Shown here one piece after another: positions 1-64,000 of a DNA stretch of 64,000 bases. The position numbers were made by a program, and so were the translations under genes. The stretch's first letter is position 1, and the number at the start of each line of letters is the position of its first letter. Source of the DNA: Candidatus Zixiibacteriota bacterium. Its GTDB lineage: Bacteria > Zixibacteria > MSB-5A5 > WJJR01. Under the pieces are notes generated by a model that searched no databases, was not told the origin of the DNA, and worked only from the letters and a program-made list of their open reading frames with translations. Location: positions 62,001-126,000 of the forward strand of contig DASWIS010000025.1 of NCBI GenBank assembly GCA_036397555.1, in the 5' to 3' direction.

Positions 1-1200
1 CGCCGCCTTACCCGGCACCGGCGCCACAACGCGCACACGCGATGCCGACAACGCCAGCGCGATGTCGTCGGCCAATCCGACGACCTGATTGACTTTCACG
101 CCCGGCGCGGGGCGGAACTCATAGCGCGTGATCACCGGGCCGGGATAGATTTCGATCTCACCCTGAATGCCGATGTCGAATGTTTGCAGGGCTTCGCGCA
201 GCAACGACGCGCCGTCGGAATCGACGCGGCGGCGGTGATGGGGCGCCATCGGGACCAACAAATCAAGCGATGGGAATTCGTAGTCTCCGGCGTCAATCGG
301 CTCACCCATTGAAACGACGCGCGGTTCGTTACGAAGCGACGCCGGCGGCATCGGCATCGGGACGGCGCGTTCCGGCGCCCGCTTGATCGTCATCGTCGAG
401 CCGTAACGCGACCAATTCGGAAGTTCCCCATCATCGGGCGGATCAACGTCTGCGGCACTCTCACGTTCGTCGCCGCCGTCGAGCCAATCGTCGCCACGCG
501 CACGTCGATCCAACGGACGACGAATCTGCCCAACCCAGTCGGCCGTACGACTCTTCAGCCTCGCGAAGAATATTTTCACGGTGGCCATAACCGATCGACG
601 CGGCTGCGCGCGTCGTTCGGCGACGGTCTTGCGTTTGGGCAATTGCGGCCAGCGGACATTGAGCCGCTGCCAGGGCAACAGAAACAATGCACCGCCGATG
701 AGAATCGAACCGATGATCAACATCCCGCCTGCGACACCCAGCAAACTGACTACACTTCCCGCAAATGAGCGCGCCATCCAGCCGCCGAGGGTGGTCGTTT
801 CGCCGGTCCAGACATCCCCGCGTCCGGCGGCGGGCAGATCGACCAGAACGCCGCTTAAGAATCCGGCGGCCAGAATCAGGATGCTGATTACGACCCCGCG
901 TCGGCCGAACGACTTCAGGAAGCGGTTGAGTCCGAGCGATCCGGTGCACAAAACAAGTCCCCACGCGACAAACCCGAACCACTCAAAGAGCGCATTGGAA
1001 AGCAACGCGCCGACGGTGCCGGCGAGATTTCGCGGCAGGTAGGCGTCGGCCCAGAAGTCCTGCGGACCGGCATGGATCCAGCGGTCGTCGCCGCCTTCGT
1101 GCGTGGCCAGCGAGAGCGCCGTGAATAGCCCGAGCACGATCAGCAGAAAGCCGAATATCTCAGACTTGCGTTGGTACGAGACCGAACCGAACCACCGCAC
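1..1200 (-). CDS. ftsK: DNA translocase FtsK/SpoIIIE, N-terminal part (runs off the left edge)
   Basis: Partial gene; about 400 codons are visible and the motor domain lies outside the window. The frame stays open from a GTG at 1198-1200 to base 1. Upstream in frame there is no ATG before a TGA, and an AGGGAAAGG stretch lies about 9 bases before the GTG, so I take the GTG as start. Four hydrophobic segments (about residues 16-33, 60-80, 95-115 and 150-170) match the FtsK membrane domain. A linker follows, then the beginning of the alpha/beta translocase region with YEFRPAPGVKV and the V-A-P-V-P-G-K sequence typical of FtsK just before the Walker A module. Known role: septum-anchored ATP-driven DNA pump that clears the chromosome at division. 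Confidence 0.9.
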   Translation of the reverse strand, partial: MRWFGSVSYQRKSEIFGFLLIVLGLFTALSLATHEGGDDRWIHAGPQDFWADAYLPRNLAGTVGALLSNALFEWFGFVAWGLVLCTGSLGLNRFLKSFGRRGVVISILILAAGFLSGVLVDLPAAGRGDVWTGETTTLGGWMARSFAGSVVSLLGVAGGMLIIGSILIGGALFLLPWQRLNVRWPQLPKRKTVAERRAQPRRSVMATVKIFFARLKSRTADWVGQIRRPLDRRARGDDWLDGGDERESAADVDPPDDGELPNWSRYGSTMTIKRAPERAVPMPMPPASLRNEPRVVSMGEPIDAGDYEFPSLDLLVPMAPHHRRRVDSDGASLLREALQTFDIGIQGEIEIYPGPVITRYEFRPAPGVKVNQVVGLADDIALALSASRVRVVAPVPGKAA

Positions 1201-1324
1201 TGCGGACTGCCTTTCCCTATGGACCGCATCTTTGGAGAGACGCGATCCCCCCTGACCCCGGCAAATAGGTCTGCGCAGTTCGACCTGTCAATTCCAAAGC
1301 TGAGTCGAGCGCCACAAAGACGAA

Positions 1325-1348
1325 CGGGGCCCCAAAGTTGGAGCCCCG
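1325..1348 (-). terminator. Likely terminator of the HU gene
   Basis: An inverted repeat (CGGGGC ... GCCCCG, with an inner CCAA/TTGG pairing) lies 22 bases downstream of the HU stop codon. On the minus strand it is followed by a moderately T-rich stretch (TTCGTCTTTGT). The T-tract is imperfect, so the assignment is moderate. Confidence 0.55.
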
Positions 1349-1370
1349 CCGGTGGTCCTGTCTGGCCGTA

Positions 1371-1643
1371 CTAACGTACCGAGCGCTTGAGCTGCTCGCC
1401 GGCCTTGAAGTGCGGAACTTTGGCCGCCGCGATCTTGATCTGCTCGCCGGTGCGCGGGTTGCGTCCCATGCGGGCTTTGCGCTTGGAGATGCTGAAGGTG
1501 CCGAATCCCACGAACGTGACCTTCTGGCCCTTCTTCAACGATGTGGCGACACCATCGAAGAGCGCCTTCATGGCACGCTCGGCCTGGGCTTTGTTGACCT
1601 TCGCCTCCTTGGAGATTTTCTCGATCATTTCTTCGCGTTTCAT
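1371..1643 (-). CDS. hup: Histone-like DNA-binding protein HU/IHF family
   Basis: A 90-residue protein, the usual HU length. It shows the family signature: N-terminal helices (MKREEMIEKISKEAKV), then VTFVGFGTFSISKRKARMGR, then the beta-arm RNPRTGEQIKI and a C-terminal helix with FKAGEQLK. HU dimers bend and compact DNA with little sequence preference. A longer in-frame reading exists upstream, but the ATG at 1641-1643 begins the conserved family sequence and has an AGGGGG ribosome-binding site about 8 bases before it. The gene is monocistronic: it has its own promoter (1696-1724) and a terminator-like hairpin (1325-1348). Confidence 0.95.
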   Translation of the reverse strand: MKREEMIEKISKEAKVNKAQAERAMKALFDGVATSLKKGQKVTFVGFGTFSISKRKARMGRNPRTGEQIKIAAAKVPHFKAGEQLKRSVR

Positions 1644-1695
1644 TTCACAACCCCCTGCATAGTGTTTTTGGCTTACTTTCGCCGTTTCGGGGCGA

Positions 1696-1724
1696 ATCGT
1701 ATCTGCGGCTCTCAACACTGTCAA
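1696..1724 (-). promoter_or_regulatory. Sigma-70 type promoter of the HU gene
   Basis: On the minus strand a perfect TTGACA (-35, 1719-1724) is separated by 17 bases from TACGAT (-10, 1696-1701). It lies about 55 bases upstream of the HU start. The 5' leader contains a small hairpin (TTCGCC/GGCGAA). Confidence 0.7.
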
Positions 1725-1875
1725 TGGCAAAATGCGTGCGGTTGCCGTCTGTAAGCCGAATTCGAAGAATTGACCGCCAGTTTGTGCGGGCTCCCGGACG
1801 CGATTGGCTTGGAAGCGTCGCGGCCATGGCCAGCGGCGTCAGCTTAACACACAGTGCCACAGTCGCTTACGACGC

Positions 1876-4800
1876 TTAACGGCCGAAGCCGCTTAAGAGG
1901 CCGCTTTCGGAACGTTCGATTTTGATGTCGGGAATGTCTTTGACACTCAGCTTGAAATAGTAGCCGCTGCGCGATCCGCCCGGGATCCATACAAACATCG
2001 CCTGCCAACAGTGCAGGTCGCGCTGCAACTCGAATGTCATGTCGGTCACGGTATGACGGACAAAGTCGTAGGTCTGCTGATAATTGAGCCCCCAGTTTGT
2101 CGCCGGTTTCAGATCGACGCGCCATCCCAGCCAGTGTGTCTTGAACGTGGGTCCGCTGCCGTGTGACTCGCTGTAGCGATAGGAGAAGCTCGCGTTGATC
2201 GGAATCCCCTCGCCGACCTGCGTGCTGTCGAGGTAGGAGTCTCCGGTTCCCAATTGCGTGACACTACTGAGCGCCGAGGCGTCTCCTTTCAGTGTCATTC
2301 CGGCGCTGAGTCCAAGATTGGTCAGACGGGGGCGCGACCATTGCAGTTCGAGCGTCTCAGGGTCGTACAGGTCCCAGAGTGCGTCGGCGGCCAGCTCCAG
2401 CCGTCGCGCCAGCGTTGTGCGCGCGTTGCCGGCCAGATTGCCCCAGCGGCGTGTGTCGCGTTCGAAGTCGTAGCGCGTCGAGAAACTGGCGGAAAAGAGC
2501 GAGACTTTTTGCGCGCTGTCTCCCTCACCGAGCTTGGCATCGAAGACATTGCCGAGTGAGAAGCTCACGCTTTGGCTCTGGGCCGATGAACCGCCGCCCG
2601 CCCCGGTGAAAGCGCGCAGATCGTCGTGGCGTGTCACCGCCGGGGTAAATGTGTATCCGACGCGCGGCGACAGGGTGTGACGAACGGTCGAAAGTCCGAA
2701 CAGATGCGGGTTGAGAAATCCGTAGAGATTGGCGCTCGTACCGACACCCAAAGAGCCGGAAGCACGTCGCGAGGGCTCCTCGATCGGCACACCGGCGTCG
2801 CGGGCGAGGTTGGTGTTGAAGACATAATACCACGCCTCGGAAAACGACGCGTTCGGCGAGACAGTAATGTGCTGGAGGAGTTTTTGCGGAAAGCGCAGCG
2901 ATGCATCGTACGTCACGGTGGCGTAATCCTTCTCGTCGAACATGCCGGTCGTGTCGCCGACAGTCGGATCTTTGCTCTCGGTGTGCGTCAGGGTCGTGTT
3001 CAGCCCGATGTAGGCATTGTGATACCAGCGATTGTCCGCGCCGGAGTCGGGTGACAGGATTCGGCGCTCGTAGAACGAGAGACTGGCCTGCGGCAGTCGC
3101 AGGCGGCGGCTGTCGGTATCCAGATTTTCCGTCACTTCGGCGTAGGCGGTCAGGGAAGCACCGCCGAATCGTTTGCGCAGATTCACCTGCGAACGCAGCG
3201 AGCGATTGCGACGGTCGGTCGGATCGTAACTGTAATCCTGATAGTACGAATTGTCCGAGAGAAAATTGGCGGTCGCCGACAGGGTCGCGCTCGGCGACAG
3301 GGTCTGCTGGTGGCTCCCCTGCAGACTCCAGCGGGTCGTGCGTGTTTCGGTGAATTCCGATTGTCGCGACTCGCGGGCGTACGACCCGGAGACATTGCCG
3401 TGAAATCGGTATCGCAGGGCATAGTTGACCACGCCGCGCAGCCGTAACCCGGTTTCCTCGTTGAAGTCGAGCGCACCCTCCGCGTCCCAGTAGTCGGACG
3501 CCGCCCAGTAGTAGCCGACATTGCCGATGAAGCGTTCTCCCCGTTCGAAGTTTCCGAACCGCAGCGGCAGGAACCCGGAGTGTCGTCCCTTGCGGATCGG
3601 AAAGATGTAGAACGGCAGGATCGCGACAGGAATTCGATAGACGCGCATCACGACCGGACGCGCGATGACCTTGTCGTCACGGACCACGACCATTTCCCGT
3701 CCATCGAACTGGAAATGAGATTCCTCACGATCGCACGTCGTATAGATGCCGTCGGAAACAAAGAACACACTATCGGTAAATTTGCGGAAGTCGCCACCGC
3801 GATAGAAGCCATCCTCGAGTTCCGTGCGCGATCCGCGGATTCGGCCCCGTTCGGTATCCATGTTGTAGGTCAGCATGTCGCCGGTGACCACCTGGCTGCC
3901 GTCGGCGAGTCGCGGGCCCTCGGTGCGCTGTTGGGCGGAGTCTGCCTCGATGCGCGGCCGTGCCAGCAGGTCCTTTCTGTCAGCCCAATAGGTAATGTGC
4001 CCCGCATTCAGGACGACGGTGCCATAGACCAATTGTGCCTCGGCCTCCAGATCGATGCGTGACGAGTCGGGATGAAATGTAATGCGCGCGCCCTCGTAGT
4101 GGACCGTATCGCGGCCCTTCCCCTGATCGGGAACATAGACGCCGCGCGCGCCCCCCTCAACGGTCATCGTTTGCAGACGGCCGGCGGCGAATCGCAACCA
4201 CAGCGAATCGCCGGAGGCGTGATTGGCTCCCTGGGTCGAATCGCCCGGAATGTGATCCGTATACGCCTGACCGATGACACGGATGGCGCGCAGCGTGTCT
4301 CTTGTCAGGAAGAAGTCGGCGCGCTCTCCTTTGAGCAGACTCACACCGGCCAGACCCGTCGATGTGTCGCTGTATTGACCCGACGCGTTGCCTACGGCAA
4401 TCACGCGGTCGACGCTCCCCGACGCGTACAGGAGGGTCAGCGTGTCGCCGCTGATCTCTCCTCCCAGTCCCATTGCGTTCGGCTTGCCCCAAAGGACGGC
4501 GCGCGCCGAATCGGGCCAAACGACTCCGTACTGCCCATGCGCGCGCCAGTCGCCTTTGTTAACGGAAACATTCCCGATGCCGACCCCGCGTGACTCGGAA
4601 CGGAAATACTTGATCGTGTCGGCGATGACGATGGTCTGCCGGGACGAATCGAGTGTGAAATCCCAGTACAGTATCGGGAGCGAGTCGGCAATGGCGATGT
4701 CCTGAACGCGGTCGAAGTGTCCACGCTGCGAATGCAGAGAGAATCGCTCGGTCGTGTCTTCGACCAGTACGTTATCGAGTGCGGTAACCCAGCGCTGGTC

Positions 4801-5139
4801 GCGGTGATAGATGAGTTGTTCTGCGGAGACAACGCTTCCGGGGCGGCGCACACGGACATGGCCCAGAAACTCGACCTCGCCGGATCCGGGATTCCATGTC
4901 GCCATGTCGGCATCAATGGTCGTCTCGCCTTGACGAAAGCGGACATCCCCGAAGAGATGATAGGTCGCTACCGAACCCTCGCTGATGATCTCGGTCGAGT
5001 CCGCATGTTCGAGGATCAGCGGCTGTGCGCCATCCTTTGCGTCAGCAGCGCTTGAAGCTGCCGTGCCGAGCGCGACGGCCAGCACAAACACCGTGCGGGT
5101 ATTGATGTGTCGAAAGATCGTTTCCAATCCCAATGGCAC
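1876..5139 (-). CDS. lptD: LPS-assembly protein LptD-like outer-membrane protein
   Basis: About 1,087 residues. A signal peptide (TVFVLAVALGTAASSAADA) is followed by an OstA/LptA-like beta-jellyroll region (about residues 40-300; repeated patterns such as GDVRFRQG and LGHVRVRRP). The rest is rich in aromatic and alternating beta-strands, ending as a beta-barrel, as in LptD. Known role: outer-membrane translocon that inserts LPS from the LptA bridge. The protein is longer than E. coli LptD (about 780 residues), with an expanded N-terminal repeat region. The start is uncertain: a GTG at 5172 opens the frame, but the GTG at 5139 has a GGGGG site 5 bases upstream and leaves a more normal signal peptide. 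The gene closes the long minus-strand train. Confidence 0.82.
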   Translation of the reverse strand: MPLGLETIFRHINTRTVFVLAVALGTAASSAADAKDGAQPLILEHADSTEIISEGSVATYHLFGDVRFRQGETTIDADMATWNPGSGEVEFLGHVRVRRPGSVVSAEQLIYHRDQRWVTALDNVLVEDTTERFSLHSQRGHFDRVQDIAIADSLPILYWDFTLDSSRQTIVIADTIKYFRSESRGVGIGNVSVNKGDWRAHGQYGVVWPDSARAVLWGKPNAMGLGGEISGDTLTLLYASGSVDRVIAVGNASGQYSDTSTGLAGVSLLKGERADFFLTRDTLRAIRVIGQAYTDHIPGDSTQGANHASGDSLWLRFAAGRLQTMTVEGGARGVYVPDQGKGRDTVHYEGARITFHPDSSRIDLEAEAQLVYGTVVLNAGHITYWADRKDLLARPRIEADSAQQRTEGPRLADGSQVVTGDMLTYNMDTERGRIRGSRTELEDGFYRGGDFRKFTDSVFFVSDGIYTTCDREESHFQFDGREMVVVRDDKVIARPVVMRVYRIPVAILPFYIFPIRKGRHSGFLPLRFGNFERGERFIGNVGYYWAASDYWDAEGALDFNEETGLRLRGVVNYALRYRFHGNVSGSYARESRQSEFTETRTTRWSLQGSHQQTLSPSATLSATANFLSDNSYYQDYSYDPTDRRNRSLRSQVNLRKRFGGASLTAYAEVTENLDTDSRRLRLPQASLSFYERRILSPDSGADNRWYHNAYIGLNTTLTHTESKDPTVGDTTGMFDEKDYATVTYDASLRFPQKLLQHITVSPNASFSEAWYYVFNTNLARDAGVPIEEPSRRASGSLGVGTSANLYGFLNPHLFGLSTVRHTLSPRVGYTFTPAVTRHDDLRAFTGAGGGSSAQSQSVSFSLGNVFDAKLGEGDSAQKVSLFSASFSTRYDFERDTRRWGNLAGNARTTLARRLELAADALWDLYDPETLELQWSRPRLTNLGLSAGMTLKGDASALSSVTQLGTGDSYLDSTQVGEGIPINASFSYRYSESHGSGPTFKTHWLGWRVDLKPATNWGLNYQQTYDFVRHTVTDMTFELQRDLHCWQAMFVWIPGGSRSGYYFKLSVKDIPDIKIERSESGLLSGFGR

Positions 5140-5243
5140 GCGTGCCCCCGATAGCCCGCTAATAGTACACACGGCGCTGTCTTCGGGTCAGACCCGATCA
5201 CGCATTATCGAGTGATCGCCCCACAACCGGAAGCCGAATGTTG

Positions 5244-6053
5244 TCAGAACAGACGGCGGGCGAAGGTGCGACGGTCAGGGGGGCTGATGGCCGTCACAAC
5301 GGTGTTGGTCAGCGTTCCCAGGCCGTCGACGGTGATGGACACCGTGTCACCCGGCGAAATCGGCCCCACGCCCGACGGTGTGCCGGTGAGGATCAGATCG
5401 CCGGGATGCAACGTCATCACACGTGATATGAAGGCGATGAGCTCTTCGACGCTGAAGACCATTCGGTCGAAAGCCGACTGCTGACGGACCTCGCCGTTGA
5501 GATGCGTGGTCAGTCCGGATGCGGTGCGATCAAACGCGTCCTGCACCCACGGTCCGATCGGGCAAAACGTGTCGAACCCCTTGGCGCGCGTCCATTGCTT
5601 GTCCTTTTTCTGCAGGTTGCGGGCGGTCACATCGTTGCCGATCGTCCAGCCGGCGATCACTTCGCCCGCCGCTTCAGCCGGGAGTTGTGATGCGAACTTC
5701 CCGATCACCACTCCGAGCTCGCCTTCGTAATCGACCCGATCGACCTGTGGCGGGATGACAATCGCCCCCCCCGGAGACAACAGTGCCGATGGCGGTTTCA
5801 TGAATATCACCGGTTCATCGGGGACTGCATCCGCTGAGGCGCTCTCGGCCACGTGGGCTGCGTAGTTGAGGCCGATGGCAAGGATCTTGCCCGGTCGCAC
5901 AGGCGGCAGGAACGTCACTTCATCGACCGAGTGGGTTCGTTGTGTTGCGACCCCGCCCTGATACCACGGTCCGCTCCAGCGTCGGACGGATTCCCCCTCA
6001 TGCGTCCCCCAATAGCTGCCGCGCTGCCACATGAATCGCACATATCGGGTCAT
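5244..6053 (-). CDS. Fumarylacetoacetate hydrolase (FAH) family protein
   Basis: 269 residues with the FAH C-terminal fold: ILAIGLNYAAHVAES near residue 57, metal-binding YEGELGVVIGK, GNDVTARN, and TGTPSGVGPISPGD near the end. Members cleave or isomerise 2,4-diketo acids or related oxo-acids (for example HpaG, acylpyruvases, 5-oxopent-3-ene-tricarboxylate decarboxylases). The substrate cannot be told from sequence. The ATG overlaps the TGA of the upstream deacetylase-like gene by 4 bases, so the two are probably translationally coupled. Confidence 0.88.
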   Translation of the reverse strand: MTRYVRFMWQRGSYWGTHEGESVRRWSGPWYQGGVATQRTHSVDEVTFLPPVRPGKILAIGLNYAAHVAESASADAVPDEPVIFMKPPSALLSPGGAIVIPPQVDRVDYEGELGVVIGKFASQLPAEAAGEVIAGWTIGNDVTARNLQKKDKQWTRAKGFDTFCPIGPWVQDAFDRTASGLTTHLNGEVRQQSAFDRMVFSVEELIAFISRVMTLHPGDLILTGTPSGVGPISPGDTVSITVDGLGTLTNTVVTAISPPDRRTFARRLF

Positions 6054-7009
6054 GTCGTACCTGCCTGCATGAGATCAATGTCCGCGAATTCCAATAATGT
6101 GCGCACATGCACCGAGACCGATTCGGCCAGAGCGGAGAGATTGTACCCACCTTCGAGAACGGAAACAACCCGTCCACCACAGACTTCCCGCGCACATTCG
6201 CACACCAGGCGACTCGCGGCAGCGAACGCGCTTGTGCTGACACACAGTCCGGCCAACCGGTCATCGGTATGTGCATCGAATCCGGCCGAGAGAATTATGA
6301 TGTCCGGTGCGAACTGCGCGGCGTGTACGAAGAGAGTGCGTTCGATCGCGTCGAGGAACTTCCGATCCCCTGTTCCGGCGGGCAGCGGAACATTGACCGT
6401 GAATCCCCGTCCGGCGCCATGTCCGGTCTCGTCGGCCGCGCCGGTGCCGGGATAGAACGGGTACTGATGGACCGAGGCATACAAGATGTCGGCTGAGTCG
6501 TAGAAGATCGCCTGCGTGCCATTGCCGTGATGAGCATCCCAGTCGAGAATGAAGACCTTCGCACCGGGATTCTCAACGACAGTACTTGCCGCGGCCACCG
6601 CGACGTTGTTGAACAGGCAAAACCCCATCGCCTGTCCACGCAGCGCGTGATGCCCTGGCGGACGCACGGCGCAGAAGGCATTGGCAACCCGGCCGTTCCA
6701 AACAGCGCGCGTCGCCGCCAACACGCCTCCGGCAGCCAGACGGGCAATCCGCGGCGAATCTTCGCCGATGAATGTATCGGCATCCCACCAGGTTCCTTCT
6801 GCCTCCTGCAGAGATGAGATGTAGTGGTGATCATGCGCCAAAGCGATTTCAGCATCCGACGCTTCTCCGAAGTTCACCGACTGGAGCAATTCCATCAGGT
6901 GGTCGTCCTTAATCCTCCCTACGATGGCAGCCAAACGCTGCGGGCACTCCGGATGTGCCAGACCCGCATTGTGTCGCAGGAATTCGTCGGAGAAGACCCA
7001 CCCCGTCAT
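6050..7009 (-). CDS. Histone deacetylase-superfamily hydrolase (acetoin utilisation/acetylpolyamine type)
   Basis: 319 residues with class II-like deacetylase motifs: FSDEFLRHNAGLAHPECPQR at the N-terminus, RPPGHHALRG (catalytic His pair), GFCLFNN, zinc-binding DWDAHHGNGTQ, and SAGFDAH. Such bacterial enzymes remove acetyl groups from lysine side chains or polyamines. A longer frame exists, but the ATG at 7007-7009 begins exactly where family homology starts. It lies 23 bases downstream of the MATE gene stop and overlaps the FAH gene, so it belongs to the same transcript. The natural substrate is unknown. Confidence 0.9.
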   Translation of the reverse strand: MTGWVFSDEFLRHNAGLAHPECPQRLAAIVGRIKDDHLMELLQSVNFGEASDAEIALAHDHHYISSLQEAEGTWWDADTFIGEDSPRIARLAAGGVLAATRAVWNGRVANAFCAVRPPGHHALRGQAMGFCLFNNVAVAAASTVVENPGAKVFILDWDAHHGNGTQAIFYDSADILYASVHQYPFYPGTGAADETGHGAGRGFTVNVPLPAGTGDRKFLDAIERTLFVHAAQFAPDIIILSAGFDAHTDDRLAGLCVSTSAFAAASRLVCECAREVCGGRVVSVLEGGYNLSALAESVSVHVRTLLEFADIDLMQAGTT

Positions 7010-7032
7010 CGTGCCGATCCGGCGTGAAGTCC

Positions 7033-8412
7033 TCAAACCGTGCGCAACTTCCAGCGTCCCAGACCGAACCAGACGTACAAGACCGATCCCTTCACTATTG
7101 AAGAAATGGTAATGGTCCACCACACGCCGACGATGCCCCAATCGAGCCAGACGGCCAGCGCCCACGCCAGCGGGATACGTCCGATGGACCCCACAATGGA
7201 CACGATCATCGGCGGCAGGGTATCGCCCGCACCGGAAAATGCACCCTCCAGGACGATTTCCCATCCCATCAGGATTTGCGAGAGCGCCAGAATCCTCACG
7301 TAGCTGACCCCGGCGGTGATAACGGTTGGATCGTCACTAAAGACATGCAACAGTGGGCCGGGGAACAAAAGATAGATCGCGGTCATCATGCCGGTAAATC
7401 CGGTGACCAACAGCAGTGTCTTGTGCGCCAGCGACGCAGCACGGGCGGGATTGCCCGCTCCAAGATTCTGGCCGACGAGCGTCGCCACCGCGAGCGCGAA
7501 CCCGTAGGACACCAGGTAGTCGATCGACTCGATGCGGTTTCCGATTCCCAGCGCCGCAACCGATTCGGTGCCGAAGCGCGATGCCACCTGATTGACAAAC
7601 AGGTAGACGACGGAAAAGGTAATCCCGGAAACAGAAATCGGCAGCCCGATGCTCAGGAGGCGGCCGATGCGCGGCCAACTCATCGGCCCGATGATGGCAT
7701 ATCCGACGCGAAACGGCAAACGCTGACGACGCAGAAGGATGATGAACACGACCGATGCGACCGCGTAGGAGGCCACGGTGGCGGCGGCGGCACCGACGGT
7801 GCCCCATTCCGGGAACGGGCCGATGCCGAAGATCAGAAGGGGATCGAGAACGATGTTGACGACGGTGCTGATGCTGAACACCAACAGCGGGGTACGCGTG
7901 TTGCCGCAGGCGCGATAGAGCGCACCCGCCCACTGGAAAAACACGATGATGACCGATCCGGCGAAGTACACGAGGAGATACTGTTCCGCCAACCGCGTGA
8001 CCTCCGGCTCCAATTGCATGACCGCGATGATCTGATGACGCAGACCGATGACCGCCACGGTGATGATGACACCGAAGAGAAACACCAGCCGCCAGGTCTC
8101 TTCGGTGACGGCGCGGGCACGGTTGAGATCGGATGCGCCGATAGCGCGCGCCACGACGGCGACCAGGCCGGTCGTCAGCACTGACGACAGCGACATCATG
8201 ATCCAGACGACAAATGTGGCGGAGATCACCGCCGCCAACGGCGTCGGACCGAGACGTCCGACCCAAATCATGTCCACAACCGCAAAGAGCGTTTCAAACA
8301 GCATCGACGCGGTGGCGGGCCACGCCAGGCGCATGATCGCACGATAGGGGTGACCGCGCAGGATGGACTCGACATCGCGGCTGATCGGAGCGGCAGTCGG
8401 TTCATGTGTCAT
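7033..8412 (-). CDS. MATE-family multidrug/metabolite efflux protein
   Basis: 459 residues with about 12 hydrophobic segments and internal two-fold repetition. MATE signatures include LAWPATASMLFETLFAVVDM (residues 25-45), WVGRLGPTPLAAV and GQNLGAGNPARA in the second half. MATE proteins export cations or metabolites using H+ or Na+ gradients. The start at 8410-8412 (MTHEPTAAP) is preferred over a longer, Arg-rich upstream reading that lacks family similarity. It lies 74 bases downstream of aroQ on the same strand, so export of an aromatic-pathway product is conceivable but unproven. Confidence 0.9.
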   Translation of the reverse strand: MTHEPTAAPISRDVESILRGHPYRAIMRLAWPATASMLFETLFAVVDMIWVGRLGPTPLAAVISATFVVWIMMSLSSVLTTGLVAVVARAIGASDLNRARAVTEETWRLVFLFGVIITVAVIGLRHQIIAVMQLEPEVTRLAEQYLLVYFAGSVIIVFFQWAGALYRACGNTRTPLLVFSISTVVNIVLDPLLIFGIGPFPEWGTVGAAAATVASYAVASVVFIILLRRQRLPFRVGYAIIGPMSWPRIGRLLSIGLPISVSGITFSVVYLFVNQVASRFGTESVAALGIGNRIESIDYLVSYGFALAVATLVGQNLGAGNPARAASLAHKTLLLVTGFTGMMTAIYLLFPGPLLHVFSDDPTVITAGVSYVRILALSQILMGWEIVLEGAFSGAGDTLPPMIVSIVGSIGRIPLAWALAVWLDWGIVGVWWTITISSIVKGSVLYVWFGLGRWKLRTV

Positions 8413-8486
8413 GGCGCTCGCGCGGCGTATTCCCGCGGGGAACAATCTAAACATCCGGTGTTTATCGGACGATGGAAATCGGTCTG

Positions 8487-8930
8487 CTAAGGTGCAGTCT
8501 GGGAGACAGAGGCGATGTAATCGACGGCGTAGAGGTAGCCATCGGCACCCAGTCCGGTGATGACGCCACGGCAAGCTCCGGAAATCAGACTCTGGTGGCG
8601 GAATTCTTCGCGCGCGTGAATATTGGTCATGTGCACTTCGACGACCGGGGCCGCTATCGACGCGACTGCATCGCGCAACGCGACTGAGGTGTGCGAGTAG
8701 CCGCCGGGGTTGAAGATCACACCGAGCGCGCCGGAAGCCCCGTGGATCCGGTCGATGAGCGCGCCCTCGAGATTGGATTGAAAGAACTCGATCGGGATGC
8801 CGTGACGGGCGGCGCGTTCGCTGATGCGGGTGTTGATCTGATTCAGAGTCTCTGCTCCATAGACCCCGGGCTCTCGTTGACCGAGGCGATTGAGATTAGG
8901 ACCGTTGATGACGACGATCGGACGCGACAT
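8487..8930 (-). CDS. aroQ: 3-Dehydroquinate dehydratase, type II
   Basis: 147 residues, the normal size for the type II enzyme. Motifs: INGPNLNRLGQREPGVYG (catalytic Tyr and flexible loop), FFQSNLEGALIDRIHGA, FNPGGYSHTSVALRDA, and VEVHMTNIHAREEFRHQS (catalytic His). It dehydrates 3-dehydroquinate to 3-dehydroshikimate, step 3 of the shikimate pathway. It starts 2 bases after the aroB stop codon, consistent with co-translation. Confidence 0.96.
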   Translation of the reverse strand: MSRPIVVINGPNLNRLGQREPGVYGAETLNQINTRISERAARHGIPIEFFQSNLEGALIDRIHGASGALGVIFNPGGYSHTSVALRDAVASIAAPVVEVHMTNIHAREEFRHQSLISGACRGVITGLGADGYLYAVDYIASVSQTAP

Positions 8931-8932
8931 GT

Positions 8933-10036
8933 CTACCTCTTGACCCAGTCCCGCAGGAACCGAATCGCTTCGTGGATTTCCCGGTCGGTAATGTCGTCAT
9001 AAACAGCAACGCGTCCGATGGCGCGCGGCAGGACCCAGACAGGACGCCCTAAACGTCGCTTCTTGTCAAACGACAGGTGTGTCCTGAGTTCAGTCTCGGT
9101 GACTTCGACCGCTCGTGTCTGACCGTGCAAGCTGCCGCACAGACCGGCCAGCCGGTCCATTTGACGATGTGAAAACATACCCCGCAGGGATGCGATGCAC
9201 GCGGCTCCGACCATGCCGAGGGCAATCGCTTCGCCATGACGGAACCGCCGGTACCGGCCCCATTTCTCGAGCGCATGACCGAGCGTGTGTCCGAAGTTCA
9301 GGATATGACGCAAACCGATGTCGGTCTCATCGGCGGCTACGATCTCGGTCTTGGCACGAATACAACGGCGCAGCACCTCAAGCGGCAGAGAACTGCTCCC
9401 GGCCAGCCACGACGTCAATTCGGATTCGCAGCGCGCGAAGAGCTCAAGGTCGCCGATGACGCCGTATTTGACGACTTCGGCCAATCCTGAGCGTCGCTCG
9501 CGCAACGGGAGCGTCACCAATGTCTCGGGATCGACAATGATGCCCGTCGGATGATAAAAGCAGCCAATGAGGTTTTTTCCGCGGTGGTCATTGATTCCGA
9601 CTTTTCCGCCGATGGCGGCATCGACTTGTCCGATGATCGTCGTTGGAATCAGCCACAGCGGCACACCGCGCATGAAGGTTGCCGCCGCATAGCCGACCGT
9701 GTCCGTCACAGCGCCGCCGCCCAGCGCGACAACACGAGTCGTGCGGCCGCGTCGGCGTTGAAACCATCCCTCATGAAGGGCATGAACGGTCGACGCATTC
9801 TTGCTCGCCTCTCCGTTTCGGAGAACGGTTTTATGAACGTGCCATTTGCCGCGACATAGAGACGCCACCACACGCGACGCGTAAAGAGAATCGACCGTCC
9901 TGTCTGTGACCAACTCCAGCGGGCAACCGCGCTGCGGCGCGAAGAGGCATCGGTCCAGTTGCTTCAGCAATCCTGCCTTGATGTAGATCGGCACACGGCG
10001 CGGCGGGATCTGGCCGACGATGGATGGGCGAATCAT
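8933..10036 (-). CDS. aroB: 3-Dehydroquinate synthase
   Basis: 367 residues. NAD-binding loop GGGAVTDTVGYAAATFMRGVP, then PTTIIGQVDAAIGGKVGIN, zinc-binding Glu in GLAEVVKYG, and His ligands in FGHTLGHALE and RHGEAIALGM. It converts DAHP to 3-dehydroquinate (step 2 of the shikimate pathway). The ATG at 10034-10036 overlaps the TGA of aroK by 4 bases and is therefore preferred over a longer frame that would lie inside aroK. Confidence 0.95.
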   Translation of the reverse strand: MIRPSIVGQIPPRRVPIYIKAGLLKQLDRCLFAPQRGCPLELVTDRTVDSLYASRVVASLCRGKWHVHKTVLRNGEASKNASTVHALHEGWFQRRRGRTTRVVALGGGAVTDTVGYAAATFMRGVPLWLIPTTIIGQVDAAIGGKVGINDHRGKNLIGCFYHPTGIIVDPETLVTLPLRERRSGLAEVVKYGVIGDLELFARCESELTSWLAGSSSLPLEVLRRCIRAKTEIVAADETDIGLRHILNFGHTLGHALEKWGRYRRFRHGEAIALGMVGAACIASLRGMFSHRQMDRLAGLCGSLHGQTRAVEVTETELRTHLSFDKKRRLGRPVWVLPRAIGRVAVYDDITDREIHEAIRFLRDWVKR

Positions 10037-10584
10037 GCGAGCGACTCGATCCATTGTATTATGCGGGTGGCGACGGCGTCGACCGGCTGATCGGACGTAT
10101 CGACCGTGTAATCGGCAATTGCCCGGTAGGCACAGTCCCGCGACAGCAGAATCGATTCGGCATGCCGAGCAAACTGGTCGTAATCTGAAATCGGCTTGGT
10201 TCCATCGAGGAGCAGCGGGCGATCCGTCATGGCGCGGATGCGGTTCCAAATCGTCTTCGTGTCCGCGGTCAGCAAGACTGTCAATCCTGTCTGCTTGACC
10301 ACATTGACATTGGCGGCAACGGTCGGTGTGCCGCCGCCGAGGGCGATGACCGCAGGCGGTGCTGCCGCCAGGAGGCGTAGTGCTTTGGATTCATGGGCCC
10401 GAAACACCGATTCTCCTTGCGATTGGAAGAACGCCGGTATGTCGCATCCGACCAGTTCAACGATCTGCCTGTCAAGATCCCAGAATTGACGCCCTCGGCG
10501 ATGGGAAAGCGTTTGGCCGACAGTTGTCTTGCCGGTGCCCATGAATCCGGCAATGTAGAGGTGTCGCCAGCGCGGCTGGGTCAT
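10033..10584 (-). CDS. aroK: Shikimate kinase
   Basis: 183 residues. P-loop GFMGTGKTTVGQ near residue 16, shikimate-binding Asp in WDLDRQIVE, Arg in VFRAHESKAL, glycine-rich ALGGGTPT, and a lid Arg in MTDRPLL. It phosphorylates shikimate at O3. The ATG overlaps the stop codon of the upstream membrane-protein gene (ATGA), and its own stop overlaps aroB in the same way. The longer upstream frame is an artefact of overlap with the membrane-protein gene. Confidence 0.95.
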   Translation of the reverse strand: MTQPRWRHLYIAGFMGTGKTTVGQTLSHRRGRQFWDLDRQIVELVGCDIPAFFQSQGESVFRAHESKALRLLAAAPPAVIALGGGTPTVAANVNVVKQTGLTVLLTADTKTIWNRIRAMTDRPLLLDGTKPISDYDQFARHAESILLSRDCAYRAIADYTVDTSDQPVDAVATRIIQWIESLA

Positions 10585-11042
10585 CGCACGGCCCCCGACG
10601 GTTGCACCAGGGGACCGCGTGTCAATCGTGCCAGCACCAGCGTGACGACCAGCGCGGTCAACAGCCGTGCCGTGACCATGATCCAGGCACTGCCACCAAT
10701 AACAGCAAATAGCAACGTATCCTCGACGATGGCATGACAAATCCCGAGAAAGGCACTGACGAGCACAATCTGACGCGCTTCAAGCTCCCCCGATCGGGAT
10801 TGCGATATCAGGACACCGGCGCCGTAGGCGATTCCGAATGCAAGCCCGGTGATCAACGACAGCATCGCCGGCGGCAAAAATCCGAACGGTCGAAACACGT
10901 TCTCCCCATTTCGGATGAACCCGCCAAACCAATGCCGTGTCCTGACCCATTCCAGCGCGACCATCAGCGGCATGATGATGACGAACACCTTCAGCAGCAG
11001 TCCGCCGAGCCCGATCGCGATGTCCGTGATCATGATCCCCAT
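10581..11042 (-). CDS. Small membrane protein, nucleoside-recognition (Gate)/SpmB-like
   Basis: 153 residues with about four membrane segments (LGGLLLKVFVIIMPLMVALEWV, LPPAMLSLITGLAFGIAYGAGVLI, IVLVSAFLGICHAIVEDTLLFAVIG, WIMVTARLLTALVVTLVLA). The second and third segments carry the GIAYGAG and CHAIVEDT patterns of Gate-domain proteins (SpmA/SpmB, nucleoside-recognition family). Their biochemical role is not established. The gene sits between aroE and aroK; its stop overlaps the aroK start, and its partner ends 13 bases upstream. Together the pair resembles a split two-component Gate protein. Confidence 0.7.
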   Translation of the reverse strand: MGIMITDIAIGLGGLLLKVFVIIMPLMVALEWVRTRHWFGGFIRNGENVFRPFGFLPPAMLSLITGLAFGIAYGAGVLISQSRSGELEARQIVLVSAFLGICHAIVEDTLLFAVIGGSAWIMVTARLLTALVVTLVLARLTRGPLVQPSGAVR

Positions 11043-11055
11043 TGGCCTGGCCCTC

Positions 11056-11499
11056 TTATAAATTCATCAACTGCGCGACGACCCAGCCCAGCGACCAACC
11101 GACGGTGATTCGCATGCCGATCAGCGCCAGCGCCGGCGCGCGCATTTGTCTTAGAATCGCGCCTTCAACGAAATGGTTGTGTGACACGCCGAGGATGACA
11201 CCGGCCACGGTGACCGCCATCGGATCCCAGTGCCCCGCGGCAATGACGGCAACCGCGGCGTACAGATTGACGCAATGCCCGACAACCATCGCCAAGGCCG
11301 CGTCGCCCGGCAGATGCCAGAGCGACATCGCCGGAGCAAACCGGTCAGCCATGAATTGAAATGCCGGTGTGCGCTGCAACAGCGAGACGCCGATGTAGAC
11401 CGGCACCATGACTCTCATCAAGGTCCAATAGGTCGACCATCCGTTGGCCAACCCGCGTCGCGTCACCGCGCGCCATGTCACTGCGGCTATCGTCGTCAC
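11056..11499 (-). CDS. Small membrane protein, nucleoside-recognition (Gate)/SpmA-like
   Basis: 147 residues from a GTG at 11497-11499 that overlaps the aroE TGA (GTGA). The sequence has a periplasm/membrane topology with segments around VMVPVYIGVSLLQ, ALAMVVGHCVNLYAAVAVIAAG and AVTVAGVILGVSHNHFVEGAIL, then ITVGWSLGWVVAQLMNL. GVSHNHFVEGAI resembles the CHAIVEDT-like segment of its neighbour, suggesting the two halves of one Gate-type assembly. A longer frame reading back into aroE is rejected because the first 43 residues would lie inside aroE in another frame. Function unknown. Confidence 0.68.
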   Translation of the reverse strand: MTTIAAVTWRAVTRRGLANGWSTYWTLMRVMVPVYIGVSLLQRTPAFQFMADRFAPAMSLWHLPGDAALAMVVGHCVNLYAAVAVIAAGHWDPMAVTVAGVILGVSHNHFVEGAILRQMRAPALALIGMRITVGWSLGWVVAQLMNL

Positions 11500-12392
11500 C
11501 CGATGCGTCCCTGAGTTGTGAGGAGCATCCGTGTTACAGAGCCCGGAAATCCACGCCCCGTCCATATGCGGAAACTTGCCTCCGCCTGCGCCACCAACAT
11601 CGGCCAGCCATTGATGCACACGCGGCATCGAGCCGCTCTCGCCTGCTTGAGCAAGAGTGTCTCGGGGGGCTCATAAACTAAGTCGAATACGATCGTTGCG
11701 TCGGGGAGGCTGATTCTGCCGGAGAGAGGACTGACGCCTTTGAAAAGCCCGCCACCCAGCGGTGTCGCGTTGACAATCAATGCGGCATCGGCAACCGCCA
11801 TTCGGACATCGTGATCGCTCCATCCCAGAGCGTCTGCCTCGATGTGTCCCTTCGCAGCGCCGGCGATCGTCGCGAGCAAGTCGTCCGCCTTTCGTCGCGA
11901 GCGCCCGACAATCGACAACCGGCCAATCCGAAAATCGGACAGCAGCGTCCATGCCACGGCGCGCGCCGCGCCACCCGCACCGAAAACGACGGCATGCGCC
12001 CCGGTCAGTCCCCGTCGATACCGTCTCAGCGTCGCCCGCACGCCGTCGATGTCGGTGTTGTGGCCGGTGGTTCGTCGATTCACATACGACACGGCATTGA
12101 CCGCGCCCGTGAGTCGTGCCGATGGCGCAAGACGGTCGCATATATGCCGCACACGCCGCTTGTAGGGAATCGTCACGTTCAGGCCCACGATCCCGACCTC
12201 CGGTGCCGCGCGCAGAAACCGTTCCAACTCACGCGGCATACGATCGAAGCGCGCATATGTCGCGGGCCACTTCATGTGCGCAAAAACTGCACGAAAGATC
12301 GATGGCGAGCGCGTGTATGCGATCGACGATCCGAGCACGCCGTACAGGCCGCTCTTCAGTCGTTGTAAGTCGGCATCCTGTGGTCTGACCAT
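11496..12392 (-). CDS. aroE: Shikimate dehydrogenase
   Basis: 298 residues. N-terminal GVLGSSIAYTRSPSIF (shikimate-binding Ser pair), NVTIPYKRRV (catalytic Lys), NTDIDGVRAT (catalytic Asp), nucleotide-binding GAGGAARAVAW, VNATPLGG, and DLVYEPPETLLLKQA near the C-terminus. It reduces 3-dehydroshikimate to shikimate with NADPH. The normal SxxGxP-type C-terminal NGWPMLVAQAEASFRIWTG is present. It follows aroA by 33 bases and its stop overlaps the next gene. Confidence 0.95.
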   Translation of the reverse strand: MVRPQDADLQRLKSGLYGVLGSSIAYTRSPSIFRAVFAHMKWPATYARFDRMPRELERFLRAAPEVGIVGLNVTIPYKRRVRHICDRLAPSARLTGAVNAVSYVNRRTTGHNTDIDGVRATLRRYRRGLTGAHAVVFGAGGAARAVAWTLLSDFRIGRLSIVGRSRRKADDLLATIAGAAKGHIEADALGWSDHDVRMAVADAALIVNATPLGGGLFKGVSPLSGRISLPDATIVFDLVYEPPETLLLKQARAARCRVCINGWPMLVAQAEASFRIWTGRGFPGSVTRMLLTTQGRIG

Positions 12393-12425
12393 ACCGTGTG
12401 CGTGCAGCCGAGGCAGGTTGCGGGA

Positions 12426-13817
12426 TTATTGCGTCAACGATCTGACAATCGCGAAAAACTCCGGGTCCGAAACAGCCGCAACGTGCGCATTGCGAATCTC
12501 GCTGGGGCCGTCGGCCCATAGTGCGGCGACCGCGAACGCCATTGCAATCCGATGATCGCCGAATGAATCGAGGGACGCTCCGTGCCACTCGGTCGGCCCC
12601 TCGATCGCCCAACCGTCTTCGAGTTCAGCGACTTTCGCTCCCATCGCCCGCAGATTCACCGCGACGGCGGCAATCCGGTCCGATTCCTTCGACCGCAGCT
12701 CGCCCGCGCCACGAATCACAGTGACGCCATGTGCGTTTGCGGCGACGACCGCCAGCACCGGGAGTTCGTCGATCAGCGTGGCGATTTCGCTTTCGCCGAC
12801 CCGCGTTGCCTTCAACTCGCCGCACGTCGAGACTCGGATTCGTCCGAACGGTTCGCCCGATCGTGCCGACTCGCGATGCGACTCGATCTCTGCGCCCATG
12901 CGCTTCAAGACTTTCAACAGCCCGATACGGGTCGGGTTCAGCAACACGTCGTCAATCGTCAAATCGGCCTGGCGCACGCCGAGCGCGGCACCGATGAAAA
13001 ACGCCGCCGCGGAGAAATCCCCCGGAATGCGCCACTCATGTGGCTGGCTCTGTGTGGGGCACCGGAGCCGGATGCGGCGCTCGATCCCTTCCGGCCATGC
13101 GACGGCTTGGGACGGATCCAGGAGCCGTTCACGCTCGTCGGCGTAACGCGGCGGATGCTCCAATACGCAGGGAATGTCCAGCGCTTTGAACATCAGCTCG
13201 GTATGGTCGCGGCTGACATGACGCTCATTGATCGTGAGCGCATCCGTTGCCGTCAACCCGGCAAAAAGCAGCGCCGACTTGACTTGTGCGGACGCTACGG
13301 GAAGCTCGTAGTCGATCCCGCGGAGCGCTCCGCCTGTGACCGTGACCGGCGGCGTTCCATCGTCACTCAATTCGATCATCGCACCCATGGCGCGAAGTGG
13401 GTCGGCGATGCGCAACATCGGACGACGATTCAGCGACGCATCGCCGGTCAACGTCGAGGTCAATGGACAACCGGCAAGGCACCCCGTCAGCAAGCGCATC
13501 GTCGTGCCGGAGTTGCCGCATTCCAGCGGCTTCGACGGCTGCCGCCAGCCGGCGATGCCGGGACTCTCGACGATCCAGGCATCGGTCGTCTGATCGATTC
13601 TGACACCCAGCGTCCGCAGACAGTGTGCGGTCGATGCCACATCGGCTGAACCAGAGACCGGCGAGACCGTCGAGCGGCCCGCTGCCATCGCCGCCAGGAT
13701 CAGCGCGCGATGTGAGATCGACTTATCCGCGGGCGGCCGGTACTCCCCGCGTAGGCGATGTGACGGTTCGATCCGGACGATGTCTTGCGACGATGTCGCT
13801 GCAGCTGTCTTGGTCAT
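12426..13817 (-). CDS. aroA: 3-Phosphoshikimate 1-carboxyvinyltransferase (EPSP synthase)
   Basis: 463 residues. Motifs: PPADKSISHRALILAAMA (residues 28-45), ECGNSGTTMRLLTG, LNRRPMLRIADPLRAMGA, PVASAQVKSALLFAGL, and FGDHRIAMAFAVAA near the C-terminus. It transfers enolpyruvate from PEP to shikimate-3-phosphate. It lies 10 bases downstream of aroF. All signature residues of the active site appear intact. Confidence 0.95.
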   Translation of the reverse strand: MTKTAAATSSQDIVRIEPSHRLRGEYRPPADKSISHRALILAAMAAGRSTVSPVSGSADVASTAHCLRTLGVRIDQTTDAWIVESPGIAGWRQPSKPLECGNSGTTMRLLTGCLAGCPLTSTLTGDASLNRRPMLRIADPLRAMGAMIELSDDGTPPVTVTGGALRGIDYELPVASAQVKSALLFAGLTATDALTINERHVSRDHTELMFKALDIPCVLEHPPRYADERERLLDPSQAVAWPEGIERRIRLRCPTQSQPHEWRIPGDFSAAAFFIGAALGVRQADLTIDDVLLNPTRIGLLKVLKRMGAEIESHRESARSGEPFGRIRVSTCGELKATRVGESEIATLIDELPVLAVVAANAHGVTVIRGAGELRSKESDRIAAVAVNLRAMGAKVAELEDGWAIEGPTEWHGASLDSFGDHRIAMAFAVAALWADGPSEIRNAHVAAVSDPEFFAIVRSLTQ

Positions 13818-13827
13818 ATCGCTGTGA

Positions 13828-14844
13828 TCAATTCAGGTGACGTCCGATCACGGTGGTGATCGCCCGGACGCGCGCGATCAGATCGACAAACTGATCGGGG
13901 TACAGCGATTGTTGGCCATCGGACAGCGCGTGATCGGGGTCAGGATGGACCTCGATGATCAAGCCATCGGCGCCGACGGCCGCTGCCGCGCACGAAAGCG
14001 GCGTCACCTTCTCGCGCCGTCCGGTCCCGTGACTGGGATCGGCGATGATGGGCAGATGACTGGTCCGCTGCACGAACGGTATCGCCGACAAATCGAGCGT
14101 GTTGCGCGTGTGATCGGCAAATGTGCGTACGCCGCGTTCACAGAGCACGACATCGTGATTGCCTTCGTTGACGATGTATTCCGCCGCCATCAGCAGTTCC
14201 TCCAGCGTCGCCGCCATGCCGCGCTTGAGTATGACCGGCTTGCCGCAGCGTCCGGCGCGTCGCAACAACGAGAAGTTTTGCATGTTTCGCGCGCCAATCT
14301 GCACCATGTCCGCGTAGCGGACGACCAGTTCGAGCGACTCAGCGTCGATGGCCTCGGTGACGACCGGCAGCCCGTTCCGCTGTCCTGCTTCCGCCAGCAG
14401 CTTCAGGCCCGGCTCGCCCAGTCCCTGAAAACTGTATGGCGAGGTGCGCGGCTTGAATGCGCCGCCGCGCAGCATGTGGGCGCCGGCGCTCTTGACGGCG
14501 GCCGCGGCCTTGTCGATCTGTTCGGCGGATTCGACGGCACAAGGACCCGCAACGACCGCAAACTGGTTGCCGCCAAAGGTGACATTTCCGACGTGGACAA
14601 GCGAATCGGCCTCGTGGAATTCGCGGGAGACCAGTTTGTACGGTGCGGTGACCTGTATGATACGCATCACGCCCGGCAGTTGCTCAAACCGCGCCGCGTC
14701 GACGGCGCCCTTGTTGCCGGTGATACCGATGGCGGTACGTTGGGCGCCGGGCATTGGATGCGGCGTCAGGCCCAGCATCCTGATTTCCTCGCAGACCGAT
14801 TCGACCTGCTTGGGCGTGGCATGGGTGTCCATTACGATCAGCAT
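13828..14844 (-). CDS. aroF: 3-Deoxy-7-phosphoheptulonate (DAHP) synthase, type I-beta with N-terminal ferredoxin-like domain
   Basis: 338 residues. Residues 1-70 form a ferredoxin-like/ACT-type domain (MLIVMDTHATPKQVESVCEEI), as in the Thermotoga-type enzyme, where it mediates feedback control by Tyr or Phe. The catalytic barrel has AGPCAVESAEQI, RGGAFKPRTSPYSFQGLG, IGARNMQNF, VILKRGM, CERGVRTF and PIIADPSHGTGRR. It condenses PEP with erythrose-4-phosphate, the entry step of the shikimate pathway. It starts 33 bases after argS. Inhibition by a particular amino acid is inferred from the domain, not visible directly. Confidence 0.94.
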   Translation of the reverse strand: MLIVMDTHATPKQVESVCEEIRMLGLTPHPMPGAQRTAIGITGNKGAVDAARFEQLPGVMRIIQVTAPYKLVSREFHEADSLVHVGNVTFGGNQFAVVAGPCAVESAEQIDKAAAAVKSAGAHMLRGGAFKPRTSPYSFQGLGEPGLKLLAEAGQRNGLPVVTEAIDAESLELVVRYADMVQIGARNMQNFSLLRRAGRCGKPVILKRGMAATLEELLMAAEYIVNEGNHDVVLCERGVRTFADHTRNTLDLSAIPFVQRTSHLPIIADPSHGTGRREKVTPLSCAAAAVGADGLIIEVHPDPDHALSDGQQSLYPDQFVDLIARVRAITTVIGRHLN

Positions 14845-14877
14845 GTCAGAACTCCCTGGATTCCCGATGTCGGCACA

Positions 14878-16626
14878 TTACATCCGTTCCGGCGCACGTA
14901 ATCCGAGCAGGCGCAGCCCCTCGGCGAGAATCCATCGGACCGATTGCGACAGGCACAACCGCGGAATCCGTGCGGATTCTTCCCCGTCGAGAATGCGCAC
15001 GCGCTGATAGAACGAGTTATATGTTTGCGCCAGGTCCAGCAGCGCCCCGGCGAGAATGTGGGGCTCGTATTGTTCGGCGGCCATGCGGATGCGTCGCGGC
15101 CAATCGGCCAACTGCAAGAGAACACGTCGCTCGTCATCGCCGGACAACGCGGCACTATCGAATCCGCCCTGTGGGATCGCCTGCCCCGATCGTTCAATCA
15201 GAGAACAGATGCGCGCGTGTGTGTATTGCAAATACGGACCCGTGCGACCGTCGAAGGACAACGCATCCTGCCACGTGAAGTTGACGTCGCGTTGCCGCCT
15301 GGCCGACAATTGCCAAAAAACCACGGCGCCGATCCCGACGGCATCTGCAATCGACCCGGCATCGTCCAAATCCGGATTCTTCTCGGCAATGATCGTCCTT
15401 GCGCGTTCGACTGCCTCCGAGAGCACTTCATCGAGAAAGACAATGTTGCCACGACGTGTTGACATCATCTCATCACCGAATTTCACCCAGCCGAAATCGA
15501 CATGGATCATGCTGTCGGCCCAGTCGTGCCCCATCTTCTTTAATGCCGCGAACAACTGCTTGAAGTGCAGCGCCTGCGCTGAACCGACGATGTACAGGCA
15601 CCGGTCGAAACCGTAGGTGTTGTGCCGGTATTCGGCAGCGGCCAGGTCGCGCGTCGCGTAGAGCGTTGCGCCGTCGGCTTTGCGCAACAAGAGTGGGGGC
15701 TCATCCCCCTGGCCAACGTCGACAACCAGCGCACCATCGTCGCCCACCCGTGCGGCGCCGACCGCAACCATCCGGTCGATCAATGGTGACAGTTGATCGT
15801 TGTAAAACGCCTCGCCCGCATCGGAATCGAAAGTGACGCCGAGGCGACTGTAGACGCGCTGAAATTCCTGCAACGACAGATCGCGGAAGCGTTTCCAGAG
15901 CGCACGGTTGTCGGGATCACCGTCCTCCAATTTCCTGAACTCGGCCCGCGCGCGCTCATCGAGCGACGGATTGGATTCCGCTTCCTGGTGAAACCGCACG
16001 TACAGGTCGTACAAATGACGGATCGGTTCGCGGGCAATTGTCTCTTCGCTGCCCCAGTCGCGAAATGCTACGATCAGTTTGCCGAATTGTGTGCCCCAGT
16101 CGCCGAGATGATTGATGCCGACCGTGGTGTAGCCGAGTTTCTCCAGAATGTTTTTCAGCGCGTGTCCGATCACGGTCGATCGCAGATGTCCGACCCCGAA
16201 CGGTTTGGCGATGTTCGGATGCGAGTAATCCATGCAGATCGTTTTGCCGCGTCCCAGCGTCGACGATCCGAAGCCGGACTTCTCAGCCAGAATGCGCGGC
16301 AGTACCACGTCTGCGATCGCCTGCGGATCGAACCAGAGATTGAAGTAGCCGCCGATCGCCTTCACTCTGGTAATCGATCCGGGTGGGACAAACGTCTCGG
16401 ACAACCGTTGCGCGATGACCGCCGGCGCCAGACGCATCGACTGCGCGAGCGGGAAACACGGCACGGCAACGTCGCCGAAATCCTTGCGATTGGGGTACTC
16501 GATCGAGGCGGCAATGGCATCGACCGAGATAACCGCTCCCAGACGCGCCAGTCCGTCGGCAGTCGCCCGGCAGGCGTCATCGAGATAGGATGCGATCGAC
16601 TCTTGTGTTGCGCTCGTCATTGTCAA
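14878..16626 (-). CDS. argS: Arginyl-tRNA synthetase
   Basis: 582 residues, a normal ArgRS length. N-terminal Add1-like domain, then HIGH-type motif (PNIAKPFGVGHLRSTVIGHAL), ArgRS signature GDWGTQFG, a KMSKS equivalent in MMSTRRGN (degenerate, common in ArgRS), and a C-terminal DALR anticodon-binding domain with QTYNSFYQ and LLGLRAPERM at the end. It charges tRNA-Arg. It sits between trpA (6 bases upstream) and aroF, an unusual place for an aminoacyl-tRNA synthetase, apparently on the same transcript. Confidence 0.96.
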   Translation of the reverse strand: MTMTSATQESIASYLDDACRATADGLARLGAVISVDAIAASIEYPNRKDFGDVAVPCFPLAQSMRLAPAVIAQRLSETFVPPGSITRVKAIGGYFNLWFDPQAIADVVLPRILAEKSGFGSSTLGRGKTICMDYSHPNIAKPFGVGHLRSTVIGHALKNILEKLGYTTVGINHLGDWGTQFGKLIVAFRDWGSEETIAREPIRHLYDLYVRFHQEAESNPSLDERARAEFRKLEDGDPDNRALWKRFRDLSLQEFQRVYSRLGVTFDSDAGEAFYNDQLSPLIDRMVAVGAARVGDDGALVVDVGQGDEPPLLLRKADGATLYATRDLAAAEYRHNTYGFDRCLYIVGSAQALHFKQLFAALKKMGHDWADSMIHVDFGWVKFGDEMMSTRRGNIVFLDEVLSEAVERARTIIAEKNPDLDDAGSIADAVGIGAVVFWQLSARRQRDVNFTWQDALSFDGRTGPYLQYTHARICSLIERSGQAIPQGGFDSAALSGDDERRVLLQLADWPRRIRMAAEQYEPHILAGALLDLAQTYNSFYQRVRILDGEESARIPRLCLSQSVRWILAEGLRLLGLRAPERM

Positions 16627-16632
16627 TTCACT

Positions 16633-17418
16633 CTAACGCGCCGCATCGGTCAACTTCTGGATGTATCGGCCCACATTCCGGGCAATGGAACGACTCTTGC
16701 CGCCGTTTAACATAGGCACCAGCGCCGATCCGACGACAAACCCATCGGCATATTCCCTCAGGGCGCGGATATGATCGGGGCCGGAGATGCCAAAGCCAAC
16801 AACGAAAGGTTTGTGGGCAACAGTCCGGACACGCGTGAGGAACTCGAATGTCGATGTGGGCACACCACGCCGGGCCCCGGTGACGCCGGTTACCGAAACA
16901 CAGTACGAAAAGGCGGTCGAGGCACGGTCGATCCGCTTCAGCCGCACGGCGGGCGTCGTCGGAGCCATCAGGAAAACATTGGCCAGACCATGCTGTTGGG
17001 AGACGCGACGCCATTCGCCGGCTTCTTCCAACGGGCAATCCGGGATGATCGTGCCATCGACGCCTGCGTCGGCTGCCATCCTGGCAAACCGTTCGAAACC
17101 ATACCGGAGGAGAGGGTTTACATACCCCATCAGGAGAAGCGGCCGTAACGAGCGACGCCGTAACGTTTCTGCGAGCCGGAATACCGTGCCGAGAGTCACT
17201 CCCCTCCCGATCGCTTGCTGCGATGCCTGCTGAATTGCCGGGCCATCGGCCAAGGGGTCGGAAAACGGCATTCCGATCTCCAATGCTCCCGCGCCGGCAT
17301 CAAGGACGGCCGCGGCGGCATCCAGAAAAACGGGCTGCGTTGGGAATCCGGCAGTCATAAACGGAATCACCGGCGCTGTGCCGTGAAACATGGATGCGAG
17401 TCGGGAGACGCTGGTCAT
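16633..17418 (-). CDS. trpA: Tryptophan synthase alpha subunit
   Basis: 261 residues. Catalytic Glu in ALEIGMPFSDPLADGPAIQ with the nearby catalytic Asp, GYVNPLLRYG, IIPDCPLEE, FLMAPTTP, VSVTGVTGAR, VGFGISGPDHIRAL and a final VVGSALV phosphate-binding segment. It releases indole from indole-3-glycerol phosphate. It follows trpB with a 9-base gap. Confidence 0.96.
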   Translation of the reverse strand: MTSVSRLASMFHGTAPVIPFMTAGFPTQPVFLDAAAAVLDAGAGALEIGMPFSDPLADGPAIQQASQQAIGRGVTLGTVFRLAETLRRRSLRPLLLMGYVNPLLRYGFERFARMAADAGVDGTIIPDCPLEEAGEWRRVSQQHGLANVFLMAPTTPAVRLKRIDRASTAFSYCVSVTGVTGARRGVPTSTFEFLTRVRTVAHKPFVVGFGISGPDHIRALREYADGFVVGSALVPMLNGGKSRSIARNVGRYIQKLTDAAR

Positions 17419-17427
17419 TGTGGCGGG

Positions 17428-18684
17428 CTACTTCCTGTCCTGACCCGCCGGCTCGCGACCGCGCGTCAAAACGGTTGTCAGGTCCTTATCACCACGTCCG
17501 GACAGGCAGACGATGACTACACGGTTCCTCTTCGGGTCGCGGGGCAGCTTCGACAAAGCGGCGATCGCATGCGCTGATTCCAGAGCCGGCAGGATTCCTT
17601 CCGTCTGCGACAGGAGAAGGAATGCTCCCAGCGCTGCGCTGTCGGTCACGGACGTGTAATGCACGCGCCCGGATTCATTCAGGAACGCGTGTTCGGGTCC
17701 AACACCGGGATAGTCCAGACCGGCGGAGATCGAGTGTGGGACAACCACCTGCCCGTCACGATCCTGCAGCAGCAGACTCATCGATCCGTGGAGCACACCG
17801 TCGCGACCGGCTGTGAGCGTTGCCGCGTGTTTGCCCGAGCGAAGTCCGCATCCGGCCGCTTCAACGCCGATTAACTCGACCGACGCGTGGCCCAGAAATT
17901 CGGTGAAGAACCCGATCGCATTGGAGCCGCCGCCAACGCAGGCGATCAACACGTCGGGCAGGCGTTTGATGCGGGACACGAGCTGGCGTTTGGTTTCCTG
18001 CCCAATCACCCGTTGAAATTCACGCACCATGTAGGGATACGGATGCGGCCCGACGACGGAACCGATCACGTAGTAAGTGTCCTCGACATTGGTCACCCAG
18101 TCGCGAATCGCCTCGCTGGTGGCATCTTTGAGAGTTTGCGCACCCGAGGCAACCGGAATGACGCGCGCGCCGAGCAGGCGCATGCGATCGACATTCGTCG
18201 CCTGCCGCTTCAGGTCCTTGGCGCCCATATAGACGTCGCACCGCAGGCCGAATCGCGCGGCCACTGTGGCTGTGGCGACACCGTGCTGCCCCGCTCCGGT
18301 CTCGGCGATGACGCGCTTCTTGCCTTGTCTCATTGCGAGCAATATCTGTCCGATCGTGTTGTTCAGTTTGTGCGAACCGGTGTGGTTGAGATCTTCTCGC
18401 TTCAGAAAGATCTGTCCACGTCCCAGCTTTTGTGTCAACCGTTCCGCGAAATACAGCGGCGTCGGCCGTCCGGCATACTCGGCGAGCAGGGCATGATATA
18501 ACCGGCGAAACGGGCGGTCGCGCCACGCCCTGTTGAAATCGGACGTGAGCTGATCGAGCGCGGGAATCAGCGTTTCGGGAACATAGCGTCCGCCGTAGCG
18601 GCCGAACCGTCCGTGCCGATCCGGGCGCCGCAGGTACGCCGGCGTTGACGTTGCGTGGTTGTGTCGCGTATCAGTCATCAGCAA
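17428..18684 (-). CDS. trpB: Tryptophan synthase beta subunit
   Basis: 418 residues, standard TrpB1 type. [16 protein letters not shown] at the N-terminus; PLP lysine in [44 protein letters not shown] (phosphate loop); and [10 protein letters not shown]. It joins indole and serine to give tryptophan with TrpA. It lies 12 bases downstream of trpF. Confidence 0.97.
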
Positions 18685-18696
18685 GTGCTCACCGTG

Positions 18697-19350
18697 TCAC
18701 TCTGAACCACCGGGATTGATGGCCCCGTCCGCCGTCCGCACGGCCTTGACGAATGCGCGGATGGCGTCGTGCGATTTTACCCCGGGTGATTGCTCGACGC
18801 CGGTGGAGACATCGACTGCGAACGGATGAACCGCAACGATCGCATCTCCGACATTGACGGGATTCAAGCCGCCGGCGAGCCAGATACGTCCCCACCCGCT
18901 CGCAGTTTTGGCGATCGACCAGTCGAATGATTTGCCGGTTCCGCCGGGATTCGCCTTGCCGGCACTGTCCAACAAGTAGTCGCCGAAAGCCAGACCACGG
19001 TCGCGGATCATACCGCGTTGATCAGTGCAGGAAACCGCACGGATCAACGGAATCGAATGCGCCAATTGCATCCAGGGTCCGTCGGCGAGCGTTCCGCAGA
19101 GCTGCGCCGCAGAGAGACCGGCGGATCGTACGGTGCGCATAACAGTTTCGATATCTGGATCGAGAAACACGCCGACAACAACCACCGCCGGCGAGACCGA
19201 ATCGGCGATGGCACGCCCCTGATGGACCGAGACACATCGGGCGCTGCCGTACCAAAACACGACGCCGATGGAATCGGCGCCGGCGCTCGCTGCGGCCTGT
19301 GCATCGTCGGGACTCGTGATGCCGCAAATCTTGACGCGGGTGCGTGTCAT
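18697..19350 (-). CDS. trpF: Phosphoribosylanthranilate isomerase
   Basis: 217 residues. KICGITSPDDAQAAASAGAD with the catalytic Cys near the N-terminus, GVVFWYGSARCVS, LAGGLNPVNVGDAI, and DVSTGVEQSPGVKSHDAIRAFV at the C-terminus. It isomerises phosphoribosylanthranilate to CdRP. Its ATG overlaps the trpC TGA by 4 bases. One irregularity: the segment usually GLDxVQLHG reads GLSAAQLCG, losing the His. Confidence 0.94.
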   Translation of the reverse strand: MTRTRVKICGITSPDDAQAAASAGADSIGVVFWYGSARCVSVHQGRAIADSVSPAVVVVGVFLDPDIETVMRTVRSAGLSAAQLCGTLADGPWMQLAHSIPLIRAVSCTDQRGMIRDRGLAFGDYLLDSAGKANPGGTGKSFDWSIAKTASGWGRIWLAGGLNPVNVGDAIVAVHPFAVDVSTGVEQSPGVKSHDAIRAFVKAVRTADGAINPGGSE

Positions 19351-20171
19351 TTCAGTCCCTGCAATTGTCGCAGAAAGGCGGCCGGATCATCGGCACGTAC
19401 CAGTGACTCTCCGATCAAAAACCCGCTATATCCGATTGCGCGGAGTCGGCGGATCTGTTCGGCAGATTCGATCCCGCTCTCGGCAACCGCGAGCGCCGAT
19501 CGCGGCAACAACTTGCTGAGCCGGACGGGCGTTTGGTGATCGACACGAAAGTCGTCCAGATTGCGCGCGTTGATGCCGACCATCTGCGGATTCAGCGACG
19601 CGAGCTTAGTCAAATCCGATTCGTCGTGCGCCTCGTACAGTATGCCAAGCCCGAGTTCTTCGGCGGCAACGGACAGATTCTTCAGGAGTTCGGATGACAG
19701 GATGCGCGCAATGAGCAAGATCGCATCGGCGCCCAAAGCCGCCGATTCGGCGACTTGGATCGGATCGACGATGAAGTCCTTTCGCAGGATCGGCAACCCA
19801 CACGTGTCCCGAACGACTTCGATCCAATCTTCGGATCCGAGGAAAAAGTCTGGTTCCGTCACGACCGAAATGCCCGTGGCGCCGCCCAAATCGTAGGCGC
19901 GGGCCAATCGTGTCGGATTGAAATCGGAGCGGAACACGCCTCTGGAGGGCGACGCCTTCTTGATCTCCGCGATAATGCCCGAAGAGCGCTGGCTCAATGC
20001 CGCGGTCAGCGATCGGCGCTCGAACCGAATAGCGCGTCGAAGCAGAGCTCCCGCCGACGTCTTCGAACTCAACGCGGCTGCCCGTTTGTGGGCGGCCGCG
20101 ACAATCGGCGCCAACCGTGCGGGTGTCGGTGTCGTGATCGAGTGTGATCCTGCTGACGTGCGATCGATCAT
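19347..20171 (-). CDS. trpC: Indole-3-glycerol phosphate synthase
   Basis: About 274 residues. IIAEIKKASPSRG (catalytic Lys), YDLGGATGISVVTEPDFFLGS, LRKDFIVDPIQVAESAALGADAILLI, LYEAHDESDL, GINARNLDDFRVD, and AESGIESAEQIRRL with GFLIGESL. It closes CdRP to indole-3-glycerol phosphate. Two ATGs are possible: 20171 (after the MFS stop; GGAG lies 12 bases upstream) and 20183 (AGGAG directly adjacent, overlapping the MFS gene). I prefer 20171, but the difference is four residues in a non-conserved tail. Confidence 0.94.
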   Translation of the reverse strand: MIDRTSAGSHSITTPTPARLAPIVAAAHKRAAALSSKTSAGALLRRAIRFERRSLTAALSQRSSGIIAEIKKASPSRGVFRSDFNPTRLARAYDLGGATGISVVTEPDFFLGSEDWIEVVRDTCGLPILRKDFIVDPIQVAESAALGADAILLIARILSSELLKNLSVAAEELGLGILYEAHDESDLTKLASLNPQMVGINARNLDDFRVDHQTPVRLSKLLPRSALAVAESGIESAEQIRRLRAIGYSGFLIGESLVRADDPAAFLRQLQGLK

Positions 20172-20175
20172 GCGC

Positions 20176-21516
20176 TTACTCATCTCCTGGTCGCACGACA
20201 CCGACCGCGGATCGTCCGGCGTAGATTTCAAAGTTTGCGAAGTAGAACCAGTAGACCCAGCTGGCGGCAATGTACAGACCACATGCCAACAGGAGCGGGA
20301 CCTCATACCCCCAGCGTTCGATCATCCAGCCGCCCAGCGCCGCTGTCAATGCCCACGACAGAGTCCAAGCAACCATGGACCAACTGTTGGCCAATGCGCG
20401 GTCGGATTCGCCGACGCGTTCCATCATGTAATTGTTTGTAATCGGCACTCCGAGATTCATCAGGCCGCCGCGACACAGAAACGCCGCCGTGACCAACGGC
20501 AGGTTGCGGCTGAACGCGAGCACCAGCATGAACGGGATCGACGCCAGTTCGGTCGCCACGATGGTCCGCACCATGCCATAGCGCCGGGCCAGCTCGGGAC
20601 CGATCATCACGCCGATGATCATCGACAATTGCACGAATCCATAGTAGATGCCGATGGTTTGCGTCGGAAGTCCGAATCGGTCGCGAAAGTACAGGTTCAT
20701 AAACGGTATGATCAGCCCCGCACCCAGGCCGACCAGAAAGAATGGAAACGTCAGCCGAAACAGCAGGCGCCCGCGTGTGCTCCAGTATTGCCGCCACGGG
20801 ACTCGCAAGCTGCGTCGGCCCACGACGGCGCTCGGGATTTTGGCATAGGCGAAGACCGCCATCGCGGCCGAGGCGCTTCCTATCCACAGAACCCAGCGAT
20901 ACGCCTGCACCGAGGAACCGGCCGGTGCGGTGAGTGCACGGTGCAATGTCCCCGCGCCGAAGTGCGCGACCAACCCCGCACCAAGCATCGCCGCGAATCC
21001 GAGCGAAAACACATGCGCGCGTTCCGCTGGCGAGGAATACATCATCAGAAATGGCGAACTGGTGACCCGGCTGAATGCCAGCATGGCCCCGGCCGCAAAA
21101 GCGGCGGCGAGAATCGCATCGGCGCCGTCGGACCGCACTTGTAAGGCAAATCCGGCCGCGACCCCCAGCGACGAGAGAATCAGCAAGATCCGTGGCGATA
21201 CGCGCGACACCAGCAGGGCTCCGGGAATGGCCATGGCCACGGTCCCGAACGATTGCGCGGAAAGGATGCGGCCAATCACCGTTTCGCTGAAGCCACGCTC
21301 TTTCATGTACAGATTGAACAGCAGCATAAACGTGAGCCATGCCAGACCGACCAGAAACGATCCGATGAGATACCACCGCGCTGCAACCGAAATGCTGCGC
21401 AAGTTTCGGATGTATTCGCGCAGCCAGTGCGATGGCGCCACAGAGACCTCAGCTTCGGCTTTCGACTCGGCGGCTACGGTCGGTCGGGTTGATTGGTCGG
21501 TCTGGACGGTCATCAT
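20176..21516 (-). CDS. MFS transporter embedded between trpD and trpC
   Basis: 446 residues with 12 predicted membrane segments and major-facilitator features, including GRILSAQSFGTVAMAIPGALLVSRVSPR (motif A-like region after segment 2) and a similar loop in the second half (GVMIGPELARRYGM). The specificity cannot be read from sequence. Position is the strongest hint: 9 bases after trpD and overlapping or abutting trpC, so it is co-expressed with tryptophan biosynthesis and may export an aromatic compound. That is inference. Confidence 0.85.
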   Translation of the reverse strand: MMTVQTDQSTRPTVAAESKAEAEVSVAPSHWLREYIRNLRSISVAARWYLIGSFLVGLAWLTFMLLFNLYMKERGFSETVIGRILSAQSFGTVAMAIPGALLVSRVSPRILLILSSLGVAAGFALQVRSDGADAILAAAFAAGAMLAFSRVTSSPFLMMYSSPAERAHVFSLGFAAMLGAGLVAHFGAGTLHRALTAPAGSSVQAYRWVLWIGSASAAMAVFAYAKIPSAVVGRRSLRVPWRQYWSTRGRLLFRLTFPFFLVGLGAGLIIPFMNLYFRDRFGLPTQTIGIYYGFVQLSMIIGVMIGPELARRYGMVRTIVATELASIPFMLVLAFSRNLPLVTAAFLCRGGLMNLGVPITNNYMMERVGESDRALANSWSMVAWTLSWALTAALGGWMIERWGYEVPLLLACGLYIAASWVYWFYFANFEIYAGRSAVGVVRPGDE

Positions 21517-21525
21517 CTTCTCATA

Positions 21526-22536
21526 TCAGCCGCGCGAGGCGGCCGCGGCTGCCTGAAGCGTGTGCTCGAAACGCCCGTTTGCTACAGCGGCGCGAGCGTT
21601 TTCGACGCCTTCGGCGATCGACTGCACTATACCGGCGACAACCAGCGCGGCGCCGGCATTAAAGAGCGCGGCCTCCATCTTTGGGCGGTTTTCATCGCGG
21701 GTGAGGGTTCGGAGAATCTCGGCGTTTGTTTCAGCGTCGCCGCCGGAGAGATCGGAGAGTTGTGAACGGCGCAGTCCGGCATCTTGCGGCGATACGGTGT
21801 AGGTGCGAACAGACTCGCCGTCCCATTCGGCAATGCGATTTTCGCCGGTCGGCAGCAATTCATCGGCGCCATCGGGACCGGCGACAACCATGGCACGCAC
21901 GGCACCCAGCGCGCCAAGCACGCGCGCCAGGGGCTCGAGTCGCCGGGGATCGTACACGCCGACGACCTGCCGTCGCACCGAGGCCGGATTGCACAGCGGG
22001 CCGAGAATATTGAACACCGTCCGAACGCCGATGTCTCGCCGGGGCCCAGCGGCGTGTTTCATCGCCGGATGGAAACGCGGTGCGAATAGAAACGTGAAGT
22101 TCGTGCGCGACAGCGCTTCCGCGGCAACGGCCGCTCCGGGGTCGATGTCGAAACCCAGCGTAAGCAACACGTCGGCGGATCCGCACTGTGACGAGACGGC
22201 GCGGTTGCCGTGCTTGGCCACAGGAACGTCACACGCCGCACAGATCAAACCGGCGGCCGTTGAGATGTTGAATGTTGAGAGACCATCGCCGCCGGTGCCG
22301 CACGTGTCGATGGCGCCGTCCGGCGCGCCCTCCAACGGCGTCATCGCCCCACGCATCGCGCGCGCGAATCCGGCAATCTCGTCGATCGTCTCGCCCTTGG
22401 CACGCAGCGCGACCAGCCACGCCGAAATCTGCGCCGGAGTTGCCTGCCCCTCCATGACAATCGCCATCGCCCCGTAGGCGGACTCGCTGTCGAGGTGTTC
22501 ACCCTCAAGCGCGGCTTTGATATATCGTTTCAGCAT
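21526..22536 (-). CDS. trpD: Anthranilate phosphoribosyltransferase
   Basis: 336 residues, normal for unfused TrpD. N-terminal helical domain (LKRYIKAALEGEHL, ALRAKGETIDEIAGFARAM), PRPP loop DTCGTGGDGLSTFNISTAAGLICAA, KHGNRAVSSQCGSADVLLTLG, FLFAPRFHPAMKHAAGPRRDIGVRTVFNILGPLCNPA, and GPDGADEL. It attaches phosphoribosyl to anthranilate. It follows trpG by 15 bases. Confidence 0.96.
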   Translation of the reverse strand: MLKRYIKAALEGEHLDSESAYGAMAIVMEGQATPAQISAWLVALRAKGETIDEIAGFARAMRGAMTPLEGAPDGAIDTCGTGGDGLSTFNISTAAGLICAACDVPVAKHGNRAVSSQCGSADVLLTLGFDIDPGAAVAAEALSRTNFTFLFAPRFHPAMKHAAGPRRDIGVRTVFNILGPLCNPASVRRQVVGVYDPRRLEPLARVLGALGAVRAMVVAGPDGADELLPTGENRIAEWDGESVRTYTVSPQDAGLRRSQLSDLSGGDAETNAEILRTLTRDENRPKMEAALFNAGAALVVAGIVQSIAEGVENARAAVANGRFEHTLQAAAAASRG

Positions 22537-22551
22537 GCTTTTTGCCCGCGA

Positions 22552-23118
22552 CTACAGAGAACCGTCCAGGAAATTCTTCAGAATCGCCTTCCCTTCGCGC
22601 GTCAGGATCGACTCGGGATGAAATTGCACACCGACCGTGGGATGTTCCTTGTGACGCAGCCCCATGATGATTCCATCATCGGTCTCGGCCGTGATTTTCA
22701 GGCACGAAGGACAAGTTTCCCTGTCAACGATCAGCGAGTGATATCGCGTCGCTTCAAAGGGGTTGGCAACGCCCATAAACAGGCCGCAATTCTCGTGTTT
22801 GATCATCGATGTCTTGCCGTGCATCAGCCGTCGCGCCCGGACGACGCGTCCGCCGAAGACCTCACCGATGGCCTGGTGGCCCAGACAGACGCCGAGGATC
22901 GGAAGTTTACCGGACAACTCGGCTACGATCTTCGGCGTGACTCCCGCCTCGGCCGGCCGCCCCGGCCCCGGCGAGAGGACGACGGCATCATATCGCTTCG
23001 GGATTGTGCCCACATCGACGGTGTCGTTGCGTCGCACCTGAACGCGCGCTCCCAACTCCTCAAGGTATTGGTAGAGGTTGTACGTGAACGAATCGTAGTT
23101 GTCGACCAGGAGAATCAC
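22552..23118 (-). CDS. trpG: Anthranilate synthase glutamine amidotransferase subunit
   Basis: 188 residues. ILLVDNYDSFTYNLYQYL at the start, VLSPGPGRPAEAG, nucleophile Cys in PILGVCLGHQAIGEVFGG, and catalytic His/Glu in VQFHPESILT. It supplies ammonia to TrpE. I choose the GTG at 23116-23118 because it forms a GTGA overlap with the trpE stop and puts the conserved ILLVDNYDSF at residue 2. The ORF start seven codons earlier would lie inside trpE. Confidence 0.95.
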   Translation of the reverse strand: MILLVDNYDSFTYNLYQYLEELGARVQVRRNDTVDVGTIPKRYDAVVLSPGPGRPAEAGVTPKIVAELSGKLPILGVCLGHQAIGEVFGGRVVRARRLMHGKTSMIKHENCGLFMGVANPFEATRYHSLIVDRETCPSCLKITAETDDGIIMGLRHKEHPTVGVQFHPESILTREGKAILKNFLDGSL

Positions 23119-24623
23119 GGCCGCATCTCCCGGCTCCATTCGCCGCCGACGGCGGCCAGCGGGGCGGCCGCCTTGTTTTGAGTTTCGCGATATTCGCGCA
23201 TCGGGTCGCTGTCGGCGACGATGCCGGCGCCCGCCTGCACATAGGACGCCCGGCCATCCATTACCGCTGTGCGAATCGCGATCGCCATATCCATGTCGCC
23301 GCGCCAGTCGACATATCCGACCGATCCGGCGTACACGCCGCGACGATCCGGTTCGAGCTCGTCGATAATCTCCATCGCGCGAATCTTGGGCGCACCGGAG
23401 ACGGTCCCTGCCGGGAAGGTCGCCGCTAGCACATCGAATGCATCGGTGTTGCGCTTCGCGGTCCCCGTCACGGTCGACACCATGTGCATCACATGTGAGT
23501 AGCGGTCGATCGCGCAGAATTGCACCGTGTCGACGCTTCCGGGGCGGCAGACGCGACCGATGTCGTTGCGTCCGAGATCGACCAGCATGACGTGTTCAGC
23601 CCGCTCTTTCGGTGATGCGCGCAGTTGTCGCTCCAGCGCCAGGTCGCGTTGATGGTCGGCACCGCGACGGCGTGTGCCGGCAATCGGTCGGGTCGTAATC
23701 AACGCGCCGCGTTTCTGCACCAATGTCTCCGGTGACGAACCGGCAACCGCCAGTTCGCCGAAGCGAACAAAGTACATGTACGGCGAGGGGTTGGCGCGTC
23801 TCAGTCGCCGATACACATCAAACGGCTTAGCACGGCCCTCGACGCTGAATCGTTGCGACAGCACGCCCTGAAAGATGTCGCCGCGCGCGATGTGCCGTTT
23901 GGCCACTCGCACCGACTCGCAAAACCGTTCCCGCGTCGTGTTCGAGCGAATTCTCCCGTGCCGCGGCGAACCGAGCGGCGGTACAACGGGTCGGCTGTGC
24001 AGGCGCCGAACGGTGGCATCCAGTCGGCGGGACGCCGTGTCGTACTCCGACCTTAGGTGAGAACGTGATCGGCCATCGGGGAAGACTGTCACCACGACCC
24101 TCGCCGACTGCCTGACGTGATCGAAAACGACGATGCGATCGTACAAGCCCAGCATGATCCAGGGCTGTTCGAGTGCCTCCCGCGAATTCGACGGAATGCG
24201 TTCGAATAATCGCACGCAGTCGTAGCCGAAGTAGCCGACCCACCCGCCACTGAAGAACCCGTGGGTGGTCGCCCCAGACGTCAAAACCTCGCGCCGTGGC
24301 ATACATGCCCGCAGGACATCGAGCGTCTCGTCCGTCGAAAATCGACGCCGGCGGCGACCGCGTGCGATGACACCGCCGGGCTCATAGACCGTGAGTGTCT
24401 CAACCGGATCTGCGCCGATGAAGGAGTACCGACCGACCGACTCCCCACCTTCGACACTCTCAAACAGGAACGAAGCGCTGGTCTGCCTGGTGACCAATGC
24501 GAGATAGACCGCCGCCGGAGTCAGGAGATCGGCCGGAATTTCCTCGCTCAGCGACACGATCGCCGCGCTGCGCGCCTGCCGTTCAAATGCGCGGAAGTCC
24601 ATTCGCGTGTGCTCCGGTGACAT
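23115..24623 (-). CDS. trpE: Anthranilate synthase component I
   Basis: 502 residues. The tryptophan-binding LLES-x10-S feedback motif is present as LFES followed ten residues later by Ser (FESVEGGESVGRYSF). Catalytic chorismate-binding elements include GDIFQGVLSQRF, PSPYMYFVRFGE, SSPETLVQK, RPIAGTRRRG, DLGRNDIGRVC, FPAGTVSGAPKIRAMEII and YAGSVGYVD. It converts chorismate plus ammonia to anthranilate. The intact motif predicts allosteric inhibition by Trp in addition to the leader attenuator. It starts 2 bases after the upstream DapF-like gene. An alternative ATG lies at 24602. Confidence 0.96.
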   Translation of the reverse strand: MSPEHTRMDFRAFERQARSAAIVSLSEEIPADLLTPAAVYLALVTRQTSASFLFESVEGGESVGRYSFIGADPVETLTVYEPGGVIARGRRRRRFSTDETLDVLRACMPRREVLTSGATTHGFFSGGWVGYFGYDCVRLFERIPSNSREALEQPWIMLGLYDRIVVFDHVRQSARVVVTVFPDGRSRSHLRSEYDTASRRLDATVRRLHSRPVVPPLGSPRHGRIRSNTTRERFCESVRVAKRHIARGDIFQGVLSQRFSVEGRAKPFDVYRRLRRANPSPYMYFVRFGELAVAGSSPETLVQKRGALITTRPIAGTRRRGADHQRDLALERQLRASPKERAEHVMLVDLGRNDIGRVCRPGSVDTVQFCAIDRYSHVMHMVSTVTGTAKRNTDAFDVLAATFPAGTVSGAPKIRAMEIIDELEPDRRGVYAGSVGYVDWRGDMDMAIAIRTAVMDGRASYVQAGAGIVADSDPMREYRETQNKAAAPLAAVGGEWSREMRP

Positions 24624-24625
24624 GC

Positions 24626-25444
24626 TCAGACGCCCCAGTCTCCTTCAAAGAGAACTCGTGCCCGCGCGAGCATGGTGACACCGCCGCTGCGTGTGTCCAC
24701 GATGAACCGCTGTCTCCCGCCCGGGGACACTACCGTGACGCGGGAGTCCGCTTTGCCCAGGTGTGCGGCGGCCGCGACGGCGGCCAGTGCACCAGACCCC
24801 GAGGCCGGGGTCGGTCCGACCCCGCGCTCGTACACACGCATCTCGAGCTTTCGACGTGAATGTATTCGTGTAAAGCCGACATTGACGCCTCCGGTTGCGT
24901 GTGCGCGCCTTTGACATAACAGACCGACGTTTTGCCAATCAAAGTCAAACCCGTGAACGAAGAACACCCACTGTGGATTGCCGACGGCGACGGTCCAGTA
25001 GGAGCCCGGTGTACGTCGCGGCATCCCCGAGAGCGGCCGCCCCTTCGTCACCGCCGGAGCCGGCCGCACGATACTGACCTCGTAGTGCCGATCCCGCAGG
25101 GCTTTTGTCGAGACGCTCATCAATCCGGCCCCGGTCAGGAACGTGATGCGACGCGGATCCCCCTTTTGTGCGGCGACAACCGCCGATGCGCAGCGCAGCC
25201 CGTTTCCTGACCATTCAAAGGGTGACCCATCGGCATTAAACATTCGTGTGCCGATTTGCGCGGCCCGCCGCTTCGACAGGATGATTAAGCCATCGGCGCC
25301 GACTCCACAGCGTCGGTTGCACAGCCGCTGTACGAGCGACCGGGTCCAGCGCACTGATGTCGCGCTCTGATGAACGATAATAAAGTCGTTTCGCAGAGAC
25401 TCGGCCTTGGCGAAGTGAATCCGTCGTGGCTTCTGATTGGGCAT
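24626..25444 (-). CDS. DapF/PhzF-fold protein lacking both diaminopimelate-epimerase cysteines
   Basis: 272 residues, clearly homologous to diaminopimelate epimerase along its whole length (GVGADGLIIL, FNADGSPFEW, INVGFTRI-like region, RVYERGVG, VSPGGRQ). However, the catalytic sites are changed. The first Cys (E. coli C73, CGNGxRC) is Ser79 in SGNGLRC. The second (C217, ACGSGA) is Ser215 in ASGSGA. The usual GNPH His is Gln158, and the ERGxGET Glu is Pro211. HGLGND is also altered to ESLRND. It therefore probably does not epimerise DAP. It is the first gene after the trp attenuator and lies 2 bases before trpE. PhzF, a Cys-less member of this fold, acts on a chorismate-derived compound, so an aromatic substrate is a reasonable guess. 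The start is uncertain: ATG 25444 chosen, no clear ribosome-binding site. Confidence 0.85.
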   Translation of the reverse strand: MPNQKPRRIHFAKAESLRNDFIIVHQSATSVRWTRSLVQRLCNRRCGVGADGLIILSKRRAAQIGTRMFNADGSPFEWSGNGLRCASAVVAAQKGDPRRITFLTGAGLMSVSTKALRDRHYEVSIVRPAPAVTKGRPLSGMPRRTPGSYWTVAVGNPQWVFFVHGFDFDWQNVGLLCQRRAHATGGVNVGFTRIHSRRKLEMRVYERGVGPTPASGSGALAAVAAAAHLGKADSRVTVVSPGGRQRFIVDTRSGGVTMLARARVLFEGDWGV

Positions 25445-25535
25445 CGCAATTGGTTTCGCTGGCCAACGGTCAGGCAGACTACGTGTATTCGGCGGAGCCG
25501 ACAAGGCCGTTCCCGACGGGATGTTGCACGACAAC

Positions 25536-25564
25536 AAAAAAGGCCCGTCTATCGACGGGCCTTT
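25536..25564 (-). terminator. Attenuator terminator hairpin (trp leader segment 3:4)
   Basis: A perfect 11-base-pair inverted repeat (AAAGGCCCGTC, loop GATA on the minus strand, GACGGGCCTTT) is followed on the minus strand by six T. It lies 29 bases after the leader-peptide stop codon and about 90 bases before the first structural gene, so when formed it would abort transcription of the trp/aro train. Confidence 0.9.
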
Positions 25565-25634
25565 GGCTTTGACTGTGACTGCACCCATCGATCTACGGGA
25601 CATCCTCCGTGCGCCAAACCCAGTTGGTGTGCAG
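25551..25634 (-). promoter_or_regulatory. Mutually exclusive leader RNA hairpins: trp attenuator control region
   Basis: Four pairing segments are visible on the minus strand. Segment 1, CTGCACACC (25626-25634), lies in the leader just before the Trp codons and pairs with GGGTGCAG (25579-25586) in segment 2, with one bulged A. Segment 2, ATCGATGGGT (25583-25592), immediately after the leader stop, pairs over 10 bases (8 Watson-Crick, 2 G-U) with GCCCGTCGAT (25551-25560) in segment 3. Segment 3 otherwise forms the terminator with segment 4. A ribosome stalled at the Trp codons would cover segment 1, free segment 2 and disrupt the terminator. This is classical trp attenuation logic. Confidence 0.85.
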
Positions 25635-25643
25635 TTGTTTCAT
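25593..25643 (-). CDS. trpL: Tryptophan leader peptide
   Basis: A 16-residue reading frame, MKQLHTNWVWRTEDVP, ends in TAG exactly where antiterminator segment 2 begins. Codons 8 and 10 are TGG (25620-25622 and 25614-25616), two Trp in a short peptide, in the position expected for a ribosome-stalling sensor. It lies between the aminotransferase stop and the DapF-like gene. An in-frame ATG seven codons upstream (25664) is an alternative start; neither has a strong ribosome-binding site. It is too short for gene callers, but position, Trp codons and hairpins together make it convincing. Confidence 0.85.
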   Translation of the reverse strand: MKQLHTNWVWRTEDVP

Positions 25644-25701
25644 TCCAAATCCGGTACTTTCCATCGCTTTGGGAATACGCCTCACGCAACGCGATTGTTG
25701 G

Positions 25702-26940
25702 TCAATCCTGCGCCTCGTTTGAGAAAACCCGTCCCAGACGCTTGATACCCTCATGGATGTTTTCCAATGACGCGTTGGAGAAGTTGAGCCGTAAGGTGTT
25801 CAGCCCGGTGCCGTCGGGGAAAAACGGCCGTCCGGGGACATACGCCACCTTCTCTTCGATCGCGTTCTGCAAGAGCTTAGTCGCATCGGTCCCTTCGGGC
25901 AGCCGCACCCAGAGGAACAACCCGCCCTCCGGCCTGGTCCAGGTGACCGTATCCGGGAAAAACTCGCTCATCGCGCGCAGCATGGCGTCGCGCCGCTGGC
26001 GATACGCGCCGATCAGTGACTCGATGTGCCGCTCCAGCGATCCATCATGCGCGTATTCGTAGATGACATGCTGGGCAAACTGGTTGGTGTGCAGGTCGGT
26101 GCACTGCTTGACCCGTTCGAGCACGGGCGTGATTTGCCGTGAGCAAGCGATCCAGCCGATGCGAAGCCCCGGCGAGACGATCTTGGAAAAGGTGCCCAAC
26201 TGCAGGACCGCCTGACCACCGAGTGACTTGATCGACGGGGCAGGTGTCCCGGAGTAGCGCAACTCGCCGTACGGGTTGTCATCGATGATCGGGACCGAAT
26301 ACCGGCGCGCCTTCTCGACCAACAATCGGCGGCGGCACTCGCTCAATGTGATCCCGGTGGGGTTCTGGAAATTCGGCACGACGTAGATCAGGCGCGGCCG
26401 GTAACGCGTGATCAACGGATCGATCGTTTCAACCAGCATTCCCTCGTCATCCATTTCGACCAGCGCGTAACGCGTGCCATAGTAGTTGAACGCCTGCATG
26501 GCGCCGACATACGTCGGCCGTTCGCACACCACATAGTCCCCGCGCTCGATGAATGCACGGCCAACCGCATCCAGTCCCTGCTGCGATCCAGCGGTGATCA
26601 GGATGTTTTCGGCGGTCAGACGGTATCCCGTTTGACGGAAAATCCGCTCAGCGATAAACTCTCGCAGCGGGAGAAACCCCATGGAAAGACCGTACTGGAG
26701 CGCCGCCGACCCGTACTTCGTCAGCACTCGATCCGCCGCGGATTTGATCTCGTCAACCGGAAACAGCTCGGGAGCCGGAAGTCCGCCGGCGAACGAAATG
26801 ACCCCGGGCTGGCTGGAAAACTTCAGGATGTCGCGAATGATCGACGACTCAAGCTGGTACGCGTGCCGAGAGAAGTGGCTGGGGGTAAACGCGAACGGCT
26901 CTGGCATGACTTCATCGCGGACGAGGGTTTCGAGATCCAT
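25702..26940 (-). CDS. PLP-dependent aminotransferase, class I (2-aminoadipate/aromatic, LysN-like)
   Basis: 412 residues. Family features: FAGGLPAPELFPVDEI, LQYGLSMGFLPLREFIAER, ILITAGSQQGLD, ERPTYVGAMQAF, PNFQNPTGITLS, DDNPYGELRYSG, PLP lysine in LGTFSKIVSPGLRIGW, and a C-terminal RLNFSNAS with the carboxylate-binding Arg. Relatives (LysN, 2-aminoadipate and multisubstrate aromatic/branched aminotransferases) have broad specificity. Its position directly upstream of the trp leader fits an aromatic aminotransferase, but this is inference. A TTGACC-18-TAGGTT promoter sits 6 bases before the ATG, suggesting a leaderless mRNA. An alternative ATG lies at 26907. Confidence 0.9.
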   Translation of the reverse strand: MDLETLVRDEVMPEPFAFTPSHFSRHAYQLESSIIRDILKFSSQPGVISFAGGLPAPELFPVDEIKSAADRVLTKYGSAALQYGLSMGFLPLREFIAERIFRQTGYRLTAENILITAGSQQGLDAVGRAFIERGDYVVCERPTYVGAMQAFNYYGTRYALVEMDDEGMLVETIDPLITRYRPRLIYVVPNFQNPTGITLSECRRRLLVEKARRYSVPIIDDNPYGELRYSGTPAPSIKSLGGQAVLQLGTFSKIVSPGLRIGWIACSRQITPVLERVKQCTDLHTNQFAQHVIYEYAHDGSLERHIESLIGAYRQRRDAMLRAMSEFFPDTVTWTRPEGGLFLWVRLPEGTDATKLLQNAIEEKVAYVPGRPFFPDGTGLNTLRLNFSNASLENIHEGIKRLGRVFSNEAQD

Positions 26941-26946
26941 GACACA

Positions 26947-26976
26947 AACCTACCCTTCCATCGGTCTCGCGGTCAA
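26947..26976 (-). promoter_or_regulatory. Candidate promoter of the aminotransferase gene, abutting the start codon
   Basis: Minus-strand TTGACC, an 18-base spacer and TAGGTT, followed by only six bases (TGTGTC) before the ATG at 26940. Transcription would begin at or next to the start codon. The -10 is a weak match, so this is tentative. Confidence 0.4.
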
Positions 26977-27113
26977 GATCAGACCACTACGTCCTATGAT
27001 CGGCGGAGACAGCCTCACCGCTCACACATGATACGGCCCAATTGGCATTCGGCCTCATGACAGGCGGATCTTTTGACAAGTCGTGAAACGGAAGGATCCG
27101 GGTCTGCAGTTTC

Positions 27114-27734
27114 TTACATCCGTCGCAACAGCCCAACCACGACCCCGGCAATACTGAAGCCAGGCGCGTTACGATCGACGATAATGGGGCCGAAATCGGG
27201 ATTCGCGGGCTCGAGTCGGACACGATTACGTTCGGGATAGAATCGTTTGACGGTCGCTTCCTCTCCGATCAGGGCGACGACGATCTCACCGGTGTCGGCG
27301 CTCGGCTGCTTGCGGACCAGGACCATGTCACCATCCTTGATCCCCTCGTCGCGCATGCTCTCGCCAGTGACGCGCAGCGAGAAAACCTCGCCCCCGGGCA
27401 GGAACGAGCGGTCCACGGCGATGTGGCCGTCGATATTCTCGACGGCCAAGAGCGGGAGACCCGCGGCGACGCGTCCGACGACCGGAATCGACTCGACCGG
27501 GGTCGAGATCGTCTCCATCAATTCGATACCTCGTGACAAAAACGGCGTCTTCCGGATGTATCCCTTCTTCTCCAGAACAGCCAGCGCATCACGGACCCCG
27601 TTCGTGGACCGAATCTCGAACTGCTCGCCGATCTCACGCATCGTCGGCGGACGCCCTTCACCCTGGATATGATCGCGTAGAAACCCGTATATTTGCCGTT
27701 GGCGGGGTGTGAGCTGTTTTCTTGAGTCTTCCAT
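27114..27734 (-). CDS. lexA: SOS-response repressor LexA
   Basis: 206 residues. N-terminal winged helix (LTPRQRQIYGFLRDHI, PPTMREIGEQF, STNGVRDALAVLEKKGYI). The Ala91-Gly92 self-cleavage site lies in GRVAAGLPL, and the Ser126/Lys163 dyad in VTGESMRDEG and EATVKRFY. These sit 7 residues later than Ala84-Gly85, Ser119 and Lys156 in E. coli, consistently. It represses DNA-damage genes and cleaves itself when RecA filaments form. The upstream region holds a candidate promoter and a LexA-box-like site (27798-27826). Confidence 0.96.
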   Translation of the reverse strand: MEDSRKQLTPRQRQIYGFLRDHIQGEGRPPTMREIGEQFEIRSTNGVRDALAVLEKKGYIRKTPFLSRGIELMETISTPVESIPVVGRVAAGLPLLAVENIDGHIAVDRSFLPGGEVFSLRVTGESMRDEGIKDGDMVLVRKQPSADTGEIVVALIGEEATVKRFYPERNRVRLEPANPDFGPIIVDRNAPGFSIAGVVVGLLRRM

Positions 27735-27797
27735 GGCGTTTAGAACTCCCTCCGGCTATGCACAGACAGCCGCAGCGGGATATTCCGCTTCTCAACC

Positions 27798-27826
27798 CTG
27801 ATACTGAACATTTGTGTGGTCCACAA
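27798..27826 (-). promoter_or_regulatory. Candidate lexA promoter with LexA-box-like operator in its spacer
   Basis: Minus-strand TTGTGG (27821-27826), 17-base spacer, TATCAG (27798-27803). The spacer holds, on the plus strand, GAACATTTGTGT (27806-27817), which matches 9 of 12 positions of the GAACATATGTTC-type LexA box. An imperfect palindrome, TTGTG-N5-CACAA (27812-27826), overlaps the -35. Autoregulation by LexA is plausible. The remaining bases up to the DUF1573 gene on the other strand show no clear promoter. Confidence 0.4.
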
Positions 27827-27930
27827 GCATAAAATCACTTGTAACGATCACTTTCTGACAGACGTCATCGGGTTGTGGAGAGAAGCTGTATAACGATACG
27901 GCGACGGTAGATTACCCCTGTATCACCAGA

Positions 27931-28725
27931 ATGTCTAATCCCGGCACAGCCATGAAGCTACTAAGTCGTTTATTACCAATGTATTACGTGCAGGTTGCGG
28001 TTGCCTTTGTGATGCTCTCCATACCCACAGTCGGTCTTGGGCTTGGATCGAGCGTCCCCACCTCGCCCTCAGACCCTGGGCCCCGACTTCGCGCAAGTGT
28101 CGAGAGTTTCGACTTTGGATATGCCCCTCAACTGGCGCATCTCTCCCACGCATTCTGGATCAAGAACATTGGCACTGAAGTGGCTACGATTCAACGAATT
28201 AAACCAAACTGCGGCTGCACTCGTGCACCGTTGACAGACAGCATCATAGCACCCGGCGATAGTACCTCGATCGAAGTCATATTGGGGACTGGAAAGATGA
28301 TCGGCGAAGTCGAAAAGTACGCCCGCTTGTATACCGATGCGATCGGGCGTGTGCCGGCGCTGATCATCAAATCTCATGTGCTGGCCGATGGTACGCAGCC
28401 GCCGAATCTCGTTGCTGAGCCGGAGGGTGTATTTGTCGACTCGACGGCTCGTCCTGAGGCGGATGGAGAGCGCTGGGAAATCCCGGTGGCGCTGAAGAAC
28501 AGCGGAACAGAGAACATGAGGATCACCGCCATTGATGTGCCGTCGCGGTACGTATTCTTATCCGAATCGGAGTTTACGCTTGGTCCTGGGCAGAGCCGCA
28601 CAATCATGTTCCGTGTCGACCCCGCGATTCTGACTCTGGAGCATGGACGGTCGGTCACGTTCGCCGCCCACGGGAAAGACGAGATGCGTCTGACCGTGCC
28701 CGTCGGAGAGCGCCCGGCCCATTAG
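27931..28725 (+). CDS. DUF1573 exported protein, copy 1
   Basis: 264 residues from ATG 27931; an internal ATG at 27952 (MKLLSRLL) gives a cleaner signal peptide and may be the true start. A hydrophobic export signal (VQVAVAFVMLSIPTVGL) is followed by the DUF1573 immunoglobulin-like domain: SFDFGYAPQLAHLSHAFWIKNIG, then the Cys motif KPNCGCTRAPL, then IAPGDSTSIEV. The second half is another beta-sandwich-like domain. DUF1573 proteins are secreted or periplasmic, with unknown biochemical role. Copy 1 is the most divergent of four tandem paralogues: it has Asn before CGC where the others have Gly, and it lacks their C-terminal RWGP motif. Confidence 0.82.
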   Translation: MSNPGTAMKLLSRLLPMYYVQVAVAFVMLSIPTVGLGLGSSVPTSPSDPGPRLRASVESFDFGYAPQLAHLSHAFWIKNIGTEVATIQRIKPNCGCTRAPLTDSIIAPGDSTSIEVILGTGKMIGEVEKYARLYTDAIGRVPALIIKSHVLADGTQPPNLVAEPEGVFVDSTARPEADGERWEIPVALKNSGTENMRITAIDVPSRYVFLSESEFTLGPGQSRTIMFRVDPAILTLEHGRSVTFAAHGKDEMRLTVPVGERPAH

Positions 28726-28794
28726 GAGCAACGACCCGTGATTGAGGCAGATGCAGTGGCAAAAACCATACATGAACCACCCAAGGAGAGTGTT

Positions 28795-29556
28795 ATGTCA
28801 CAGAGCAATCCCATGTCACATTTCGTGATCCCGGCGCTGGTGTCAGCGGCGATGCTGTCGGCGCCCAATGCCTTCGCCGGAAAAGCCGAAATCATGGTCC
28901 CGGAGGAGTCATTCGATTTCGGCTACACGCCACAGGACGCCAAGGTTACACACGTCTTCTGGATCAAGAACACCGGCGATGACACGCTCTTCATTCAGGA
29001 TGTCAAGCCGGGCTGCGGCTGCACAAAGGCGCCGCTAAAAAAGACGGAACTGGCATCATTGGACAGCACCGATGTCGAGGTGATCTTCTCGACCGGCCAC
29101 TACAGCACTCGGACGACAAAGTCGGCTCGCATCCTCAGCAACGCCGGCAACGTGGCGCCGACTCTGATGATCATGTCGCATCCGATGAAGGACCTCGACT
29201 CGCTTGAACTGTTCTCGTTGGATCCTCCACGGCTGAACCTGGACGAATCACGGTCGGCGGACGGCGACGGCCCGATGAAGTTCGATGTCAGGATCAACAA
29301 CAAGTCGTCGGAGCCATACGCCCTCAAGCTCGTGTCCTTTCCGGCGATGCCGGAGTTAAAGATCGAACTGCCCAGCGGTGCGATCAGTCCCGGCAGCGAG
29401 GAGACCATTTCGATTACGCTCGATGGCTCGTTGAGCTCGGAAATCTTTACCAAATCGTTTACGTTTGAGGCCACCGACGCCCTGCAGACCCGCTACACCT
29501 TCCCGATCGAGAAAAAGATGCGGTGGGGGCCGACGCCGGTGTCGTCCTCGCGGTGA
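28795..29556 (+). CDS. DUF1573 exported protein, copy 2
   Basis: 253 residues. The ATG at 28795 has an AAGGAGAG ribosome-binding site and opens a signal peptide (FVIPALVSAAMLSAPNAFA). Conserved body: ESFDFGYTPQDAKVTHVFWIKNTGDDTLFIQDVKPGCGCTKAPL in order, then STGHYSTRTTKSARI, a second beta domain, IFTKSFTFEATD, and a C-terminal EKKMRWGPTP. The Cys-Gly-Cys pair is intact here, which makes this copy the best guide for the UGA-containing copy 4. Function unknown. Confidence 0.87.
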   Translation: MSQSNPMSHFVIPALVSAAMLSAPNAFAGKAEIMVPEESFDFGYTPQDAKVTHVFWIKNTGDDTLFIQDVKPGCGCTKAPLKKTELASLDSTDVEVIFSTGHYSTRTTKSARILSNAGNVAPTLMIMSHPMKDLDSLELFSLDPPRLNLDESRSADGDGPMKFDVRINNKSSEPYALKLVSFPAMPELKIELPSGAISPGSEETISITLDGSLSSEIFTKSFTFEATDALQTRYTFPIEKKMRWGPTPVSSSR

Positions 29557-29629
29557 GCGAGAATCTCAGTGTTCGGGCCGCTTCACCGCGCAACAGAAGC
29601 AGACGTCGGTAAAGCGGCCCTCCTGCGTG

Positions 29630-30424
29630 ATGTCGTCGGTGCACACCGTGTTGCGCGCAATCCGGGTTGCCCTGTACACAGCGGTTGCCGGCACGGTCGC
29701 ATTGGCCATACCGGCAACGGCGGATGACCCTGAAGAAGTGACCGCCACGACATATGGGAAGTTGGAGTTGAGCGAAACAGACTACGACTTCGGGTACATG
29801 CAGCAGCGGGTGCAGGTGTCGCACCGCTACTGGATGAAGAATGTCGGCGGACAGGAGGTGCGAATCGAGGATGTCCAGCCCGGCTGCGGCTGCACCAGGG
29901 CGCCGCTGCAAAAGAAGAATATCCCGGCCGGGGACAGCTCATTCGTCGATCTGATCTTTGCATCCGGGCACTTTGACGGCCACGTACACAAATCGGCACG
30001 CGTCATCTGCAATGTTCCGGGGCGCGCGCCGGAGCTGTTTTTCGATGCCTATCCGCTGAAGTTCCCCGATACACTGGGCGTGTATACCGTCTCACCGGCC
30101 GAGTTGCAACTCGATGAGCTCCGTGCCGACGACGACACCGCGGTGTGGAATCAGACGATCAGAGTGAAGAATGTCTCCTCTGAGACACTCCGCTTTCGGT
30201 TCGCGCAGGACCCGGACATTTCGGGAGTCCGTGTGACGCTGCCGAGGCGGGGGATCGCCCCCGGAGAGGTGGCCGCGATTCGAGTCGCGCTCGAGGGAGA
30301 CATCGCGGAACAGATTCTCACCAAGTCGTTTACGATCGAGGCCTCGGACTCCGCCCGAACGCGATTCACCGTCGCCGTCAGAAAGCCGCTGCGATGGGGC
30401 CCTCTGCCGCGGGCGGACCATTGA
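29630..30424 (+). CDS. DUF1573 exported protein, copy 3
   Basis: 264 residues from ATG 29630 (a GTG lies one codon earlier; no strong ribosome-binding site). Signal peptide RVALYTAVAGTVALAIPATA, then DYDFGYMQQRVQVSHRYWMKNVG, intact Cys motif QPGCGCTRAPL, KSARVICN, a second beta domain, ILTKSFTIEASD, and a C-terminal RKPLRWGPLP. It lies 73 bases after copy 2 on the same strand. The much longer open frame upstream overlaps copy 2 and is not coding. Confidence 0.85.
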   Translation: MSSVHTVLRAIRVALYTAVAGTVALAIPATADDPEEVTATTYGKLELSETDYDFGYMQQRVQVSHRYWMKNVGGQEVRIEDVQPGCGCTRAPLQKKNIPAGDSSFVDLIFASGHFDGHVHKSARVICNVPGRAPELFFDAYPLKFPDTLGVYTVSPAELQLDELRADDDTAVWNQTIRVKNVSSETLRFRFAQDPDISGVRVTLPRRGIAPGEVAAIRVALEGDIAEQILTKSFTIEASDSARTRFTVAVRKPLRWGPLPRADH

Positions 30425-30499
30425 CGTCTCCGCATGACGGTTGCCCACTTTGAAGCCGATGTGTATAATGTGTGCCCCGAAGAACCGGGAAGGAAGCCT

Positions 30500-31270
30500 A
30501 TGAGAATTCGCTCTCCGTACGCCTTCACCTTGACTGTGTCCGTGGCCATTGCTGCCGCTGCACTGGCGCAGGACGGAAAACCCCTGGAGGGGCTCGACGG
30601 GCCGGTTTTGGAGTTGCGCGAGTCGTCGTTCGACTTCGGGTATACTCCCCAGGGAGCGCAGATCTCGCACGCATTCTGGATGATGAACACCGGGACCGAC
30701 ACGCTGCTGCTGCGCGACATAAAACCCGGGTGAGGATGCACAAAGGCTCCTCTGACAAAACGGGAGCTGGCTGTCGGTGACAGCACATTCGTCGAGTTGA
30801 TTTTTTCAACCGGGCACTACACGAACCGGACAAACAAGAGCGCGCGGATCATGTCCAACTCGGTCATTGACCCGCCGCGCCTGGGCATCCAGGCGTTTCC
30901 GCTGTCGATTCCGGAGTCGTTGCAGGTCTTTGCGGTGATGCCTCCTGTGCTCGATCTGGATTCCACCCATATCGATTCTCCGAGGTCACATGGTGACTAC
31001 GAAGTGGTCGTGCGAAACCGATCCGAAGAGAGATTCTCACTTCAACTGGTGAGCCCGGTCGTACTGGAAGGGATCGAAATCGATGTTCCTTCGGGCGACA
31101 TCGCTCCGGGAAAAGAAAAAAAGATCAAGGTCAAGATCAGCCCGGAGCTGGATGAGAAGCTGTTCACGAAGTCGTTTACGATCGAGGCCTCCGATACGGC
31201 AAACACCCGGTACACAGTGCCGATCGTCAAAAAGATGCGCTGGGGTCCCGAACCGCCCCCGTCGAATTGA
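30500..31270 (+). CDS. DUF1573 protein copy 4 with in-frame UGA at the conserved Cys (probable selenoprotein)
   Basis: 256 residues if the UGA at 30731-30733 (codon 78) is read as selenocysteine. Start ATG 30500 has GGAAGGAAG upstream and a signal peptide (AFTLTVSVAIAAAALA). Before the UGA: SFDFGYTPQGAQISHAFWMMNTG and IKPG. After it, in the same frame and without any other stop: GCTKAPLTKRELAVGDST, STGHYTNRTNKSARIMSN, a second beta domain, LFTKSFTIEASD and KKMRWGPEP. The neighbours have Cys exactly at this position (KPGCGCTKAPL), so the motif becomes U-G-C. Ordinary gene callers would split it into two fragments (ending 30733 and beginning near 30797). The alternative is a pseudogene with one nonsense mutation, but everything else is intact. 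Confidence 0.8.
30731..30733 (+). other. In-frame UGA, probable selenocysteine codon
   Basis: Replaces the first Cys of the Cys-Gly-Cys motif conserved in the three tandem paralogues. The second Cys (TGC at 30737-30739) is kept, giving a possible selenenylsulfide pair. Confidence 0.75.
30734..30784 (+). promoter_or_regulatory. SECIS-like hairpins downstream of the UGA
   Basis: Two candidate stem-loops. The first pairs GCTCC(T)C with GGGAGC (30746-30752 and 30762-30767), with a 9-base loop starting TG about 20 bases after the UGA. That lies within the spacing and loop-G pattern described for bacterial SECIS elements. The second is a perfect GCTGTC-GGT-GACAGC hairpin (30770-30784) with its loop 42 bases after the UGA. 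Which one, if either, binds SelB is not decidable by eye. Confidence 0.5.
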
Positions 31271-31293
31271 CGTAACCGATCCGATGTGTCACT

Positions 31294-31321
31294 GGGCCCC
31301 GACTCCGTCGGGGCCCTTTTT
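31294..31321 (+). terminator. Rho-independent terminator of the DUF1573 cluster
   Basis: A perfect 10-bp stem (GGGCCCCGAC / GTCGGGGCCC) with loop TCC, followed by TTTTT, 23 bases after the copy-4 stop. The other strand lacks a T-tract, so it acts in the plus direction. Confidence 0.93.
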
Positions 31322-31578
31322 GTGGAATCGATTCAGGTGCGAGCCAAGTCTGACTCGCGCTGAAACTTGCGCGCCGTGCCGTTGTCAGGGTGCAGCTTGG
31401 CGGCCGGCAGACGCAGAGACGGCGGCGTTGAGCCCGAGCAGCAAGAAGATGTCATCGGAGCGGCATTGGGGACGGAGACGGTCGAGCGCTTCGGTTTCTC
31501 GGCGCTTCCTGTCGTTGTCGATTCTCGTTAGACCGGGGAACGAGATGATGTGAGGAGTGAGATGTTAATCGGTCGCTG
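31322..31578. other. Intergenic stretch without recognised features
   Basis: About 257 bases between the DUF1573 terminator and the 3' end of the GWxTD gene on the opposite strand. I see no RNA gene, repeat or promoter in it; open frames here have no family features. Confidence 0.5.
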
Positions 31579-33030
31579 TCAGCGGGTCGGTCCCTCAAAG
31601 GCGCCGATTTGGAGTTGATACTCCCAGTTGGGATCGCGCCGTTCTCCGCGCGCGCTGGAATGAACGAGGCGATAGTCCCCGAATCCGGCCTCATCGAGGA
31701 ACAGAAAGTCCGCGCTGCCCTGATTGGGAATGTTGTCGTAGACCCAATGGATCGCCGCCGGAAAGTCGGGTGTGAACGGGTACCGCTTAATCTCCGTGGG
31801 CGGTCCATACACGATGTAGACGCGTCCGCGGTCGGTCCGCCAGCCATCGCTGCGCTCGCGAAACCCGATTGAAAACTGATCATTGGCGTAGTTCATCCGT
31901 CGCATGTGCTCATCGCGGTACTCATTGATGGGAGTATCGGGCGACGGGTCGCGTTCACGCCAAAACTGAATCAAAAAGCTCAGTTTGCCGCGCGCATCGA
32001 ACTGATCGAAGGCAGTCAGCTCACCGGGACGCGCAATAAACGCGATAATGTCACGAACCCGTTCGACCTCCTCGACCGTGAGGGAGTCGGTCATGGGCCG
32101 CAAGACCTGAAACGGTTTCTCCACGACAGCGTGCTGAGCGGTCGCCGGATCACTGACCTCAAGCCGCAGGCGATAGACGCCGGAACTGAGGTCATCGACG
32201 GTGACATGCGATGCGAGCACTGTCGATGGGCCGGGTTTCTTGAGATGTTGCACACCCAGACTTCGCGCCGGAGTACCATCGGTCGGCACAATGGAAAAAC
32301 CGACCGTGTAGTCCGCCGCGCTTGTCGGTGAATACGAGAGATTGTACGATTCGCAATAGAAGTACAGTTGGGTGCGCGATTCACTGACCAGCCCCCGGCA
32401 ATCGGGATACGTCTTGTACCCGTTCTTGACCAGCACATCGTACAGATTGGCCGCCGTGTCCGCGGCGAGCTGAATGTCGTAGCCGAGCTGGATCTCCGAG
32501 AGCATCAGCGTGTCCCCGCTGAAATCGGGGACAATGACGGGGTAGGTCGCCTTCGACGACGAGGAATCGGCCAAATCCGTCACGTCGACCTGCGCCGAGT
32601 AACGCCCCGGCGGCAGATCGATGGCCATCGCGAAAAAGAGCGTATAGTCGGCATCGGCCAGATCGGATGAGTCGGTTGCCATGGCGGCGAATACGGCCGC
32701 CGCCGAATCGACCGCCCGGCCCTCACGGTCGGTGATTCGGACGCGCGTGGCGACATCGGCGCGCAGGCCGGATTGGGTCGGCCGGAACACGAACGTCGAG
32801 CGCTTGATTTCGAAGTAAAACTCGACATAGCCGTCGCGCGACTCGTCGGACATACGAAACACCGCCGCATCCGTCCAAAACTGATGCGCACCGGGGCCAT
32901 CGACCGCGGCAGCGATGGCGGGCAACAACAGCACAGTCAGCGCACAGAACCACCCGGCACAGCACGAGTTCATGCGCAATGCGTCGGGCTTCGCCGGCGC
33001 CGGCAACCGGCTTCGTGAGCAGGTCTTCAT
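31579..33030 (-). CDS. GWxTD-domain exported protein, copy 1
   Basis: 483 residues. Signal peptide (CALTVLLLPAIAAAVDG) after a short N-terminal tail, several beta-rich segments, and a C-terminal GWxTD domain: FWRERDPSPDTPINEYRDEH, then the name motif in SDGWRTDRGRVYIVYGPPTEI near residue 410, then a final strand region with FLFLDEAGFGDYRLVHSS. GWxTD proteins are widespread in Bacteroidota, Acidobacteriota and relatives; the biochemical role is unknown. Its ATG overlaps the stop of the second GWxTD gene by 4 bases, so the two are translated together, perhaps as partners. Confidence 0.88.
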   Translation of the reverse strand: MKTCSRSRLPAPAKPDALRMNSCCAGWFCALTVLLLPAIAAAVDGPGAHQFWTDAAVFRMSDESRDGYVEFYFEIKRSTFVFRPTQSGLRADVATRVRITDREGRAVDSAAAVFAAMATDSSDLADADYTLFFAMAIDLPPGRYSAQVDVTDLADSSSSKATYPVIVPDFSGDTLMLSEIQLGYDIQLAADTAANLYDVLVKNGYKTYPDCRGLVSESRTQLYFYCESYNLSYSPTSAADYTVGFSIVPTDGTPARSLGVQHLKKPGPSTVLASHVTVDDLSSGVYRLRLEVSDPATAQHAVVEKPFQVLRPMTDSLTVEEVERVRDIIAFIARPGELTAFDQFDARGKLSFLIQFWRERDPSPDTPINEYRDEHMRRMNYANDQFSIGFRERSDGWRTDRGRVYIVYGPPTEIKRYPFTPDFPAAIHWVYDNIPNQGSADFLFLDEAGFGDYRLVHSSARGERRDPNWEYQLQIGAFEGPTR

Positions 33031-34424
33031 CGGTGATATCCGTCGTAAGGATACTGCAGTTCATAATCGCCGTTTCCCCGCACATCGACAAAGAGAAACT
33101 GACGGTTTTGCTGGTAATAGTTCCAAATCTGGTACGGCTTCTGCCCGCTCTCGAACGGAAAGCGCTCGATTTCATCGGGTTCGCCGTAACGGACATAGAC
33201 GGTCCCGAAGTCGGTCCGCCACCCGCGGCGAAACGGCGTGGTAAAGCGCAAATCGGAAAACCGTATCCGACGATAGTACTCCTGCTGCCACTCGTTCTCG
33301 TCGGTCTCCGGCGTCGGATCCTTCAACTTCCAGAACGCGCGAAAGAGCCGTTCGCGTTCCGATTCAGATGCGTTGCGCAGACTGTCTAGCTGGTCGTGCG
33401 AGGCGATATGAACCAGCATGTCGACCGCCTCCTCCCAACTATCGTGAACCAGCGCCCCGACGGTCCAATCGATCCAAAAGAAACTTTCCAGTGACGCGCC
33501 GAGCTGCTGACCCTCTCGATTCAGGGTGGCGGCCCTCATCCGCACTTCTCCGGTTCGGAGACCGGCGAGATCGCTTTTGTAGACGATCGTATCGGTCATC
33601 CTCAGCGAATCCAGTCGCAGTGTGTCTTTGTGCGAGTCGCGATTCCCCTTTTGATCGATGGTAATCTCGACAGCGACAGCGGCCGCAGAAGGCGACTGAT
33701 AGACCTCCATGAAAAAGGCGACACGGTCGGACATACCGGCGAACGATCGCCGGACATTGGGGACATACGATTGCCCGCCGCGCGCAAACGCCGGGTATTC
33801 GGGGGCCCGTGCGGCCGGATCGAAGTAGGCCGGCCCCCCAAACCTCCAGTCGGATGCGGCGAAGTGTCGTACGTCGACGTCGCGTTCCGTCGAGTGCGAC
33901 GCGCCGGATATGCGGTCGGTCAGTGTCGTGGTCAGCAGGTAGTTTCCGGGCACGACCGTCATCGATAACACGTTGACGAGATATCCCTCGTTGCTGCGCG
34001 TCTCATCGAATGTCTCCAGGCGGTAGTTCTCTCGTTTCATAGTGCTGGCAACCTGACGGTCGCTCTCACCCGACAGCAGTGCCGCCATCTCGTAGGCCGC
34101 GACATAGTAGTCCGAGGGAGACTCGTCCGCCGTGTCCGAGGCCACGGATTGTGACGAATCCTGCCCGTCGGCTGTGCGACGCAGATAGGAGAGCCGGTGG
34201 TTGACAATCCGATAGTAAACCTCGATGCGCACGCTGTCGGCGCCGACCCGGAAGGGCGCAAAATCCAGATCGAAAGTCGGCGTTCCCGGACGTGGCAACC
34301 CGGAGAACTCGGCCTGCCCATGAGCACAGATCGGGGCTGTGAGGATCACAGCCGCGCAGATTACCCACCGGATGAAGAGAAATTCCCTGCTGATTGCGCC
34401 TTGGATCACCTCTTGCCCCTTCAA
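33027..34424 (-). CDS. GWxTD-domain exported protein, copy 2
   Basis: 465 residues with an N-terminal export signal (WVICAAVILTAPICAHGQA), beta-rich middle region, and C-terminal GWxTD domain: FWKLKDPTPETDENEWQQEYYRRI, GWRTDFGTVYVRYGEPDEIERFPF, and LFVDVRGNGDYELQYPYDGY. Same architecture as the downstream paralogue but only distantly similar in the middle. It lies 90 bases after the MacB-like permease gene on the same strand, so it appears to be the penultimate gene of an efflux-type operon. Confidence 0.88.
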   Translation of the reverse strand: MKGQEVIQGAISREFLFIRWVICAAVILTAPICAHGQAEFSGLPRPGTPTFDLDFAPFRVGADSVRIEVYYRIVNHRLSYLRRTADGQDSSQSVASDTADESPSDYYVAAYEMAALLSGESDRQVASTMKRENYRLETFDETRSNEGYLVNVLSMTVVPGNYLLTTTLTDRISGASHSTERDVDVRHFAASDWRFGGPAYFDPAARAPEYPAFARGGQSYVPNVRRSFAGMSDRVAFFMEVYQSPSAAAVAVEITIDQKGNRDSHKDTLRLDSLRMTDTIVYKSDLAGLRTGEVRMRAATLNREGQQLGASLESFFWIDWTVGALVHDSWEEAVDMLVHIASHDQLDSLRNASESERERLFRAFWKLKDPTPETDENEWQQEYYRRIRFSDLRFTTPFRRGWRTDFGTVYVRYGEPDEIERFPFESGQKPYQIWNYYQQNRQFLFVDVRGNGDYELQYPYDGYHR

Positions 34425-34514
34425 GCGGGTGCGCCGGTCTTTACAAGAATATACCCCTCGCCCGGACGGCGCTACCCATTTGCGAAAGGCGAAACGGGCT
34501 GGACGCCGGCGGAA

Positions 34515-35765
34515 TCACTCGTAGCGCAGACTGACAATGGGGTCGACGCGTGCGGCCCGATAGGCAGGATAGATACCGAAGACCAGGCCCACGCCGACTG
34601 CCACGGTGAAGGCGATGATGACCCAGGTGGCCGACACACCGGCCGGCAGGGGTGTCGTCACGTCCACCAACACCGCGATACCTAGCCCGGCGATGATACC
34701 GATCACACCGCCGATGCCGGACAGTGTCATTGCCTCAATGAGGAACTGCCAAATGATGTTGCGGCGACGGGCGCCGACGGCTTTGCGGATGCCGATTTCG
34801 CGAGTCCGTTCGGTTACCGAGACGAGCATGATGTTCATGACGCCGACGCCGCCGACCATCAGTCCGATCGACGAAATGACAGTCATGGCGATGTAGATGA
34901 TCCCGGTGATACTCTGATACTGTTCGTAGAGCGTCTCCTGCGTGAAGACGGCGAAGTCGTCGGGCTTGTCATAGGGCACGCCGCGCCGACGACGCATCAG
35001 TTCGCGTATTTGGTCGATTGCTTCAGAGAGACGGTCGGGATCGGCGGCCTGGCACTCCAGCCACAGCTCCTTCTCCCACGGATGCAGCTTGGCGAACGTG
35101 TTGTAAGGGAGCAGAATGAAATCGTTGAGCGACTCTCCCAGAAACGCGTCACGCTTGGCGATGACACCAATCACCTCGAAAGGCCGTCCGTTGACTTGAA
35201 TCGTCTTGCCGATGGGATCCAATTGTGGGAACAGCGCCTCGGCGACGTCGTAACCCAATACGCAGACCATGCGCTTGAAGTGATTGTCGATGTCGCTGAC
35301 AAAGCGGCCCTCGGCCATTTCGGAGTTGTTGACATCCTGATATGTCGGCAGGATGCCGACCAGGTCGGGTCGCATCGCCTCATGCCCGGCGAAACTGGCC
35401 TTGTTGCCGTCGGGCGTGCGCCAGAAGTGATTCTCCGGCGAAACGGCCCGGATGAGTGAACAGTGTTGTGCGATGGCGACCGCGTCCTCGTAGACGATCC
35501 CCTTGCGGTTGCGCTCCTCCGAGGAGCGTCGGCCGATGGTAATCCCCGGCTTGTACTTGGACACATAGATAACGTTGGATCCCAGTGATTGGATTTGTTG
35601 CGCCATCGAATTGTTCAGCCCGGTGATCAGCGATACCATGCCGATGACCGACGACACGCCGATCATGACCCCCAACACGGTGAGGATCGAGCGCAGCTTG
35701 TTGGCGCGGAGCGCCGACAGCGCCATCACGACCGACTCGCGGAACTCGAATGCGTTGAGGTTCAT
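34515..35765 (-). CDS. MacB/FtsX-type ABC transporter permease (2nd of pair)
   Basis: 416 residues. N-terminal helix with ALRANKLRSILTVLGVMIGVSSVIGMVSL, a large extracytoplasmic MacB_PCD domain (about residues 50-270), then three C-terminal helices (IGLMVGGVGVMNIMLVSVTERTREIGIRKAVGARRRNI, LSGIGGVIGIIAGLGIAVLV, AFTVAVGVGLVFGIYPAYRAARVDPI). Such permeases use ATP-driven mechanical movement to pass substrates to TolC or act on lipoproteins and peptides. It starts 15 bases after the first permease, with which it probably forms a heterodimer. Confidence 0.92.
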   Translation of the reverse strand: MNLNAFEFRESVVMALSALRANKLRSILTVLGVMIGVSSVIGMVSLITGLNNSMAQQIQSLGSNVIYVSKYKPGITIGRRSSEERNRKGIVYEDAVAIAQHCSLIRAVSPENHFWRTPDGNKASFAGHEAMRPDLVGILPTYQDVNNSEMAEGRFVSDIDNHFKRMVCVLGYDVAEALFPQLDPIGKTIQVNGRPFEVIGVIAKRDAFLGESLNDFILLPYNTFAKLHPWEKELWLECQAADPDRLSEAIDQIRELMRRRRGVPYDKPDDFAVFTQETLYEQYQSITGIIYIAMTVISSIGLMVGGVGVMNIMLVSVTERTREIGIRKAVGARRRNIIWQFLIEAMTLSGIGGVIGIIAGLGIAVLVDVTTPLPAGVSATWVIIAFTVAVGVGLVFGIYPAYRAARVDPIVSLRYE

Positions 35766-35780
35766 GGCGTGTTGGCGCGG

Positions 35781-37001
35781 TTACTCATATCGAAGCGCCT
35801 CGATCGGATCAAGGCGTGCTGCCTTCATGGCCGGATAGACTCCGAATATCGTGCCGATGCCCCCGGAGACAAGGATTCCAGCGATGATCGACCACAGTTC
35901 GATCCCCATCGGCAGCCCGGAGATGGCAGACAGCGCCCAACCGCACAGGACGCCACCGAGAATGCCGATTGCGCCTCCCGCGACCGCCAGCGTCAGCGAT
36001 TCGGAGAGAAACTGCCAGAGCACGCTCATCTTCCGCGCGCCGATCGCCTTGCGAATGCCGATCTCACGCGTCCGTTCGGTCACCGACACCAACATGATGT
36101 TCATGATAACGATGCCGCCGACTACGAGCGCGATCGACGAAATGCCGATCATCACCAGGAAAGCACCCTGCGAGAAGTTCTCCCAGACCGACATCAGGTC
36201 GGCGGCCGTGTAAATCTCGAAATCGTCGTCGGCGGCATACGAGAGCTTGTGGCGCGCCCGCATGACCATGCGCACTTCGTCCTGAGTGCCGGTCATCGCC
36301 GCGATGGACGACACCTTCACGAAAATGTCCAGCGAGCGTTGTGCCCCGAAGTGCTTCTCGAAGGTCGACTGCGGTATGATGACGTAATTGTCGCGGCTTT
36401 GGCCGAGTGTGGAGCCGCGCCGCTTACCATTGCCGACGATCGTGTACTCATGTCCGCCGATGCGGATTGTTTTGCCGATGTACGAAATGCCGGGAAACAG
36501 GTGGTCAATCAAGTCATAGCCGATAAACGCCACGGAGCGGCGATGCGCGTTGTCGGACTCCGTGGGATAGTGGCCCTCCTCGATTTCAACATCAACGATC
36601 AGCGGCCAATTGGCCGTCGACCCCATGATCCAGACGTCGTCGACAAAAAGGTTGCCGTGCCGGACCTGTCGTTCCGTGATGGCGCGTCCGGCAACCAACT
36701 CGCACGACTCGCACGCCGACGCGATCGCCTCCATGTCCGCGATCGTGAGATTCTTGCGGCCACGGCGGTCCCACCACTGATCATTGGAAGTGATGATCCC
36801 CTCGCGGTCGACGATGAATGTCGCAGCCCCCAACGTCGAGATTTCCCGGGCGACGTATTGATTCATCCCGGTGATCATCGAGACGATTGCAATGATGGTC
36901 GTGACGCCGATGATGATTCCGATGAGGGTCAGCGCCGAACGCAGCTTGTTCGCCCACAGCGCGCCCAGGGCGATGCGGACACTTTCGACGAACTGCCCCA
37001 T
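35781..37001 (-). CDS. MacB/FtsX-type ABC transporter permease (1st of pair)
   Basis: 406 residues with the same architecture: ALGALWANKLRSALTLIGIIIGVTTIIAIVSMI helix, periplasmic domain, then VVGGIVIMNIMLVSVTERTREIGIRKAIGARKMSVLWQFLSE and two further helices ending in FGVYPAMKAARLDPIEALRYE. It is paralogous to the downstream permease. It lies 61 bases after the ATPase gene. The heteromeric permease pair differs from classical MacB, where ATPase and permease are fused. Confidence 0.92.
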   Translation of the reverse strand: MGQFVESVRIALGALWANKLRSALTLIGIIIGVTTIIAIVSMITGMNQYVAREISTLGAATFIVDREGIITSNDQWWDRRGRKNLTIADMEAIASACESCELVAGRAITERQVRHGNLFVDDVWIMGSTANWPLIVDVEIEEGHYPTESDNAHRRSVAFIGYDLIDHLFPGISYIGKTIRIGGHEYTIVGNGKRRGSTLGQSRDNYVIIPQSTFEKHFGAQRSLDIFVKVSSIAAMTGTQDEVRMVMRARHKLSYAADDDFEIYTAADLMSVWENFSQGAFLVMIGISSIALVVGGIVIMNIMLVSVTERTREIGIRKAIGARKMSVLWQFLSESLTLAVAGGAIGILGGVLCGWALSAISGLPMGIELWSIIAGILVSGGIGTIFGVYPAMKAARLDPIEALRYE

Positions 37002-37062
37002 ACGACCTCAGTGAGTGGCGGCCGTCGGAGACGACGACCGCAGGTGCCGCGTCGGACAGCGA

Positions 37063-37758
37063 TCAGGCGGCGGCATCTTTGCGGCCGCGCTCCTCGCGCT
37101 CGATCTGACCGTCGCGGATGTGGACGATTCGGTCGGCGTAACGCGCCACGTCGTGCTCGTGCGTCACGAGAATGATCGTATTGCCGGCTACGTGCAGGCG
37201 GTCGAAGAGGCCCATAATCTCCAGACCGGTCTTGGTGTCGAGGTTTCCGGTCGGTTCGTCGGCTAAGATCAGCGACGGATTGTTGACCAGTGCCCGCGCG
37301 ATGGCCACACGCTGCCGCTGTCCGCCGGAAAGCTGGTTCGGGCGATGCGTCATGCGATCGCCCAGATCGACCATTTCCAGCGCGTGTTTTGCCATATCGA
37401 TGCGCTGCTCGCCGCCGGTGCCGTTGTAGATGAGCGGCAGCTCGACATTGTGCAGCGCCGTGGCACGCGGCAACAGGTTGAAGGTCTGAAAGACAAACCC
37501 GATCTCCTTGTTCCGCACGCGGGCCAACTCGTCATCGTTCATGGTCGCGACCTGACGCCCGTTGAGCTGGTATGTTCCGCGCGTCGGCGTGTCCAGGCAG
37601 CCGATCAGGTTCATCAGAGTGGACTTTCCCGAGCCCGACGGCCCCATGATCGCCATGTACTCGCCTCGTTCGATCGCCAGCGTAACGCCGCGCAGCGCAT
37701 GGACCTCTTCGGCCCCCATCTGGTAGGTCTTCCACAGGTCTTTCGTCTCGATCAACAT
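37063..37758 (-). CDS. MacB/LolD-type ABC transporter ATPase
   Basis: 231 residues. Walker [20 protein letters not shown]-loop [25 protein letters not shown] signature [17 protein letters not shown], Walker [19 protein letters not shown], and H-loop LVTHEHDVA. It powers the two adjacent permeases. The C-terminal tail is basic and acidic ([12 protein letters not shown]). Confidence 0.95.
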
Positions 37759-37794
37759 TGGTCTGCTCCGATCTGTGTATCGCCTGGCGCGCGG

Positions 37795-39105
37795 CTACGC
37801 GTCTTCGTCGGATTTGCCCTTCTTCTCGGGCTCGACTTTGTCTCCGTCTTCGAGCGTTCGCAGAGTCCGAAATGAGCCCACCACAATCGTGTCCCCCTCG
37901 CTGAGACCCAACGTAACTTCAATGTTCTGTTGATCGGCGATGCCGGTTTCGACTTCGGTGAAGATTGCCTTGTTGTCGCGAATCACGAAGACGCCCTGTA
38001 ACGGCTTCTTGTCGGTATCCGGTTTGTCGCCGCCGGATCCATCGTCCTCCGTATCGGCGGCGACGGCTTCTCCCACGGGTGCGGCCGACTCTGTCCTGAC
38101 AGAATCGCCGGCGCGCTTCAGCTTCGACTCATCGCGAAGCACTACGGCGCCGATGGGAACCGTCAACGCGCTCTCGCGCCGATCGGTCGTAATCCGGCAG
38201 GTGGCGGTCATGCCGGGCTTGATGTTCGGAACGCTGTCGATGATCAGCACAGTGACCAGGAAATTCGTAACCTGGTCCTGCGTTCCGGCACCGGAGATTT
38301 GCGCGGAGTTTCCGACTTGGTTGACGGCACCGACAAATTCGGTGTCGGGAAACGCATCAAGTGAGATTTTGACCGGCTGCTGCAAGTCCACGTTGCCGAT
38401 GTCGGTCTCGTCGACCTCGATCTCAACTTCGATTTCCGAGAGATCGCTGACCACCATGATGATGCTGGCCTGATAGGTTTGCGATCCCATGACAATTTCG
38501 CCGACCTCCGAGCGCAGGTCGGTCACGTACCCGTCGATGGGACAGCGAATGGTGGTATATCCTAAGTTTTCGCGCGCCTGATCGACCGTGGCCCGGGCCT
38601 GTTGCATGCGCGAGCGTGCCGCCTCGGCGGCCGCCTGGGTCGTTTCGTACCGGGTCCGTGCCGCATCGAAGGTCTCCTGCGATGTCAGACCTCTCTCATG
38701 CAGTGCCAGTTGGCGCTCGCAGACCAGCTTCGCCTCGGCCGCCTGCGCTTCTTCCAGACGGAGAGTCGCGACACCGGCCTCCAAGCCGGCCTCGGCCTGG
38801 CGAAGAGCCGCTTCATAATTCCTGGGGTCGATTTGGACCAACAACACACCTTTGGCGACGGCCTGCCCCTCGACGATCGGGATCGCGATAATCTCGCCGG
38901 AGACATTGGCCGAGATATTGACCTCTGTGCGCGGCTGGACCTTGCCGGAGGCGGAGACTTCCGACACCAGATGACCGCGTTTGACCTCTCCGACCTTGAC
39001 GGAAACGGTTTTCTCCGACGAGCGCGTCAAGTTCAACACGACCACAATGATCAGGGCCGCGATGGAGCCGCCGATGATCAGGAGTTTTTTTCGTTTCTTC
39101 AGCAT
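37795..39105 (-). CDS. Membrane fusion (periplasmic adaptor) protein, MacA/HlyD type
   Basis: 436 residues. N-terminal anchor (KLLIIGGSIAALIIVVVLNL), lipoyl-like half (SASGKVQPRTEVNISANVSGEIIAIPIVEGQAVAKGVLLVQID), alpha-helical hairpin (about residues 100-165), second lipoyl half (IRCPIDGYVTDLRSEVGEIV), beta-barrel, and a membrane-proximal domain. There is an acidic, low-complexity insert (AVAADTEDDGSGGDKPDTDK) in the last third and a charged C-terminus. It bridges the inner-membrane ABC complex and TolC. Confidence 0.93.
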   Translation of the reverse strand: MLKKRKKLLIIGGSIAALIIVVVLNLTRSSEKTVSVKVGEVKRGHLVSEVSASGKVQPRTEVNISANVSGEIIAIPIVEGQAVAKGVLLVQIDPRNYEAALRQAEAGLEAGVATLRLEEAQAAEAKLVCERQLALHERGLTSQETFDAARTRYETTQAAAEAARSRMQQARATVDQARENLGYTTIRCPIDGYVTDLRSEVGEIVMGSQTYQASIIMVVSDLSEIEVEIEVDETDIGNVDLQQPVKISLDAFPDTEFVGAVNQVGNSAQISGAGTQDQVTNFLVTVLIIDSVPNIKPGMTATCRITTDRRESALTVPIGAVVLRDESKLKRAGDSVRTESAAPVGEAVAADTEDDGSGGDKPDTDKKPLQGVFVIRDNKAIFTEVETGIADQQNIEVTLGLSEGDTIVVGSFRTLRTLEDGDKVEPEKKGKSDEDA

Positions 39106-39240
39106 ACGGATAGAACGCGTCGCGCTACGGCGTCAACGGACCCGACTGACACCGTCCGCCTGTCAATATACGGGAAAACTCAGAATATGGTTCAGCCCCC
39201 GGACCGGCGGGTGCGATCATTGTCACGCGGCAGACCGCGC

Positions 39241-40557
39241 TCAGCGTCCGCGTCCGATAACATTCTCCAGGCGGGCGACGGCGACATAGTGGTCGTAGAG
39301 CGAATTGACCTTCTCGTTTTGCGCCGATGTTAAGGATGCCTGCGCATCCAGCAAGTCGAGGATGGTCGCCGCGCCGAGATTGTACTTTTCCTGCGCGAGC
39401 TTGAAATCTTCCTGCGCTGAGGCCTCGGTTTGATCTGCCACCTCACGGCTTCGCTGTGCCAGCTCGACGCCCAAGTGTGATTGCTTCACGCCCAGCTCAA
39501 CGGAGTGTTCGGATTGCTCGAGTTGTTCGCGCGCGTTCTTGACGCCGACGCGGGCATTGGAAATCATCGTCTTGCGGCTAAATGCCGAAAACAGCGGCAA
39601 ATCGGCGCTCAACGAGAATCGCCAACTCTGGTTTTGATCGAATCCCATCAGGTCGCTGAAATCTCCGGCTACCCAGCCGCGCGAATAACTCCAGCCGACG
39701 TTCGGGAACAGGGACGCGCGCGCAATGCCGATATCGTCTTTCGCCAGCCGCAGTGCAGCGCGCGCGCCCTGGACCTCCGGTGAGTTCTCCAGCGCCTCGG
39801 CCAATGCCGCCTGGTAGTCGGGTGTCTGCGTTACGCCCTCGCCGATGTCCTCGATTTCGAACGGCTCGTCGACGGAGCGTCCGAGGATGGTATTCAATCT
39901 CGCCCGTGCGCTCTCCACCTCGTTTTGGCGGCGGAGCAGCTCGAGTTGTTCTGTCCCCAACTGGACCTCGGCCTTCAACACCTCCGAGAGCGACGCCGAT
40001 CCCAGCTCGTATTTGCTGCGAATGGTCTTGTGCGACTCTTCGGCGCGATCGACCGCTGCGTCCTGAACTTCGACCAGCTTGATGGCTTTCAGGAGATTGA
40101 AGTACGCCTCTTTGACCCCGAAGACGAGGTTGTTGACCGTCGCACAGTAGTTCTCGCGCGCGGCGGCTCGTGAGTGATAGGCGGCCGCGACCCCGTAGGC
40201 ATTGGCGCCGCCGTCGAAGACCGTCTGGCGAATTGACAAGCCGCTGCTCCACCGGAGTGCTTCGATGAAGGTGTTAGAGTTCTGATCAAAATAGGAATCG
40301 CTGTTGCTGCGGGAATAGCTCGCACCGTATGTCGCTGACGGCAACAGATTTCCCCAGGCCGACCACACGCCCTGCTGGGCGCGGTGGTATGATGTGTGCG
40401 CGCCGGGCAGGCCGAATTCCGCCGACCCGCGATTGGTTAGCGCCAAATCGATGCATTGATCCAATGTCAGAACATCCTGGGCACGGCTCACATTGACTGC
40501 GGCGGTCAGACTCATTGCAACAAGCAGACAAATCAATCCCTTTGCGAATCGCTGCAT
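39241..40557 (-). CDS. TolC-family outer-membrane efflux protein
   Basis: 438 residues. Signal peptide (LICLLVAMSLTAAVNVSRA), LTLDQCIDLALTNRGSAEF at the mature N-terminus, two similar helical halves (SEVLKAEVQLGTEQLELLRRQNEVESARARLN and FKLAQEKYNLGAATILDLLDAQASLTSAQNEKVNSLYDHYVA), and the TolC repeat pattern. It forms the outer-membrane exit duct. It lies 41 bases after the YIP1 gene and 135 bases before the adaptor gene. Confidence 0.93.
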   Translation of the reverse strand: MQRFAKGLICLLVAMSLTAAVNVSRAQDVLTLDQCIDLALTNRGSAEFGLPGAHTSYHRAQQGVWSAWGNLLPSATYGASYSRSNSDSYFDQNSNTFIEALRWSSGLSIRQTVFDGGANAYGVAAAYHSRAAARENYCATVNNLVFGVKEAYFNLLKAIKLVEVQDAAVDRAEESHKTIRSKYELGSASLSEVLKAEVQLGTEQLELLRRQNEVESARARLNTILGRSVDEPFEIEDIGEGVTQTPDYQAALAEALENSPEVQGARAALRLAKDDIGIARASLFPNVGWSYSRGWVAGDFSDLMGFDQNQSWRFSLSADLPLFSAFSRKTMISNARVGVKNAREQLEQSEHSVELGVKQSHLGVELAQRSREVADQTEASAQEDFKLAQEKYNLGAATILDLLDAQASLTSAQNEKVNSLYDHYVAVARLENVIGRGR

Positions 40558-40598
40558 GGATTTCTCCCTCGGTGTGGCCGTGTGTGTTCGAAAGCTCG

Positions 40599-41357
40599 CT
40601 ACATGCTGAAATTAATTCCCAAAGTCGCCAGCCCGCTCTGCGCCAGCACCCAGATGAACCAAAACACGAAGATCGCGCCGAACGCCCTGCCCGTCTTCAC
40701 GTTCGCCATAACCGACACTGCGACCGATGACAACCATAGCTGCCAGAGCGCAAATATCTCGAAAGAAGACAGCAGCTTTCTCATGAATGCGCCCGTGTCG
40801 GGAGATGTGAGCACTCCCAGCCCCAGGGACACATCCATCGAGCCCTTGGCCATCACCAGCGGGACGGTGACCAGTGTAACCGGGATGACGATCATCGCCG
40901 TCCACGCGTACGCATTCAAGGTCCGCAGGTATTTCAGATCGCCTCCGAGCAGGATGTTGCCGACGAAGAGCAACACTCCGGCGACGATGAACATCGCGGC
41001 GAATATCGATACCGGCACGAAGAGCAGGTAGGTCGGATTGTCGAAGTTGTCCTCCATACCCGAGAGAATCTCCGCCTGTTGCTCCTCGGGGAGACCACGC
41101 TCCACGAGCGCTTCCTTGGTCCTGGTCATCTGCGATTCTTTGACGATCGATTTGATCGGCATATAGCCGCCGATTGAGATCGCCGAGACAAGAATCCCGA
41201 GAATGAGCCATTCGTGCGTACGCCCGACACTGGCAAATGTCTTGCGCGGGTCGAAAAAGAGATTCCACAGCTTGGCGGGGAAGCTCATCTGCGGCGCGGC
41301 ACCAACCGGTCCCGGCGTGGCCGCCATTCCCACTTCAGAGGTCGTTTCCGTCATCAT
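40599..41357 (-). CDS. YIP1-family membrane protein
   Basis: About 252 residues from the paired ATGs at 41357 and 41354 (GGGGTGG just upstream). A cytoplasmic N-terminus with FPAKLWNLFFDPRKTFASV, typical of bacterial YIP1-domain proteins, precedes five hydrophobic segments (LILGILVSAISIGGYM, FVPVSIFAAMFIVAGVLLFVGNIL, AWTAMIVIPVTLVTVPLVMA, WLSSVAVSVMANV, AIFVFWFIWVLAQSGLATLG). Function is unknown. Its place as first gene of the tripartite efflux operon suggests a link to export or membrane organisation. Confidence 0.8.
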   Translation of the reverse strand: MMTETTSEVGMAATPGPVGAAPQMSFPAKLWNLFFDPRKTFASVGRTHEWLILGILVSAISIGGYMPIKSIVKESQMTRTKEALVERGLPEEQQAEILSGMEDNFDNPTYLLFVPVSIFAAMFIVAGVLLFVGNILLGGDLKYLRTLNAYAWTAMIVIPVTLVTVPLVMAKGSMDVSLGLGVLTSPDTGAFMRKLLSSFEIFALWQLWLSSVAVSVMANVKTGRAFGAIFVFWFIWVLAQSGLATLGINFSM

Positions 41358-41567
41358 CCACCCCGAGACTCCGGCGAACCAGGCGGGTTCGGCCGGCATG
41401 AGTTGAACAAACGGTTTGGGACACTGAAAGTTTCATTATTCAGATGCATGATTGATGAGACGCCTTCCCGTAGACATGAGCCGCAGCGAAATCGCACAAG
41501 CAACTCTGGATCCAAGCGTGCACTTCCGTAAAGCAATTGACGGTGAATCGGCTCTTCAGCCACCCCC

Positions 41568-43751
41568 TCAGATGAAGAGAGGTGCCAACACGAGCGTAAT
41601 CGTCGACAGAAGCTTGATCAGCACGTGCAGCGATGGCCCCGCGGTGTCCTTGAAGGGATCGCCGACCGTGTCGCCGACAACACTGGCTTTGTGCGCCTCC
41701 GATCCCTTGCCGCCGTACATGCCGGTCTCAATCCACTTCTTCGCGTTGTCCCAGGCCCCGCCGCCGTTGTTGAGCATGGTCGCCATCAGCACGCCCGTAA
41801 TCGTGCCGACCATCAGCAGCGCCGCCACCGACTCCGCCGCGATGAGCGGGTCTTCCGCAGTGATGAACGTGCGGAACAACAGCCCGACCGCGATCGGCAT
41901 CCCGACGGCAAGTACGCCCGGCAACACCATCTGACGCAGCGCCCCGCGCGTGACAATGTCGACACAGCGTCCGTAGTCGGGTTTCTCGGTGCCCTTCAAG
42001 ATGCCGGGCTTTTCCTTGAACTGCTGGCGAACATCGTTGATGACATAGTACGCCGCCTTGCCGACCGCACGGATCGCCAATGCGGAGAATAGCATGACCA
42101 GCATCGCGCCCAAGAGCCCACCGACAAAGACAACCGGCTTCGCGATGTCGATCGCGTGAAAGGCCTCGGGGTCGCCGATATAGTTGCGAACCTCATCCAT
42201 GTATGCCGTGAACAGCAGGAATGCCGCGAGTGCGGCCGATCCGATTGCATACCCCTTGGTCAGCGCCTTGGTAGTGTTGCCGACCGCGTCCAGCCGGTCT
42301 GTCTTGCGTCGAATCTCCTCGGGCTGATGGGACATCTCGATGATGCCCCCTGCATTGTCGGTGATCGGCCCGAAAGTATCCATCGCCAGGATATAGGCCG
42401 CTGTTGCCAGCATGCCCATCGTGGCGACAGCCGTCCCGAAGAAGCCGCCATGCGGCAACGCTGCTTCTCCGAGGAAGTAAGATGAAAGGATGGCAATCGA
42501 TATGGCGATGACCGGGATCGCCGTGCACTCAAGGGCCACGGCCATGCCCGTGATGATGTTCGTCGCAGGCCCCGTCTGCGATGCCTCAGCGATCTCTCTA
42601 ACCGGGCGATATCGGTACTCGGTGTAATACTGGGTGATGTAGACAAATGCCACCGAAGTCATCACGCCGATCAAGCCGCATCCGAGAAAATACAGCCAGG
42701 CGTTGGGGCTGGACTCGATGTACAGCAGCCAGCGCGTGGCAACGGCAAAACCGATCATGGCCAGCACAACCGCCACCGTATAGCCACGGTTGAGCGCCTT
42801 CATCGGGTCCTCATCATCCCTGGTCTTGACAACCATGATGCCGATGATGGAAGCGATGATACCGAAGGCGCGGGCGATCAGAGGGAACAGCATGACGCCG
42901 ACGATCCCGGCCGCGAAGCCCAGCCCTTGCTTGTCCGCCGCCAGTGCAATTCCCGCCCCGAGAATCATTGCGCCGATGTTCTCGGCCGCCGTCGACTCGA
43001 AGAGATCGGCGCCGCGCCCGGCGCAGTCACCGACATTGTCGCCGACCAAATCGGCGATCACAGCGGGATTGCGCGGATCATCCTCCGGGATGCCGGCTTC
43101 GACCTTGCCCACGAGGTCGGCGCCGACATCGGCCGCCTTGGTGTAAATCCCTCCTCCCAATTGAGCGAACAGCGCTACGAATGATGCGCCGAACCCATAT
43201 CCAACGATCAGCAGGGGGATTTTCCCCAATGGGATTTCCGTGGTGCTGCTCACAAGCCAGAAGAGCCCGCCGACTCCAAGAAGACTCATGGCGACAACCA
43301 GAAGCCCGGAAACTGCGCCGCCACGTAAAGCCACTCGCAAGGCGTCATTGAGCGAGCGAGTGGATGCGCTGGCGGTCCGGATGTTCGTGCGAATGGAGAT
43401 CCACATTCCGATAAATCCGGCAATTCCCGAGCACAGGGCCCCCAGGACGAACGACAGCGTGATCCAGAATGCCATGGCGATGCTTGACTGGACCGGATCG
43501 AACTCGTGCGTCGATCGGACGAACCCGTAGAGAACAAAAATGATGGCTGACAACAGAATGCTCAGCATGGCGATGGTGCCATACTGACGGCGCATGAATG
43601 CCTCCGCGCCCTCCTTGATGGCATCGGAGATCGCACGCATGGCGGGGCTGCCGGTGTCATGACCCAGAACATGGCGGGAGAGCCAAACGACAAAGACCAA
43701 GCTTGCCAAACTAATCCCGATAATCAGGATCATGTATCCGTTCAGGCCCAT
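41568..43751 (-). CDS. hppA: Membrane-bound proton-translocating pyrophosphatase
   Basis: 727 residues with about 16 membrane segments. Pyrophosphate site: DVGADLVGKVEAGIPEDDPRNPAVIADLVGDNVGDCAGRGAD (given here as the family motif region, about residues 215-260), and the C-terminal DTVGDPFKDTAGPSLHVLIKL. The diagnostic GNTTKALTKG has Lys where K+-dependent enzymes have Ala, so a K+-independent H+ pump is predicted. It couples PPi hydrolysis to ion export across the membrane. Monocistronic, with its own promoter (43893-43922). Confidence 0.96.
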   Translation of the reverse strand: MGLNGYMILIIGISLASLVFVVWLSRHVLGHDTGSPAMRAISDAIKEGAEAFMRRQYGTIAMLSILLSAIIFVLYGFVRSTHEFDPVQSSIAMAFWITLSFVLGALCSGIAGFIGMWISIRTNIRTASASTRSLNDALRVALRGGAVSGLLVVAMSLLGVGGLFWLVSSTTEIPLGKIPLLIVGYGFGASFVALFAQLGGGIYTKAADVGADLVGKVEAGIPEDDPRNPAVIADLVGDNVGDCAGRGADLFESTAAENIGAMILGAGIALAADKQGLGFAAGIVGVMLFPLIARAFGIIASIIGIMVVKTRDDEDPMKALNRGYTVAVVLAMIGFAVATRWLLYIESSPNAWLYFLGCGLIGVMTSVAFVYITQYYTEYRYRPVREIAEASQTGPATNIITGMAVALECTAIPVIAISIAILSSYFLGEAALPHGGFFGTAVATMGMLATAAYILAMDTFGPITDNAGGIIEMSHQPEEIRRKTDRLDAVGNTTKALTKGYAIGSAALAAFLLFTAYMDEVRNYIGDPEAFHAIDIAKPVVFVGGLLGAMLVMLFSALAIRAVGKAAYYVINDVRQQFKEKPGILKGTEKPDYGRCVDIVTRGALRQMVLPGVLAVGMPIAVGLLFRTFITAEDPLIAAESVAALLMVGTITGVLMATMLNNGGGAWDNAKKWIETGMYGGKGSEAHKASVVGDTVGDPFKDTAGPSLHVLIKLLSTITLVLAPLFI

Positions 43752-43892
43752 GGTAGTGATCCCCTCTGTTTGTCCGTTGACCGTTCACGCCCAAAGAGTT
43801 GCGGGGCGCACAAAGTCACATTGCCGATCCGCGAGAGGGCAACAAACAGACCTTTGAACGGCGGTCTCAGATGCACTAATCGCGGGGCGGCG

Positions 43893-43922
43893 AAGATACA
43901 CAACCCGGCAGCAATGAGTCAA
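43893..43922 (-). promoter_or_regulatory. Sigma-70 type promoter of the pyrophosphatase gene
   Basis: Minus-strand TTGACT (43917-43922), 18-base spacer, TATCTT (43893-43898), about 140 bases upstream of the hppA ATG. This is the only clear feature in the 323-base gap 43752-44074; the rest of the gap shows no gene or repeat. Confidence 0.6.
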
Positions 43923-44074
43923 ATTGCAGTTTGCTGCAGTCTATCCTGGAGACTGACATTTGATCGTAGTGACACGAGGCCGCGCTTAGTCAGGTCGGCA
44001 TATCACGCTTTGCCACAAGAGGTTACGCGTATCGTGCCGCAACCGATGAAACGCCACTCTCGCGGTAAGTTCTC

Positions 44075-47000
44075 TTAGAAGTCCGCGCCGATGGAGAAAT
44101 AGGACTTCGGCTTGTCGTCAACCGAATCGAGGTTGGTCCGCCATGCCTGATCGAAGCGCAGAACGATGAATCCGAGGTTGGCTCGCACTCCGTAGCCGAA
44201 CGACGCTTTGATGTCGTTGAGACGGAAGCCGTCTTCGGTGATCGCGCCGCGGAAGTTGTTGTCGTCCCATGCGGCCCCCATGTCGCCGAAGATGGCGCCG
44301 CCGATACGGGAGAGGACGATGGGCAAAGGGAACCGCAACGCGAGGTACTCGACAAATGGGAAGCGAAACTCCGCATTGGCAACGAAGAACCGGTTGCCGG
44401 ACAGTGCGTAATAGTTGTATCCACGCAACGGCGTGATCACATCGGCGAAGTACAGCCCTTCGACATCATAGACGTCGCCGCGCCCGATGCTCGAGCCGAT
44501 CCAATTCTCGACACCGCCGACGTAGTAGCGTTTCGGGGTCTTGCCGCCGGACACACCCCCGGCCAGACGAAACGCCACGCTGTAGCGCCCGCCCAGACGC
44601 GCGTACTGACGGAAATCGAGCAAGGCCGCCTGATATGAAATTCCTTCAGAGACGCCACCCGGCGCATACTCAAGCTCCAACCGGTAGCGGCGTCCGGTCA
44701 CGGGGCCCGTCAGCCCCCAGATGATGTCGTCGTGCACCAGCGAGATTGAGCCCAGACCGACGCGGGCAAAGCGGTCCTCGTATTCGCCGGACTGCAGGTT
44801 TGGGTCGAAGAATTTGCGATCGATGAACAGCATGACGCCGTCAAGCTGCACGCGCGTGAATTTCGAAAAGGGCCGCGCAGCATTCGCGACGAAGCCGTAG
44901 GTGCGATCCGAAAAGAGACGGTCGTCGAAATCGATGTAGTAGTACTTGGAATGGAACAGGCCGATTCCGTAGTCGATCCGCTTGGGACGGTACGCATAGT
45001 AGACCTGGATGTTCGACTGATCGATCGTGTTGATGAGATCGCTGACGATGAAAAGCTGGTGATCGCCCATGTAATCGGAGATGACAAAAAACGACTGACC
45101 CCGCAGACCGAAAAATGTGTCGTACCCAAGCCCGCCCGATACCAAGTCGGGCGAAAAGCGACGGCGGTACTTGCGTACGGCGTACTCGGTCGTGTCGCCT
45201 GAGCTGTCGGCGACGGATGCCGACGGTTCTGCGGGCGGCGGCTTCCCGGCCAGCTCCCGAGTCCCCGACACAGTATCCGGCGCCGATGAGGTCGTGTCGC
45301 GCCGGGCTTCCGGCGCTGGCTGATCGTCGGCCGGCGCCCCTGCCGTGTCCGCCTCTGCTGCACCCAGCGGCTCGTGCTCCAGAGGGCTTTTCGCGCGATG
45401 CACGTACGAAGTGAATTCCAAGTCTTCCTCAAGGAGCGCCTTGGGGACGCGGTCCGACAACCGGATGTTGCCGCGCATGACGAAAGAATTGGTATCCAGA
45501 CCGAGCTGGCGTCGCATGAACGGGGTCATCGCCAGTGCGTCGCCCTCTTCGATTTTGGGTCGGATGTTGTCCATCAGGAAGACATCGAATCCGCCCTTGA
45601 AGAAAGCGGTGAAGGCGATGCCGGTTCCGTCGGGCGACCACGTCGGCGAAAAGCAGCCCGACAGCGCATTGGTGATCGGGTACGGCTCAGACCGCGAAGA
45701 GTCGATGACATAGAGATTGTAGATGCCGTTGCGGTTGGAAACGAAACAAATACGGGTGCCGTCGGGGGAATAGATCGGCATCCGGTTTTCGAAATCGTCG
45801 TTCGTCAGCGGGCGTACGGAGCCCGACGACAAGTCGGCCTCGAAGATGTTATAGCGTCCGTACGCGGCGGCTCGGGGATCGAACTCGCCGCCCAGACGCA
45901 GCGTCGAAGCCGTCCCTGACGGACGGTCGGAGGCAAAGACGATTCGGGCGCCGTCGGGGTGGAACTCGGGGTCCTGCTCATCGTAGTGATCGTCGGTGAG
46001 CCGCAGAATCTTCTCAGTTTCCAGATCGACCCGATACAGATCGCTGCGATCGTAGCGCGTCGCAAGGAAGACGACGGACTTCCCGTCGGGCGCGTACGCC
46101 GGCGAGCGCATGGCGGAGAAGCCAAACGTCAACACGTCGTCGCGTCCCGATCCATCGACATCGACTAAGAACAGGGCGTCCTGACCGCCGGATTTGGCAA
46201 TCAGCGCGAGCGTCGATCCGTCCGGCGAGAAACTCATTGCCGATTGGAAGGAGTGCAGCGATTCGAATTGGTCGCTGCGTCCGCCCTTCAGCACGCGGCT
46301 CAGTTCCTTGCCGTCCACGGCGGAGATGATGCGGACCTCGGTGTTGTCGGAGCGCTCGCTGAAGATTGCCAGTCGGTCGCCGCGCGGCGAGAAGACGGGT
46401 TTGTCGTTCATGTAGCTGCCGTCTTTATCGTGATCGGTCAGTTGCCGCGCAAACTCCCGGGGCTCTTCGCGCTCGGAAATTTCGGGCCAGTACTCCCGTC
46501 GCAGCCGCTTTTCCCAGTCTTCGGAGAACTCCTTCATCCCCATGCCGATCGCCTTTTTCAGCGAATTGTCTATGGTCGATTCGAAGCGTCCGCGATTGAT
46601 GATCTCCGGAATCTTCTCCTCGCCGTAACGCTCGGCCAGATAAAGAATCGCCGACTGTCCCTCCTTGTAGGCGAGATATCCGCCGACATATTCAAGCGGA
46701 ACGAGGTAATCATGCACCGTCGCATCGCGCATGACCATGTCGGCGAACGTGTCCCATCCGTGGCGGGATGAGTACTCTGCATAACCCTCGGCAAACCACA
46801 GCGGCAGATTAAACAGTGACCGCGTGGAGAGGATCGAGCCGAACCCGCCGCCGTAGATTTTGTCGAAGATGACAGCGTGCGTCAGTTCATGATGCAGGAC
46901 ATGCCGGAAGTCCTCGTACGAACCGGTGAAGGGCATCACCATGCGGTTCTTAAACGATTCGGTGAACCCTCCCACGCCCTCTTCGAGAATGCTGCCGGTG

Positions 47001-47308
47001 ACATTGGTCTGCTGAAAATCGTTGTGCGATTGGTAGAGAATGCACGGGACCCGTTCGCGCAGCCGGTGGTTCACCTGTGACGCGACCTCGGCATATGCGG
47101 AGTCGAGCACACGCGCCGCAAAGACCGCCAAATCGTAGCCGCCATCATAAAAGTAGATGTCGAAGTTGTCCGTGCTGAGGTAGTGCCACTCGAATTCGCG
47201 GTACTGGACTTTGTTTTTGCCGAATCGGTCGCTCTGCGCGCGCGCACTGGGTGCGGACAACAGGACCGCCAGCCCCATCGCACATGTGGCCAAGGCGACG
47301 AACCGCAT
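44075..47308 (-). CDS. Exported peptidase-MA-like metalloprotease with beta-propeller and outer-membrane barrel domains
   Basis: 1,077 residues from ATG 47308, which has AGGA 8 bases upstream and opens a signal peptide (LATCAMGLAVLLSAPSARA). Longer in-frame starts reach 47401. Domains in order: gluzincin protease (about 30-300) with zinc motif HELTH at 140-144 and a downstream Glu in LWFAEGYAEYSS; PD40/TolB-like propeller (about 310-640) with repeated FSPDGSTLALI, YAPDGKSVVFLA, FHPDGARIVFASD, YSPDGTRICFVSN; acidic linker (about 660-720); and a C-terminal Omp85-like barrel (about 740-1077) with SFGYGVRANLGFIVLRFDQAW. The combination suggests a surface- or periplasm-facing protease anchored by its own barrel. 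Substrate unknown. Confidence 0.85.
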   Translation of the reverse strand: MRFVALATCAMGLAVLLSAPSARAQSDRFGKNKVQYREFEWHYLSTDNFDIYFYDGGYDLAVFAARVLDSAYAEVASQVNHRLRERVPCILYQSHNDFQQTNVTGSILEEGVGGFTESFKNRMVMPFTGSYEDFRHVLHHELTHAVIFDKIYGGGFGSILSTRSLFNLPLWFAEGYAEYSSRHGWDTFADMVMRDATVHDYLVPLEYVGGYLAYKEGQSAILYLAERYGEEKIPEIINRGRFESTIDNSLKKAIGMGMKEFSEDWEKRLRREYWPEISEREEPREFARQLTDHDKDGSYMNDKPVFSPRGDRLAIFSERSDNTEVRIISAVDGKELSRVLKGGRSDQFESLHSFQSAMSFSPDGSTLALIAKSGGQDALFLVDVDGSGRDDVLTFGFSAMRSPAYAPDGKSVVFLATRYDRSDLYRVDLETEKILRLTDDHYDEQDPEFHPDGARIVFASDRPSGTASTLRLGGEFDPRAAAYGRYNIFEADLSSGSVRPLTNDDFENRMPIYSPDGTRICFVSNRNGIYNLYVIDSSRSEPYPITNALSGCFSPTWSPDGTGIAFTAFFKGGFDVFLMDNIRPKIEEGDALAMTPFMRRQLGLDTNSFVMRGNIRLSDRVPKALLEEDLEFTSYVHRAKSPLEHEPLGAAEADTAGAPADDQPAPEARRDTTSSAPDTVSGTRELAGKPPPAEPSASVADSSGDTTEYAVRKYRRRFSPDLVSGGLGYDTFFGLRGQSFFVISDYMGDHQLFIVSDLINTIDQSNIQVYYAYRPKRIDYGIGLFHSKYYYIDFDDRLFSDRTYGFVANAARPFSKFTRVQLDGVMLFIDRKFFDPNLQSGEYEDRFARVGLGSISLVHDDIIWGLTGPVTGRRYRLELEYAPGGVSEGISYQAALLDFRQYARLGGRYSVAFRLAGGVSGGKTPKRYYVGGVENWIGSSIGRGDVYDVEGLYFADVITPLRGYNYYALSGNRFFVANAEFRFPFVEYLALRFPLPIVLSRIGGAIFGDMGAAWDDNNFRGAITEDGFRLNDIKASFGYGVRANLGFIVLRFDQAWRTNLDSVDDKPKSYFSIGADF

Positions 47309-47464
47309 CCCGTCCGTCCTGTTGAATCCGTTGAGAACGGCATCACGCATGTGATAAAAACGTGTATGGAGTTGGGGAATCATCGTTCTGATGTCACGCA
47401 AAACCGGACAGACGTTCTTGTCGAATCAAACAGCCCGCCGGGGCGATTGTTCCGACACGAGCGA

Positions 47465-48778
47465 TCAGCCGTCTTCGACTCTTTTGATATCGGCCCCGAG
47501 TTGCCGGAGCTTTTCCTCCAAACTCTCGTACCCGCGATCGATGTGATAGACGCGCAGAACTTCAGACTGCCCCTTTGCGCCGAGCGCCGCCGTCACCAGT
47601 CCCGCCCCCGCGCGGATGTCGGATGCCATGACCGAGGCGCCGCGCAGAAACGGTACCCCGGCGATGCGGGCCTCATCGCCCGTCACCTGAATGTCGGCTC
47701 CCATGCGTGCCAGTTCCATGACATGAGAAAACCGGTTCGGAAACACCGTCTCGGACAACAGCGAAGCGCCATCGGCGACCGCCAACACCGGCAGGAGCGT
47801 CGGCTGCAGGTCGGTCGGGAAACCGGGATAGGCGAAGGTCGCCACACGCGTCGGCCAGATCTTCCTGGGCCCCTGCACAAAAACAGAGGTCTTCTTCTCC
47901 TCGACTCTGGCACCCATATCGCGCAGTTTGACGGACACCGCCGTCAGGTGATCCGGGCGCACGTGGCTCAGCTCGACCGCCCCCTTGGTGATGACCGCCG
48001 CCATCATGAAAGTCCCCGCCTCCAGTCGGTCCGGTATGGGTCGGTACTCGACTCCCTTGAGCTTCCGAACACCCTGTATCCGGATCGTGGCTGTTCCGGC
48101 GCCCTGGATCTTCGCTCCCATGCGATTCATGAAGTCGGCGACATCGGCGATTTCAGGGTCGCAGGCGGCATTGACGATCATCGTTTCCCCCGGCAACAGC
48201 GCTGCCCCGATCATGACGTTCTCAGTGCCGGTGTGAGTTGGGCGGTCGAATACGATCGTGCCGGACTTCATGCTTCGCCCATCGCCCACAAGATAGCCGT
48301 GCTCTTCGTTGAACTTCACGCCCAACGCTTCGAAGCCCTTGATGTGCAAATCGACCGGACGCGGCCCAAAGGCGCACCCGCCCGGCAGGGAAACCCGCGC
48401 CCGCCGCACGCGGGACAGCAGGGTGCCCAGATACAGAAACGACGCGCGCATGCGTCGCATCAAATCGTACGGTACGTTGTCGCCATCGACGAGGGCGGCA
48501 TTGATGGCGACCGTGCGACTCTTCGGATCGTACGCGGCACTGGCGCCCAGATGTTGGCAGACTTGGACGGCTGTGCGGATGTCGACTAAGTCGGGAATGT
48601 CCCGCAGGACGGTGCGTCCGGTCGACGCCAAGAGCGACGCGCAGATGATCGGCAGTGTGGAATTCTTCGACGACGTGACCGCGACGGTCCCCTTCAGATG
48701 ACGGCCGCCATTGATGACGAATTTATCCAGACCCGACCCCCTGACTCCGGCTCCCGCCCCGAGACGACGCCGGGGCAC
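47465..48778 (-). CDS. murA: UDP-N-acetylglucosamine 1-carboxyvinyltransferase
   Basis: 437 residues. FVINGGRHLKGTVAVTSSKNSTLPI (normally KGxVxxSGAKNAAL), active-site Cys in SLPGGCAFGPRPVDLHIKGFEALG, and paired domains related to EPSP synthase, ending AGLVTAALGAKGQSEVLRVYHIDRGYE. It makes the first committed peptidoglycan precursor. The start is uncertain: GTG at 48778 is the only usual start codon, yet 16 residues precede the conserved DKFVING. A CTG at that point has GGGGG 6 bases upstream. Confidence 0.94.
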   Translation of the reverse strand: MPRRRLGAGAGVRGSGLDKFVINGGRHLKGTVAVTSSKNSTLPIICASLLASTGRTVLRDIPDLVDIRTAVQVCQHLGASAAYDPKSRTVAINAALVDGDNVPYDLMRRMRASFLYLGTLLSRVRRARVSLPGGCAFGPRPVDLHIKGFEALGVKFNEEHGYLVGDGRSMKSGTIVFDRPTHTGTENVMIGAALLPGETMIVNAACDPEIADVADFMNRMGAKIQGAGTATIRIQGVRKLKGVEYRPIPDRLEAGTFMMAAVITKGAVELSHVRPDHLTAVSVKLRDMGARVEEKKTSVFVQGPRKIWPTRVATFAYPGFPTDLQPTLLPVLAVADGASLLSETVFPNRFSHVMELARMGADIQVTGDEARIAGVPFLRGASVMASDIRAGAGLVTAALGAKGQSEVLRVYHIDRGYESLEEKLRQLGADIKRVEDG

Positions 48779-48889
48779 TGATACCGCCCATCCGCAGGGG
48801 TGTCAAGATGTCACTGCTACTCATCGTCGATCGATGCCCACTTTGTTCCGTCATGGAGGTCGCGGCGGCAATCGGTTATACTCCCCGGA

Positions 48890-49648
48890 ATGTCAGGCGT
48901 CTCCACAGCCGGCGACCCTCCGGTCGTATTCTTCTCGGACGCGCACATCGGCGTGCATGGCGCCGATCAGGACCATCGCATCGCCGAGTCCGTGAGGGGA
49001 CTGTTGCGGCACGCCCGGGAAATCGGCGCCGAAGTGTTCTGTCTGGGTGATCTCTTCGATTTCTGGTTTGAGTATCGGCACTGGATACCCAAAACCAATC
49101 TGACCGTCCTCGCCGCCATCGAGGACTACACACGAAGCGGCGGTCTATTCCATCTCGTCGTCGGCAATCATGACTATTGGACCGGAGATTACATGGCGCG
49201 CGAATTGGGCGTCACGGTTCATCAAGGCGACTACACGCCGAACCGTCAGGGGCTGCGCCTGTATCTGTCCCACGGCGACGGTCTATCACCGTCGGAAGGC
49301 GGTTATCGCATGCTCCGAGGAATTCTGCGGCTGCCATTGAACATCGCCGCCTATCGGTTGATTCCGGCCGATTGGGCCTACAGACTGGCCAATTTTTCGT
49401 CGCGCAGCTCGCGTCTGCGGCACCTGCGTCAGCAGCGGACATCGTTCCCGGAGCACGACAAGATGGCGACCGAAACGCTTGCGGCCGGATTCGACGCGGT
49501 CATCGTCGGCCACCTGCATGTCGGGTGGGTACGGAGATTGGAGCGTGGATGGTGGATTAATACAGGCGAATTCTTCGAGACGTTTCAGTATGTCGTGCTC
49601 CGGAATGGGTCTTTCGAATTGCGCAACTGGACGGGCGTCGAGACATAG
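48890..49648 (+). CDS. lpxH: UDP-2,3-diacylglucosamine diphosphatase (LpxH-like metallophosphoesterase)
   Basis: 252 residues from ATG 48890. Metallophosphoesterase motifs: FFSDAHIGVH, CLGDLFDFWFEY, VVGNHDYWTG, LSHGDGL, and VIVGHLHVGWVRRL. LpxH hydrolyses UDP-2,3-diacylglucosamine in lipid A synthesis. FDFWFEY and the overall length fit this family, but related phosphoesterases cannot be excluded. An earlier frame start at 48800 has no family similarity. A TATACT box 7 bases before the ATG, without a good -35, hints at a leaderless mRNA. Confidence 0.85.
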   Translation: MSGVSTAGDPPVVFFSDAHIGVHGADQDHRIAESVRGLLRHAREIGAEVFCLGDLFDFWFEYRHWIPKTNLTVLAAIEDYTRSGGLFHLVVGNHDYWTGDYMARELGVTVHQGDYTPNRQGLRLYLSHGDGLSPSEGGYRMLRGILRLPLNIAAYRLIPADWAYRLANFSSRSSRLRHLRQQRTSFPEHDKMATETLAAGFDAVIVGHLHVGWVRRLERGWWINTGEFFETFQYVVLRNGSFELRNWTGVET

Positions 49649-49678
49649 GTGCATCCCCGAGACTCTCCTTCCATCTGC

Positions 49679-51175
49679 TCAGCCGATGCCCAAACCCGCA
49701 CGCAACGCGGTGCGCACGCTGCATAGGATCAGTTGACCGACTGATCGCGTGGTCGTCTGGGGAATCGAGCTGATGTAGACGCGCCGGGATGACGTTCCGG
49801 TGGCCGCCAATTGCAAAAGATCATCGACTCCCAGCCGGCGACTGAGCGCGACATCAAGCACCGATCCCCCGGCGGCGATGATCTTTTGCGCCCAGCCGCG
49901 CCGGAAGGCGCCCTGATATACTCTGGGCGTAGCCGGACAGACGAGCAAACACCCCGCCTGGTCCGGTTGGATGCGCCGTCCATCGACGAGTTCGGCCGCA
50001 CGCTCGATCTCATAGGGTAGCGCACCCGGACCGATCAGGACCCCGCCCGGCTCGCCGGATTCTTCGGCGGATCGCGCGACAGTCCAGCGCGTCTCTTCGT
50101 GGAGCACTCCCAGCGACGATTCGACATGCCGTCCTTCAAGAAAGTGCTCACCGTCATAGACAGCCGCCCGGTCGGGATGGCTTTGGGGAAACCGCCCCTG
50201 CAGGAGTCGCCCATAGTGGCGACGGATGACATCGTCGAATGGGCACATCGCCGCTGCGGCGCCCGCCCGGACCGTGAGGTGGCAGAGCTTGACCTTGCGA
50301 TCCAGCGACAAGCGCTCGATCGGCCCCCCCCAGAACTCAATGATGGTTCCCGGCCAATCCTCGTGCCATCGGTGCGACAGCATCGTCAAAAACAGATCCT
50401 CAACATCGACCGATCCGGATATGCGGCGCGTCAATTCAATCTTGATGGTGTGTTTGGGAAAGCCGTTTTGCTCTTCACCGAAGGTCAGTAACCCGACACC
50501 GCCCAATCCCGACAGCAGAGTCTGCGGCCCGCGCACCAGTTGGCCGGGATAAACGAGTCGTGATTCGACCAGTTGCCAGTCGATCGCGCCCGCGTGTGGC
50601 AGGCACCACAGGGGCTCGCCATGCGCTGCCGCGGCGAGATCGCCGTCGGCGGCAGTCGGTTCGGTAGACGGCCAACGGAACCGTGGTCCGGGACACACCG
50701 CGACGGGTGCGTCATCGGAGTCACCCCGTTTACGCACGATCCAGTCGAAGGCGGGACTCCCATCGGGGCGGTTGTCCAGACTGCGCCGCATGATCTTGGC
50801 ACTGGCGGTTTGTGCGTGCGGCCCGATCTCGGATTGGTCGCGAGGCGGCGGCGGCACGCCCAGGCGCAGCTGCAATTGTTCCAGTCGCAATTCGCTGGGT
50901 TTTTCGACAAGGCCGTACTTGCGCCGCCAAGTGTAGAAGGCCGCCTTGGAGATATTCAACTCGCGACCGGCGCGAAAATCATCACCGAATCGTTCCCAGA
51001 GTTCCTGAATCTGCTGTTGAGTGAACTTAGTCGACGTGTGCCGAGGAATCTTCTTCTTGCGACGCCAGTAGGTGACCAGGTACTCCGGGATCCCCCCCAA
51101 TGCCTCCGCAATGCGGGCATCGGTCTTATAGAGTGCCTGGAGACGAATCAGTTCTGTTTTGCGCGGGATTCTCAT
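49679..51175 (-). CDS. Tandem helix-turn-helix protein fused to a degenerate aconitase/LeuC-like domain
   Basis: 498 residues from ATG 51175 (a TTG at 51241 opens the frame earlier). Residues 1-110 hold two similar DNA-binding-like units: LYKTDARIAEALG with VTYWRRKKKIP, and LWERFGDDFRAGRELNIS with FYTWRRKYGLV. The remainder follows the aconitase/LeuC order: LVYPGQLVRGPQTLLSGLGGVG, KIELTRRISGSVDVEDLFL, GTIIEFWGGPIERLSLDRKVKLCHLTVRAGA, AMCPFDDVI and a C-terminal LLVCPATP. Catalytic elements appear lost: GDSHT reads GPQTL and the PGCxxC iron-sulphur ligands are absent. I infer a regulator with a non-enzymatic ligand-binding aconitase fold. Homology is judged by eye. Confidence 0.7.
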   Translation of the reverse strand: MRIPRKTELIRLQALYKTDARIAEALGGIPEYLVTYWRRKKKIPRHTSTKFTQQQIQELWERFGDDFRAGRELNISKAAFYTWRRKYGLVEKPSELRLEQLQLRLGVPPPPRDQSEIGPHAQTASAKIMRRSLDNRPDGSPAFDWIVRKRGDSDDAPVAVCPGPRFRWPSTEPTAADGDLAAAAHGEPLWCLPHAGAIDWQLVESRLVYPGQLVRGPQTLLSGLGGVGLLTFGEEQNGFPKHTIKIELTRRISGSVDVEDLFLTMLSHRWHEDWPGTIIEFWGGPIERLSLDRKVKLCHLTVRAGAAAAMCPFDDVIRRHYGRLLQGRFPQSHPDRAAVYDGEHFLEGRHVESSLGVLHEETRWTVARSAEESGEPGGVLIGPGALPYEIERAAELVDGRRIQPDQAGCLLVCPATPRVYQGAFRRGWAQKIIAAGGSVLDVALSRRLGVDDLLQLAATGTSSRRVYISSIPQTTTRSVGQLILCSVRTALRAGLGIG

Positions 51176-51239
51176 CGCCAAAGACAACTGCCGGGCCGCT
51201 TGGTGAACAATCACGGCATTGCAATCGTGTCTGAGTCGC

Positions 51240-51269
51240 AATGTAGGAATTTCGATTTTGCCAAGTCAA
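51240..51269 (-). promoter_or_regulatory. Promoter of the HTH/aconitase-like gene
   Basis: Minus-strand TTGACT (51264-51269), 18-base AT-rich spacer, TACATT (about 51240-51245). The start codon at 51175 would lie about 60 bases downstream, so the gene can be transcribed independently of the HIT gene. Confidence 0.6.
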
Positions 51270-51348
51270 ACGGGTGCCGCGCGTTCCGGGCGCGGCTCAA
51301 TCCCTGCGGGCAAGTGCTTGTAACCGATTGGAGTACTTATGGTTACTG

Positions 51349-51846
51349 TCACTTTGCGGAACGCGATGCTCTGCGGAACGCAGTCCGCAAGGTTCGCTTA
51401 AGCTTGAGCAGGTCGACAGAGACGATCCGTGTATCAGCCAAGACCGGCAGGAAGTTTGTGTCGCCGACCCAGCGGGGGACGACGTGAAGATGCAGGTGGC
51501 CCTCGATACCGGCGCCGGCGGCACGGCCCAAGTTCATCCCGATGTTCATTCCCGCAGGATCCTGTATCGACTTCAGGACGCGGGTCGACAGCGCGGTCAG
51601 CGACATCAGTTCGCTGCGTTCGCTCACCGTCAAGTCTTCGAGCGCGGCGACATGCCGAAAGGGAATGACCAGCACATGGCCCGACGTATACGGATAACGG
51701 TTCATCACTACATAGGCGCGCTTCCCCCGATGGAGAATCAATTCGCGCACCGGTCGGTGCCTGGAGGGATCGCAGAATATGCACCCGTCCGGTTGCGGTC
51801 CGAGGATGAATTCTTCGCGCCATGGAGCATACAGCCGTTTGACCAT
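51349..51846 (-). CDS. HIT-family protein (Ap4A phosphorylase-like nucleotidyl hydrolase/transferase)
   Basis: 165 residues. PDGCIFCD near residue 20 (zinc-type HIT proteins), VMNRYPYTSGHVLVIPFRHV, and the HIT triad in IEGHLHLHVVPRWVGDTNF. Bacterial members of this subgroup act on dinucleoside polyphosphates or related nucleotides. It starts 12 bases after the methyltransferase gene, so both are probably co-transcribed. Confidence 0.93.
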   Translation of the reverse strand: MVKRLYAPWREEFILGPQPDGCIFCDPSRHRPVRELILHRGKRAYVVMNRYPYTSGHVLVIPFRHVAALEDLTVSERSELMSLTALSTRVLKSIQDPAGMNIGMNLGRAAGAGIEGHLHLHVVPRWVGDTNFLPVLADTRIVSVDLLKLKRTLRTAFRRASRSAK

Positions 51847-51858
51847 CGTCGAATCCTC

Positions 51859-53259
51859 TCAGCCGGACACTCGCGGCGTCAGCAGCGCGACGGCTTCAAT
51901 GTGCGGCGTGTGCGGGAACATATCGACCGCTGCCAGACGCTCCAAGGAAAATGCCTCGGCCAGCAGCACGAAATCACGCGCCAGTGCCGCGGTGTTGCAC
52001 GAGACATAGACCAGGCGCCGGGGACTCGGTGTCATCCGCGTCAACGCCCTGGCCACTTTCGGATGCAGTCCGGCGCGCGGCGGATCGACGACAATGAGGT
52101 CGAATGGACTCATCGCCGACGAATCTGCTTTCAAATACTCGAGCACGTCCCCACAGAGGAATCGACAGTTCGTGACATCATTCAGTGCGGCGTTTCGCTC
52201 GGCGGCGGCGACGGAGTCCGCATGCGATTCCACGCCGATCACGCGGTCTGCCCGACGCGAAAGCAACAGCGAAATCACACCCGCACCCGCATACAGGTCG
52301 AGTGCCGTCCCTCCCTGCGGATCGGCGTATGTCATGACCCGATCGAAGAGCCGCTCGGCTTGCAACGTATTGGTCTGAAAGAATCCGCCGGGCGCGATTT
52401 CGAATGTGAAGCCACCGAGTTGCTCAGTGAGGCGCCCCGGACCAAAGAAGACTTGCCGCAGTGACCCGGTGGCGATATTGGCGCGCCGGTCGTTGACGGT
52501 CCACAGCGCAGTTGTCACGTACGGACACCTCTGCCGCAGACACTGGGCGAAATCGTCTGACCGGTCCCATTCACCGGCGGCGGTGACGAGATTGACCAGC
52601 ACATCGCCGGTGCGAAGTCCCAAGCGCGTAACCACGAACCGCAGAAACCCTGTATGGTGAACGGGGTGATAGGGGGCCACTGATCCATCTGCGAAGAAAC
52701 CGCGCACGGCGCCGACGATGTCTGCCACCCGTGCGTCCGTCAGCCAGCATTCGGACAGATCAAAGGCATCGCGAAAGTTCTCACGGGGGTGCAATCCCAA
52801 AGCGAGCGTACCGTCGAATCCGCCGAACGAAAACTCCATCTTGTTGCGATAGCGAAACGGCGGCTCGCACGGAACAATGTCGATGTCCGGTATTCTGTCG
52901 AGCCCGCCGATGCGGCGCAGTTGCTCGGCCAGGTGACGGACTTTCCCCTCCAATTGTCGCTCATATTGCAGATCGAGGAGGCGGCAGCCGCCACACAGCC
53001 CGAAATGCCGGCACAGCGGATCGATTCGCCCCGGACCCGGCGTTACGATCTCCTCCAGCGCGGCGTGCAGCAAATTGCGCTTGCGGGCGGTAATCCGGGC
53101 GCGTACGCGGTCTCCGGGCAACCCACGGTCGGTCAGCACCACCATCCGCCCCAGCCGCGCAATCCCGCGTCCTTTGTCGCCCCAATCCTCGATGGTCAGT
53201 TCGACCGTCTCGCCCCTGCGGGGTATGGAACTTGCGATCGATGACAGCGCCTGCGGCAT
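51859..53259 (-). CDS. TrmA/RumA-family RNA (uracil-5-)-methyltransferase
   Basis: 466 residues from ATG 53259 (a GTG five codons earlier is possible). N-terminal TRAM domain ([32 protein letters not shown]), iron-sulphur Cys cluster [15 protein letters not shown] with an earlier/later partner Cys, SAM-binding [24 protein letters not shown], and catalytic region [11 protein letters not shown] with [13 protein letters not shown] holding the nucleophilic Cys. It methylates uridines in rRNA or tRNA. Which site (for example U1939-like or U747-like) cannot be told. Confidence 0.93.
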
Positions 53260-53353
53260 GGTACCAAGATACACGCACGGTGCGCGGGATTCAAAGGAAC
53301 GCGCAACGCGGATTCCGTTACCGGGGCGCGCTCGGCCGTGGTATCATCCTCAA

Positions 53354-55663
53354 ATGGACACCAATCACAGTTGCTGCAGTCATGGCGGCAAGCATGAGAA
53401 GACCGTCGTGGTCCCACGAACAGTGACGGCAGCCCTTCCGGGGCAGTACACCTGTCCCATGGACCCGGAGATCATCACGGACCGGCCCGGAAGTTGTCCG
53501 AAATGCGGGATGGCCCTTGAGAAGATTCCATCGCTGACCCCGATCAGCAGGACGGAATACACCTGTCCGATGCACCCGGAGATCGTGCGCGATGCACCCG
53601 GCTCCTGCCCCATCTGCGGCATGGCGCTCGAGCCACGCGTGGTTCGGGCACAGGAAGAGGAAAACCCCGAGTTGGCCACGATGCGCCGACGTCTGTGGGT
53701 CTGCGCCCTCCTGACGGCGCCGCTTTTCATTCTCGAAACGGGCGCGATGATTGCCGGGGCAGGGTGGATGGGCGGGCTGTCACGAACGGCGCTTGTGTGG
53801 CTGCAACTGGCGCTGGCGACACCGGTCGTGCTCTGGGGCGGGGCGGTTTTCTTCAAACGCGGGTGGGATTCGATCATCAATCGCTCGCCGAACATGTTTA
53901 CGTTAATCGCGATCGGCACCGGCGCCGCCTATGGCTACAGCATGCTGGCGGCGATTGCGCCATCGATCTTCCCCGACTCATTCCGGCATCACGGTACGGT
54001 CGACGTCTACTTCGAGGCCGCTGCCGTGATCGTGACGCTGGTCCTCCTGGGGCAAGTGCTGGAATTGAGGGCCCGCAGCCGCACCGGCGCGGCGATCCGT
54101 GCGCTGCTGGGCCTGACACCCAAGACGGCACGTCAGATCACCGATTGCGGCCATGAGAAAGATATTCCGTTGGATCAGGTGCAGATCGGAGATCGGTTGC
54201 GGGTGCGTCCCGGCGAAAAAATCCCCGTCGACGGCGTCGTGCTGGAAGGCAGCTCCTCGGTGGATGAATCGATGATCAGCGGTGAAGCGATCCCGGTCGA
54301 GAAAACAGCCGGCGATGCGGTCGTCGGGGCGACCACCAACGGCACCGGGTCTTTGGTCATGCGTGCCGAACGCGTCGGCTCGGAGACGCTGTTGGCGCGC
54401 ATCGTGCAGATGGTCGCCGATGCGCAGCGGTCGCGCGCCCCGATCCAGAAACTCGCAGACGTCGTCGCGTCATACTTTGTTCCGGCCGTTGTCGGTATCG
54501 CGCTGCTGACGATGGTCGCTTGGGGGCTTTGGGGGCCAGAACCTCGTATGGCACACGCACTCGTCAACGCGGTGGCCGTTTTGATTATCGCGTGCCCCTG
54601 CGCCCTGGGCCTGGCAACGCCGATGTCGGTGATGGTTGCCGCCGGGCGCGGTGCTACATTGGGTGTGTTGTTCAGGAACGCCGAAGCGATCGAGACATTG
54701 CAAAAGATTGACACGGTCGTCGTCGACAAGACCGGGACGCTCACCGAAGGCAGGCCCCGTCTGCGCGAGGTGATCCCGCTATCGGGGTGGACGGCCAACG
54801 AGGTGCTGCGATTGGCCGCGGGGTTGGAACGCGGCAGCGAGCATCCGTTGGCCGCGGCAATCGTTGCCGGCGCCGAATCGCAATCAATTCCGATTCCCGG
54901 CTCCGACGATTTCCAGTCTGTGTCCGGGAAGGGAATCACCGGACGGATCGATGGACGTGTTGTCGTTGTCGGGAATCGTTTACTGCTGGCCGAGAAGAAT
55001 ATCCCGACCGAGGGCTTGGAATCTCTGGCGGCAGAGCTGGAACACAACGGCAGCACCGTGATGTTTGTTGCGGTCGACGCGCAGGCGACCGGGTTATTGG
55101 CCGTCAGCGACACGGTTAAAGAGTCGACGCCGACAGCCCTTAGAGCGCTGCAACGCGAGGGAATCCGCGTGGTCATGCTGACCGGCGACAACGAGGCAAC
55201 AGCACGCGCCGTCGCGCGGCAACTCGGCATCGATGACATCTTCGCCGGTGTATTGCCCGATCAGAAATCAGAGTACGTCAGGAAGCTGCAGAGCGAAGGG
55301 CGAGTGGTTGCGATGGCCGGCGATGGTATCAACGATGCGCCCGCTCTGGCTCAAGCCGATGTCGGTATCGCCATGGGCACGGGGACCGACGTTGCCATGG
55401 AATCCGCGTCGGTGACGCTCGTCAAAGGCGACCTGCGTGGCATCGTCCGTGCCGTGCACCTCAGCCGCGCGACGATGTCGAATATCCGCCAGAATCTCTT
55501 CTTCGCGTTTGTCTACAATGCGGTCGGCGTGCCCATCGCGGCGGGTCTGCTCTATCCTTTCGTCGGCTTGTTGCTCAGCCCGATGATTGCAGCGGCGGCG
55601 ATGAGCTTCAGCTCGGTCTCAGTCATCGGCAACGCGTTGCGTCTGCGTCACACGGCGATTTGA
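53354..55663 (+). CDS. copA: Copper (Cu+/Ag+) translocating P-type ATPase
   Basis: 769 residues. The N-terminus is Cys/His-rich ([10 protein letters not shown]), followed by two heavy-metal-binding YHS-like units (YTCPMDPEI...CPKCGMALE and YTCPMHPEI...CPICGMALE) instead of HMA domains. Then come eight membrane segments, the CPC ion site at residues 414-416, phosphorylated Asp458 in [26 protein letters not shown] and [12 protein letters not shown] in FVYNAVGVP and M-SS in [16 protein letters not shown] mark the Cu+ (P1B-1) class. It exports monovalent copper. It ends inside the 3' end of the convergent DUF302 gene. The open frame upstream of 53354 overlaps the methyltransferase gene and is not coding. 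Confidence 0.95.
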
Positions 55664-56061
55664 CGGTCCAGCGCCGATACAACACGTAGGATCCGCTCCT
55701 CCGCCTCATCGACAATCGAAGTGAGGTCGTCGCGGCCGGTCACGTCGGCCATCGCTTTCGCGGACAGCAACGATACAGTCGCCGTGCCGTCGTCGTTCTC
55801 GTAGACAATCGCGTTGCACGGCATCAGCAGTCCGATGTCCAGTTCCTCAGCGAGCATTCGCGAGGCCAAATGCGGGTTGCAGGCGCCGAGGATGAGATAA
55901 CGCCGGAAGTCGAGATTGATCTTCTTTTTCAGTGTCGCCCTCACATCGATTTCGGTTAGAATCCCGAATCCCTCAGCGGCCAGCGCCTCCGTTGCCTGGG
56001 TAACCGCCTCATCGAATGTCGATCTGGTTTTGACGCGGTATCCGTATTGGGTCTTTTCCAT
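55648..56061 (-). CDS. DUF302 protein
   Basis: 137 residues. ATG 56061 follows GGAGGGATA, a good ribosome-binding site; the longer frame start at 56094 lacks one. DUF302 features: [66 protein letters not shown]. No export signal, so cytoplasmic. DUF302 proteins often occur near metal or redox genes; function not established. Here the two stop regions of copA and this gene overlap by 16 bases (convergent). Confidence 0.9.
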
Positions 56062-56144
56062 TATCCCTCCTGTCCAGGCAATGATACACGTCACACGCCG
56101 GGCATGGCGCCTCCCGTGCCGCCTCTTCCAACTTTTTGACGGAA

Positions 56145-57287
56145 TCAGTACGACGCCAGCGCGGAATCGATATCGGCGATGAGATCGTCGACATGCTCGA
56201 TTCCGACGGAGAGGCGGATCAGATCATCGCCCAAGCCGCGCGGTTCGCGCAACTCACGTGGGATCGATGCATGAGTCATCAGCGCCGGGTGCTCGATGAG
56301 CGACTCGACGCCACCGAGCGACTCCGCCAGCGCGAAGATCCTGGTGGAGGCGCACACTTTGCGCGACTCCTGTTCCCCGCCGTCGAGATAGAACGATATC
56401 AATGAGCCGAATCCGGACATCTGCTTCTTTGCCAATCCGTGGTACTGATTGTCGGTCAGGCCCGGGTAGAGCACTTTCCGGACACGCGGGTGTGTTGTCA
56501 GATGTTGAGCAATCGCCGCTGCGTTTTGTTCATGTTGGCGCATGCGCACGCCGAGTGTTTTGAGGCCGCGCAATGTGATCCAACTGTCGAACGGTCCGGG
56601 AATGGGCCCCATGGCGTTGCGCGCAAAGAACAATCGATCGTACATCGCGTCATCGGAGAGAATCACCGCGCCGCCGACAGTATCGGAATGGCCGCCGAGA
56701 AACTTGGTGGTCGAGTGAACGACGATATCGGCGCCGAACTCGAGGGGCCGTTGGAAGTACGGGGAGGCAAACGTATTGTCCACCGCGACGAGGATGTTGT
56801 GTCTCTTCGCCAGCGACACCGACGCCCGCAGATCAACGACTTTCAGCAGTGGATTGGTCGGGGTCTCTAGCCAGAGCATTTTGGTGTTGGGCTTGATCGC
56901 CTTCTGGACGGCGGCGAGGTCGGTCGTGTCGACAAACGTGAAATCGAATCCCCAGAGCCGAAAAATCTTCTCGAAAACGCGGTAGGTGCCGCCATAGACA
57001 TCGTCGCCGCAGACGACATGATCGCCACTCTTGAAGAGTGCCATGAGCGTCGATTCGGCCGCCATGCCGGATGAAAACGCCAGCGCGTGGCGCCCCCCCT
57101 CCAGCGCGGCGAGACACTCCTCCAATGCCGTGCGAGTGGGATTGTGGGTGCGCGAGTACTCATACCCCTTGTGCGCGCCGATTGCCGGTTGGGCGTAAGT
57201 CGCAGTCTGGTAGATCGGGACGACAATCGCGCCGGTCTTCTCCTCTGGGGCCTGCCCGGCATGGATGGCCAGTGTCTCAAATCGCAT
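56145..57287 (-). CDS. metB: Cystathionine gamma-synthase / gamma-lyase family enzyme (PLP)
   Basis: 380 residues from ATG 57287 (MRFETLAIHAGQ); the frame opens three codons earlier. TATYAQP, YEYSRTHNPTRTALEECLAALEGG, ALAFSSGMAAESTLM, GDDVYGGTYRVFEKI, WLETPTNPLLKVVDL, PLP Lys in VVHSTTKFLGGHSDTVGG, and ESLGGVESLIEHPA. Sequence alone does not separate gamma-synthase from gamma-lyase. The adjacent cystathionine beta-synthase favours gamma-lyase acting in reverse transsulfuration (homocysteine to cysteine). It follows that gene by 56 bases. Confidence 0.9.
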   Translation of the reverse strand: MRFETLAIHAGQAPEEKTGAIVVPIYQTATYAQPAIGAHKGYEYSRTHNPTRTALEECLAALEGGRHALAFSSGMAAESTLMALFKSGDHVVCGDDVYGGTYRVFEKIFRLWGFDFTFVDTTDLAAVQKAIKPNTKMLWLETPTNPLLKVVDLRASVSLAKRHNILVAVDNTFASPYFQRPLEFGADIVVHSTTKFLGGHSDTVGGAVILSDDAMYDRLFFARNAMGPIPGPFDSWITLRGLKTLGVRMRQHEQNAAAIAQHLTTHPRVRKVLYPGLTDNQYHGLAKKQMSGFGSLISFYLDGGEQESRKVCASTRIFALAESLGGVESLIEHPALMTHASIPRELREPRGLGDDLIRLSVGIEHVDDLIADIDSALASY

Positions 57288-57343
57288 ACGGCACAAACTC
57301 CGTTGCGGATCAGAAGGTTCGGAATCTGTCGTTTTGATGGTCT

Positions 57344-58726
57344 TCAGCCCTTAAAGGTTTTGGCGAGGTAATCCAATAAATCGATTTTGGTAATGACGCC
57401 GCGCAGGTCGCCATTTTCGACGACGACAGCGATCTCGCGGCCTCCCGATGCAAACGCTTCCGAAACCGCGACCAGCGGCGTTGTGGGCGTCACAGTGTGA
57501 ACAGCGCGGCTGACAACGGCGCCGACCGGCTCGACAATGCGATGTGTCCCCGACATCATCTGGCGCAGCAACTCTCCTTCATTGATGACACCGACCAGCG
57601 AGCCATTGTCGAGGACCGGCAACTGCGAGATGTCGTGCGCCTTCATCTTCTCGACGACCTTGAACACCGGCTCATCGACCGATGCGGTCACAATCGGAGC
57701 GGTGCGTCCGCGCAGCAGATCGGCAACGGTTCCCAATGACGGTGAATCGACGAGGAACCCGTTGTCGCGCATCCATTCATCGGAATAAATCTTCGAGAGA
57801 TAGCGCGTGCCCGAATCGGGCAGGATCGTCACCGGACAGCGGATTTCCGGATGATCGGACAGCCAGGTCACCGCGCCGGAAACCGCACCGCCCGACGACC
57901 CGCCGGCGAAGAGCCCCTCTTCTGTTGTGAGACGGCGCGCCATCAGGAAACACTCTTTGTCGTTGACCCGGATCATGTCATCGACGATGGAAAAATCCAT
58001 TGCTTTGACGAGCATATCTTCGCCGATTCCCTCGACTTTGTAAACTTTGGGATCGGTCAGCTTGCCGGTTTTGAACCAATCGTAAAACACCGACCCTTCG
58101 GGGTCGATGGCCAGGATCTGCAGATTGGGATTTTGCTCCTTGAGATATCGGCCCGCCCCGGAGAGCGTGCCGCCGGTGCCGATGCCGGCGATCAGACAGT
58201 CGATCGCACCGTCGGTCTGCTCCCAGATTTCCGGGCCGGTGCTGACATAGTGCGCCTCGATGTTGTCGGGGTTGTGATACTGATTGAGGTAGAACGACCC
58301 CGGCGTTTCGCGCGCGATGCGCTTGGCGGTCTCGTAGTAGGACTCCGGCGAATCGGCGGGAACATTGGTCGGCGTGACGACGACTTTGGCGCCGTACGCT
58401 TTCAGCAGATTGACCTTTTCCATCGACATCTTGTCGGGCATGGTGAAGATCGCCCTGTAGCCGCGTACCGCGGCCACCATCGCGACACCGACCCCGGTGT
58501 TACCCGACGTGTTCTCGACGATCGTCCCGCCCGGCTTTAGCAGTCCCTCACGCTCGGCCTTGTCGATGATGTACAGCGCCATGCGGTCTTTGATCGAACC
58601 GCCGGGATTGAGAAACTCGACTTTGGCATACAGCGTCATCGGCAGCAATGCGCCGATGCGTTTGAGGGGCACCAACGGCGTCTGGCCAATGGCCTTCAGG
58701 ACGTTGTCGATTGAACGGATGACCAT
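57344..58726 (-). CDS. Cystathionine beta-synthase with C-terminal CBS-domain pair
   Basis: 460 residues from ATG 58726, preceded by AGAGGG. PLP fold type II: IGQTPLVPL, FLNPGGSIKDRMAL (PLP Lys), VENTSGNTGVGVAM, GTGGTLSGAGRYLK, EGLFAGGSSGGAVSGAV. Two CBS domains follow (about residues 330-460: VEKMKAHDISQLPVLDNGSLVGVINEGEL and AVVVENGDLRGVITKIDLLDYL), the region binding adenosyl ligands in relatives. It lacks the N-terminal haem domain of animal enzymes. It condenses serine with homocysteine, or uses acetylserine with sulphide. First gene of a two-gene unit with metB. Confidence 0.93.
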   Translation of the reverse strand: MVIRSIDNVLKAIGQTPLVPLKRIGALLPMTLYAKVEFLNPGGSIKDRMALYIIDKAEREGLLKPGGTIVENTSGNTGVGVAMVAAVRGYRAIFTMPDKMSMEKVNLLKAYGAKVVVTPTNVPADSPESYYETAKRIARETPGSFYLNQYHNPDNIEAHYVSTGPEIWEQTDGAIDCLIAGIGTGGTLSGAGRYLKEQNPNLQILAIDPEGSVFYDWFKTGKLTDPKVYKVEGIGEDMLVKAMDFSIVDDMIRVNDKECFLMARRLTTEEGLFAGGSSGGAVSGAVTWLSDHPEIRCPVTILPDSGTRYLSKIYSDEWMRDNGFLVDSPSLGTVADLLRGRTAPIVTASVDEPVFKVVEKMKAHDISQLPVLDNGSLVGVINEGELLRQMMSGTHRIVEPVGAVVSRAVHTVTPTTPLVAVSEAFASGGREIAVVVENGDLRGVITKIDLLDYLAKTFKG

Positions 58727-58780
58727 CGCGTGTTGCCCTCTCACTGCATCTTTAAGATCGACACTGGGAGGCACGGCGTT

Positions 58781-58810
58781 AAGCTACGCAGTTGCGCGCA
58801 GGCAAGTCAA
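58781..58810 (-). promoter_or_regulatory. Candidate promoter of the cystathionine beta-synthase gene
   Basis: Minus-strand TTGACT (58805-58810), 18-base spacer, TAGCTT (58781-58786), 55 bases before the ATG. The -35 is good and the -10 weak. I see no SAM riboswitch-like structure. Confidence 0.45.
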
Positions 58811-58881
58811 TGGAGCCCGCCGGAACCAGCGTGGCACCGCTGGATCGGTACCGAAGGTAATTGGAAGCGGAATCTGTGCCG

Positions 58882-59622
58882 TTACTTCAGTTTGAATTCG
58901 ACCGGATAGGTGACCCACACGGCCACTGGCTGGCCGTTTTGAATGGCGGGTTTGTAGATGCATTGCAGTGCCGCTTCAACGGCGGCCTCATCGAAGCCGA
59001 CATTGGAACCGGAGGATTTGGCCACTCTGGCATCGCGAACCTTGCCGGTCTTGTCGACTAAGGCCTGCACCCAGACGGTGCCCTCGGTTCCGGTCAGGCG
59101 GGCGATTTCCGGGTACGGCGGTTCCACGCGCTTGATCGGAACCGGCTGTTCTTCAACGGCCACGAACTCGGACGGGGCCGGGAAATAATCATCGAGCGAG
59201 ATATCGACAACAACCGAGTCGCCACTCCCCGAACCGAAGCTGGATGACATCGGGGCCTGCAGTTCGGCCAGTTCGGCGCGCGTCGCAAACCGCACCTCTT
59301 CAACGACTTCTTCATCAGGTACAGGTGTCGGAATGCCGATGGACGGCGGTGCGATGTCGGGTTCGGAGATGGAGATCTGCGGACGGGCTTCCGTCATCGA
59401 CGGCGGCGCCGCGATTTCCGAGAGTGCGCTGATGCGCACGATGGGAATGTCGTCTCCTCCGCGCGCCTGCGCCTTGATAAACTGAACCAGGAGAACGCTG
59501 CCGATGGCCAACAGATGGATGCCCGCTGCAATGAGCACTCCAAGGGCCATGCTGCGCTGATAGTAGCGCTTCAACTCCAGCGCGCCGTAATCGATGGCGC
59601 CGCGTGACTGGGATGCGGTCAT
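58882..59622 (-). CDS. tonB: TonB-like energy-transducing protein
   Basis: 246 residues. Cytoplasmic tail, one membrane helix (GVLIAAGIHLLAIGSVLLVQF, about 30-50), an acidic periplasmic linker with few of the usual Pro-Lys repeats, and a C-terminal TonB domain: VEPPYPEIARLTGTEGTVWVQALVDKTGKVRDARVAKSSG and PAIQNGQPVAVWVTYPVEFKL. It passes proton-motive energy to outer-membrane receptors. Its ATG overlaps the ExbD stop by 4 bases. Confidence 0.92.
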   Translation of the reverse strand: MTASQSRGAIDYGALELKRYYQRSMALGVLIAAGIHLLAIGSVLLVQFIKAQARGGDDIPIVRISALSEIAAPPSMTEARPQISISEPDIAPPSIGIPTPVPDEEVVEEVRFATRAELAELQAPMSSSFGSGSGDSVVVDISLDDYFPAPSEFVAVEEQPVPIKRVEPPYPEIARLTGTEGTVWVQALVDKTGKVRDARVAKSSGSNVGFDEAAVEAALQCIYKPAIQNGQPVAVWVTYPVEFKLK

Positions 59623-60191
59623 GGCGTGTTGCCCTCATCGTCGGAATCTTCATCTGTCGAGACGCCGGTCACTTTCTCGATCATTCGCGTGTCCAGCCGG
59701 GTCCAGGGCGCCAGTGAAAAGGTATACGAAAATTCCGCGTCGGCTTGCTTGATCCGGTATTCGACGACTTCAATCGCATCCAGAATCTTCACCATACGTG
59801 AGTAACGTGCGCTCTTGCTGATCTTGACCAGCGTGATGAGCCCCGGTGTTTCGTAAACTTTGTCGCGCAGCATCTGGATCAGGTCTGCATCGGAGACATA
59901 GGCGGGGTCCTCTTTGCCCAAGGTCCAGTAGATCGAATCATTGGGAGCAACCCGTAGGGTGAGCACTTTGGACTCCGCCGCCGGGGACTCGTCCTGGGAC
60001 GGGGGCAGATTGACCTCCATCGCCTGCGGTTCGGCGAACACTGTCGATACCATATAGAAGATCAGCAGCAGGAAGGCAATATCGACCATGGGCGTCATAT
60101 CGATCTTGACGCCGAGCCGTCGTTTGGGGCGTCTGAGCCCCTTCTTCTTGCCTTTTTGCTTGCGATCACCGCCAAAGTCCGCTGCACCCAT
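59619..60191 (-). CDS. exbD: ExbD/TolR-family protein, copy B
   Basis: 190 residues with a basic N-terminus (KQKGKKKGLRRPKRRLGVKI), a single helix holding the essential Asp (DMTPMVDIAFLLLIFYMVSTVF) and a periplasmic domain with LRVAPNDSIYWTLGKEDP. It forms the proton channel with ExbB. There is an extension at the C-terminus (VTGVSTDEDSDDEGNTP) not usual for ExbD. It lies 68 bases after the other ExbD. Confidence 0.92.
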   Translation of the reverse strand: MGAADFGGDRKQKGKKKGLRRPKRRLGVKIDMTPMVDIAFLLLIFYMVSTVFAEPQAMEVNLPPSQDESPAAESKVLTLRVAPNDSIYWTLGKEDPAYVSDADLIQMLRDKVYETPGLITLVKISKSARYSRMVKILDAIEVVEYRIKQADAEFSYTFSLAPWTRLDTRMIEKVTGVSTDEDSDDEGNTP

Positions 60192-60259
60192 CTACGACAC
60201 CCTCTGACCTTTATACACGCTATCGGCGACACCTGTTGGGCCACGGCCCGAGTTGTGCA

Positions 60260-60769
60260 CTATCCGCCTGTCCGTGATATCGATGGATCCAGGTCGGTGA
60301 CGATTTGGAAGCTCAGGAGATTGCTCTCCTGCATAGACTCCATGATCTCTTCAACGGTACCAAATGACGCGTCCTGGTCCGCCTTCATGACGAGATACAA
60401 CTCACGGATGCCCTGCCGAAGCGCCAATCCCTGCATGCGCTTGATTTCATCGCCGACCTCCGAAGAGTTGGCTGTCACATATTCGCGCGACGGGACTTCG
60501 ATCGAATCACCGACCTCAGGACTGAACTTTTTCACATTGATGATATAGTCGAGAAAGACCGAATCGACGCTGGTCACAGTGATGGTGATGAAGTTCTTCA
60601 AGGGCAGGTCGCGCTGGGACGTCGAGATCGGCAGCGTGACCTGTCGCTGCTCCGGCGGCTTAAACTGCGTCGTGGCCATGTAGAAAATCAACAGCAGGAA
60701 GGCGATATCCACCATCGGCGTCATGTCGATGATGATGCTGACTCTCCGCTTTTTGCCCTTTTTCAGCAT
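60260..60769 (-). CDS. exbD: ExbD/TolR-family protein, copy A
   Basis: 169 residues. KKGKKRRVSIIIDMTPMVDIAFLLLIFYMATTQF holds the helix and conserved Asp (about residue 17-40 region), then PISTSQRDLPLKNFITITV and a periplasmic segment. Two different ExbD proteins next to one ExbB suggest a mixed channel or two channel forms. Confidence 0.92.
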   Translation of the reverse strand: MLKKGKKRRVSIIIDMTPMVDIAFLLLIFYMATTQFKPPEQRQVTLPISTSQRDLPLKNFITITVTSVDSVFLDYIINVKKFSPEVGDSIEVPSREYVTANSSEVGDEIKRMQGLALRQGIRELYLVMKADQDASFGTVEEIMESMQESNLLSFQIVTDLDPSISRTGG

Positions 60770-60777
60770 ATTGCCAC

Positions 60778-61509
60778 TTACGCCCCCGCCTCACGGGCTT
60801 TGAACAACTGCACGACCTCGTAGGAGGCCTCGTCGATGGTGTAGTTGAAACTGTCGACTTTATTGACGAAGAAGTTGTACGCGACAATACCGATGATGGC
60901 ATTGAAGAGCCCGCCCGCCGTATTCACCAACGCCTCGGAGATACCTGTCGCCAACTGCGTCGCGTCGATCACGCCGCCGGCCGCATGGCCGGTCGCCTGA
61001 AACGCGCGGATCATACCGATGGTGGTCCCCAGCAGACCGACCATGGTCGCAATCGATGCGATCGTCGAGAGGGCGATCAGATTGCGCTCCAGCAGCGGCA
61101 CTTCCAGAGCATTGGCCTCTTCGATGGCGCGCTGCGTCTCCTCGATTCGCTTGTCGGGATTCAGCGAAGCGCTCTCTTTGATCTGCGCATAACGCTCAAT
61201 TCCCGCGCGCAGGACGTTCGCGCACGACCCGCGCTGCTTGTCGCAGACGGCCACCGCGCTCTTGTAGTCCTGCTGGCGGAGCGAATCGACCACTCTCTTG
61301 AAAAATGCCTGCACCGACATCTGTCCGCGCGCCTTGCGCAAGGTGAAGAGCCGCTCCACAATGAACGCGAAGAGCATGACCGATAACGCGATGAGAACAG
61401 CCACGAGATAGCCGCCCTGCTTCAAGTAGTCCGGAAGCTGGGTCCAGATGAGAAACCCAGTGGCCAGCGACACCACCAACACGATGGTGACGAACAACCC
61501 TTGCCTCAC
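60778..61509 (-). CDS. exbB: ExbB/TolQ/MotA-family proton channel protein
   Basis: 243 residues with three membrane helices: LFVTIVLVVSLATGFLIWTQ, GGYLVAVLIALSVMLFAFIVERL, and IALSTIASIATMVGLLGTTIGMIRAFQA; and the family signature AGGVIDATQLATGISEALVNTAGGLFNAIIGIVAYNFFVNKVD. The start is GTG with an AAGGAGG site 5 bases upstream. It forms the motor with the two ExbD proteins and TonB. Confidence 0.94.
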   Translation of the reverse strand: MRQGLFVTIVLVVSLATGFLIWTQLPDYLKQGGYLVAVLIALSVMLFAFIVERLFTLRKARGQMSVQAFFKRVVDSLRQQDYKSAVAVCDKQRGSCANVLRAGIERYAQIKESASLNPDKRIEETQRAIEEANALEVPLLERNLIALSTIASIATMVGLLGTTIGMIRAFQATGHAAGGVIDATQLATGISEALVNTAGGLFNAIIGIVAYNFFVNKVDSFNYTIDEASYEVVQLFKAREAGA

Positions 61510-61618
61510 GTCTGCCTCCTTATCGTGCCGAAGCCCCGCCGCCCGTTCGTGGCGGAACTCTCCGAGTTATGATTACGCTCTCAGCCCGTTGGGTGAAGAC
61601 CCGCGCCTGATGCCCGTG

Positions 61619-62353
61619 CTACAAGTCGCCGGACTTAACGCCCAGAACCATCCCGAGGGCCATGGTCAAATAGAATCCCCACGAAGCGATTCCCAGAAAA
61701 GATCCCAGACCGTACTGCTCTCCCGGATCGATCAATCCCCACCGCTCATAACCAGGGATGTGTCCGCCGACGGCCGCTAAGATGGCCAGGGAGAGACCGG
61801 CGAACAAGAAAACGTAACCGAGCTTTAACGGCAAACGCAACCGGAGTTGAAGGGCCTCCGGTGAGGAGGCTTTCGTCCACAGCAGCGCGAGGAGCCACAG
61901 ACCGACGATCGGGGCACCAATGAGCATGACCAAGCCGATAACGGCCGACAGACCGGTGGCGAGACCGCCCGCAAATGCAGTTCCCAGACCGCCCATCAGC
62001 GTGCCGAGCGCCGCGCCCCAGGTCATCGATACGTCTGTTCCAGTGCCCGTACGAAAGCCGACCCACGGGAAGAGCAGCGTCGCCAGCATGAGCACCGCCG
62101 TGATCGTGAGAACGCCGCGATCGACACCGGTCATCACCTCCTGTTGCAGCAGCGAGTTGTCACGTTCGAAGGCGGATGCGCCGACGCCGATTTTGGCGTT
62201 TTTCAGGAACTGATCGCGTTCCTGATCGGACGTCCAGAATTTCTCGGCACGCCTGGGATAGACGCCGAATCCGATGTATCGGTATCGTTCGTCTGCGGCA
62301 GCGACTGGTGAAGCGGCGGCCGGCATATCTGTGGGTGAGGTCTTCTCGCTCAT
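61619..62353 (-). CDS. Unknown membrane protein next to the TonB-ExbBD system
   Basis: 244 residues, no family recognised. A cytoplasmic N-terminal part (about 1-75) is rich in charged residues (YIGFGVYPRRAEKFWTSDQERDQFLKNAKIGVG). Five hydrophobic segments follow: VLTITAVLMLATLLFPWVG, LGTLMGGLGTAFAGGLATGLSAVIGLVMLIGAPIVGLWLLALLW, LGYVFLFAGLSLAILAAVGG, and LGSFLGIASWGFYLTMALGMVLGV. It lies between exbB (109 bases downstream) and the TPR gene (28 bases upstream), all on the same strand, so it may share a role with the TonB machine. Confidence 0.6.
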   Translation of the reverse strand: MSEKTSPTDMPAAASPVAAADERYRYIGFGVYPRRAEKFWTSDQERDQFLKNAKIGVGASAFERDNSLLQQEVMTGVDRGVLTITAVLMLATLLFPWVGFRTGTGTDVSMTWGAALGTLMGGLGTAFAGGLATGLSAVIGLVMLIGAPIVGLWLLALLWTKASSPEALQLRLRLPLKLGYVFLFAGLSLAILAAVGGHIPGYERWGLIDPGEQYGLGSFLGIASWGFYLTMALGMVLGVKSGDL

Positions 62354-62381
62354 GAATGGCGCGGACCGATCCCGGAGGATG

Positions 62382-64000
62382 CTAATTCTCTTCGACGATT
62401 TCCTCGTCGATTCGGTTCATCAGGTTTTGCGCATCGCTGTGCGACGCCTCGCAGGTGACGACTTTTTTTGCCAGCTTATACGATTCATCTTTGTCCCCGG
62501 CCTCGTAGAGGGCGAACGACAACCACCACCGCAGGTCGTTGTAGCCGCAATCGTTGTCAGCCATCAGCGTGGCGAAACAGTTGTATGCGCGACGCAGCGG
62601 TACGGCGGCCGCCGCATAGTTCTTGGCCGCAAACAGCGAAAACCCGTACCATTTGTGATTGTCGCACACATCGGGCTCTCGTTCGACCAGCCACTTATAG
62701 CACAACTGCGCATCGGCCAGACGCTGCATCTTGATGAGGCGCGGTCCGGCCAGTTTGTAAGCGCGCGCGCGGTACTTCGAGTCGCTCGTCGTGTCGTTCT
62801 TGGCAGCGCGCATCAGGTATTCAACCGCCTTTTCCGCGTTGTCAGACTCAAGGTAGGGCAACGAGGCATTAAACAAAGTCCGGGCATCGTCGGGGTATCG
62901 CAGCACGAGTTTTTCGAACTCGACGGCGGCCTCGGCGAATCGTCCCATCCGGTGCAGCGCCAGCGCCAGCCCGCTGATGGAGCGTTCGTCGTCGGGATCC
63001 AGTTCCATGCCGCGCTTATAGTTTTGGGCGATCTGCGGCCAGAGCGTTGAATCATTCAGCGCTTCCATGCACATCGCCGTCCGCCAGAAGACCTCGGCAT
63101 CCCCCCTGGACCAAGGGTGAGGCGGATCGGCGGTTTCCAGCGCCGTGATGTACCCCTGAAACGCGTCAATGGCCTCCGTGTAATTATTCAGCAACATATT
63201 GGAGCGGCCCTGGTAGAATCGCAGTTCCGGATCGTTGGCCCCGGTCTCAATGGCTTTCTGCAATTCGACAATGGCCGAATCGTGTGCATTTAGCAAGTAG
63301 TAGACTTTGGCGATGTTCTTGGAAATCAGAATCGGACGAACGGTCGGGTCGACGCGGCGCACCTGACGGTACAGCGCGAGCGCGCGCAAGTAGTCCTCAC
63401 GGGCCTGGTCCACCGGTCGGCTCTCTGCCGAGATCATGTAGATATTGGCCAACTGCAGATAGGCGTCCTGGTAGGTCGAATCGCGGCGGAGCACCTCTTG
63501 CAAGAGTGGCCGGGCCTCATTCAGTCGTTGCTGCTGATAGTAGGCATCCGCCATCCGATAGAGCATGTCCAGTCTCGTCGTGTCGACACCCCAGACCGCC
63601 TCGTACTCGGCCAAGGCCAGCGGATAGATTTGTCCCTTAAAGTAAGCGTCGCCCAGTGCGGCGCGGTACTCGAGATTGGACTCGTCATCAAAGCGCGCAC
63701 CCAAAAGCCATTCTTGTGCTTTGGAGTAGCTACCTGCCGTCAGATAGGCCATCCCAATGCCGTACTTGAGGTGTGCCTTTTCCTCGGGCTGCTTTGCCTT
63801 GGACAACTGCTTGTCGATCAGCGGCTCGACCTCGGCGATTCGTCCCTGATGCGCCAACACCAGGGCCAAGGCAACATACGCCCCCGGCTCGCGGTACTTT
63901 TGGTCAAGCGCCTTGTTCAGGGAAATTTCGGCTTCCGGAAACTGACCCAAACCGCTCTGGGCCAGACCCAGCAGGAAGAACGCCTCGCCGACGGCATCCT
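62382..64000 (-). CDS. Tetratricopeptide-repeat protein, 5' end cut by the window
   Basis: At least 539 codons; the frame is open to the right edge, so the start is missing. About 12 TPR-like units are visible, with repeated signatures such as GAYVALALVLAHQGRIAEVEPLID, ALGDAYFKGQIYPLALAEYEAVW, LYRMADAYYQQQRLNEARPLLQEVLRRDSTYQDAYLQLANIYMI, LYRQVRRVDPTVRPILISKNIAKVYYLL, AIVELQKAIETGANDPELRFYQGRSNMLLNNYTEAIDAFQGYI (described as repeats), and NALNDST-like loops. Such proteins serve as scaffolds for protein interaction. It is the first gene of the TonB-ExbBD group by position, though an earlier promoter may lie outside the window. Confidence 0.88.
   Translation of the reverse strand, partial: DAVGEAFFLLGLAQSGLGQFPEAEISLNKALDQKYREPGAYVALALVLAHQGRIAEVEPLIDKQLSKAKQPEEKAHLKYGIGMAYLTAGSYSKAQEWLLGARFDDESNLEYRAALGDAYFKGQIYPLALAEYEAVWGVDTTRLDMLYRMADAYYQQQRLNEARPLLQEVLRRDSTYQDAYLQLANIYMISAESRPVDQAREDYLRALALYRQVRRVDPTVRPILISKNIAKVYYLLNAHDSAIVELQKAIETGANDPELRFYQGRSNMLLNNYTEAIDAFQGYITALETADPPHPWSRGDAEVFWRTAMCMEALNDSTLWPQIAQNYKRGMELDPDDERSISGLALALHRMGRFAEAAVEFEKLVLRYPDDARTLFNASLPYLESDNAEKAVEYLMRAAKNDTTSDSKYRARAYKLAGPRLIKMQRLADAQLCYKWLVEREPDVCDNHKWYGFSLFAAKNYAAAAVPLRRAYNCFATLMADNDCGYNDLRWWLSFALYEAGDKDESYKLAKKVVTCEASHSDAQNLMNRIDEEIVEEN

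Follow-up and report, generated by a model that had tools for sequence, protein, structure and literature searches.

The window that we analysed, a stretch of 64,000 nucleotides from a Candidatus Zixiibacteriota bacterium, carries a DUF1573 gene with an internal UGA codon, preceded by three tandem DUF1573 paralogues that have cysteine (Cys) where that UGA stands. The features referred to below are these:

27931..28725, plus strand: DUF1573 Cys paralogue 1, with NCGCT (profile match)
28795..29556, plus strand: DUF1573 Cys paralogue 2, with GCGCT; in the tree it lies closest to the Sec copy, without starred support
29630..30424, plus strand: DUF1573 Cys paralogue 3, with GCGCT (profile match)
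30500..31270, plus strand: DUF1573 gene read as a selenoprotein gene, 256 aa, with selenocysteine (Sec) as residue 78; natural stop TGA at 31268-31270
30500..30571, plus strand: N-terminal hydrophobic segment, residues about 1-24, a probable signal peptide judging from the sequence and an AlphaFold helix at residues 7-26
30731..30733, plus strand: UGA codon read as Sec, where the paralogues have the leading Cys of CGC; aligned in all UGA copies
30734..30739, plus strand: Gly-Cys, the remainder of the U-G-C motif; unchanged throughout an alignment of 42 proteins
30745..30768, plus strand: hairpin 1, GGCUCC...GGGAGCU, the putative spacer within the SECIS
30770..30784, plus strand: hairpin 2, GCUGUC-GGU-GACAGC, to which SelB is proposed to bind; its loop follows the UGA by 42 nt

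Apart from the in-frame TGA at codon 78, the DUF1573 gene is intact. The sequence-only reading had claimed that the UGA replaces the first Cys of a Cys-Gly-Cys motif kept by the three neighbours and that the frame runs on with similarity to its natural end, and both claims hold: the three tandem upstream genes have Cys at that position, and the match to PF07610 (DUF1573; residues 38-132, E 1.3e-22, 80.1 bits against a gathering cut-off of 26.1) spans the UGA, around which the frame reads PG-U-GCTKAPL and stays open up to its stop. The profile search also matched the protein to a HYDIN/VesB-like Ig domain. Two consecutive genes for GWxTD-domain proteins lie on the minus strand at 31579-34424, convergent to the DUF1573 array. 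A mechanical scan of the window for other in-frame TGA codons with a G-loop hairpin returned candidates at 13825 and 19220, the translations of which are non-protein-like frames, and a third at 31335.

The genome that the window comes from (2.63 Mb in 35 contigs, rated 100% complete) has the machinery for inserting Sec. The tRNA-Sec gene selC scores 66.9 bits, over the Rfam cut-off, with the anticodon tca assigned by ARAGORN, and is directly followed by selA (458.6 bits) and selB (306 bits). With selD also found, all four genes that the sequence-only reading had proposed to look for are present. This selD has an in-frame TGA of its own and is itself a selenoprotein gene (locus L018, minus strand, TGA at about 2400-2398); its SECIS consists of one hairpin, GGUCC-GGU-GGACC, the loop of which follows the UGA by 17 nt. 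Across the class, the selD signals have stems of 5-8 bp and, at a distance of either 17 or 20 nt, a loop starting with G that is in most cases a G[GU]N triloop. Several genomes of class relatives have, in addition, a second selD domain without TGA within an open frame of 559-902 aa (loci L198-L215, L217 and L220), probably a selD fusion; some of these occur beside a Sec-containing selD.

Homologues with exactly one internal TGA occur throughout the class, as a search of 195 genomes revealed, and in all UGA copies the TGA falls in the same aligned column, mostly within PGUGCTKAPL and in an intact frame. Within the class, 13 families have UGA-containing DUF1573 genes, in more than 85 genomes altogether, the records being mostly titled Candidatus Zixiibacteriota; the count comprises 87 genomes from the homologue search and reading of the loci, plus seven more located with an RNA model. 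The sequence-only reading had suggested a search for such aligned UGA genes in relatives, and it has thus been borne out well beyond the one genome. A search for related loci among genome contigs with a single protein found nothing, and a pattern for the UGA motif succeeded: run in strict form on the DNA of 84,980 species, a collection that may omit records very near the window genome, it gave 79 stretches, again mostly with Candidatus Zixiibacteriota titles, of which 77 were confirmed as UGA DUF1573 genes. One of the others was too truncated for confirmation, and a match in Halovibrio (L142) had no DUF1573 match and is attributed to chance. A few of the stretches are titled Calditrichota or Ignavibacterium, labels of which we are unsure. 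A covariance model, R1, run over 58 genomes, had its strong matches at DUF1573 genes wherever we checked, which was for a subset of the matches.

Because selC, selA, selB and selD are all present and the UGA column is conserved across the class, we consider it very probable, from the sequence evidence, that the UGA at 30731 is read as Sec and that the gene is a genuine selenoprotein gene, as the sequence-only reading had proposed. A base error could not be excluded from one assembly alone, but more than 85 genomes share the aligned UGA and keep an intact frame beyond it, which, together with a complete Sec machinery in the genome, leaves a pseudogene or a one-base assembly error with hardly any probability. 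Only slightly more credit is due to a general reassignment of UGA under another genetic code, or to plain readthrough that inserts another amino acid. Either would let the frame go on beyond the UGA, but tRNA-Sec and selB are present and the internal UGA is found only at the redox Cys column; furthermore, TGA serves as the normal stop of the gene itself and of paralogues 2 and 3, and UGA is therefore not generally reassigned.

The SECIS-like hairpins that the sequence-only reading had seen downstream of the UGA are indeed two in number. Taken alone, the window sequence has an unremarkable folding energy (z -1.46; 16 of 200 shuffles fold at least as well), and it is because the relatives share the aligned UGA column and near-invariant synonymous sites in hairpin 2 that we regard the hairpins as more than chance. 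We compared 106 distinct post-UGA sequences in a gapless alignment, in which position 0 is the T of TGA. Hairpin 2, at +39 to +53, reads GCTGTC-GGN-GACAGC and is near-invariant, with a stem of 6 bp, GG in the loop of 105 of the 106 and a third loop base that varies freely. Its third codon positions are 94-99% constant in the Sec genes, compared with 34-84% in 38 Cys paralogues, and in one family the sequence is GCTATC-GGT-GATAGC, the G-C pair having been replaced in a compensatory manner by A-U, with Val becoming Ile. Two UGA DUF1573 copies, L095 and L118, are without hairpin 2 and may have either a different SECIS or a decayed one.

Hairpin 1, at +12 to +38, is conserved in another manner, its exact pairs, register, length and loop drifting between families. 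Its mean energy of -9.63 kcal/mol compares with -6.43 kcal/mol in synonymous column shuffles (z -14.5, reached by 0 of 200), and the same test on this region of the Cys paralogues gives no signal (z 0.2). As the shuffle breaks phylogenetic relatedness, its z is not a probability, and the argument for hairpin 1 rests instead on the Cys control and on compensatory changes. At the pair 17-34, the alignment holds 54 UA, 14 GU, 12 AU and 8 GC; these counts and the shuffle test are unbiased, whereas one other set of pair counts came from 40 sequences picked for pairing and is biased. RNAalifold, applied to the selected alignment, favoured a small structure built solely from codon-constrained invariant bases, which we do not count as evidence. 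All in all, there is little doubt in our minds that the two-hairpin element is conserved as RNA, and a joint account of Sec decoding and such an element, which asks marginally more, is by a wide margin the best explanation of the data.

The geometry of the element is unusual. The bacterial SECIS model places the apical loop 16-37 nt from the UGA (PMC13188914). Hairpin 2 resembles that consensus in its small GG loop, its 6 bp stem and its place inside the coding region, and it shares with the selD signals of the class a stem with a G[GU]N triloop. In contrast to the consensus, however, its loop is 42 nt from the UGA in the window gene, a hairpin with its loop at that distance is found in 100 of the 106 sequences, outside the published range, and a selected hairpin is inserted in between; and while the selD signals are single hairpins at 17-20 nt whose stem sequence varies, the DUF1573 signal consists of two. 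When the span of hairpin 1 is subtracted, the effective spacing becomes 16 nt in 49 genes and 16-20 nt in 80 of the 106, and in the window gene it is 18 nt, against 17 nt in the genome's own selD. As these values are near the 17-20 nt of the class selD signals, we propose that hairpin 1 acts as a spacer. UGA 30731 would be decoded by SelB and Sec-tRNA-Sec under the direction of a tandem SECIS in which hairpin 2 (GCUGUC-GGN-GACAGC) binds SelB, and hairpin 1, by folding out about 24-26 nt, would bring hairpin 2 to the usual effective distance. On balance, we favour this division of labour, with hairpin 2 as the SelB site and hairpin 1 as the spacer.

A rival reading would make hairpin 1 an ordinary SelB-binding SECIS and leave hairpin 2 as an accessory, for instance a pause-inducing or refolding element. 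The loop of hairpin 1, 16-23 nt after the UGA, is within the published range, a loosely conforming hairpin is found in 73 of the 106 sequences, and in 85 of them there is a G among the two leading bases of the loop; G[GU], on the other hand, is seen in only 29 of the 106, compared with the near-constant GG of hairpin 2 that matches the selD triloops, and register, length and loop of hairpin 1 drift among families. We give this reading perhaps one chance in a few. Alternatively, the whole could be a single composite SECIS, in which the bases at 4-11 after the UGA pair with those at 45-53 and the resulting basal helix has hairpin 1 within it. Many relatives show such a helix in their minimum-energy fold, and most of its pairs are invariant; the invariant pairs fall, however, in codons that the protein motif fixes, two of the eight are broken in 35-55% of the sequences, the full set of eight is formed by only 31 of the 106, and the helix is absent from the fold predicted for the window sequence, making the composite structure an unlikely one. 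Returning to the spacer arrangement, we lean, if only slightly, towards its representing a SECIS class of its own among bacteria, defined by a dedicated, selected hairpin that folds out about 25 nt of coding sequence and so lets a remote SelB-binding hairpin work from the normal distance. Hairpin 2 overlaps the conserved Gly-Asp-Ser codons. If true, the arrangement would allow Sec to be encoded where the protein sequence adjoining the UGA cannot hold a SelB hairpin.

Mapped on a protein tree (102 Sec, 36 Cys), the Sec/Cys label has to change 18 times, with no fewer than 13 of these changes forced by starred branches, and several Cys copies nest inside Sec clades. Two Cys copies, L039 and L044, have TGC for TGA and have kept a recoding-like hairpin 2, and are apparently recent Sec-to-Cys conversions with a fossil SECIS. 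The Cys set was gathered near the Sec loci, and a tree sampled in this way suggests the ancestral state rather than proving it.

As for the protein, AlphaFold (with 42 aligned sequences; pLDDT 91.7) predicts an N-terminal helix followed by two Ig-like domains and places Sec78 in the loop following strand 69-76. The residues invariant in the 42 proteins include 78-81, 83-85, H57, D94 and S95. Foldseek hits were to cilia central-apparatus proteins, SPD-2 domains of CEP192 and the Porphyromonas protein 2qsv of unknown function, all with low whole-length TM-scores. We read it as a DUF1573 protein of HYDIN-like Ig fold that has a Sec-Gly-Cys motif and is predicted to be exported. The redox chemistry of U-G-C motifs is part of general selenoprotein knowledge, and as Sec here replaces a Cys of a two-residue thiol motif, we find a redox role reasonably likely: outside the cytoplasm, the U-G-C pair would probably serve as a thiol-disulfide redox centre that alternates between its selenenylsulfide and selenol/thiol forms. 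Among the 78 loci whose neighbourhood we examined, 57 have a Cys DUF1573 copy and 45 a GWxTD protein downstream, and no redox partner was recognised.

The sequence-only reading had called the gene a probable new selenoprotein, and this part of its interpretation has to be given up: Sec decoding stands and export stands as a prediction, but the kind of protein is known. DUF1573, under the name OS_HP2, has been in selenoprotein tables with its UGC since 2007-2008, being listed as DUF1573 with a UGC motif and credited to Zhang & Gladyshev 2007 (PMC9312934, PMC13188914) and as OS_HP2, pfam07610, with UxC (PMC2398784); as tabulated, it has the same Pfam domain and the same U-x-C (UGC) motif as the window protein. 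NCBIfam has a model for the 'OS_HP2 family (seleno)protein', NF041425, which is matched by all 42 aligned members (best E 2.8e-25), the window protein itself scoring 69.2 bits, below the curated cut-off of 100. The earlier DUF1573/OS_HP2 records are scattered, whereas here the gene is class-wide in Zixibacteria and in tandem with Cys copies; this phylogenetic breadth and the two-hairpin geometry had been passed over by the sequence-only reading. In a literature search that covered few subscription papers, we found no mention of a DUF1573 selenoprotein in Zixibacteria or of a two-hairpin bacterial SECIS. We conclude that a known kind of protein is here found on a new branch, and that the SECIS variant is probably new.

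According to a review (PMC13188914), the single-hairpin SECIS model does not fit certain bacterial selenoprotein genes, an indication of distinct SECIS classes, and the present family offers a deeply sampled and testable candidate for one. On the practical side, gene finders will truncate or split such UGA-containing proteins. For the family itself, our analyses turn what had been scattered records of DUF1573 selenoproteins into a trait of a whole class, and its tandem genes provide a natural series of Sec/Cys swaps, some of them with apparently leftover recoding hairpins.
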